Below are positions 1 through 34,160 of a DNA stretch of 34,160 nt, piece by piece. The notes beneath the pieces are model-generated. The model was not told the origin of the DNA, did not search any database, and saw only the letters and a list, made by a program, of their open reading frames with translations. Positions within the stretch are counted from its first letter, which is position 1; each line of letters opens with the position of its first letter. This stretch comes from Candidatus Vogelbacteria bacterium (GTDB lineage Bacteria; Patescibacteriota; Minisyncoccia; Phycocordibacterales; UBA12445), in assembly GCA_016215345.1 (NCBI GenBank), contig JACRKD010000026.1, positions 1 to 34,160 of the forward strand, read 5' to 3'. Made by a program: the position numbers and the translations under genes.

Positions 1-132
1 CAACTCACGCACATCTTTTCTTGTTTCGTGGCATTCATCAGGCTCGAGTTCGAACGGCTCAAAACTGGCGTAAGTTGGTATGAACAGAAAGCGCAATGGG
101 TACGGCTGGGGATAAATCAAGCTTTTGCGTAG
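1..132 (+). pseudogene. Possible C-terminal remnant of a DDE transposase
   Basis: Frame 1 reads QLTHIFSCFVAFIRLEFERLKTGVSWYEQKAQWVRLGINQAFA* (TAG at 130-132); resembles the LE-x-x-R/LKTG...WY.K tail of IS4/IS701-like transposases. Cut by the window edge. Confidence 0.3.
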
Positions 133-378
133 GTACTACTGGAGAAAAAATATAAACTGAAACCATCGGAACACGATAGTGCGGATAATTCTTTTTGGCA
201 ATTTACCGAAAATTTAAATGTTTTGATTGAAAATAGTAATGGTTGGAACGAAATAATGGGCGACAAGAGAAGTTTTCCATATGATGAGTGTCAGGGTCAA
301 TATAATAAAATGAAAAAAATTTGGGATAAGAATCAGAATCTGGGTGCTCTCATCGAAAAGACCCTTAAATAACATATT

Positions 379-395
379 CGGAGATCCGATCTCCG
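379..395. repeat. REP-like palindrome, RAYT1 family, upstream copy
   Basis: CGGAGATC-C-GATCTCCG; the 26-nt CGGAGATCCGATCTCCGGAAAATAAG is identical at 1117. Confidence 0.9.
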
Positions 396-426
396 GAAAA
401 TAAGTATATTGTGCTATACTCATCGG

Positions 427-1104
427 ATGGCAAGACCAGAATTTATAGATGGCGGTATTTATCATATTTATAATCGCGGTACTGATAAGAGAGATATCTT
501 TCTAGATGATCAGGATTATTTTCGTTTTATACATTATTTGTATGCATGTAACGATGTTGAACCGCTAGAAAAAATAGAGAATCTAATAATCGGAGATCCG
601 ATCTCCGGAATTAGGGGTCGGGAGAGGCTTGTTAGCATTTTTTGTTATGCGCTGCTGCCGAATCACTTTCATTTGCTCATCCAACAGAGGAAAGAAGGTG
701 GCGTTAGTAAGTTTATGCAGAAATTATCTATTGGGTATACGATGTATTTCAATGTTAGAAATGAACGAACCGGGGTTCTTTTTCAGGGAAAATTTAAGAG
801 TAAGTTTGTAGACGACGAAAAATATCTAGAAACACTTGTAAATTATATCCATCTTAATCCGTTGGATATTTTTCAAAAGAAATGGAAAGAAAATGGAGTG
901 AAAGATTACGCCTCCGCTAAAAACTTTTTGGAAGAGTATCGGTGGTCTAGTTACCTAGATTATATAGGCAAAAAGAACCTTCCTTCATTATTAGATTTTG
1001 TAGCTATCAAAGAGAATCTGGGGGATACCATTGAACACAAAGATACTCTGAATCATTTACTTAAGGATTATGGCGACGGTATCGCCGGCTTACTTTTAGA
1101 CTAA
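427..1104 (+). CDS. REP-associated tyrosine transposase (RAYT, Y1_Tnp/IS200-like)
   Basis: MARPEFIDGGIYHIYNRGTDKRDIF... and ALLPNHFHLLIQQ (HxH) and YIHLNPL are RAYT signatures; start at 427 preferred over 409; extended -10 TGcTATACT about 10 nt upstream. Confidence 0.9.
   Translation: MARPEFIDGGIYHIYNRGTDKRDIFLDDQDYFRFIHYLYACNDVEPLEKIENLIIGDPISGIRGRERLVSIFCYALLPNHFHLLIQQRKEGGVSKFMQKLSIGYTMYFNVRNERTGVLFQGKFKSKFVDDEKYLETLVNYIHLNPLDIFQKKWKENGVKDYASAKNFLEEYRWSSYLDYIGKKNLPSLLDFVAIKENLGDTIEHKDTLNHLLKDYGDGIAGLLLD
591..607. repeat. REP-like palindrome, RAYT1 family, copy inside the transposase CDS
   Basis: TCGGAGATCCGATCTCCGGAA identical to the flanking copy; encodes IIGDPISGI. Confidence 0.9.
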
Positions 1105-2304
1105 CCCCTTATTTATCGGAGATCCGATCTCCGGAAAATAAGGTCTGATTGTTTCTCCATAAAGTTTTTCGGTTTTTTCGGTCATCTCATCAGTTGAGAA
1201 CTTTTGTTTGACAACTTTTTCTAGGTTTTTACCTAGGGTTTTTCCGAGCTCTGGATTATCTAGAAGCTTTTTAAGGGCGCCTTTGATGGCGTCGGAATCT
1301 TTTGGTGGAACGAGTATTCCGGAAACGCCATCCTCTATAATTTCTGGGATTCCGCCGACATTTGTTGCGATGACAGGAAGCCTTGCGAGACCCGCCTCGA
1401 GTATTGAATAGGGAAGGCCCTCCTTAACTGATGAAAGCATGAAGATATCGAAGATTCCGATATACGAAGCGGCGTTGTCCTTAAAGCCAAGAAGCTTAAC
1501 TTTGTCCTCAATCCCTTCTTCTTTAATTTGTTTTTCAAGGCTTGTTCTTTCTTCTCCTTCGCCGATCACGCTAAACATTATATTTCTATCTTTTATTTTA
1601 GATATTGCGTCTATCGCGTAGGTAAGTCCTTTGTTTTTTGTTAGTTCAGAAATGGTTCCGATTTGTATCGGTATTCCCTCTGGCCTTTCCCCAACTTTTA
1701 TAAGGCCCTTTTTTTCTTGGGCGGAAATCCCGATGTAAATTAATTCGAGTTTGTTTTTAATGAATGGCCAATTGGTAACTAGGGAAAGATCTTTTTGGTT
1801 TATGCATATGGTCCTGTGTGAAAATATTACTGTCAGCCAGCTTAGGAAGGAGATTATTTTTTTTGCGATCCATGGGCGGTTTTCGTTAAATGGCCAGCCG
1901 TGCACGGTGAAGATTATTATAGGGTTTCGGATTGAGCGTTTAGGATTTAGTAAAGAATAGACGCGACCGGCGAGCGAGCCAGTTCCTCCTATCTTGGAAC
2001 TGTTCAGATGTATTATATCCGGCTCCTCCTCCCTATACAGTTTTATCAAATCAAAAACCCCCCTCGGCTCGTCGAGAAGATGTATATCTCTTGACAGTGA
2101 TGATATCATGACGCTTCTAATTCCTGCCTCATTGAGTCTTTTCTCTAACGCACCGGCCTCCGCGCCTCTTTCTCCTGTTCCGCCAAAAGCTACTACCACC
2201 TCATGGTCTTTATTCATATGGGCGGCGAGCTCGTAGACGTATTTTTGTGCCCCTCCCCAATTAGACTTGGTTATTACATAAAGGATTTTGATTCTTTTTA
2301 TCAT
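1096..2304 (-). CDS. Glycosyltransferase family 4
   Basis: ILYVITKSNWGGAQKYVYELA..., GTISELTKNKGL, SSVKEGLPYSILEAGLARLPVIATNVGGIPEII. Confidence 0.9.
   Translation of the reverse strand: MIKRIKILYVITKSNWGGAQKYVYELAAHMNKDHEVVVAFGGTGERGAEAGALEKRLNEAGIRSVMISSLSRDIHLLDEPRGVFDLIKLYREEEPDIIHLNSSKIGGTGSLAGRVYSLLNPKRSIRNPIIIFTVHGWPFNENRPWIAKKIISFLSWLTVIFSHRTICINQKDLSLVTNWPFIKNKLELIYIGISAQEKKGLIKVGERPEGIPIQIGTISELTKNKGLTYAIDAISKIKDRNIMFSVIGEGEERTSLEKQIKEEGIEDKVKLLGFKDNAASYIGIFDIFMLSSVKEGLPYSILEAGLARLPVIATNVGGIPEIIEDGVSGILVPPKDSDAIKGALKKLLDNPELGKTLGKNLEKVVKQKFSTDEMTEKTEKLYGETIRPYFPEIGSPINKGLV
1117..1133. repeat. REP-like palindrome, RAYT1 family, downstream copy
   Basis: CGGAGATCCGATCTCCG, same orientation as the 379 copy; lies inside the 3' end of the minus-strand glycosyltransferase. 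Confidence 0.9.
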
Positions 2305-2364
2305 ATCAATTATATTACCACACGCCCTTTATTATAGTTACATTTTGTTGTACCATATTAAGCC

Positions 2365-3705
2365 ATGATTATAGGGCGAAAAAAAGAACGGGTTTTGCTA
2401 ATAGCCGGCGATATCTTGAGTTTTGTTGTCGCAATTTGGCTGACGCTCTTTTTCCGCTACGGGTATGGTCTTGATACCAAACTGTTTCTTGATCATATAC
2501 TTGCCTTCACCCCCGGGATAGTTCTCTGGCTGGGATTTTTTTTCATATATAATCTCTACGGCAGACCGACGGTTGTATTCAGACGCAAGGTTGGTTCGAC
2601 GATTATTAACGCTCAAATTGTAAACGGCATTTTAGCTGTTATTATTTTTTATTTCGTACCTTATTTTGGATTAACTCCCAAAACCAACCTTTTTATATAT
2701 TTTATTTTTTCTACCGCGCTTATTATTTTTTGGCGTCTTTATCTCGCATCCGTTATTTATACGCGTAGTCCGGAACCGCTGCTTTTGATTGGTGAAAGTT
2801 CCGAGGCGGACTCTATTGCCGATGAGCTGACGGGCAGTAGCTATCACGGCTATAGGCTTTTACGGCGGCCCGGCAGTCTCGGCCGTGATGATTTATTAAA
2901 CTTGGTCAGGGGGGAACACATTCAAATAATCATGATTCATTTCCGCCATAGCAATGAGAAGAATTTGGTTGCCTCGCTTGGGGTCGCTAATTATCTCAAG
3001 CTCCGCTTTTTGGATGTCGACTCATTTTTTGAGGAACTTTTTGATCGGGTGCCACTTTCTAGGGTGAATGATTTGTGGTTTATTGAAAATATTATCGGAG
3101 AGAATTCACGCGGATACGATTTTTTGAAGAGGGTTATGGATATTATTTTATCGGCGATTGTTGGGACTATAACTCTCCCGCTTTATCCTTTTGCGGCTCT
3201 GGCCATTTGGCTGGAAGATCGCGGGCCGATTTTTATAAAACAAGAGAGAGTTGGGCAGTATGGTAGAACTTTCCCGATTTATAAATTTAGGACAATGACT
3301 GGCAATGATAGGGGTGGAGCGGTTCTGAAGAGTAAGTTGGGTGTTACCAGGGTGGGCGAGTTTTTGCGTAAAACCCGCGTAGACGAATTGCCGCAGTTAT
3401 GGAGTGTTATCCTTGGGTCGCTGTCGCTTGTGGGGCCGAGGCCAGAACTTCCGGTGCTTGTGTCGAAATATGAGTCCCAAATTCCTTTTTACAATGTCAG
3501 ACATTTTATTAAACCTGGGCTTTCCGGCTGGGCACAGTTCTACCAAATATCAGCGTCCACAGATCCTCACCATGGTACCGAAGTGGAGGCGACTCGTGAA
3601 AAACTTTCTTACGATCTATTTTATTTGAAACATCGTTCGTTTTGGTTGGACATAAAGATTGCCTTCAGAACCTTGCAGATTATTCTGTCTTGTGTCGGTG
3701 TATAG
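2365..3705 (+). CDS. Polyprenyl-phosphate sugar-1-phosphate transferase (bacterial sugar transferase family)
   Basis: N-terminal TM segments, then KRVMDIILSAIVG...GPIFIKQERVGQYGRTFPIYKFRTM...LRKTRVDELPQLWSVILGSLSLVGPRPELP. Confidence 0.93.
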   Translation: MIIGRKKERVLLIAGDILSFVVAIWLTLFFRYGYGLDTKLFLDHILAFTPGIVLWLGFFFIYNLYGRPTVVFRRKVGSTIINAQIVNGILAVIIFYFVPYFGLTPKTNLFIYFIFSTALIIFWRLYLASVIYTRSPEPLLLIGESSEADSIADELTGSSYHGYRLLRRPGSLGRDDLLNLVRGEHIQIIMIHFRHSNEKNLVASLGVANYLKLRFLDVDSFFEELFDRVPLSRVNDLWFIENIIGENSRGYDFLKRVMDIILSAIVGTITLPLYPFAALAIWLEDRGPIFIKQERVGQYGRTFPIYKFRTMTGNDRGGAVLKSKLGVTRVGEFLRKTRVDELPQLWSVILGSLSLVGPRPELPVLVSKYESQIPFYNVRHFIKPGLSGWAQFYQISASTDPHHGTEVEATREKLSYDLFYLKHRSFWLDIKIAFRTLQIILSCVGV

Positions 3706-3712
3706 GCTAGTC

Positions 3713-3732
3713 CCTGCCTGCTGGCACGCAGG
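3713..3732. repeat. Degenerate palindromic intergenic repeat
   Basis: CCTGCCTGCTGGCACGCAGG; relative at 21442 (CCTGCCTGACGGTATGCAGG), 16/20 identical. Confidence 0.5.
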
Positions 3733-3744
3733 TAATGGGAAAGT

Positions 3745-4812
3745 ATGAGTATAGATGTTATGAATTCTTCTCCAAGAGTAATAATGATCACTGGCGCCGC
3801 TGGATACGTGGGGGCTATGCTCTGTGATCAGTTTTCTAAAAGTCCGGACTTAGTGAGCATCGTGGCAGTTGATAAGAGGTCTATGCCAGAAATTCTTAAG
3901 AATAATAAAAAAATTATTTGGTTGACAGCGAATCTACACCAAAACATTTGGAAAATACCGGCGCTTATAAATAAACCGGAAGTTATTATCCACTGCGCTT
4001 GGCAGGATGGGGAGCTTTATGGGCAGGAGGATTTACAGAGGCAGTTAAATATAAAAAGCACAAAAAACTTAATGGAGTTTGCCCTTACAAGTCCGTTTGT
4101 AAAGAAGATAGTCTTTTTCAGTTCAGCCAACTGTTACGGTGCTATGCCCGAGAATGATTCGGGAAAGTATTTTAATGAGAATGATTCTTTGCATGAGAGT
4201 GAATATTTATATGGCAGAGAAAAGATAGAGGCTGAAGCCATTGTGGAAGATCTGTATGAGGCCTCTGATAAAAGCAAGGGCGTGTATGTGTTGCGGTCGG
4301 CTTATATTATTGGACCAAGAAGACACCATGTGGCAGGGAAGAAAGATTTGGTGGGCATGTTAATTAACATTTTTCCGGTTGTCCCGAATACTTCTCTTCA
4401 TTTCTCACTGCAGTGTGTGCATGAAGATGATCTTATTGATCTCGTTGGGATAATTACTTTCACTGTGGTCGCTCCGCCCAATAGTTTCCATGTTTTTAAT
4501 ATTTCCGCTCCGGGATTAATTTACTGTAAGGACGTGGCGGAAACGTTTAACAAGAGCATAACATCTCTCCCGCCGATACTGGTTCGCGCGATTTGTTTTA
4601 TTTTGTGGACTTTTTCAAGCGGTAAAATCCAAACACCGTTCGGCTTTTGGCGATATCTTTGTTTCCCTGTTCTTGTGGACAGTAGTAAGATGGCCAGTCA
4701 ATATGATTTCGATTATGTTTATACAGCCAGACAGGCGCTCGATGGTAAGGTCGGTCGTTATGCAAGTTGCGACAAAGATGATAGTCTTAACGTCGGGGTT
4801 CAAAAACAATGA
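3745..4812 (+). CDS. NAD-dependent epimerase/dehydratase
   Basis: VIMITGAAGYVGAMLC (Rossmann GxxGxxG), YLYGREKIEAE (YxxxK). Confidence 0.85.
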   Translation: MSIDVMNSSPRVIMITGAAGYVGAMLCDQFSKSPDLVSIVAVDKRSMPEILKNNKKIIWLTANLHQNIWKIPALINKPEVIIHCAWQDGELYGQEDLQRQLNIKSTKNLMEFALTSPFVKKIVFFSSANCYGAMPENDSGKYFNENDSLHESEYLYGREKIEAEAIVEDLYEASDKSKGVYVLRSAYIIGPRRHHVAGKKDLVGMLINIFPVVPNTSLHFSLQCVHEDDLIDLVGIITFTVVAPPNSFHVFNISAPGLIYCKDVAETFNKSITSLPPILVRAICFILWTFSSGKIQTPFGFWRYLCFPVLVDSSKMASQYDFDYVYTARQALDGKVGRYASCDKDDSLNVGVQKQ

Positions 4813-6005
4813 AGGACAGGCAAATAGAAAAATTAATAAAAAAAGAAAAAGAACACAGTAAGAACGTTATAAATCTTATTGCGTCAGAAAATTATGTATC
4901 TTCGGATGTTTTAACTGCGCTTGGGTCTATTCTGACAAATAAGTATGCCGAAGGATATCCCGGCGCTAGATATTACGGTGGGAATGTAATTATTGATGAA
5001 ATTGAGAATTTGTGTAAAAAGCGAGCATTGGAAGTTTTTGGTTTGAGCAGGGATAAATGGGCGGTTAATGTTCAGCCTCTTTCTGGATCACCGGCGAATG
5101 TGGCTGTTTATCTCGCATTAGTTCCGATTGGTAGCCCATCGACCGGACTCGAGGTAGGGAAAATTATGGGGATGACCCTTGCGCATGGTGGGCACCTGAC
5201 TCACGGACATAAGGTCTCGATCACGGGGAAATTTTGGCGACAGATTCCATATGGGGTTTCTAAAGAAACTGAAACGCTAGATTTCAATGAGCTCGGAGAA
5301 ATCGCAAAGAAAGAAAAGCCGAATATTATCGTCGCCGGCTTCACCGCTTATCCAAGGTTGATAGACTTTAAAAAATTCAGGGAGCTGGCAGATTCTGTTG
5401 GAGCGTATTTGATGGTAGATATGTCTCACTTTGCGGGGCTTGTTGCCGGAGGGGTTTACCCATCGCCCTTCGAGTATGCTGATATTGTTACCACTACGAC
5501 GCATAAAACATTACGAGGGCCCAGATCGGCTATGATTTTTTCTAAAATTGACGGGCGCCTTCTTCCGGCCAAAATCGATAAGGCGGTTTTCCCGGGGATT
5601 CAAGGCGGCCCCCATATAAATCAGATTGCTGCCGTCGCGGTCGCCCTGAAGGAAGTCTCGAAGAGTGACTTTAAAAGGTATGCAAAGCAGATTGTAAAAA
5701 ATGCGAATATTCTTGCAATGGAGCTGGCTCGTCTTGGTTGGCGTATAATTTCTGGCGGGACAGATACCCACCTTATCCTCGTTGATACATGGAATGGTGG
5801 CGTGGGGATTGGTGGAAAAGAGGCGAGTGAGAAGCTGGAGAAGGCGGGAATCATTGTGAACAAAAATACAATACCGTTCGACACGAGAACGCCAGTTGAT
5901 CCTTCGGGAATAAGAATAGGAACTGCTGGAGAAACAACGAGGAGAAAGAAGGAAAAGGATATGATTAAGATTGCTCATAAAATAGATTTTGTTTTGCGAA
6001 CATAA
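4809..6005 (+). CDS. glyA: Serine hydroxymethyltransferase
   Basis: NLIASENYVSSDVL, NKYAEGYPGARYYGG, TTTHKTLRGPRSAMI; ATGA overlap with the upstream gene. Confidence 0.97.
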   Translation: MKDRQIEKLIKKEKEHSKNVINLIASENYVSSDVLTALGSILTNKYAEGYPGARYYGGNVIIDEIENLCKKRALEVFGLSRDKWAVNVQPLSGSPANVAVYLALVPIGSPSTGLEVGKIMGMTLAHGGHLTHGHKVSITGKFWRQIPYGVSKETETLDFNELGEIAKKEKPNIIVAGFTAYPRLIDFKKFRELADSVGAYLMVDMSHFAGLVAGGVYPSPFEYADIVTTTTHKTLRGPRSAMIFSKIDGRLLPAKIDKAVFPGIQGGPHINQIAAVAVALKEVSKSDFKRYAKQIVKNANILAMELARLGWRIISGGTDTHLILVDTWNGGVGIGGKEASEKLEKAGIIVNKNTIPFDTRTPVDPSGIRIGTAGETTRRKKEKDMIKIAHKIDFVLRT

Positions 6006-6009
6006 AATA

Positions 6010-6876
6010 ATGATTATTGATGGAAAGAAAATCAGTGCCGAAATAAAAGAAGAGTTAAAAAAGCAGGTAGCTTTATCAGGGGAAAAAATATCTCTCGGGG
6101 TTATTTGGGTTGGGGATTATCCTATTTCCGGAAGATATGTTCGGATGAAAAAGAAGTTTGGCGAGGAGGCGGGAATAGAAGTGAACATTTATAAGTTGCC
6201 TCTAACTATTTCGACGGATGATTTTATAAAAAAAACTCGAGAAATTTCGGAGAAAGAATCCGGGATCATAATTCAACTTCCTCTTCCAGAAAAGGTAGAT
6301 TATAAATTAGTTTTGTCGAACATCCCGGAAGGAAAAGATGTTGATCTTTTGTCGGAACAAGCCTATTTGGAATTTGAAAAAGGTGTCTCTAAAATTTTAC
6401 CTCCAGTCGTTGGCGCGATAAAGGAGATTTTGGAAAGGTCTGGCGTAACAGAGGATAAAATTTCTGGGCTCGACGTTGTTTGCGTCGGCAGAGGGAAGCT
6501 CGTTGGAAAACCAGCAGCTTCTTGGTTTAAGAACCTAGGCGCGAATGTTATTCTTCTGGGGCGGGACACAGAGGATATCGGAGAATTTACAAAAACGGCC
6601 GACATAATAATCTCTGGCGCAGGCGTTCCTGGAATTATAAAACCCTATATGTTTCCAGAAAAATCTGAAACAAAATCAGGCTTGACTACTACTGGCCAGA
6701 GCGGAGTTATTTTGATAGACGCGTCTACCTCGGATGTCGGCGGAAAGTTAATAGGAGACGCCGATCCAGCTTGCGCGGAAAAATGTTCGGTTTTTTCACC
6801 CGTCCCCGGCGGTGTCGGGCCGATAACCGTAGCCATGCTCTTTAAGAATTTGGTAACACTTCAACTTGGAAACTAA
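6010..6876 (+). CDS. folD: Methylenetetrahydrofolate dehydrogenase/cyclohydrolase
   Basis: DGKKISAEIKEELKK, YVRMKKKFGEEAGI, IIQLPLP, GRGKLVGKPAASW, PVPGGVGPITVAML; start at 6010 preferred over 5989. Confidence 0.95.
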   Translation: MIIDGKKISAEIKEELKKQVALSGEKISLGVIWVGDYPISGRYVRMKKKFGEEAGIEVNIYKLPLTISTDDFIKKTREISEKESGIIIQLPLPEKVDYKLVLSNIPEGKDVDLLSEQAYLEFEKGVSKILPPVVGAIKEILERSGVTEDKISGLDVVCVGRGKLVGKPAASWFKNLGANVILLGRDTEDIGEFTKTADIIISGAGVPGIIKPYMFPEKSETKSGLTTTGQSGVILIDASTSDVGGKLIGDADPACAEKCSVFSPVPGGVGPITVAMLFKNLVTLQLGN

Positions 6877-6886
6877 GTTCCCAAGT
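6864..6886. repeat. REP-like palindrome, RAYT2 family, upstream copy
   Basis: ACTTGGAAAC-TAA-GTTCCCAAGT, 9/10 bp stem; the TAA loop is the folD stop codon. Confidence 0.88.
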
Positions 6887-6900
6887 GCTATAGTTTCTGG

Positions 6901-7563
6901 ATGAGGAATTTTTCTTTTGAAGAAGGGGGGTATTATCATGTTTATAATAGAGGTGTTGATAAACGTCAGATCGTTATGGATGATTACGATAGTGGGCGTT
7001 TCGTGCAGGGACTCACGGAGTTTAACGTTGTCGAGCCGATTGGAAGTATTTATGAAAATTCATTTAAAAAGACTCAGGATCAACTTAGGTACTTAGTTCC
7101 CAAGTCTGGTGGGCTTGTGAATATAATTTGTTATTGTTTAAATCCCAATCATTTTCATTTACTACTTCAGCCGATTTCTGAGAGGGGAATAGAAAAATTT
7201 ATGCATAAATTGGGATTGGGATACACAAACTATTTTAATAAAAAGCATAAGAGATCCGGGGCGTTGTTTCAGGGGACTTTTAAGGCAAAACATGTTTTTA
7301 CAGATGGCTATATTCAACACTTAAGCGCTTATATAAATTTAAACAATCTGGTTCATAAAATAGAGGGGGAGCCATCAAAATTAGTTCGCTCAAGCTGGGA
7401 AGAGTACGCAGAAGATAAAAAGTCGATTTGTCGTAAGGATATAATCTTAGATCAATTTGGCGATGCACGAGAATACAAAACATATTGTACTGACGTTTTG
7501 CCTATGTTAATAGAGAATAAAAGTTTAGCAAAGGAACTTCGGGAGTTGGGTTTTGAAGAATAA
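6901..7563 (+). CDS. REP-associated tyrosine transposase (RAYT), second family
   Basis: GGYYHVYNRGVDKRQIV, CLNPNHFHLLLQP, FNKKHKRSGALFQGTFKAKHV, YINLNNL; extended -10 TGcTATAGT just upstream. Confidence 0.9.
   Translation: MRNFSFEEGGYYHVYNRGVDKRQIVMDDYDSGRFVQGLTEFNVVEPIGSIYENSFKKTQDQLRYLVPKSGGLVNIICYCLNPNHFHLLLQPISERGIEKFMHKLGLGYTNYFNKKHKRSGALFQGTFKAKHVFTDGYIQHLSAYINLNNLVHKIEGEPSKLVRSSWEEYAEDKKSICRKDIILDQFGDAREYKTYCTDVLPMLIENKSLAKELRELGFEE
7083..7105. repeat. REP-like palindrome, RAYT2 family, degenerate copy inside the transposase CDS
   Basis: ACTTAGGTAC-TTA-GTTCCCAAGT; right arm intact, left arm with 2 changes. Confidence 0.75.
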
Positions 7564-7569
7564 GTTATT

Positions 7570-7592
7570 ACTTGGGAACTAAGTTCCCAAGT
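7570..7592. repeat. REP-like palindrome, RAYT2 family, downstream copy
   Basis: ACTTGGGAAC-TAA-GTTCCCAAGT, perfect 10-bp stem. Confidence 0.9.
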
Positions 7593-7627
7593 AAGGGTGG
7601 CCGTTTTTATTTTCTGCTGGTGCTGGC

Positions 7628-7683
7628 TCGATAACCGTAGCCATGCTCTTTAAGAACCTTGTCAGGGTTACTGAACGTACGTA
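7628..7683 (+). pseudogene. Second copy of the 3' end of folD
   Basis: GATAACCGTAGCCATGCTCTTTAAGAA matches the folD tail; reads SITVAMLFKNLVRVTERT*. Confidence 0.7.
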
Positions 7684-7701
7684 GAATCCGGGACGTAAAA
7701 T

Positions 7702-7739
7702 TTGACGCTAGAAAGTAGTTATGCTATGCTACTTTCTAG
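7702..7739 (+). promoter_or_regulatory. Promoter overlapped by a perfect 11-bp inverted repeat (putative operator)
   Basis: TTGACG-17 nt-TATGCT; CTAGAAAGTAG(7708-7718)...CTACTTTCTAG(7729-7739). Confidence 0.6.
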
Positions 7740-7795
7740 GCTGGACACCACAAATACAACACGTTTTGGTTCAAACCTTAAGGAGGTTTGGAGGT

Positions 7796-8314
7796 ATGGG
7801 AAAAATGGTGGAAGATAGGAAGAAGCACACAGATTATGCACGTAGGTGGAGAAGAGAACATCCGGAGGCTGTAAGAGCAATTCAGGACAGGTACGCAGAA
7901 AAACACCCAGAATGCCACCGACAAAGTACCCGTAAATGGAAGAAGGATCATCCGGACTATTTTAGGGCGGAGAGCGCCATAAGGGTCAAAGAAAGGTACT
8001 ATGGCGAGGGTGCCAAGTTTAATCGCAATGACCGTGAGCCGTGGACGAAAGAGGATTTGGATTTCATTTGCGATTCAGAACTTTCTGATGTTGAGCAGGC
8101 AAAGATACTTGGCAGGACCATCCACGCGATCCAGACCAAAAGGACCCTGGAGCGTAGTCGGCGGGCCGGTATCATTCCAAATAAGTCGGCTGCTCATCGG
8201 AAGGGAATGGATTCTGCCCGTGCACCCAAGGAAGGATCGGTTAAGTCAGAAAGGATAGTTACCACTGTCGTCAGCTTTTCGGCCGATCCGTCTCCTCCAT
8301 ATGAAGGATCCTAA
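7796..8314 (+). CDS. Hypothetical protein with tandem RRWxxxHPE-type repeats and an HTH-like segment
   Basis: Strong SD AAGGAGG 9 nt before ATG 7796; repeats YARRWRREHPE / YAEKHPECHRQSTRKWKKDHPDY; PWTKEDLDFICDSELSDVEQAKILGRTIHAIQTKR looks HTH-like. Confidence 0.6.
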   Translation: MGKMVEDRKKHTDYARRWRREHPEAVRAIQDRYAEKHPECHRQSTRKWKKDHPDYFRAESAIRVKERYYGEGAKFNRNDREPWTKEDLDFICDSELSDVEQAKILGRTIHAIQTKRTLERSRRAGIIPNKSAAHRKGMDSARAPKEGSVKSERIVTTVVSFSADPSPPYEGS

Positions 8315-8336
8315 TCTATTATTGGTTTGAACATTT

Positions 8337-8370
8337 CCCGCCGTCCCACATCGGGCGGCTTTTCTTTTTG
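8337..8370 (+). terminator. Rho-independent terminator
   Basis: CCGCC...GGCGG followed by CTTTTCTTTTT. Confidence 0.7.
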
Positions 8371-8397
8371 AATTTGTTCTTTTTGTTTTTTCGCATG

Positions 8398-8421
8398 ACA
8401 CTCATATTAAAATATGAGTGT
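8398..8421. promoter_or_regulatory. Perfect inverted repeat (operator or hairpin)
   Basis: ACACTCATAT-TAAA-ATATGAGTGT. Confidence 0.6.
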
Positions 8422-8565
8422 TGCAATTGATTGTCGAACTCGGGTACATAAGTTTGACAGCAAGATTATAGATGGTAGCCTTTGCTTGGGATTGTCTTCT
8501 ACAATAGCTCGTTGAGATAGAAAATTCTGCCTTATGAGATCTACGCTAGGCAAAGGAGGACCTCC

Positions 8566-9381
8566 ATGTTTTCTATTGCCCAAGGCCTCTTGTCGTTTCC
8601 AGTGAGTTGCGGAAATCTTAGGGATATGTCGGATACACGGCTTGTTGCAATGTTTAGCATTGCCACCGATGCGAGACTTAAGGCCCAAGCCCCATACTCT
8701 AACTTTTTGGTCGGTGCCGCGGTTGAAAGCCATGCTGGTGGCATATACAGAGGATGCAATGTCGAGCGTTGTTCACATACACAAAGCACTCATGCTGAAC
8801 AAAATGCTATCGATACTATGATAACGAACGAGGGTAGCGTGGCAATAAAAAGGCTTGTTTTGGTTGGCGCTCCGTTGGGTATTAAGGTGCCGATTGAGAA
8901 CCATGATTCCGTTCATCATCCGGCAGTTTTGTGCCCTTGCAATCATCAATTAGTTTGGCCATGCGGTCACTGCCGACAGATCATTTGGGAAAACTGTTTC
9001 GGCGATAGTGACTTTGAACTAGAATTTTCTAACTTTATCGAGGGCTGTAACGACGTGATTTCCTTCTCGAAGAATTTTCAAAATAAAGAAGCTAGTGCCC
9101 TAAGGATCGAGTATAAAAACTCTGAAGGTTTTATCGCCAATTACTATCCAGTTTTCTTCGTTAAGAAGGATGATAAGACAGTATATATAGTTGAGACAAA
9201 AGGGAGAGAGGAAGAAGATGACAAACTAAAATTCGAACGATTAAGGCTGTGGTGTGAAGATGTGAATAACAGACAGAATAGGATCGCTTACAAGGCGTTG
9301 TATATAAAACAAGAGGAGTGGGATAAGTATAAGCCTAAAAATTTCGATGAGGCCGTAAAATTATTTGAAAAACAATACTAA
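8566..9381 (+). CDS. Cytidine deaminase-like domain fused to a C-terminal segment resembling the type III restriction enzyme (Res) nuclease domain
   Basis: APYSNFLVGAAV, THAEQNAI, WPCGHCRQIIWE (CDA zinc motifs); then LRIEYKNSEGFIANYYPVFFVKKDDKTVYIVETKGREEEDDKLKFERLRLWCEDVN (PD-(D/E)XK-like tail); SD AAAGGAGG. Confidence 0.75.
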   Translation: MFSIAQGLLSFPVSCGNLRDMSDTRLVAMFSIATDARLKAQAPYSNFLVGAAVESHAGGIYRGCNVERCSHTQSTHAEQNAIDTMITNEGSVAIKRLVLVGAPLGIKVPIENHDSVHHPAVLCPCNHQLVWPCGHCRQIIWENCFGDSDFELEFSNFIEGCNDVISFSKNFQNKEASALRIEYKNSEGFIANYYPVFFVKKDDKTVYIVETKGREEEDDKLKFERLRLWCEDVNNRQNRIAYKALYIKQEEWDKYKPKNFDEAVKLFEKQY

Positions 9382-9430
9382 AAAAAGATTTTTTTAACAC
9401 TATTTAAAAACAAATGAATAAATTGAAAAT

Positions 9431-9479
9431 ATCTGTTGAGGATTTTAAAAAGTTTAAAATCCCTTAGTTATCAACAGAT
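9431..9479. repeat. Nested inverted repeat
   Basis: ATCTGTTGA-G-GATTTTAAA-AAG-TTTAAAATC-CCTTAGTTA-TCAACAGAT; two 9-bp stems. Confidence 0.6.
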
Positions 9480-9544
9480 TAAATCTTGCTTGATTTTCCC
9501 TGTTCCGTTACAATACTTGCGTATTATAAATCAGCTTATTTTTT

Positions 9545-10051
9545 ATGAAAAAAGAATATAAACAAGGAGTGGCTCCAGTTGTTGTCGTCGTCGGTGTTCT
9601 GATTGTGCTAGCCGTGCTCTATTTTTTATTTCCGAAAAATAATACCAGTACCACCGGCGGGCCAGTTTTGTATAAAGATGTTTCCACCTCTCCGGATTCT
9701 CTATTGGGTGTCTGGGAATTAAGGGCGGCACAGTTGTACGATACAGACAAGAAACAATGGATTAACTTTGATATTAAAGAGAGGGGTCTGTCATTGGTTT
9801 CACACCGTAGATTTGCAAAAGACGGTGGGTACTGTGAGGGGTCAGTTGTGTCCGGTAAATTTGTTTGTGACGATAGCGGTAGCGATACCTACAAGGTTAT
9901 CGGTGATAAAATAAATATTTCACAGTATGAGGGGTTTATTGAGACGAAGTGGGGGATACAAAACGGCAATCTTGAACTTGATTTGGGGGTCAAGGGCCAA
10001 GATGGCGTTGTTCGCCCGTGGACCAGGGTTACTATGTTTAAGCTCCAATAG
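9545..10051 (+). CDS. Hypothetical protein with an N-terminal TM anchor
   Basis: GVAPVVVVVGVLIVLAVLYFLF followed by a soluble domain. Confidence 0.65.
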   Translation: MKKEYKQGVAPVVVVVGVLIVLAVLYFLFPKNNTSTTGGPVLYKDVSTSPDSLLGVWELRAAQLYDTDKKQWINFDIKERGLSLVSHRRFAKDGGYCEGSVVSGKFVCDDSGSDTYKVIGDKINISQYEGFIETKWGIQNGNLELDLGVKGQDGVVRPWTRVTMFKLQ

Positions 10052-10457
10052 GACCTCCGATTATTCCGCCTCTGCTTTTTTCTCTTCAGTCTTAATCCCC
10101 GGGACTTCTTTGTATAAATCTGCTGGTACAAGTGTCTTTTTTTGTTCCTTGGCGTCGAAGAGAGTAATTACGAAGTCGTAGCTTTTACCACGTTATAGCT
10201 ATTAAACGAAAGGAGGGGTTGATTTTGGCCACGCCTAGGAAGGCGGGTTTTTTTAATTTACATTTCTTTAAAACTGGAGTATGTTTTTTATGGAGATTGG
10301 TACGTTTAACCAAGACTAAGGAGCGTGAAGAATGGAGGGGAAAATTGTCATCGGAGTTACCGGTTCCCTCCGGGGGAGTTTTTTGTAATATCGGTAATAA
10401 ATAATACCGGTTTTGTCTAGATTGTCTTTTTATTTTATAGGACTATAATTATTTTCA

Positions 10458-11858
10458 ATGTTTAGAAATAGAGTTTTGGCTATCATGTTTATACTTTTGG
10501 GGGTGCTTCTCGGCGCTTTTGTTTATTATTCAGAGGTCTCCGGTGCCGACAAAGATTCTTTCTGGTATGGATGGGCATTTAAATTGGGGCTTGATCTTAA
10601 GGGTGGGACTTACTTGGTATACAAGGCCGATATTTCTAAACTGACTCCGGGAACGGTTGCCGATTCTATGTCGTCCTTGCGCGAAGTTATCGAAAGGAGG
10701 GTTAATCTCTTTGGTGTCTCCGAGCCACTTGTCCAAAATGAACAGGGAAGTATTATCTCCGGCTCTAAAGAACAAAGGCTGGTGGTGGAGCTTCCGGGGG
10801 TTGCCGATGTGTCTCAAGCTGTGGCGATGATCGGCGCCACCCCAGTTCTTGAATTTAAGACTGAAAGACCGGAAGCTGAAAGCAAACCGATTCTTGATGC
10901 GCAAAAAAAATATAGAGACGCAGTTGATAAAAAACTTCCGGTTCCTGCCGATATAGACCCGAAACTTTTGTTGGAAGATCCATACTATGTTTCTACTGAT
11001 TTGACGGGGAGATATCTAGAGAAAGCTTCCATAGATTTTAATTCCGGCTCTATTTCCCCGGCCGTTTCTCTGCAGTTTACTGATGAGGGAGGAAAGATCT
11101 TTGCTGATTTGACTAAGGCCAACATAAGTAAAACCATTGGAGTTTATCTTGATGGCGCGCCAATTACCACTCCGGTTGTAAGAGAGGAGATTCTTTCCGG
11201 CAAGGCCCAAATTACTGGCAATTTTACACCCGACGAAGCCAAGACTCTGGTTGGTAGATTAAATGCTGGAGCTTTGCCTGTCCCAATTGAACTTATCTCC
11301 ACTCAAAATGTTGGAGCTACTTTGGGTCAAGAGGCGCTCGGCCAGAACATTCGGGCGGGTATTATAGGCTTTCTTATGATTGCCGTATTCTTGATTGTTT
11401 GGTATCGACTGCCGGGACTTCTGGCTACGGTCTCTCTTTCTATTTATGTTGTTTTAATGCTTGCGCTTTTCAAGCTTATCGGAGTAACTCTCACTGCCGC
11501 AGGCATTGCCGGATTTATTCTGACTATCGGTATGGCGGTTGATGCCAATATTTTGATTTTTGAAAGAATCAAAGAGGAACTTTCGGTGGGAAGGAATTTG
11601 GAGGATGCTATTAGGGAAGGTTTCTGGAGGGCGTGGGAGTCAATCAGGGATAGTAATCTTTCCACGATTATTACCGCTGTAATCTTATTTTGGTTTGGTA
11701 CCAGTCTCATCAGGGGGTTCGCCCTAACCTTGGCTATCGGAGTGGCCGCTTCAATGTTTACAGCTATAACTGTTACTAGGACGATTTTAAATTCTTTCGG
11801 ACTCAAGGGGACTGGTCCTGTCCTGAAGTTTCTATTTGGTCATGGTCTAAAACTTTAA
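10458..11858 (+). CDS. secD: Preprotein translocase subunit SecD
   Basis: LGLDLKGGTYLVY, VDANILIFERIKEEL, TITAVILFWFGTSLIRGFALTLAIG; TATAAT about 10 nt before ATG. Confidence 0.96.
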   Translation: MFRNRVLAIMFILLGVLLGAFVYYSEVSGADKDSFWYGWAFKLGLDLKGGTYLVYKADISKLTPGTVADSMSSLREVIERRVNLFGVSEPLVQNEQGSIISGSKEQRLVVELPGVADVSQAVAMIGATPVLEFKTERPEAESKPILDAQKKYRDAVDKKLPVPADIDPKLLLEDPYYVSTDLTGRYLEKASIDFNSGSISPAVSLQFTDEGGKIFADLTKANISKTIGVYLDGAPITTPVVREEILSGKAQITGNFTPDEAKTLVGRLNAGALPVPIELISTQNVGATLGQEALGQNIRAGIIGFLMIAVFLIVWYRLPGLLATVSLSIYVVLMLALFKLIGVTLTAAGIAGFILTIGMAVDANILIFERIKEELSVGRNLEDAIREGFWRAWESIRDSNLSTIITAVILFWFGTSLIRGFALTLAIGVAASMFTAITVTRTILNSFGLKGTGPVLKFLFGHGLKL

Positions 11859-11861
11859 ATT

Positions 11862-12746
11862 ATGTTTGTCGCAAAGCACAGCAAAATATTCGTAGGCATT
11901 CTGGTTGTTCTGGTTATTGTCTCCTTAATTTCCATCTGGAGATATGGGCTAAACCTCGGTATGGACTTTACCGGCGGTTCCCGTCTTGAAGTAGATTATC
12001 CCGGTGGTCTTCCGGACATAGTGAAAGTAAGAAACGCCGTTGATGCGCTTAACCTCAATGCGACCGTCCAGCCGATAGGCGCGACAGGTCTTATGGTTAA
12101 GGCGCGAGACTTGAAAGAGTCCGATAGGATTGCATTAATTAACGCTCTTGCGATAGATGGAATTAAGGTTATTGATAAGCAGTTTACTTCTGTCGGTCCG
12201 ACTATTGGGAAGGAGTTAAGGATGAAATCAATTTATTCTATAATCTTGGTTCTTCTTGCCATTACTCTGTTTATCGCCTTTGCTTTTAGGCAGGTTTCTG
12301 GAGTTGTTAAGTCTTGGGAGTATGGTCTCGTAACAATAATAACTTTGGCTCATGATGTTGTCATTCCGCTTGGAATTTTCGCCTATCTCGGTTCAGCCTA
12401 TGGCGTTGAGATTGATTCACTTTTCGTAACAGCCCTTCTTACGATTTTAGGATTCTCTGTTCACGACACGATTGTTGTCTTCGATAGAATTAGAGAGAAT
12501 ATCAAACTCAAGAAATCTAGAGACTTTGTCGAGGTGGTCGGCATGAGTCTTTACCAAACAGTTTCCAGATCCATAAACACATCTCTCGCGGTGGTTCTAA
12601 CTCTTCTTGCTCTTTTATATCTCGGCAGTGAATCCGTTAAGTATTTTTCTTTAGCTTTAATAATAGGTATCATCGCCGGAACCTACTCTTCCGTTCTTCT
12701 CGCAAGTCCACTTCTGGTTGTTATTCAGAGTTGGAAAAAGAGATAA
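11862..12746 (+). CDS. secF: Preprotein translocase subunit SecF
   Basis: LGMDFTGGSRLEV, FSVHDTIVVFDRIREN, SINTSLAVVLTLLALL. Confidence 0.96.
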   Translation: MFVAKHSKIFVGILVVLVIVSLISIWRYGLNLGMDFTGGSRLEVDYPGGLPDIVKVRNAVDALNLNATVQPIGATGLMVKARDLKESDRIALINALAIDGIKVIDKQFTSVGPTIGKELRMKSIYSIILVLLAITLFIAFAFRQVSGVVKSWEYGLVTIITLAHDVVIPLGIFAYLGSAYGVEIDSLFVTALLTILGFSVHDTIVVFDRIRENIKLKKSRDFVEVVGMSLYQTVSRSINTSLAVVLTLLALLYLGSESVKYFSLALIIGIIAGTYSSVLLASPLLVVIQSWKKR

Positions 12747-12796
12747 CACGGTGTTAGTATTGGGTAAACAGTTCTTTGATTAACGGGAGGTGACGG

Positions 12797-13417
12797 GTGA
12801 AGAGTTTCAATCTTCTAGTTTTGCCCCTTATCTTTTCTTTTTGCCCGATTATTTCATGGGCGGAAATTTCTTTTGATTGGCAGGATGCCGGATCAATTTC
12901 CGTTGCGAGCCGGAAAGAAGTTGAGTCGCGTTTTTTGTCGGTTGCCTCTCTGTATCTTACCGATAAGTATGCGAATCTCGGAACCTACGACTTTGTCGGT
13001 TCACCAGAGAAGTTCGTGGTCAAGGTTATTGGCGGCTATGAGAGGGAGAGTGGCTCCAAAGCAGAATATTTTCCCGGCGTAAATGGCGGAACTCTTTTTG
13101 CCGATCCATCTTTTTTCTTCAATTTGAATGTCTTTCAGGTTGGTGCCATGCACGAACTTTGTCACGCCTATGATTATATTATGACAGATAAAATGCGTAA
13201 GGACCTACGGTATTTCTTGAAAGTTCGCAGGGTTACTGGCGGTAAGTTTTCAAACTCTATAGGTTGGTATCGGCAGTATCTGCTAAAAAATGAAGGCCGC
13301 GCCTTCGAAAGGGAAGCGATGTATCTCGACGAGATAAGAAACGGATTTTCGGTCAATGATTATTCTTCAGCCATGAGGCGTATTATCGTGGGAAAGAAAG
13401 CGCATAGCATGCGTTAG
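12797..13417 (+). CDS. Secreted putative zinc metallopeptidase-like protein
   Basis: GTG start with SD GGGAGG; signal peptide-like N-terminus; HELCHAYD (HExxH) plus a downstream EGRAFEREA segment. Confidence 0.6.
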   Translation: MKSFNLLVLPLIFSFCPIISWAEISFDWQDAGSISVASRKEVESRFLSVASLYLTDKYANLGTYDFVGSPEKFVVKVIGGYERESGSKAEYFPGVNGGTLFADPSFFFNLNVFQVGAMHELCHAYDYIMTDKMRKDLRYFLKVRRVTGGKFSNSIGWYRQYLLKNEGRAFEREAMYLDEIRNGFSVNDYSSAMRRIIVGKKAHSMR

Positions 13418-13427
13418 GAGGCGCGAG

Positions 13428-13871
13428 ATGAAAACGAAGATCCTGTTCTCCCTGGCAGTCATATTTCTAAACCTTGATCTTTCTTTGGTCTATGGCCATG
13501 GTCGATACAGTGGTAGCAGATACACTGATATTCCGAATCGTACTGGTGCGCCTTGCATCCAGGAACGGACTTGGAGGCCATATATTCATGTGCCTTATGT
13601 CGTCTATTATTTTCCACAGACAAGGATTCCGGTGGACATTATTACAGCGGAGGGGACTAAGATTCGGGATGGATGGAGTACAAGAGTTACATTTTATATG
13701 GGCCGATACAGCAATGGCGATACATGGTGCCAGGTCGGGGTGACTCCGGCCAGATTTCAGATCGAGACTGACGCCATAAAATGGGTTGAGGAGAGTTTCG
13801 GTCTCTCGGTCGGATCTCTCCGCCAGATTGAGCGCAGATCTGCCGGCCCACCGTGGTTTGTTTCGAACTAG
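13428..13871 (+). CDS. Secreted hypothetical protein
   Basis: SD AGGAGG; signal peptide MKTKILFSLAVIFLNLDLSLVYG; two Cys. Confidence 0.6.
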   Translation: MKTKILFSLAVIFLNLDLSLVYGHGRYSGSRYTDIPNRTGAPCIQERTWRPYIHVPYVVYYFPQTRIPVDIITAEGTKIRDGWSTRVTFYMGRYSNGDTWCQVGVTPARFQIETDAIKWVEESFGLSVGSLRQIERRSAGPPWFVSN

Positions 13872-13878
13872 CCGCTTT

Positions 13879-13902
13879 CCGCCAGTCTGTGGCGGTTTTT
13901 TA
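13879..13902 (+). terminator. Rho-independent terminator
   Basis: CCGCCagtctgtGGCGGTTTTTT. Confidence 0.85.
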
Positions 13903-13923
13903 ATTTGGTGGCGGTATGATAAT

Positions 13924-14343
13924 ATGGATTTAATAGTTTATAGATCTATGAGTACTGAACGTAAGGAAGAGTTTGGGGGCATGAAGGTTGAAAAAGAGAC
14001 CGGTGTTGCCGCCGACTATATTAACGCTTGGATGATGACGCTCTATCTTGTTCGAGAGATAGAAAAAGCTTCCGATGAAACTGAAAGGGCAGATGCCTTG
14101 GATTTGGCCTTCGTCTCTTTGAAGCCGGTGGAGCGATATAGGGATTATTATGAGAAAAGAGACTATTCCAACAAAGGTGTGGTTTTGAATGGAAGTGATG
14201 TTGCCAAAATCGAGGCCATTGATAAGTTGGTTGATGAGTTTAACTCTGCGATTCCTGAGATAAGGTCGACAAGAAATTACGCTCGTCTTAAGGACTTTGC
14301 TACAAGAATAAATCTACTAGTTAGGGGCACCAAGGACTTTTAG
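13924..14343 (+). CDS. Hypothetical protein
   Basis: ORF with promoter-proximal start (TATGATAATATG); 13924 preferred over 13786 because the longer ORF crosses the terminator. Confidence 0.6.
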   Translation: MDLIVYRSMSTERKEEFGGMKVEKETGVAADYINAWMMTLYLVREIEKASDETERADALDLAFVSLKPVERYRDYYEKRDYSNKGVVLNGSDVAKIEAIDKLVDEFNSAIPEIRSTRNYARLKDFATRINLLVRGTKDF

Positions 14344-14371
14344 TTGACATTAGTTATGCGATGGCTATAAT
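14344..14371 (+). promoter_or_regulatory. 16S rRNA promoter
   Basis: TTGACA-16 nt-TATAAT. Confidence 0.85.
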
Positions 14372-14458
14372 GTTAAAACCCCTTAAATAGGGGCTAAGAG
14401 TTCTTTGAAAATTAAGGTTATTGTTAAGTTAAGTAAGTTTGTGCAAATTAAGTAAAGT

Positions 14459-14483
14459 TATTATTCTTTCTTTTGTTCCGCCT
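14459..14483 (+). other. Pre-16S processing stem, 5' strand
   Basis: TATTATTCTTTCTTTTGTTCCGCCT, perfect reverse complement of 17127-17151. Confidence 0.88.
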
Positions 14484-14929
14484 TACCCGCCGAAGTTCCA
14501 TGGGAGCGGAGGAGGGTTAGATTTTGCTCCTCATATTGAGAGTAAAATCAGGGCTACTAAAATTAATTGTCTAAAAGACAATCCGCCGAAGAGGTGGAGA
14601 TAAGTTAGTTCAAATTCTTTTATTAGAGTTTGATCCTAGCTCAGGATGAACGCTGGCGACGTGGATAAGGCATGCAAGTCAAGGGGCTCGCAAGAGCACC
14701 GGCAGACGAGGTAGTAATACGTAGGTACGCACCCCAGAGTCTGGTATAGCTCGTCGAAAGACGGGGTAATCCCAGATGGTTCCGCCGATAAGGCGGATAA
14801 AGGAGCAATTCGCTCTGGGAGCGGCCTGCGGGGTATCAGCTAGTTGGTAAGGTAAAAGCTTACCAAGGCTATGACGCCTAGGGGAGGTGAGAGCCTGACC
14901 CCCACCGATGGTACTGAGACACGGACCAT

Positions 14930-14960
<31 letters not shown>

Positions 14961-15515
14961 CCGCAATGGGCGAAAGCCTGACGGAGCGACGTCGCGTGAT
15001 TGATGAAGTCCCTCTGGGACGTAAAGATCTTTTATAGGGGAGAACGTGGCATTTATGCCACACGATAGTACCTTATGAATAAGGGGTTGCTAAACTCGTG
15101 CCAGCAGCAGCGGTAATACGAGTGCCCCGAGCGTTATCCGGATTTATTGGGCGTAAAGGGTGTGTAGGTGGTTTTGTTAGTCTTTCGTTAAAGCTCTCGG
15201 CTTAACCGGGAAAGTGCGAAAGAAACGGCAAGACTAGAGGGCGCAAGAGGCTTATGGAACTCATGGTGTAGGGGTGAAATCCGTTAATATCATGGGGAAC
15301 ACCGAAGGCGAAGGCAGTAAGCTGGTGCGTTTCTGACACTGAAACACGAAAGCGTGGGTAGCGAATGGGATTAGATACCCCAGTAGTCCACGCCCTAAAC
15401 GATGTTCTCTAGTTTTTCGGAGTATCGACCCTCTGAGAGACAAAGCTAACGCATTAAGAGAACCGCCTGGGTAGTACGGCCGCAAGGCTGAAACTCAAAG
15501 GAATAGACGGGGACT

Positions 15516-15550
<35 letters not shown>

Positions 15551-16059
15551 GCAACCGAGGAACCTCACCAGGGTTTGAAATGCTGTCAAAAATTTCGTGA
15601 AAGCGAAATGTGTTCACAAGACGGTCAGCACAGGTACTGCATGGCCCTCGTCAGTTCGTGGCGTAAGCTGTTCCCTTAAGTGGGGTAACGAACGCAACCC
15701 TCGTCGTGTGTTATATGTGTCACACGAGACTGCCACGTTTATCGTGGAGGAAGCGAGGATGACGCCAAGTCAGCATGACCCTTTGATATCTTGGGCTACA
15801 CGCATCATACAATGGCTGGTACAACGAGTTGCAACACCGAAAGATGAAGCTAACCTCAATAAAGCCAGCCCCAGTTCGGATAGAGGTCTGCAACCCGACC
15901 TCTTGAAGCCGGAATCGCTAGTAATCGCAGGTCAGACATACTGCGGTGAATACGTTCTCAAGTCTTGTACTCACTGCCCGTCAAGTCAGGGGAGCTGGTA
16001 GTACCTGAAGTCCCATTTCGGTGGGGTCAAGGTAAGATCGGTGACAAGGATTAAGTCGT

Positions 16060-16855
16060 CGCGGCATACTGCCGTTGTTGCGACCTTGAAGGAGTAATCC
16101 TTCTCGACGAAAATTGGCTATTTGCTGGAATCCCTGCGTATCTCACGCTACTCGTTTAATGATATACTTCATGCGATGAGTGATAATGTGTTGAGTGAAG
16201 CAGAAAATCAGCAGGGAAGGCTCGTAGAAACACGGGAACCCTCAGAGACTACACGCCAATCTCCGCTAAAAGCTAAGATGACAAGGAATGAAATCCTTGC
16301 CTATTTACAAGGTGCGATGCATGATGCATCCCTTAATAAGGGGACGCGAATACGTTTTACCCAAAAGAATCGTGGCTGGTTGGTAATTCTTCAAGAATTA
16401 CTTGCTAAAATTGGTTCAAAATCTTGGATATACCAAGAGGGTAAACAAAGAAATGTATATGCTCTTGAAACAGTAACTAAGGAATTAAGTTTTACATTTC
16501 AAGCTTCGAATATAAGGGGTTCAAAATGCATGAAAGCTTATATTCGAGGATTCTTCGATGCAGAGGGAGGGATTCCGCATACACGTGACAGATTCTATAT
16601 CCAGTTGGTTCAAAAGAACTGGAAGAAGGTAGAAGAATTGAAGCGAATGTTGGAACATCTTGGTATCGGAAGTGGTAAAATTCATAATCCTAGTAAGAAG
16701 ATTGATCCAAATTATTGGAGACTATTTATTGCATCTGCAGATCATAAAAAGTTTGCAACTGAAATAAATTCGCTTCATCCAGTAAAACGGAAAATCTTCA
16801 AAGAGCGGATGATGATATAGTCCATGCCTTATGGCGACATAAGGGTAAAAACATG
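16060..16855 (+). other. Group I intron in 16S rRNA, after the position equivalent to U1498
   Basis: Exon ends ...GUCGU; IGS UUGUUGCGAC (16075-16084) pairs with GUCGU (P1, U-G wobble) and 3' exon AACAA (P10); intron ends in G; CTCAGAGACTACACGCC (R-like) and GATATAGTCC (S-like) core motifs. Confidence 0.92.
16278..16820 (+). CDS. LAGLIDADG homing endonuclease inside the intron
   Basis: Two motifs: LAYLQGAMHDASLN and MKAYIRGFFDAEGGI; stop TAG lies inside the GATATAGTCC core motif. Confidence 0.88.
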   Translation: MTRNEILAYLQGAMHDASLNKGTRIRFTQKNRGWLVILQELLAKIGSKSWIYQEGKQRNVYALETVTKELSFTFQASNIRGSKCMKAYIRGFFDAEGGIPHTRDRFYIQLVQKNWKKVEELKRMLEHLGIGSGKIHNPSKKIDPNYWRLFIASADHKKFATEINSLHPVKRKIFKERMMI

Positions 16856-17126
16856 AACAAGGCACGGGTAGCGGAAGCTGCTCGTGGATTATTTTAAAGT
16901 ACAAAACTAAGTCGAAAGATTTAGTAAAGAAGGTTGATAGTCAGCCCTAGGCTGATTGGACCATGGTTCTAAGTGTCTTAAAAGAACTGCTTCCTCAAGA
17001 AGCTTCGACCGCTTTGGCGGAAGATAAATTGAGACTAACCTTAATTTTCTAGTGGCTTAGGCTCGCCATTTCTCGGTGATCTACTAGCGGACTGTGTTCG
17101 CCGTAGCTCGTCGTTTCGGCGAGCGT

Positions 17127-17151
17127 AGGCGGAACAAAAGAAAGAATAATA
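17127..17151 (+). other. Pre-16S processing stem, 3' strand
   Basis: AGGCGGAACAAAAGAAAGAATAATA complementary to 14459-14483. Confidence 0.88.
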
Positions 17152-17155
17152 TAAA

Positions 17156-17189
17156 CAAAAAGTCGGCTTGAAATAAAGTCGACTTTTTG
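17156..17189 (+). terminator. Rho-independent terminator after 16S
   Basis: CAAAAAGTCG...CGACTTTTTG, 10-bp stem. Confidence 0.85.
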
Positions 17190-17245
17190 TTATTGTGGTG
17201 TTTACGAAATATGCCCTCCTTTGCATAAAGCTACTGAAGGGCGAT

Positions 17246-17318
17246 GCGCGCGTAGCTCAGTTGGTAGAGCAAACGACTGATACTCGTTAGGTCCCTAGTT
17301 CGAATCTAGGCGCGCGCA
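17246..17318 (+). tRNA. tRNA-Ile(GAT), CCA not encoded
   Basis: Acceptor GCGCGCG/CGCGCGC, D-arm GCTC..GAGC, anticodon arm AACGA-CTGATAC-TCGTT, T-arm CCTAG-TTCGAAT-CTAGG. Confidence 0.93.
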
Positions 17319-17523
17319 CAAAGTATGAATTTTCAAAATATGTCTATGAGAAGATTGTTGTGAATGGTGATGGTCGGCTACAGATCTCAAAGTTGACACC
17401 GGGTTATATGTACCGTAAACTTTAGAGTGGTTGTTTGGCCTTTGTCAGTCTGAAGTTCTTTATTTACCCCCCAGCATTTTGCTTGGGTTGCCACCGCATC
17501 CTGTGGGGCAAGGAGGTTTGGGT

Positions 17524-18432
17524 ATGCGTAATCTTTTGGCGCTCACTTTCGTTATCGTTTTTTCTGCTCTTTTGATCGGGTTCAATCAGGACGATAAGAA
17601 AGTTGGCAGTGAGGCTACGAAGGTTCACGTCTTTGCCGTTGAGGACATTGATCACTCCAGTCTTAACAACAAGGGTGATGACGAAAAAGGTGGCGAATCG
17701 GTCAATAATTTCCGTAATTTGGTAAATGCGGATCCATTTCCGGCTGTTGAATCCGGTCCAATGATCGTCCGCTGGTCGGACCTGGTCTCCGGGGAATCCG
17801 GAGGGGTCAGGTGTGAGAACATGAAAGAGGCGTGGGACCGGATGCACATTCTGGCCAGCTGGAATCTCAATGACGCGCGCCAGCCATATTCCATTTGGGT
17901 GGAGAAAGCAAAGACGAACCTTCGGTCGCGGCATTGCGGTATCGATTCTTCAGTCTCCGACAGTCGACAGACTAGAGGGGTGGAGCGCGACTTGCTGTTG
18001 AGAAATCTTTATTCTCACATTCATCGCGTTTATGATGTTGGTAGGCAGGCTGTATTTTTGGCGAACTACAGTGACGTCTCGAATGAAGAGGACAGCCGAA
18101 TCATTGAACTTGATCAAGGGATCTCAACTCTAGACGAAGAGCGCAGAGTGCTCTTGAGGCTTCTTCACGCGGAGTTCGCGGGCTTCAATGAGCGCTATGA
18201 CATGGCTATTCATAGCACCATTGTGCCCGCATGGAAACACCTCGCCATGAATGTTGCCGGTCTTGCAAGGGCCATGGCGTGGCGCGGTTACCTTGACGAT
18301 AGTATGATCTCGGACTTTTCCACCGCGGAAACGGATGCCGAACTTACGATCGCCATCCTGTCGGTCGGCGATGAGCTGATGGAATTCGAGAGAGCAAACG
18401 TCGATTCCTCGCCCAGAACTTGGCACTGGTAG
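17524..18432 (+). CDS. Hypothetical protein with N-terminal TM/signal segment
   Basis: SD AAGGAGG before ATG 17524; MRNLLALTFVIVFSALLIGF. Confidence 0.65.
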   Translation: MRNLLALTFVIVFSALLIGFNQDDKKVGSEATKVHVFAVEDIDHSSLNNKGDDEKGGESVNNFRNLVNADPFPAVESGPMIVRWSDLVSGESGGVRCENMKEAWDRMHILASWNLNDARQPYSIWVEKAKTNLRSRHCGIDSSVSDSRQTRGVERDLLLRNLYSHIHRVYDVGRQAVFLANYSDVSNEEDSRIIELDQGISTLDEERRVLLRLLHAEFAGFNERYDMAIHSTIVPAWKHLAMNVAGLARAMAWRGYLDDSMISDFSTAETDAELTIAILSVGDELMEFERANVDSSPRTWHW

Positions 18433-18483
18433 TCGTAAGAGTCCTGTATTCTGACATCATCCCCCGATTAAATTCTGGGACTT

Positions 18484-18506
18484 GCCTGCCGTTCGGTGGG
18501 CTTTTT
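18484..18506 (+). terminator. Rho-independent terminator
   Basis: GCCTGCCG-TT-CGGTGGGC then TTTTT. Confidence 0.8.
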
Positions 18507-18616
18507 CATTTTCCTAATGTCTTACTATAATCCACGGTCGTGGGAGATAGTAAGACGTTCGCTGTTTTTGTCATGTATGTTATGGCTGGTGATTGTGGTC
18601 TATAATATCTGTATAT

Positions 18617-21313
18617 ATGGACGACAGTTTCTTGGGTAAAAGGTTTACCATTATGGGTATGGACGGGGGCGGACGCGGATTGAAAGATGCGCGCTTTTTG
18701 CTTCTACACGGCGTAGAGGTTATAGGGACGGACTTGAGGAAGGCTGAAGAGTTTCCGGAGGCGGTCGCGCTTGCAAAACAGCATAAAAATCTCCGCTTGG
18801 TCTTTGGGGAACATAGACTTACTGATTTTCAGAATAGAGATTTTATAATTCGCGCGGCGAAAACTCCCATTGATTCACCATATCTCGCAGAAGCTAGAAA
18901 AAATAATATTCCCGTTGTCTCTGATGAGACTTTGTTTTTGACGTATGCGCCGCAAGTTTTAACGGTAGGCGTTACCGGTACGCGAGGGAAGACCACCGTT
19001 ACATACATGATTCATGAAATATTGAAAATTGCTTCTGGCACACAGGTCGGTACTGTGTGTCGTGTGTATTTGGGTGGGAACGTGCAAGATACTGCCATGT
19101 TGCCGTTGTTGGATAAAATTAAAGATGGTGACTATCTTGTTATGGAACTAGACTCTTGGAAACTTCAGAGTTTTGCCGAGAATAAAATAAGTCCGAATAT
19201 TGCAGTTTTTACAACTTTCTATCGAGATCACATGGATTATTATAATGGAGATATGGATAGATACTGGCTAGATAAGTCTGCTATTTTTGTGAATCAGAAA
19301 AAGGGAGACAGGTTAATCGTAAGTTCACAAGTAAAAAACTATCGAAGCCCATGCCTCATCGGCAGACAGGCGATTTCAACGGTCTCTCCCATGGTAGTCG
19401 GCACAGAGTATTTGCCAATAGATTGGAAATTAAAAATTTTGGGTGACCATAATCGTCTCAATGCGGGGCTCGCTCTCGCCATGGCGCGCTCGCTCGATAT
19501 ACCGGACGAGATAAGTAGAAAAGCCCTTGAAAGTTTTAATGGAGTTCCGGGTCGTCTTGAGTATCTGGGTGAGAAAAATGGAGTGAAATATTTTAACGAT
19601 ACGGCCTCGACTTCTCCGGAGGGCACTATCGCCGGCCTTAATGCCTTGAAAGACTATAGAGGTAAGATAATATTGATTGGTGGCGGTTCTGATAAGGGTT
19701 TTGAGTATGGAAAGTATGCGGACGAAGTCAAACAATATGTAAGGTCACTCATTTTATTTAGAGGTTCTGCTTCAGACAAAATATTAAAGATATTGGGAGA
19801 TGATGGGGTTGTTGTTGATAAGAATATTGGTAGTATGTCTGAGGCCTTTAGCTTGGCCCAATCCGTCGCAGGGTCAGGCGACGTAATTCTTCTTTCTCCC
19901 GGCGCTGCCTCTTTCGGAATCTTTAAGAATGAATACGATCGAGGGGCACAGTTTAATAGAAGGTTGAACCTTCTAGGGCATCAGACAGCAAGAAAAATTT
20001 ATTTCGTTGGTATCGGCGGAATTGGGATTTCGGCGATTGCCAGAATGATGTTGCTAGACGGAAAAACGGTTTCCGGAACGGATGCCAGCGAATCTCCGGT
20101 TACCGAGGAACTTGCTAAACTTGGAGCGAAAATAAATATTGAACATAGAGCCGGGAACATAACCGAGGACATTAATCTTGTCGTTTATTCTATCGCCGTA
20201 ACGCCCTCTAATCCGGAGCTTGTTCGCGCGCGCGAGCTTGGCCTTCTCGTTATGAGTTATCCGGAAATTCTCGCCGAAGTTACGAAGAACTATTTTACAG
20301 TTGCGGTTTCCGGGACACACGGAAAAACGACGACAACGGCTATGATTGCGAAAATTCTCATCGATGCCGGTCTCGACCCTACCGTTATTGTCGGCAGTTT
20401 GCTCCATGAACGTAACCCTTCGATGGGTTCGACGAGCTCACCACAAGCTCCTTCAGGGAGAGGCACTAACTTTATCGCCGGAAAGGGGAAGATTTTAGTT
20501 CTTGAGGCGGATGAATATAGAAGAACATTTATGAAGATAACGCCTCGTCTTGTCGTTATAACAAACATAGATGTTGACCATCTCGATTATTATAAAGATC
20601 TCGATGATATTAAATCTGTCTTCCGTAGTTTCGCTTTGAAGCTTGGGTCGGAAGATCATTTGGTTTGTGATATTGGCCAGAAGAATCTTTTTGATGTTTA
20701 TGGGGGGCTAGATTGCAAGGTTTTGAATTATGGGGAGATATGTCGGCCGGATTTAATTGTTCCGGGTGAGCATAATAGAGATAACGCTCGCGCCGCGATC
20801 GCCACAGCCATCGCGCTCGGCGTCAGTGAAGACAATGCTCGGAAAAGTTTGGAGACTTTTTCGGGAACCTGGCGGAGACTTGAGAAGAAGGGGTCGCTTG
20901 TATCGGGTGTGATTATATATGACGACTACGCGCATAACCCGGGCAAGATTAAGGCAGCTATAGCCGGTCTTCGGGAACTTTATCCGGATAAAAAGATAAC
21001 AGTTGTATTTATGCCGCATCTTTTCAGTCGTACAAAAATCTTACTTCATGAACTTGCCGAAAGTTTATCTGGCGCGGATCGAGTATATGTTACAGATATT
21101 TATGCTGCGCGAGAGCTTTCCGATCCAACTATTCACGCGAGAGATTTGGTGGACGCGATAAATGTTAAACAAGGGCTAGGTGAGTATCTGGGGGATTTGA
21201 ACGATTTTGCAGAAAAGATTAAGACGCGTTTGTCAGGTGAAGATGTTCTTGTAACCATGGGGGCGGGGGATATATATAAACTGGGAGAGAAAATTCTAAA
21301 ATTTGACTTGTAG
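18617..21313 (+). CDS. MurD-MurC fusion (UDP-MurNAc-Ala:D-Glu ligase + UDP-MurNAc:L-Ala ligase)
   Basis: GVTGTRGKTTVTYM and NDTASTSPEGTIAGL (MurD); YFVGIGGIGISAIARM, VSGTHGKTTTTAMI, VLEADEYRRTFMK, IYDDYAHNPGKI (MurC). Confidence 0.93.
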   Translation: MDDSFLGKRFTIMGMDGGGRGLKDARFLLLHGVEVIGTDLRKAEEFPEAVALAKQHKNLRLVFGEHRLTDFQNRDFIIRAAKTPIDSPYLAEARKNNIPVVSDETLFLTYAPQVLTVGVTGTRGKTTVTYMIHEILKIASGTQVGTVCRVYLGGNVQDTAMLPLLDKIKDGDYLVMELDSWKLQSFAENKISPNIAVFTTFYRDHMDYYNGDMDRYWLDKSAIFVNQKKGDRLIVSSQVKNYRSPCLIGRQAISTVSPMVVGTEYLPIDWKLKILGDHNRLNAGLALAMARSLDIPDEISRKALESFNGVPGRLEYLGEKNGVKYFNDTASTSPEGTIAGLNALKDYRGKIILIGGGSDKGFEYGKYADEVKQYVRSLILFRGSASDKILKILGDDGVVVDKNIGSMSEAFSLAQSVAGSGDVILLSPGAASFGIFKNEYDRGAQFNRRLNLLGHQTARKIYFVGIGGIGISAIARMMLLDGKTVSGTDASESPVTEELAKLGAKINIEHRAGNITEDINLVVYSIAVTPSNPELVRARELGLLVMSYPEILAEVTKNYFTVAVSGTHGKTTTTAMIAKILIDAGLDPTVIVGSLLHERNPSMGSTSSPQAPSGRGTNFIAGKGKILVLEADEYRRTFMKITPRLVVITNIDVDHLDYYKDLDDIKSVFRSFALKLGSEDHLVCDIGQKNLFDVYGGLDCKVLNYGEICRPDLIVPGEHNRDNARAAIATAIALGVSEDNARKSLETFSGTWRRLEKKGSLVSGVIIYDDYAHNPGKIKAAIAGLRELYPDKKITVVFMPHLFSRTKILLHELAESLSGADRVYVTDIYAARELSDPTIHARDLVDAINVKQGLGEYLGDLNDFAEKIKTRLSGEDVLVTMGAGDIYKLGEKILKFDL
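20417..20466 (+). repeat. Probable palindromic element inserted in frame in the murC domain
   Basis: CCCTTCGATGGGTTCGACGAGCTCACCACAAGCTCCTTCAGGG has nested CCCT/AGGG and GAGCT/AGCTC arms; adds about PSMGSTSSPQAPSGRG. Confidence 0.55.
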
Positions 21314-21346
21314 ATTCCACTGTGCTAGAGCATAGAAGGTAGATCC

Positions 21347-21375
21347 CGCCTTTTCGGCGGGTCGCCGAAAAGGCG
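21347..21375. repeat. Perfect 12-bp inverted repeat downstream of murDC
   Basis: CGCCTTTTCGGC-GGGTC-GCCGAAAAGGCG. Confidence 0.7.
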
Positions 21376-21441
21376 ACTTTGAATTGTTGGGTTATTTTTG
21401 ATATGAACCTGTCTAAGGCAGGAATGGTCGCCTACGCGTAA

Positions 21442-21461
21442 CCTGCCTGACGGTATGCAGG
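21442..21461. repeat. Degenerate palindromic intergenic repeat
   Basis: CCTGCCTGACGGTATGCAGG; relative at 3713. Confidence 0.5.
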
Positions 21462-21485
21462 GGCTATGGCGACCGAAGGAGGATC

Positions 21486-22373
21486 ATGTCTCGTAGACTT
21501 CCGTCCCAGTTTGAGTTGGCCAAGCAGTCCATGAGAGAGCTCGGTCTCTCTCGGTCAAATGCGTTGCTTTATGTTGCGCGACATAACGAGAAGCGTCTGC
21601 GGATCGCGTGGCTGGTATCCATTGGTTTTCTTTGCCTCGGGATCCTTTTGCTTTTGACCCGCGTGTTTATCCTGGCCTACATTCCCGGCGCGAAGATTGA
21701 TCTGGATACCCTTATGTGGGTCGAGTTTTTTGCTCTATCCGGCAAGGTTTACGTTAGCCAGTTTCTCCCTTTCATGGTCGGGAATTGGGCGTGGGCGTAT
21801 GTCCAGTGGCGCAGGAGGTACAACGAATTTGTCGCGCAGTATAGCGACGTCCTCGAGTACAAGAATCGATTGCTTGAGATTGAAAGTCACGATGTCGCGG
21901 AAGCGTTCGGCGCCAAGTTTGGAGAGCTTGAAGAACTGAAACACGAACTTTTCCAAACTCTCTCCGCCGACGCTGATGCCCTATTGGCTCTCGAAGGCAT
22001 ATCTTCTCCGCTAGCCTGTGACAAGACGCTAATGGAGGAACTTCGTAGGAAAGTGAATACTGAGAGCGCGCGACTTGCGCGCCTTGAAGATAATCATAGC
22101 AATCTCCTTGTCGCATTGTCGGAGAGCATGAAGTTGATTGAGGGCAGGCGTCTTTCGATTCGAAGTCAGATCCGCCTGCGTGAGAATGAGCGGGCGAAGC
22201 GCCTGCGCGAGGTCGCGGATAAGGCTGAAAGAGTGTCGGTAGTGACCCTGGCCGAGGAACGGTTCATCCAACCGCTAAACCCTCTGCCTGTTGTTTCCGT
22301 CCCGTCCGAAGAAGTTCGTCGAGCCGAAGAGCTTTGCGAAAGCATGAAGACTGATTTCCCCGTAGTGGCCTAA
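21486..22373 (+). CDS. Membrane protein with two TM segments and a coiled-coil-rich C-terminus
   Basis: SD AAGGAGG; IAWLVSIGFLCLGILLLLTRVFILAYI; long charged helical tail. Confidence 0.65.
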   Translation: MSRRLPSQFELAKQSMRELGLSRSNALLYVARHNEKRLRIAWLVSIGFLCLGILLLLTRVFILAYIPGAKIDLDTLMWVEFFALSGKVYVSQFLPFMVGNWAWAYVQWRRRYNEFVAQYSDVLEYKNRLLEIESHDVAEAFGAKFGELEELKHELFQTLSADADALLALEGISSPLACDKTLMEELRRKVNTESARLARLEDNHSNLLVALSESMKLIEGRRLSIRSQIRLRENERAKRLREVADKAERVSVVTLAEERFIQPLNPLPVVSVPSEEVRRAEELCESMKTDFPVVA

Positions 22374-22496
22374 CGGCCGGAGCGCTCCGCTAATCCCCGG
22401 GCTTTTTCATTTATTGCTGGCTTCATACATTCATTTGTATTTTGTTACGTCTTATCTTACAATGGTGGCAATCATTAGAATTTAATATAAAAAATT

Positions 22497-22727
22497 ATGA
22501 ATATCGAAAAAAGGCCGCTTCTTAATAAAATGGTAGATAAAAAAGAAAGAGAAAGTGCTGAAAACGCCAAGGTTGATAAAGCTCGAGAAAAATTAGGCAT
22601 GAAGAGTCGCGCTGAACTTGCGGCTGAAGCAAGAGCCAAAACGAGCGAAAGGTCTCTCGCTTCGGAAAAGAAATTAGCCGACAGGATGGAGGCTATAAAA
22701 AAATTGGGGGACGAACTCTCGGCTTAA
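22497..22727 (+). CDS. Small charged hypothetical protein
   Basis: 76-aa ORF just upstream of rsmI. Confidence 0.5.
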   Translation: MNIEKRPLLNKMVDKKERESAENAKVDKAREKLGMKSRAELAAEARAKTSERSLASEKKLADRMEAIKKLGDELSA

Positions 22728-22734
22728 GATATTA

Positions 22735-23418
22735 ATGTCAAATCTATACATAGTCGCTACGCCAATCGGCAATTTGGAAGATATAACCTTTCGCGCGATT
22801 GAGACTCTCAAGTCGGCGGATATTATCCTCTGCGAGGACACGCGAGTAACAAAGAAGTTGCTCGACCGTTACTCCATCGTTAAGCCGACGATTTCTTATC
22901 ACTCACAAAGTAAACTAAAAAAAATAGATGAGATAATCGAACTTTTGCGAGAAGGAAAAAATCTAGCGCTTGTTTCTGATGCAGGCACCCCGGCCATTTC
23001 TGACCCCGGGAGTTTCCTTGTTTCTAGAGTAAGACGAGAGCTCTTCGATTCTGTGAGAATAATACCGATACCTGGGCCGTCAGCGGTTGTATCGGCGCTT
23101 TCCGCGAGCGGTTTCCCGGCGTCAGATTTTCTTTTTCTCGGGTTTCTCCCGCACAAGAAGGGGAGACAGGCTCTTTTTGAAGAGATAAAGAACAGCAAAA
23201 GGACTGTTGTTTTTTACGAATCCCCGCATCGTTTTCTTAAATCTCTTGAATCCCTAGGTTCTGTCCTTGAGTCCAAGAGGCTCATTGCTATCGGCAGAGA
23301 GTTGACGAAAATTTATGAAGAGACAAGAGTCGGAACGACCGAAGAACTTTTAAGTTTTTACAGTAGTAATCCTGATAAGGTAAGAGGCGAGTTCGTTGTA
23401 ATTGTTCGTGCGCTATAG
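22735..23418 (+). CDS. rsmI: 16S rRNA (cytidine(1402)-2'-O)-methyltransferase
   Basis: LYIVATPIGNLEDITFRAIETLKSADIILCEDTR, LVSDAGTPAISDPG, PGPSAVVSALSASGF. Confidence 0.95.
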   Translation: MSNLYIVATPIGNLEDITFRAIETLKSADIILCEDTRVTKKLLDRYSIVKPTISYHSQSKLKKIDEIIELLREGKNLALVSDAGTPAISDPGSFLVSRVRRELFDSVRIIPIPGPSAVVSALSASGFPASDFLFLGFLPHKKGRQALFEEIKNSKRTVVFYESPHRFLKSLESLGSVLESKRLIAIGRELTKIYEETRVGTTEELLSFYSSNPDKVRGEFVVIVRAL

Positions 23419-23440
23419 TTTGTCATGATAGTATGGCTAT

Positions 23441-24649
23441 ATGAACGGCATGAAGCGTGATTTTACTTCGGTGGCAGAAGAAAAGAATAAAAAAATATTT
23501 CCGAGTTTTTTCTTACTGTTTTTATCTGTTATTCTTACTGTTTTGATTTTTAACTATGAGAATATCTCTAGTTTTGCCAATCAAGCGGCCGTGGGTTACG
23601 TTACACCGTTCGAGACGATTATCGTTAACGTGGACGCGGCTAAGCCGATGCATATTAAAACACCTGAGTCAGTTAAGGCAATATATATGTCGAGCTGGGT
23701 AGCCGGTTCGCCGGTCTATAGAAAAAGGTTGGTCGACATGATCGAGAGCACGGAACTGAATTCTGTTGTTATCGATGTTAAGGATTCAACCGGGAAGATT
23801 GCTTTTGAGATGGAAGATCCGTTGGTGAAAAGTATTGGCGCTTTTGAAAATCGCATGCCCGATGCCAGGAGTTTCATAAAGAGTTTGCATGAGAAGAATA
23901 TTTATGTGATTGCGCGAATCGCGGTATTTCAAGACCCTCATGTAACTAAGGTTCAGCCGGAGTGGGCGGTTAGGACGAAAAAAACTGGAGCTATCTGGAA
24001 AGACCGAAATGGTTTATCGTGGGCGAATATGGCTTCGAGAGAGTTTTGGGATTATATAGTTGCCATTGCTCGTGAGTCTTATAAGGCCGGTTTCGATGAG
24101 CTGAATTTCGATTATGTGAGGTTCCCGTCAGACGGCAACATGATAGACATAGCGTATCCTGGTTTCGACGAGGGGATGGTAACGAAGGCCGAACAACTGC
24201 GCCGTTTCTTTGAATATCTTTCGGAGAACCTAAGGTTAACTAAGGCGCCACTCTCGGTTGATTTATTTGGTATGACAACGACTAATACCGACGATTTAAA
24301 TATCGGTCAGGTTCTTGAGAACGCGCTTCCGTATTTCGATTACGTTGCCCCCATGGTTTATCCATCTCATTACCCGCCAACTTTCAATGGATGGAAAAAG
24401 CTGGCTACTGTGCCTTATGAATTAATAAAGTTTGTCATGGAGGAGGGGGTTAAGAGAACTATCGCCGCGAGTTTCTCACCAAACAAACTTCGCCCCTGGC
24501 TCCAAGACTTCGATCTCGGCGCTATCTATACTGCGCCTATGGTTAGGGATCAGATCCAGGCCACTTACGATGTCGGCCTAAATTCATGGATGCTTTGGGA
24601 CGCTGGGAACAAATATACGCTGTCTGTCCTGGAGCCGGAAGTTAAATAA
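23441..24649 (+). CDS. Putative glycoside hydrolase (DUF4015-like)
   Basis: VKAIYMSSWVAGSP, NSVVIDVKDSTGKI, FDELNFDYVRFPSDG, YVAPMVYPSHYPPTFNGW. Confidence 0.85.
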   Translation: MNGMKRDFTSVAEEKNKKIFPSFFLLFLSVILTVLIFNYENISSFANQAAVGYVTPFETIIVNVDAAKPMHIKTPESVKAIYMSSWVAGSPVYRKRLVDMIESTELNSVVIDVKDSTGKIAFEMEDPLVKSIGAFENRMPDARSFIKSLHEKNIYVIARIAVFQDPHVTKVQPEWAVRTKKTGAIWKDRNGLSWANMASREFWDYIVAIARESYKAGFDELNFDYVRFPSDGNMIDIAYPGFDEGMVTKAEQLRRFFEYLSENLRLTKAPLSVDLFGMTTTNTDDLNIGQVLENALPYFDYVAPMVYPSHYPPTFNGWKKLATVPYELIKFVMEEGVKRTIAASFSPNKLRPWLQDFDLGAIYTAPMVRDQIQATYDVGLNSWMLWDAGNKYTLSVLEPEVK

Positions 24650-24729
24650 GAAACTAAGTTAATTATATGCTAAAAAGTCCATATTTTGCATCATATATTT
24701 CGTATACCAGAGCATTAACTTAGTTTCTT
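24648..24729. repeat. ~80-bp inverted-repeat element, copy A
   Basis: AAGAAACTAAGTTAAT ... ATTAACTTAGTTTCTT, perfect 16-bp arms. Confidence 0.8.
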
Positions 24730-24827
24730 TTTTGCATTACCCTTGACTTTTTCTGTTATTGTGCTAGACTCGAAAGAGTTTCTGGCTATCCGCCTAGATA
24801 GAACGCACATCGAAAGGAGAATAGGAT

Positions 24828-25043
24828 ATGATGCCCAAGTACGCAACGCACTGCCAGATTGCCGGGTGTGGCAAGGAGATCGAGGTCACGAAGGAGGAAT
24901 TCGAGTCTCATCGGGGCTTCCTCGGCGACTGCCCTCAGTGGCCCGTAAACGACGGCTTCACCGGCAACGATCGCGAGTCCGTCCTAGAGTTCGCCAGCGG
25001 TCACGACTTCGATGGGAACCCGATCGACGCAACCCCGAGGTAG
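24828..25043 (+). CDS. Small hypothetical protein
   Basis: SD AAAGGAG; upstream TTGACT-16-TAGACT; C-x5-C N-terminal region. Confidence 0.5.
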   Translation: MMPKYATHCQIAGCGKEIEVTKEEFESHRGFLGDCPQWPVNDGFTGNDRESVLEFASGHDFDGNPIDATPR

Positions 25044-25115
25044 TCATTCAACAGAAACAGAACCGGTAACCAATATGTCATCGTGATGATGGCGAGCTGA
25101 AGGAGGAGCGGACAC

Positions 25116-25601
25116 ATGCTTCGAGTGAATTGGTGGCTTGGTGGGTTCGTTGGGTTTCTCATTTTCTCTGCTACGGTTCTCGGTCTTTCGTTCGTGGCCC
25201 TAGCGGTTAACCCGCCTTTCGAGCCATCACTTCGGGTTCAGATTGCGGAGGCGCGCGCAGTGGCCAAGCTCGGCCACCAGACCTCCCTCAACCGTGAGGT
25301 GGCAAAGAAACTCGAGTATGGAGACATCGTGAAGTTCGCCGGTGAACTCTACATCGTTAGGCACAAGGATCAGTACCACGTCGAACTTGGATCGCACGCG
25401 AGTTTCAGGCTGAAGTTCGTGACGCTGAGCCTGGAAGCGGCTGTGCAATTTACTCCGGACAAGTTCCAGATGGTCTGGAAATGTGGAACTCCGGAGTGGC
25501 AGGAGGTGGCCAACAAAATGGTTCTCGGTGAGATGTGGCTGGGCGTAGTAGAAGTAGAGTCTGCACTGACCTCAACCTCACCGGCCGTGTCGCTACGATA
25601 A
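25116..25601 (+). CDS. Hypothetical membrane-anchored protein
   Basis: SD AAGGAGG; N-terminal TM GGFVGFLIFSATVLGLSFVALAV. Confidence 0.6.
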   Translation: MLRVNWWLGGFVGFLIFSATVLGLSFVALAVNPPFEPSLRVQIAEARAVAKLGHQTSLNREVAKKLEYGDIVKFAGELYIVRHKDQYHVELGSHASFRLKFVTLSLEAAVQFTPDKFQMVWKCGTPEWQEVANKMVLGEMWLGVVEVESALTSTSPAVSLR

Positions 25602-25627
25602 CCCCATATCCAAATCCCTTAAAGGGT

Positions 25628-25651
25628 GCCTGGAGTCGAAAGACCCCGGGC
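25628..25651 (+). terminator. Rho-independent terminator
   Basis: GCCTGGaGTC-GAAA-GACcCCGGGC then TTTTT. Confidence 0.88.
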
Positions 25652-25710
25652 TTTTTCTTTTGTTTAAAATGTCCGAGGTCTCGCCTTGGATATTTGCATT
25701 GTGGGAGTTT

Positions 25711-25790
25711 AGAAACTAAGTTAATGCATTGGTACAAAAGATATCTATGGCTAAGAGAGATTTACCACCACATAATTAACTTAGTTTCTT
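25711..25790. repeat. ~80-bp inverted-repeat element, copy B
   Basis: AGAAACTAAGTTAAT ... ATTAACTTAGTTTCT; arms match copy A. Confidence 0.8.
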
Positions 25791-25836
25791 TTGTGCCTGG
25801 CGTCATTTCTTACTACGGGATATAATTAAAGACAGT

Positions 25837-27789
25837 ATGTCGGAGTTTCCCAACAAGGATGTTACATATTTTGCCGAAGCTGATTTCCGCAATAAGGGGG
25901 TTAGATTTGGCATAAAATCTCTCGATAGGACGAGGCATTTTTATGTTATTGGGAAGACCGGCTTCGGAAAGTCCACCCTTCTTGAGAATATGACGATTCA
26001 GGATATTGATAATAATAATGGTGTCGGCTATATGGATCCACACGGAAAATCGGCTGAACTCTTCCTTGATTACATTCCGAAAGAAAGGATAAAAGATGTC
26101 ATTTATTTCGCGCCCCATGACATGGAATACCCCTTTGCCTTTAACGTCATGGAGGACGTGGGGAAAGACCAAAGACACCTCGTGGCGAATGGACTTATGG
26201 CGGCCTTCAAGAAGATCTGGCCGGATGTTTGGTCGGCTCGTATGGAATATATCTCCACTAATATTATTCTGGCGCTTTTGGAATATCCGGATTCGACCAT
26301 GCTTGGAGTAAACCGAATGCTTTCAGATAAGGCGTACAGAAATAAAGTTGTCGCGTATATTACAGATCCTTCCGTTAAATCCTTTTGGGTCGATGAATAT
26401 GCGAAATACGGCGAGAAGCTGATGGCCGAGGCTTCCGCTTCGATCCAAAATAAATTTGGGCAGTTTATTTCCAACCCGCTCATTAGAAATATTCTTGGGC
26501 AACCTAAGTCCACCTTTAATCTGCGTGACGTGATGGACGGCAAAAAGATTCTTATTATGAATCTCTCAAAGGGGCAGATGGGAGAGATTAACGCGAACCT
26601 CATAGGAGGTATGCTTATTACAAAAATATATCTTGCCGCCATGTCTCGCGCTGGTGATAGCGCCGAAGCCCAGGATAAACTCCCGCCATTTTATTTCTTT
26701 GTAGACGAGTTTCAGTCTTTCGTTAACGAATCGTTTAAGGATATTTTGTCGGAAGCTAGAAAATATAAATTGGCATTAACAATCGCGCACCAATATATTG
26801 AGCAAGTCCCTGAGGAGGTGAGGAACGCGGTCTTTGGAAACGTTGGAACGCTGGTTACTTTTAGGGTTGGTCCGCTCGATGCCGAAATGTTTGAAAAAGT
26901 TTTTACCCCGAAGTTTCTAGCGGCCGATCTTGTGAATCTTGGTTTCGCCCAGATATATTTAACTCTCATGATAGACGGCGTAGGCTCTCAACCGTTCTCT
27001 GCCAAGACTATGGGGCCCATTAAAAAGCCCGATGTATCTTACAGACAAGAAGTGATAGATCACTCGAGAAAAACTTACGCGAAGCCTCGCGCAGAGGTTG
27101 AGGCTGACATCGCCAAGTGGTACGCTTCTGGGACGGAAGATGTTCCTGCCGCTCTCGCCAAATTTGTCCCTCTGGGCCGGAGTGACAACCAGTCCGCTAA
27201 GCCTGCCTTTTCTCAAGACAAGAGGCCGACGTCCTCATCGTCGATAGGAGGAGTTCGACCCATCCCCCCGCCAATCCCGAGACCCCTTATGTCAAGACCG
27301 CCAGCCCCCACCCTTAACTCGACGAGAGGAGGCCCACCATCTTCACCTAGGGCGGGTGGTTTTCCCGCTAGATCCGGTTCACCCTCACTTGGAGGTCGAA
27401 CCTCCAACGGGAGGTTCGACCTCCAAGTACCAGTGGCACCAAAGATGTCTCTTTCAGAGTTACAGGGGAATAAGCCAATACAGCCAGTAGAAAAGTTCAC
27501 AGGCAGGAATGTCCCGGATCTCAAGAAAGCCATAGAAGAGGCTATGAGAAATAACAAGCCTAGCCAAGTAGCGCACGGGGTGAGCCTATCGAACCAGCCA
27601 AAAGTTGAGGCTAAAATAGGCGAGGCGATGCGGGCCAAGGCACCTGAGTCGATGGAGTCAGCCACGCAAATTTCATCTGTGGCCAAGGAGGAAAATAAGC
27701 CTATCGACTTCGCGGAAGCCAAGTCGGTTAAAGAGGTTCCGGAAGAGGTTTTAAGAAAGATTTTGGGGTCAGATGATATTGGCAAATAA
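25837..27789 (+). CDS. VirD4/TraD-like type IV secretion or conjugation family ATPase
   Basis: HFYVIGKTGFGKSTLLENM (Walker A), GYMDPHGKSAEL, PFYFFVDEFQSF (Walker B), ARKYKLALTIAHQY; proline-rich C-terminus. Confidence 0.88.
   Translation: MSEFPNKDVTYFAEADFRNKGVRFGIKSLDRTRHFYVIGKTGFGKSTLLENMTIQDIDNNNGVGYMDPHGKSAELFLDYIPKERIKDVIYFAPHDMEYPFAFNVMEDVGKDQRHLVANGLMAAFKKIWPDVWSARMEYISTNIILALLEYPDSTMLGVNRMLSDKAYRNKVVAYITDPSVKSFWVDEYAKYGEKLMAEASASIQNKFGQFISNPLIRNILGQPKSTFNLRDVMDGKKILIMNLSKGQMGEINANLIGGMLITKIYLAAMSRAGDSAEAQDKLPPFYFFVDEFQSFVNESFKDILSEARKYKLALTIAHQYIEQVPEEVRNAVFGNVGTLVTFRVGPLDAEMFEKVFTPKFLAADLVNLGFAQIYLTLMIDGVGSQPFSAKTMGPIKKPDVSYRQEVIDHSRKTYAKPRAEVEADIAKWYASGTEDVPAALAKFVPLGRSDNQSAKPAFSQDKRPTSSSSIGGVRPIPPPIPRPLMSRPPAPTLNSTRGGPPSSPRAGGFPARSGSPSLGGRTSNGRFDLQVPVAPKMSLSELQGNKPIQPVEKFTGRNVPDLKKAIEEAMRNNKPSQVAHGVSLSNQPKVEAKIGEAMRAKAPESMESATQISSVAKEENKPIDFAEAKSVKEVPEEVLRKILGSDDIGK
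27387..27428. repeat. Perfect 19-bp-stem palindrome inside the ATPase CDS
   Basis: ACTTGGAGGTCGAACCTCC-AACG-GGAGGTTCGACCTCCAAGT. Confidence 0.92.
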
Positions 27790-27901
27790 TGCAGTTGGGA
27801 CATGCGAATTAAAAAAGCGACTAGAAAGACGAGGACTTTGATAACCGGTGGCGCGGGGTTGCGCTCAACGATAAAGTATTTTAAGTCTGTGGTTTAGCAG
27901 T

Positions 27902-28990
27902 ATGTCAAAAAAGATTTTAATTTTTTCTTATGCTTATTTTCCTCTCGTGGGAGGGGCGGAGGTCGCGATAAAGGAGCTGACAGACCGATTGATTGGTTTT
28001 GAATTCGATATGATCACTTACAACATTTTTGGCAAAGAAAAAGATTTTGAAAAAATCGGCAACGTTAATGTTTATAGGCTTACCCTGCCAACAAAATTTC
28101 TTTTTCCCGTGTTCTCTTTTTTGAAGGCGATTCGATTAAATAAAGGTAGGAAGTATGATGCTATGTGGTCTATGATGGTAAATGCGGGCTTTGCTCCACT
28201 TTTTTTAAAGTATATATTTTCCAACATCAAGTTTATTTTGACCCTACAGGAAGGTGATCCGATTCCACAGGTTAAAAAAAGAGTGTGGTTTGTTTACCCG
28301 TTTTTCAGAATGATTTTTAGAAAGGCTGATTATGTCACCGCTATCTCCAATTATCTGGCGGATTTTGCAAAAGATATGGGCACTCGCGATGTGGATGTTA
28401 TACCTAATGGGGTTGACTTGGAAAAATGGAGGATAAAGACGCGGTTCAGGAGTCAGGGTAGTTTCCTTTTGATTACGACCGGTAGGCTTGTTGCCAAAAA
28501 TGCTGTTGATGATGTTATCCGAGCGCTTGAATTTTTGCCCAAGAGTGTCTCACTGCGATCAGTTGGTGGGGGGGCAGACGAGGACAGTCTTAGGTCTTTG
28601 GCAAAATCACTTGGTCTCCAAAAAAGAGTTAAATTTCTGCCACTTGTCAATCACGACGCATTGGTTAGACTGTTTGAAGACGCGGATGCTTTCATTAGGC
28701 CATCTTTGTCTGAAGGATTGGGTAACTCTTTTCTGGAGGCAATGGCGGTTGGCTTACCTATAATCGGGACAAAGGTCGGAGGTATTCCCGATTTTCTTGA
28801 AGATGGCCAGACTGGATTGTTTTGCAGAGTTCGCGCCCCGGAAGACATAGCGGAGAAAGTTAAAAGGTTGATGGATGACCAATCGCTATACGCGCGTTTA
28901 TCGCAGAACGGCCTCGCCCTTATAGGGAGTCGATATGACTGGAGGAATATCGCCGGCGATTTTGAGCGTAAAATATTATCGAAAATATAA
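27902..28990 (+). CDS. Glycosyltransferase family 4
   Basis: YAYFPLVGGAEVAIKEL, VIPNGVDLEKW, PSLSEGLGNSFLEAMAVGLPIIGTKVGGIPDFL. Confidence 0.92.
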   Translation: MSKKILIFSYAYFPLVGGAEVAIKELTDRLIGFEFDMITYNIFGKEKDFEKIGNVNVYRLTLPTKFLFPVFSFLKAIRLNKGRKYDAMWSMMVNAGFAPLFLKYIFSNIKFILTLQEGDPIPQVKKRVWFVYPFFRMIFRKADYVTAISNYLADFAKDMGTRDVDVIPNGVDLEKWRIKTRFRSQGSFLLITTGRLVAKNAVDDVIRALEFLPKSVSLRSVGGGADEDSLRSLAKSLGLQKRVKFLPLVNHDALVRLFEDADAFIRPSLSEGLGNSFLEAMAVGLPIIGTKVGGIPDFLEDGQTGLFCRVRAPEDIAEKVKRLMDDQSLYARLSQNGLALIGSRYDWRNIAGDFERKILSKI

Positions 28991-29000
28991 ATTTTAATAC

Positions 29001-30569
29001 ATGACAGACGACCTATTGGAACAACTATCGAGACATAAAATAGTTTTAAAATACATAGCGATAGGTATTTTGTCTTCGTTTATCGACGTCTCGGTTCTCT
29101 TCGTTTTAAAAACTTATTTTAATATTTGGTATCTTTTAGCCGCGGCTATCGCCTTCGGTTGTTCATTTGCCATTGGTTTTGTTTTCCAAAAATACTGGAC
29201 ATTTAGGGATGTTTCAGTCAAGAAATTGTCGGGGCAGGTTATAAACTACCTTTTCACTGTACTTATCAGCTTCTCTGTAAACATGGGGGTTATCTACATC
29301 TTGGTTGAAACTTTTAATCCCTTTGAGCTCTGGTACGTAGTGGCTCAAATTATCGCCGTAACCATTGCGGGAATTGTAGGGTTTATTTTGAACGTTAGAA
29401 GCGTTTTCCATGACGCGCCGGATAACTCTGGAGTGGTTATCGCCACAGGAATTTTCCCTCCGGATATTGGTGGCCCAGCCACCTTCGTGCATAATCTTGG
29501 TGAGCGGTTGATAGAAAAAAGTGTTAAGGTTACCATTGTTACATATTCGGATGTGGCGAAGGATGCTCTGGACGATCTGGCTTACCAGGTCATCAGGATT
29601 TCGAGGGCGCTTCCTTTTGGATTACGCCATTTTGAGTATCTCGTTTGGTTGTTTCTTGCCACTGTTAACCATGGTTTAATTTACGCGCAGGATATAACCG
29701 CCGCCGGAGTGCCGGCCCTTTTGGTAAAAAAAATACTTAGAAAGAGGATGATTATGAGAATTGGGGGGGATCTTTTGTGGGAACGCTCCGCTGAATCAGG
29801 GAGGACGGAACTTTCCATGAACGATTTTTACAAGTCAGGACTTCATAGAAACAAACTGATTTTTATGGTAGGCAAGAAGATTCTGGCTAATTGCGAGAAA
29901 ATTTTTGTTACAGCGGATAACTTAAGGAGAATTTATATTAAATACTATGATGTTTTTCCAGATAAAATTGAGGTTCTTCATAATCCATTGCCAAGCCTTA
30001 AGGACTTCCCGGTTTTCATGGCAAACGATAAAGCAGAGCATCCGGAAAAAATTATTCTTTTTGCTGGTCGTTTTGTGAAGTATAAAAATATCCACAAACT
30101 CATTGATGCCTTCCTTAACATATATGACGATATAAAACCCGCCAGACTTGTTCTTATCGGGGATGGACCGGAGGTTAAAAAATTAAGAGTTAAAATTAGA
30201 AATGAAGCCGGTAGTCGTGTAGAAATTATAAATAAACTGCCGCACAAAGAACTTTTCGCTCATGTTGGCAACGCCAGTCTTTGTGTTTCTGCCGCGACGA
30301 CGGAATATAATCCCAACTTCATATTGGAATGTTTGTCTCTCGGTAAAAAAGTTCTTCTTAAAGAAGACAATGGGTTAACGGTTAACTTGCCCTCGCACTT
30401 TTTGTTTAAGGATGGAAAAGAGCTTGAGGTTAAAATGAAAAATCTGTTGCTCAACGACGTAGATACCAATTTGGAGCGAGGTGAGGTCTTGAAATCTAGA
30501 GAAGTTAACTCTTGGGAGTCTATTACCTTGCGGCACATGGATCTTCTTAAATCCTTTGGGTTGCTATGA
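29001..30569 (+). CDS. GtrA-like membrane domain fused to a GT4-type glycosyltransferase
   Basis: LKYIAIGILSSFIDVSVLFVL...FVFQKYWTFRD (GtrA); then GIFPPDIGGPATFVHNLGERL...LFAGRFVKYKNIHKLIDAF (GT4). Confidence 0.85.
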   Translation: MTDDLLEQLSRHKIVLKYIAIGILSSFIDVSVLFVLKTYFNIWYLLAAAIAFGCSFAIGFVFQKYWTFRDVSVKKLSGQVINYLFTVLISFSVNMGVIYILVETFNPFELWYVVAQIIAVTIAGIVGFILNVRSVFHDAPDNSGVVIATGIFPPDIGGPATFVHNLGERLIEKSVKVTIVTYSDVAKDALDDLAYQVIRISRALPFGLRHFEYLVWLFLATVNHGLIYAQDITAAGVPALLVKKILRKRMIMRIGGDLLWERSAESGRTELSMNDFYKSGLHRNKLIFMVGKKILANCEKIFVTADNLRRIYIKYYDVFPDKIEVLHNPLPSLKDFPVFMANDKAEHPEKIILFAGRFVKYKNIHKLIDAFLNIYDDIKPARLVLIGDGPEVKKLRVKIRNEAGSRVEIINKLPHKELFAHVGNASLCVSAATTEYNPNFILECLSLGKKVLLKEDNGLTVNLPSHFLFKDGKELEVKMKNLLLNDVDTNLERGEVLKSREVNSWESITLRHMDLLKSFGLL

Positions 30570-31681
30570 GAATTTTAAGTATAAGTAGTGATGCGAAATT
30601 ATTTGAGGATGGAAGCCCGGTGGTTCTTCGTCAGATTAAATATGGTGAACTCGCTAGCAGGTTGGACATTGTGAATTTATCGCTTAAGTCCGGGTCGGTT
30701 ATGATTAAAAATCTTTCAGATAAAGTTACCGTTTATCATACCGGCTCTTCCCTCAAATTTTTTTATTTTTGGGATGCTTATCAAATTGCCAAAAAACTGA
30801 ACAAGCCAGATCTGGTTACAGTACAAGACCCATTTGAGACCGGCTTGACGGCTCTCCTTGTCGCTCGATATTTTAAGTGTCCTCTACAAGTTCAGATTCA
30901 TACTGATTTTTTGAGTCCATACTATTTCAGAGAATCGCTAAAAAATAGAATTAGGGTTTGGATATCCTGTCTTGTGTTGCCCAGGTCCCAATGTATCAGA
31001 GTTGTTTCGCAAAGGATAAAAAAGTCTATACGAGAAAGATTGCCATCGGTTGTGGCGCCAATCGATGTTCTCCCGGTTTTTGTCGTTGGAGAGAAGTTTA
31101 AGGCTGAAGCCACGGGGGCCAGTCTTCGAGAGAAGTATCCCCAGTTTAGGTTTATTTTGCTTATGGCCTCTCGATTGACCAAAGAGAAAAATATGGGTTT
31201 GGCGGTTGAGGCCATGAAGAGGGTGGTCGAAAGGCATCCGGACGCCGGGTTGGTTATTGTTGGCAGTGGCCCGATGAGGAGAGATCTATCGTCTAGCATT
31301 GAGCGGTTGGGGTTAAATAACAACGTTGTCGTAGAAGATTGGAATAATGATTTAATTTCTTATTACAAAACAGCTGATGTTTTTTTAAACACCTCCAATT
31401 ATGAAGGGTATGGAATGGCACCGGTTGAAGCTATCCTATCCGGCCTTCCCGTTATCATGACTGATGTTGGTGTCGCGGGAGACGTCATTAAAGACGGGGT
31501 GAACGGTTTGGTTGTTCCAGTTAATGACGTGGTTGCCCTGGGAAATGCTATTTGTGAGTTTATAGAAAACGAGGAAGAGAGGCGCAAATTGATTCTTGGT
31601 GCCAAGGAAACGAAAATAGAAGATAATGAGGCTTCCCACCCTTCCAGATATAAACAATGTTGGGAAAAATGTGTGTTATAA
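30566..31681 (+). CDS. Glycosyltransferase family 4
   Basis: LLMASRLTKEKNMGLAVEAM, NTSNYEGYGMAPVEAILSGLPVIMTDVGVAGDVI; ATGA overlap upstream. Confidence 0.9.
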   Translation: MRILSISSDAKLFEDGSPVVLRQIKYGELASRLDIVNLSLKSGSVMIKNLSDKVTVYHTGSSLKFFYFWDAYQIAKKLNKPDLVTVQDPFETGLTALLVARYFKCPLQVQIHTDFLSPYYFRESLKNRIRVWISCLVLPRSQCIRVVSQRIKKSIRERLPSVVAPIDVLPVFVVGEKFKAEATGASLREKYPQFRFILLMASRLTKEKNMGLAVEAMKRVVERHPDAGLVIVGSGPMRRDLSSSIERLGLNNNVVVEDWNNDLISYYKTADVFLNTSNYEGYGMAPVEAILSGLPVIMTDVGVAGDVIKDGVNGLVVPVNDVVALGNAICEFIENEEERRKLILGAKETKIEDNEASHPSRYKQCWEKCVL

Positions 31682-31717
31682 TATACATACATAGTCTTTA
31701 ATCGTAATTTATTTTTT

Positions 31718-32731
31718 ATGAAAGAGAATATCGCAGTAAGTTTTTTAAAGAAGAATAAGACGGTAATTACTAATACGTTCGCCGCGATTGGTGTTGGCGG
31801 AATCGTGCTTCTGGTAGCCTCTTATTTATTTGGGGTTGTTAAGACAAATAATACCCTAAATTATGGTATGGGATTTGGCGGCGGTGCGGTGCCCACGATG
31901 GTTGGCGCTCCTTCCTATAGGGCTTCAGCGGTGCAAGATGAATCCTTTAGCGCTCGTTCCACAACCCCAAATGTTTCGGACAGGAAGATCATAAAAAATG
32001 GTTCACTTTCACTTTTGGTGGAAAGTGCCGAGGACGCGGCTAAGAGTATAACTAAAATTGCCGAAAGCGCTGGGGGGTTCGTGGAGAATGCGACTCTATC
32101 TGATTCGAATGATTGTGTCTGGGGGCGATATTCGGAGTCGTGCGTCCCAGAGGCCGTTAAGTCAGGCAATATAACAATTAGGGTCCCGGCCAATACATTT
32201 GAGAGTTCATTTGATTCAATAAAAAAGCTGGCCATTAAGATTAATTCTGAAAATAATAATTCCAGAGATGTTAGCGCGGAGTTTGTTGACCAACAGGCCA
32301 AGCTTAAAAATTTAAAGGCGGAAGAGGCGCAGTACCAAGATATCATGAAGCGTGCTGTTAAGGTTGAAGATGTATTGAATGTTGCGAGACAGTTGTCGGA
32401 TGTAAGGGGAAGAATCGATGTTCTCCAGGGTCAGATTAATTATCTTTCTCGCCAGGTTGGTATGTCTACAATTTCCGTAGATTTAAGGTCGGAAGCTTCT
32501 GTCGCGTCTGTCGGCAATGAATGGCGTCCGGTTTCTATAGCGAAACAGGCTCTTCAGGATATGCTTACTTCTCTTACAAAATATGTTGACGCAACGATTA
32601 TCTTTATAATAAATATTCCGGTTCTAATTCTGCAGATTCTCGCTTGGGTAATCTACTTTATTGCTTGGCTCCTTGGGTTTTATCTTGTCTGGCGAGTTCT
32701 TAAATATCTAAAGGGTAGATTCGTCGATTAA
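31718..32731 (+). CDS. DUF4349-family membrane protein
   Basis: DRKIIKNGSLSLLVESAEDAAKSITKIAESAGGFVENATLS, coiled coil, C-terminal TM. Confidence 0.85.
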   Translation: MKENIAVSFLKKNKTVITNTFAAIGVGGIVLLVASYLFGVVKTNNTLNYGMGFGGGAVPTMVGAPSYRASAVQDESFSARSTTPNVSDRKIIKNGSLSLLVESAEDAAKSITKIAESAGGFVENATLSDSNDCVWGRYSESCVPEAVKSGNITIRVPANTFESSFDSIKKLAIKINSENNNSRDVSAEFVDQQAKLKNLKAEEAQYQDIMKRAVKVEDVLNVARQLSDVRGRIDVLQGQINYLSRQVGMSTISVDLRSEASVASVGNEWRPVSIAKQALQDMLTSLTKYVDATIIFIINIPVLILQILAWVIYFIAWLLGFYLVWRVLKYLKGRFVD

Positions 32732-32844
32732 AGTTATCCCCACTTATTCCACTGTAGCTTCTTAGATACACAGTGGTATGGCGTATAATTGCAGATGGGT
32801 GTCTGTTCCTTTTATCGCGAAATCCAAAAAAGGAGGTGATACAC

Positions 32845-33072
32845 ATGGATGCGCTCAATCAGCTCACCGGAGCTCTGGGAAGCCTTTCGGGTCTGGCTCG
32901 TGGCGCGGCTCAAGCCGCTGCCGCTTTGGCCCTGATCGGTCTCCTCTGGGACCCCGCGCTCGGCGTTGCCAGGTCGCTCGTCGCCGCCGGTTCGGCTGTT
33001 ACAGCTGGGCCTGCCGGCATGGGCCTTCTGGTCTGCCTCGGCGTTCTCTGGCTTTGCGACAGGAAGGCCTGA
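32845..33072 (+). CDS. Small hydrophobic Gly/Ala-rich protein (75 aa)
   Basis: AAAGGAGGTGAT SD before ATG 32845; two predicted TM segments; terminator follows. Confidence 0.6.
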   Translation: MDALNQLTGALGSLSGLARGAAQAAAALALIGLLWDPALGVARSLVAAGSAVTAGPAGMGLLVCLGVLWLCDRKA

Positions 33073-33092
33073 TCGCGCTCGATGAACCCGGT

Positions 33093-33121
33093 GGCCGCTC
33101 TTCTAGGGCGGCCTTTTTCTT
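33093..33121 (+). terminator. Rho-independent terminator
   Basis: GGCCGCtcttctagggCGGCCTTTTTC. Confidence 0.8.
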
Positions 33122-33205
33122 TTATGTGGTTTCTCTATCTAGCTAGGGTGTTAAATACTATTTCTTGATTTAGTTTTCGTGGTTGGTATTATATTAATCA
33201 TCTAC

Positions 33206-33246
33206 AATGTCAGACTTTATGTAACGGCCGTGGATAAAATGTTGAC
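33206..33246 (+). repeat. 41-bp direct repeat, copy 1
   Basis: AATGTCAGACTTTATGTAACGGCCGTGGATAAAATGTTGAC. Confidence 0.9.
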
Positions 33247-33270
33247 TTTTTAAAAGCCCTAAATCTTACA

Positions 33271-33867
33271 ATGAAAATTAATGAAAATAAAAAAACTATA
33301 TCGCAGCTTTTGTTAGCCATACTTAAATATGGTGTTGCTACGACCATAGATATCACATGGGCCATGTCTGCATCGAAGTCGGCTTCACGTATGAGGTGGG
33401 CACATCTTCGCGGTAATCCAGATAGTTCCATCGGCAAACGATTTGTTGCTGACCTTGAGTACAACCGTGAAGAATATAAAAGATATCACGCCTTACTTAG
33501 TAGGCTTAAAGAACAAGGATTGGTTGAAACTAATATTATTGGGTCAGATAGAGTCTGGTCAATAACAAAGTCTGGCTTGTCTTTTATGCGGCCCAAGGAA
33601 AACAAGATTAATAACGCTGGGGCGTTATCTGTTACAGGCAACCCGACGATTATAAGTTATGATATTCCCGAAAGAATGCGACGCGAAAGGGATAGAATTC
33701 GTGAAACTCTTAAGCTCATGGGGTTTGAGCAAGTCCACCAGAGTGTTTGGTTCGGCAATCGGAAAGTAACTAAACAGTTTTTAGCGCTACTTCGTGCCCG
33801 GCAGATTTTTGGCTACATACATATTTTTGAAATTAATAAGACGGGGACACTGAAGCGGCTCGACTAA
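33271..33867 (+). CDS. PaaX-like regulator with Cas2-like C-terminal domain
   Basis: N-terminal wHTH-like region (LLSRLKEQGLVETN...DRVWSITKSGLSFM); ISYDIPERMRRERDRIRETLKLMGFEQVHQSVWFGNRKV. Confidence 0.8.
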   Translation: MKINENKKTISQLLLAILKYGVATTIDITWAMSASKSASRMRWAHLRGNPDSSIGKRFVADLEYNREEYKRYHALLSRLKEQGLVETNIIGSDRVWSITKSGLSFMRPKENKINNAGALSVTGNPTIISYDIPERMRRERDRIRETLKLMGFEQVHQSVWFGNRKVTKQFLALLRARQIFGYIHIFEINKTGTLKRLD

Positions 33868-33894
33868 TTTTTTTGTATGTAACTTAAAATTATA

Positions 33895-33935
33895 AATGTC
33901 AGACTTTATTTAACGGCCGTGGATAAAATGTTGAC
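33895..33935 (+). repeat. 41-bp direct repeat, copy 2
   Basis: AATGTCAGACTTTATTTAACGGCCGTGGATAAAATGTTGAC; one mismatch to copy 1. Confidence 0.9.
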
Positions 33936-33942
33936 ACACAGA

Positions 33943-33970
33943 TTGATAAGTCTATCTAAATAGGTATAAT
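33943..33970 (+). promoter_or_regulatory. Putative promoter of the downstream transposase
   Basis: TTGATA-16 nt-TATAAT. Confidence 0.55.
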
Positions 33971-34055
33971 ACCCACAGGGTATTTCCTCGCGGCTTGCCG
34001 CGGTGACCGCTAAGTAAGTTTTGTAAACCGTTGGTTTCCAAGTTAAGCTAGAGGC

Positions 34056-34160
34056 GTGACCCTTAAAAGAACATATCACAACGCATATGATACACACTAC
34101 CACCTCGTCTTTCCCGTTAAATATCGCAAGGCTCTGCTTAGAGCCGAACTCCCGCTCGCA
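34056..34160 (+). CDS. IS200/IS605-type TnpA (Y1 transposase), N-terminus, truncated by the window end
   Basis: GTG start; (M)TLKRTYHNAYDTHYHLVFPVKYRKALLRAELPLA. Confidence 0.75.
   Translation, partial: MTLKRTYHNAYDTHYHLVFPVKYRKALLRAELPLA

Follow-up and report, generated by a model that had tools for sequence, protein, structure and literature searches.

Why would a transposase gene carry, within its own reading frame, the palindrome that also flanks it on both sides? The question is raised by RAYT1, a gene in the 34,160-nt stretch of DNA analyzed here, which we call the window. A sequence-only reading of this DNA had placed the same palindrome upstream of, inside and downstream of the gene, and the three positions were borne out: CGGAGATCCGATCTCCG occurs there in three exact copies (Table 1), as against a mean of 0.08 matches and a maximum of 2 in shuffled sequence. 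The two outer copies match at 18 of 18 positions and have in common, in the same orientation, a stretch of 27 nt, TCGGAGATCCGATCTCCGGAAAATAAG, where 26 nt had been claimed. The internal copy is in frame, as had also been noticed, about 20 residues ahead of the NHFH motif, and the downstream copy doubles as the in-frame C-terminus of a convergent glycosyltransferase-like ORF. All three copies are able to fold as single-stranded DNA hairpins. A long tail, GGAAAATAAG, stands beside the palindrome at RAYT1; such a long conserved tail is not general among RAYT loci, where identity drops beyond 11 nt from the centre.

Table 1. Coordinates in the window of the two RAYT genes, their palindrome copies and the convergent ORF.
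Feature	Coordinates	Strand	Remarks
Upstream RAYT1 copy	379..395	+	Exact CGGAGATCCGATCTCCG; 27-nt unit 378-404; centre 40 nt 5' of ATG; can form ssDNA hairpin
RAYT1	427..1104	+	225 aa Y1_Tnp/HUH transposase; NHFH at residues 79-82; YIHLNP from residue 140
Internal RAYT1 copy	591..607	+	Exact CGGAGATCCGATCTCCG; in frame, residues 55-61 (IGDPISG) of the protein starting at ATG 427
Downstream RAYT1 copy	1117..1133	+	Exact CGGAGATCCGATCTCCG; 27-nt unit 1116-1142; stem extendable to 1108-1142
Convergent glycosyltransferase-like ORF	1096..2304	-	Last codons (PEIGSP) run through the downstream RAYT1 copy
RAYT2 upstream palindrome	6865..6885	+	TTGGAAACT/A/AGTTCCCAA
RAYT2	6901..7563	+	220 aa; another RAYT, whose palindrome differs from that of RAYT1
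RAYT2 internal copy	7085..7103	+	Slightly decayed; TTAGGTACT/T/AGTTCCCAA; 16/18 vs RAYT2 downstream copy
RAYT2 downstream palindrome	7568..7594	+	TTACTTGGGAACTAAGTTCCCAAGTAA

Judging from its sequence and its predicted structure, RAYT1 is an HUH/Y1 protein of the RAYT (TnpA_REP) type, with the HuH motif, the Y1 motif and the fold all present. It matches Pfam PF01797 (Y1_Tnp) above the cut-off (E 2e-7), and the NCBIfam equivalog NF047646 (REP_Tyr_transpos) at 42 bits, under the 80-bit cut-off, as do three other RAYTs tested (23-51 bits). The AlphaFold2 model (pLDDT 91) has as its top Foldseek match 4er8, the E. coli RAYT-REP complex (E 2.4e-6), and in this model helix 28-40 and the HUH strand 69-76 are connected by a flexible loop of low confidence (block mean 65), to which the residues encoded by the internal palindrome belong. 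A C-terminal HTH-like extension is a feature of subclass 2.1; among Pfam families, no HTH match was obtained for RAYT1. No close orthologue of RAYT1 was found, the best being about 50% identical. The perfect palindrome AATTTATGCATAAATT, at window positions 7196-7211 and also in locus L008, spans codons for the conserved KFMHKL residues in two RAYTs and probably reflects coding constraint.

Searching the whole genome (704,745 bp) for the palindrome, a check that the sequence-only reading had proposed, yielded five exact copies of CGGAGATCCGATCTCCG and one 45-bp double variant. Three of the five are those at RAYT1, but the palindrome is not private to this locus, since the two exact copies outside the window are in frame in housekeeping genes, alr (alanine racemase) and ksgA (KsgA). 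Coding sequence thus holds four of the five; only the upstream RAYT1 copy is intergenic, because the downstream one lies in the glycosyltransferase ORF and the other two in alr and ksgA. The ksgA gene (L006:2382-3281) contains three in-frame palindromic elements of two families, one of them a 45-bp inverted pair with a very strong predicted fold. This double palindrome corresponds to an insertion of exactly 15 amino acids missing from 17 of 17 orthologues, and the second palindrome, of a related family, to a stretch of 9-11 amino acids likewise missing from all 17. By sequence comparison, these two are clean in-frame palindromic insertions, extra sequence relative to the orthologues. The third ksgA palindrome and the alr copy are in loops of variable length, so that insertion is likely there too, if less clean.

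Other palindromes and genes of this genome deserve mention in their own right. A third RAYT (L009, contig C28) has GTAGAAGGTTSAACCTTCTAC at both ends (1298-1324 and 1974-1996) and no internal copy. A member of the family flanking this gene, TAGAAGGTTGAACCTTCTA, was located at window positions 19957-19975, in frame in ORF 18593-21313 (+), where it marks the exact point at which MurD and MurC are fused into one protein of 906 aa. In relatives the two are encoded by separate ORFs of about 430-520 aa, and a palindrome may have brought about the fusion. An in-frame double palindrome with 19-bp arms (window 27387-27428) lies in ORF 25837-27789 (+), which encodes an ATPase resembling TraG/T4SS coupling proteins; it belongs to the GGAGGTTCGACCTCC family, found also on contig C17 (L018:1500-1518) and with a related copy in ksgA. 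The 16S rRNA gene (14618-16104) is directly followed by a LAGLIDADG_3 homing-endonuclease-like ORF (16122-16820), outside the matched rRNA region.

We looked for internal copies in two sets of RAYT loci. The first comprised 80 fetched loci, mostly from Parcubacteria, plus the four RAYTs of this genome (84 in total); the second, non-overlapping, comprised 78 further RAYTs after removal of those sharing 90% or more identity with the first set. The palindrome is locus-specific: neither the 59 relatives searched nor 378 further genomes of the phylum contain the exact RAYT1 motif CGGAGATCCGATCTCCG. The orthologue tests were therefore made on every RAYT locus with its own palindrome (162 loci). An internal copy was defined as one identical to a flanking copy at 14 or more of 18 positions, and flanks swapped between loci served as the null. 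Internal copies were present in 41/84 loci of the first set (3.0% with swapped flanks) and in 35/78 of the second (3.7%), that is, in 76/162 loci (47%) as compared with 3-4%. Matching upstream and downstream copies were found in 57/84 and 62/78 loci, 119/162 altogether. The great majority of internal copies (66 of 76) are in the loop that immediately precedes the HUH strand, at about +136 to +219 nt; the remaining ones are at +275 to +281 (three, between HuH and Y), +466 to +529 (six) and +682 (one). Many other CPR RAYTs do, then, carry their own REP at the position that the sequence-only reading had pointed to, as 66 of the 162 loci have it in the same pre-HUH loop and matching their own flanks. 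The same reading had named the loss of the internal match from orthologues with the same flanking palindromes as the observation that would speak against it. This was borne out in part: where the flanks match, roughly one locus in two does lack the internal copy while the others keep it. The site is therefore dispensable, which argues against an essential role. The presence of the copy is scattered over both deep RAYT clades, with at least 21 changes on the tree. Three further loci have a decayed internal copy and most copy-less loci show no partial match to the palindrome. In a separate enrichment test, with the cognate palindrome defined solely from the agreement between upstream and downstream copies, RAYT interiors contained 28 copies in 35.3 kb (0.79/kb) and other coding sequence of the same loci 10 in 649 kb (0.015/kb), a difference of about 50-fold (P 8e-38); other non-coding sequence contained 20 in 95.6 kb. 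If local hopping were the sole cause of this enrichment, it would have to cease at the gene ends.

The internal copies are also fixed in position. Those in the pre-HUH loop (loop 1) occur in codon phase 0 (38 copies) or 2 (28 copies) and never in phase 1. Loci L036 and L040 have different palindromes (TACAAGG and TCCAAGG) at identical codons, and TACGAAGTT, TACGAGGCT, TATGAGACT and TACGAGGCC are found at identical codons in L032, L025, L037 and L076, respectively. We compared pairs of loci whose proteins are at least 50% identical and whose flanks show three differences or more, the pairs not being mutually independent. The internal copies of such pairs are in the same codon phase in 446/459 cases and in the same alignment column in 380/459, and the internal copies mirror 3080 of the 3455 flank differences (89%) over these pairs. 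A control was needed because the pairs had been picked for matching flanks: among strong palindromes in the pre-HUH loop, found regardless of the flanks, 51 of 55 match the flanks of their own locus, and picking matching loci therefore does not create the effect. The mismatch is 0.38 in 18 positions between the internal copy and the nearer flank and 0.55 in 18 between the upstream and downstream copies; an internal copy thus resembles a flank as closely as the two flanks resemble one another. Fresh insertion into RAYT genes was considered and rejected, as loop length hardly changes (median 39 aa with a copy and 37 aa without, P 0.03) and most copy-less loci have no partial match; no empty site was thus found. 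On this sequence evidence, the two flanking copies are joined by an internal third site of long standing, which holds its position and changes together with them; its age follows from the single codon and phase seen within each RAYT clade.

Identity among copies reaches about 11 nt on each side of the centre; the element, about 21-23 bp in length, is perfectly palindromic, with the consensus TWYCGAGGTYNRACCTCGRWA. A GTAG foot was found within 12 nt of 0-4% of the palindromes and a GTGG foot within 12 nt of 0-5%, with none at the window copies, and the consensus contains no CGTC head. TnpA_REP enzymes are known to need a GTAG head, and its absence weighs against the three-site reading proposed below. 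The outer REPs of a canonical RAYT are inverted relative to each other; in our loci the centre bases of the two outer copies are complementary in 34 locus pairs and the same in 21, and at RAYT1 the outer copies are direct. Upstream copies lie at a median of 35 nt ahead of the ATG, and a TATAAT-like box follows on their 3' side in 47% of the loci as against 11-25% in controls. A sequence resembling the DnaA box, TTATCCACA, adjoins the RAYT palindromes of L028, L033, L041, L048, L063, L079 and others; its density is 0.76/kb near RAYTs vs 0.33/kb in other non-coding DNA (2.3x), partly owing to one locus. The C-terminal domain of subclass 2.1 RAYTs has been described as similar to Bac_DnaA_C (PMC6006769).

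REPs inside their own RAYT gene are already known from subclass 2.4 (Quentin et al. 2018, PMC6006769; RAYT group 4), where, as here, cognate REPs flank the gene and occur in frame within it. In that subclass, however, the inserts generally lie between HuH and Y, whereas 66 of our 76 copies precede HuH and only 3 fall between HuH and Y; its REPs are long and GT[AG]G-footed or double-footed, whereas the palindrome here has no GTAG head; its motif is YIxNNP instead of YIHLNP; and its hosts are mainly Cyanobacteria and Bacteroidetes, whereas the related named loci here are mostly from Parcubacteria. The features of subclass 2.4, YIxNNP and inserts between HuH and Y, are thus not those of our loci. 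The proteins resemble instead subclass 2.1 (RAYT group 1, TIRYT), with its NH[YF]H, F-Q, Y[IV]HLNP and S-S motifs and length of about 230 aa (PMC6006769, PMC3733652): NH[FY]H was found in 158/162 proteins, YIHLNP in 110/162, LF[QE]G in 124/162 and SS[YF] in 126/162. Yet REP-like sequences have been reported absent from the neighbourhood of subclass 2.1 genes (PMC6006769), whereas the 119 loci with matching copies have a cognate palindrome on both sides. TIRYTs, for their part, carry GGGGWSAS inverted repeats (PMC3733652). RAYT genes with coevolving flanking REPs are well known (PMC2817692, PMC8266576), and our loci share with the canonical REPtron (E. coli rayT, RAYTs of Pseudomonas and Stenotrophomonas) the HUH/Y1 protein, the two-sided cognate palindromes, their coevolution and the inverted pairs elsewhere (PMC2817692, PMC8266576). 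They differ in having no GTAG tetranucleotide, in the internal copy, for which E. coli rayT has no counterpart, and in the low copy number. Canonical REPs are abundant and mostly intergenic, whereas this genome has only the five exact copies and one double variant, mostly within genes. Finally, intragenic REPs and the RPE-4/6 elements of Rickettsia are likewise short in-frame palindromes in housekeeping genes, single or as dimers, but CGTC REPs and RPEs have no linked transposase gene (PMC3733652), whereas the same palindrome is here linked to a RAYT.

We propose, with a probability of roughly 0.6, that RAYT1 is a REPtron-like locus with three cognate sites, including an old internal one that changes in concert with the others, and with self-control as the likeliest, if speculative, consequence. 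The three sites would be located near the promoter, inside the coding sequence and at the stop codon, and the encoded TnpA most likely recognizes all three hairpins. They would be kept alike during the drift of the palindrome either by TnpA-mediated exchange of one REP for another or by shared selection for recognition. The concerted change implies that the agent that recognizes the outer sites also recognizes, or once rewrote, the inner one, and TnpA would be the obvious candidate for this agent. Self-recognition by the transposase, which the sequence-only reading had offered as one possibility, is strongly implied by the sequence comparisons and is the natural reading, because the internal copies resemble the flanks of the locus they belong to and hardly ever the flanks of a different one. 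The autoregulation that it had also offered is plausible but speculative; at the level of sequence it looks the same as the third suggestion of that reading, a mobile unit with an internal site. The likeliest consequence would be that TnpA holds down its own expression by engaging the promoter and the coding DNA (or mRNA) of its gene; alternatively, the internal match may be a side effect of REP-to-REP exchange. The presence of palindromes in other genes means that residence within a gene does not by itself imply function. Only tentatively, as a possibility, do we put forward the fuller proposal that the enzyme uses an ancient codon-fixed third REP to monitor and restrain its own activity, and that each drift in specificity brings a rewriting of this REP along with the outer sites.

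A different account would be that of a tolerated selfish insertion, in which palindromes mobilized by the RAYT insert all over the genome and those that end up in frame in surface loops are retained. The RAYT gene would be the most frequent target, its transposase acting nearby, and the internal copy would have no function. The clean ksgA insertions, the intragenic REPs described in many genes (PMC3733652), the flexible loop that holds the RAYT1 site and the half of RAYTs that lack a copy are all consistent with it. Under such a process, however, codon and phase should vary, whereas loop-1 copies avoid one phase altogether and commonly share a column within clades; other coding sequence of the same loci should not be so depleted of copies, and copy-less loci should show a shorter, empty site. 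We consider this account rather unlikely. It is improbable that the copies are double-stranded operators, one at the promoter and an auxiliary one within the gene, for a dimeric repressor (the RAYT or another protein) acting via looping: the spacing of the upstream copies from the ATG, the -10-like box that follows them and the position of the internal copies about 200 nt further on would suit this arrangement, but copies are also found across stop codons, as inverted pairs and within unrelated housekeeping genes, as is the case for mobile REPs, and the RAYT fold is one that binds REP hairpins as single-stranded DNA. Still less probable is an mRNA hairpin controlling translation or decay, which would resemble the flanks because all three must fold alike, for although every copy can fold as a hairpin, a demand for structure would keep only the pairing, whereas the identity of sequence with the own flanks is kept too. 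Coincidence or codon constraint, by which the loop peptide (xxGxS/TL/F, recognizable also in members without the palindrome) would happen to be encoded by a palindrome, has a negligible chance, being refuted by the flank swap (45-49% observed vs 3-4%) and by the fact that the palindrome present at these codons differs between loci and agrees each time with the local flanks.

Returning to the three-site reading, our search of the available literature turned up no description of elements like these from Parcubacteria. The novelty lies in the host group, in a cognate palindrome without GTAG at RAYTs of a type for which REPs had been reported absent, and in the codon-fixed internal site ahead of HUH, with its frequency and its concerted change. 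Cognate palindromes are thereby extended to this RAYT type, and the finding bears on how REPs spread and on what restrains RAYTs. The hundreds of RAYT loci of the Parcubacteria type represent natural pairings of a TnpA with three matched sites, and their dozens of independent palindrome changes could be used to decipher the recognition code between TnpA and REP, as well as to test the rewriting of a set of sites by REP-to-REP exchange. In these loci a coding sequence is seen to track a drifting DNA recognition site.

Follow-up and report, generated by a model that had tools for sequence, protein, structure and literature searches.

Why does a transposase gene bounded on both sides by a palindrome carry one more copy of it within the coding sequence? 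The question is raised by RAYT2, encoded in the window (the whole stretch of 34,160 nucleotides analysed here), a single contig from a Patescibacterial genome of 704,745 bp. The named close relatives of this genome belong to Paceibacteria/Parcubacteria. The features concerned are as follows.

379 to 395, unstranded: upstream palindrome of RAYT1, exact CGGAGATCCGATCTCCG
427 to 1104, forward strand: RAYT1, of RAYT2-like architecture with a different palindrome
591 to 607, unstranded: internal in-frame palindrome of RAYT1 at site 1, exact CGGAGATCCGATCTCCG
1117 to 1133, unstranded: downstream palindrome of RAYT1, exact CGGAGATCCGATCTCCG
6010 to 6876, forward strand: folD, its 3' end lying inside palindrome U
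6864 to 6886, unstranded: upstream palindrome U of RAYT2, 10-3-10 with one left-arm mismatch, ACTTGGAAACTAAGTTCCCAAGT
6901 to 7563, forward strand: RAYT2, a Y1/HuH tyrosine transposase of 220 aa (Pfam Y1_Tnp)
7083 to 7105, unstranded: internal in-frame palindrome of RAYT2 at site 1, ACTTAGGTACTTAGTTCCCAAGT, in inverted orientation
7570 to 7592, unstranded: downstream palindrome D of RAYT2, a perfect 10-3-10, ACTTGGGAACTAAGTTCCCAAGT
7619 to 7656, forward strand: second, diverged copy of part of the 3' end of folD, on the downstream side of RAYT2 (89% over a 38-bp stretch, against 6811-6848)

RAYT2 scores 31.9 bits against Pfam Y1_Tnp (PF01797), above the cutoff of 23, and displays a PNHFH motif at residues 82-86 as well as a candidate catalytic Tyr144 in YINLN. 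Its AlphaFold (AF2) model has a pLDDT of 87.5, and the closest PDB fold to this model is 4er8, the E. coli TnpA_REP-REP complex. The palindromes of the locus are 23 nt long and of the 10-3-10 form. folD stops at the central TAA of the upstream one (6874-6876). The internal one is translated as LRYLVPK, its centre being the codon TTA, and adjoins the low-confidence loop 57-68 of the model.

The initial annotation had placed three palindromes around RAYT2, at 6864, 7083 and 7570, and all three are present. The consensus given there is exact at 7570-7592 only, as the copy at 6864 has one mismatch, whereas that at 7083-7105 lies in the opposite orientation and agrees with the reverse-complemented 7570 copy at 21 of 23 positions (2 mismatches, 15 contiguous identities). 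The proposed homology in position with the internal copy of RAYT1 holds, both copies lying in a common loop ahead of the strand that precedes PNHFH. Two more RAYTs, L003 and L004, bring the genome to four in all. L003 has flanking palindromes without an internal one, and no shared flanking palindrome was seen for L004. The identity of RAYT2 to the other three is at most 50%. In G091, a relative of about 0.5 Mb, 12 RAYT matches are found.

The folD end at 6811-6848 resembles that of the G003 ortholog and therefore looks native, with 7619-7656 as its diverged duplicate. The 3' end of the upstream gene is also repeated downstream of the RAYT element, with high protein similarity, at L045 and L069; at L045, many DNA differences between the gene-end copies look synonymous, as if two diverged alleles flanked the element. 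Such a duplication was dropped as a general mark of the element end, since it is clear in 3 of 74 cases only.

Matching between internal and flanking palindromes

The relationship between gene and flanks was examined in 106 discovery RAYTs and in 52 hold-out RAYTs, the latter mostly from other parts of the phylum. The sample consists of metagenome-assembled genomes in which RAYT ORFs were found by motif, so that divergent RAYTs were missed. The best ungapped match of each gene to its own flanks (300 nt per side, both strands) was compared with its match to the flanks of other RAYTs, a score of at least 16 counting as an own-flank match. An internal copy of the gene's own flanking palindrome is present in 78 of the 106 discovery genes, against 8 of about 630 other-flank comparisons, and in 23 of the 52 hold-out genes, against 2 of 412 (Fisher P < 1e-20 for own versus other flanks, the other-flank trials being mutually non-independent). 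The idea that the flanking palindrome predicts the sequence of the internal loop is thus strongly supported. When palindromes were found from the gene alone, blind to the flanks, the own flank was matched in 63/88 discovery and 10/14 hold-out cases, against 2/431 and 0/68 other-flank trials.

Matched flanking palindromes accompany most Patescibacterial RAYTs of the discovery set and many of the hold-out set. No internal copy was detected in 27 of the 106 discovery and 29 of the 52 hold-out RAYTs, among them some with intact flanks and HuH/Tyr motifs. The own-flank match of L106 was set aside as a non-palindromic C-terminal repeat. Outside Patescibacteria, E. coli rayT, L108 and L113 have no internal copy, and none was found in nine distant plasmid-borne relatives. 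A scan of viral contigs confirmed no phage-borne relative.

Position, register and turnover of the copies

Over both sets, internal copies occupy site 1, the loop before HuH located 25-100 nt ahead of the PNH codon, in 71 genes, and site 2, located about 220-240 nt past the PNH codon and just beyond the helix of the catalytic Tyr, in 44 genes. They stand at the C-terminus in 18 genes and elsewhere in 2. A third variable-length loop, from SSW.EY to KDIIL, is almost palindrome-free. At site 2, the palindrome centre falls on codon position 2 in 32 of the 33 scored discovery copies; at site 1, it does so in 41 of 57 (41 of 61 with the four hits of unclear centre). Avoidance of stop codons was rejected as the cause of this constant register, all three registers being about equally stop-free.

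In the hold-out clades, other registers are common, and the loops were therefore colonised separately there. This bears on the earlier statement that the RAYT1 and RAYT2 families acquired palindrome and insertion point independently. For these two genes it is doubtful, as loop and register are the same and near-constant in the main clade, which fits an inherited site where only the sequence turns over; in the clades using other registers, some colonisations are independent.

The site 2 loop has a median length of 20 aa with a palindrome and 20 aa without, and an explanation of the palindrome as simple added length is unsupported there. At site 1, loops with and without a palindrome differ by 3 aa, below the 8 aa of palindrome length. 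The presence of a palindrome is therefore mostly invisible as added length. Orientations of the upstream, internal and downstream copies are mixed, with no clear strict rule, and a search of 86 upstream and 76 downstream copies revealed no conserved guide tetranucleotide of the GTAG type beyond the palindrome. At site 2 of L006, L008, L013 and L016, the palindrome often extends outward through arms (TTCACCA/TGGTGAA) that are absent from the flanks, while the flanking copies have symmetrical outer arms of their own, which suggests that these stems were lengthened in place.

The copies of an element turn over in concert. Between RAYT pairs at 45-70% protein identity, orthologous internal copies differ on average at 6.4-10.4 of the 19 central positions. 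Within one element, the distance is about 0.5-1.2, a figure that is lowered by the way internal copies were called, from flank similarity with at most 30% mismatches. The between-element distance and the flank-blind test are free of this bias, the latter covering it only in part. In L037, L041, L045, L067 and L119, an internal copy and one of the flanks carry an identical mid-stem mismatch, frequently in inverted orientation. Such common mismatches are expected from direct copying and not from independent selection for a stable stem; in these several elements, one copy was made from another.

At L062, the four copies have one and the same sequence; other loci carry copies of unequal type. The three copies of L005 (upstream, internal, downstream) differ in how many arms show a new variant, the numbers being 0, 1 and 2, and three copies of L069 have changed with the upstream one unchanged. 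L075 has new flanks, and its site 2 retains a decayed version of the palindrome of its sister L046. Site 1 of L044 differs in type from the other copies of that locus. These four elements are caught in an incompletely replaced state.

Copies also occur away from RAYT genes. The genome was scanned over 700,717 of its 704,745 bases (about 701 kb, small overlaps counted). Elsewhere, the RAYT2 palindrome recurs exactly as two solo copies (L159:4270 and L191:3332), that of RAYT1 as two exact copies and a paired one, and that of RAYT3 as at least two close copies. Many solo copies are in-frame within host genes. Thus, an RsmA-like gene has a clean 15-aa insertion, corresponding to a palindrome pair, that is missing from aligned related sequences; an RsmE-like gene has an inserted WELSSQ; and the RAYT3 palindrome lies in a PpsA-like gene with zero added length. 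In the DNA around other RAYTs, solo copies are rare, with 14 in 369 kb.

Several further cases can be mentioned. Two RAYT1-type insertions, at L177:2978-3022 and L177:3552-3572, share one RsmA-like gene, and one of them, an inverted pair of 45 nt, lengthens the protein by exactly 15 aa. In the window, a palindrome pair at 27387-27428 is in-frame in a proline-rich stretch of the ORF 25837-27789, and a RAYT3-type palindrome at 19957-19975 is in-frame near the half-half junction of a 906-aa Mur ligase-like ORF.

Origin of the internal copies

The reading preferred here, to which a probability of about two in three is given, is one of concerted evolution: the internal copies would occupy hairpin sites of long standing in tolerant loops, and copying would keep them in step with the current RAYT ends. 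RAYT2 would be a REPtron-like locus in which the gene of a Y1/HuH single-strand transposase is bounded by 23-nt hairpins, presumably recognised by the enzyme, and a further hairpin copy would reside in a disordered surface loop of the reading frame. The two loops, site 1 before HuH and site 2 after the catalytic Tyr, would be long-lived hairpin sites that persist in a fixed codon register, their sequence being repeatedly overwritten by the current flanking palindrome, so that all copies at one locus would evolve in concert. The copying unit would approximate the 23-nt hairpin itself. Occasionally, the same hairpin would spread to other genes and give rise to in-frame REP-like copies.

Copying may proceed through RAYT-catalysed hairpin cleavage and strand transfer or, alternatively, through template switching or gene conversion between nearby inverted repeats. 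Known TnpA_REP enzymes bind and cut their cognate ssDNA hairpins (PMC8266576), which makes a RAYT-catalysed exchange a reasonable inference, and copying is probably RAYT-driven. In both G000 and G001, the RsmE-like gene holds a copy close to the RAYT2 type, and the RAYT locus of G001 has changed sequence; as the RsmE copy was kept while that locus changed, copying seems to act mainly at the RAYT locus. Against the preferred reading count the missing GTAG-type tetranucleotide and the low bias of the within-element distances. In addition, some close relatives have the site 2 palindrome a few codons apart (L044 versus L064; L057/L069 versus most others), which suggests re-insertion and not in-place conversion in those cases.

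A bolder version is a self-updating system in which the enzyme would actively rewrite both the flanking hairpins and those in its own coding sequence, sites and specificity changing together, with the embedded hairpins required for control or mobility; it is regarded as rather doubtful. A related explanation makes the internal hairpins functional, either as an autoregulatory mRNA or ssDNA site or as extra hairpins of the transposition complex, and lets selection match them to a changing RAYT specificity. Their persistence in about three quarters of the discovery RAYTs, at fixed positions and with a near-constant register at site 2, speaks for it, as do the near-emptiness of the third length-variable loop of the same protein and the rarity of solo copies in flanking DNA. 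However, many RAYTs lack a detected internal copy, some of them with intact flanks and motifs, genes that look intact retain decayed copies (L120, L075), and the common mid-stem mismatches resemble copying and not optimisation of stem strength. The absent and decayed copies argue against a strict need for internal hairpins, and functional hairpins are held to be somewhat unlikely as the explanation. The initial annotation had offered function as one reading of the palindromes; in view of these RAYTs and of the in-frame solo copies in unrelated genes, this is not supported, and the internal copies are inferred to be mainly tolerated residents that are not required.

Ordinary REP insertion would suppose random transposition, of which in-frame insertions into tolerant loops survive, the RAYT gene being often struck through its closeness to the source. 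Host genes do carry in-frame insertions, such as the 15-aa one of the RsmA-like gene, precedents have been published (PMC3733652, PMC6006769), and the other registers of distant clades show repeated colonisation. Yet in the main clade the register of site 2 is constant and its loop is not lengthened, site 1 gains 3 aa only, the sequence turns over without loss of the site, and another loop of variable length is hardly ever occupied. Random insertion is weakened as the only explanation for this clade and is judged unlikely.

The encoded peptide could itself take part in hairpin recognition, protein and DNA sequence being linked by design, as near-identical peptides at sites 1 and 2 within one protein (L023, L015, L019) might indicate. 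This likeness is explained by the same DNA in the same register, though, and since site 1 is of low confidence in the model, many members have no such peptide and the registers of other clades yield other peptides, such a role is highly improbable. Chance similarity, already discounted by the initial annotation, or codon bias can be dismissed as next to impossible, being refuted by the own- versus other-flank comparison over 158 RAYTs, its hold-out part and its flank-blind version, with nothing found in its favour.

How RAYTs spread and how their palindromes change is an open question in REP biology. The present loci are natural records of hairpin replacement, with up to about four copies within 0.8 kb; one or two of these per locus lie within the gene, where the frame pins down both position and register, and some are caught midway in replacement. 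Which way hairpins are copied, over what tract length and with what dependence on the enzyme thereby become testable questions at RAYT loci. These loci further suggest that, in streamlined genomes, coding sequence can be overwritten by short mobile palindromes and keep its length.

Comparison with known systems

RAYT2 shares with REPtrons a Y1_Tnp domain and flanking palindromes that are also dispersed, at low copy number. On NCBIfam REP_Tyr_transpos (NF047646, cutoff 80 bits), RAYT2 and RAYT1 reach 22.5 and 42.1 bits, both below the cutoff. With these scores and no GTAG foot, they are therefore described as RAYT-like with a REPtron-like layout and not filed under the canonical family; on profile scores, they are related to REP_Tyr_transpos without being the curated equivalog.

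IS200/IS605 transposons resemble RAYT2 in their Y1/HuH fold and hairpin ends. Unlike them, RAYT2 has no near-identical genomic copies (at most 50% identity), and the motif is YINLN/YIHLN and not Y---Q. Intragenic REPs and Rickettsia palindromic elements (PMC3733652), like the solo copies described here, are palindromic repeats in-frame in protein-coding genes, but they are not described there as matched with the ends of a cognate transposase gene.

The closest layout is that of TnpAY1 subclass 2.4, for which Quentin et al. (2018; PMC6006769) describe REPs lying in-frame within tnpA_REP genes. As in RAYT2, these REPtrons combine a Y1/HuH gene, flanking palindromes and frame-preserving internal copies. 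According to that study, insertions in subclass 2.4 generally lie between HuH and Y and vary in length, whereas here they lie before HuH and after Tyr. Its members have the WQ motif, come from Cyanobacteria, Bacteroidetes and other phyla and go with REPs of the GT[AG]G type, whereas the present proteins have the FQ motif and come from Patescibacteria; no GTAG foot was seen with them, the site 2 register is near-constant and the palindromes turn over in concert.

By motif only, the present proteins resemble subclass 2.1, or Bertels group 1, RAYTs, with which they share NH[YF]H, FQ and an SS tail. In a comparison with the Y[IV]HLNP motif of this subclass, RAYT1 has YIHLNP and RAYT2 has YINLNN. 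PMC6006769 describes subclass 2.1 as having no REP-like sequences nearby, whereas the Patescibacterial RAYTs here possess matched palindromes. Among the papers searched, there was no account of RAYTs in Patescibacteria. What appears to be new with respect to the systems above is the positions and register of the internal copies, their concerted turnover, and the palindromes themselves in Patescibacterial RAYTs with subclass-2.1-like motifs.
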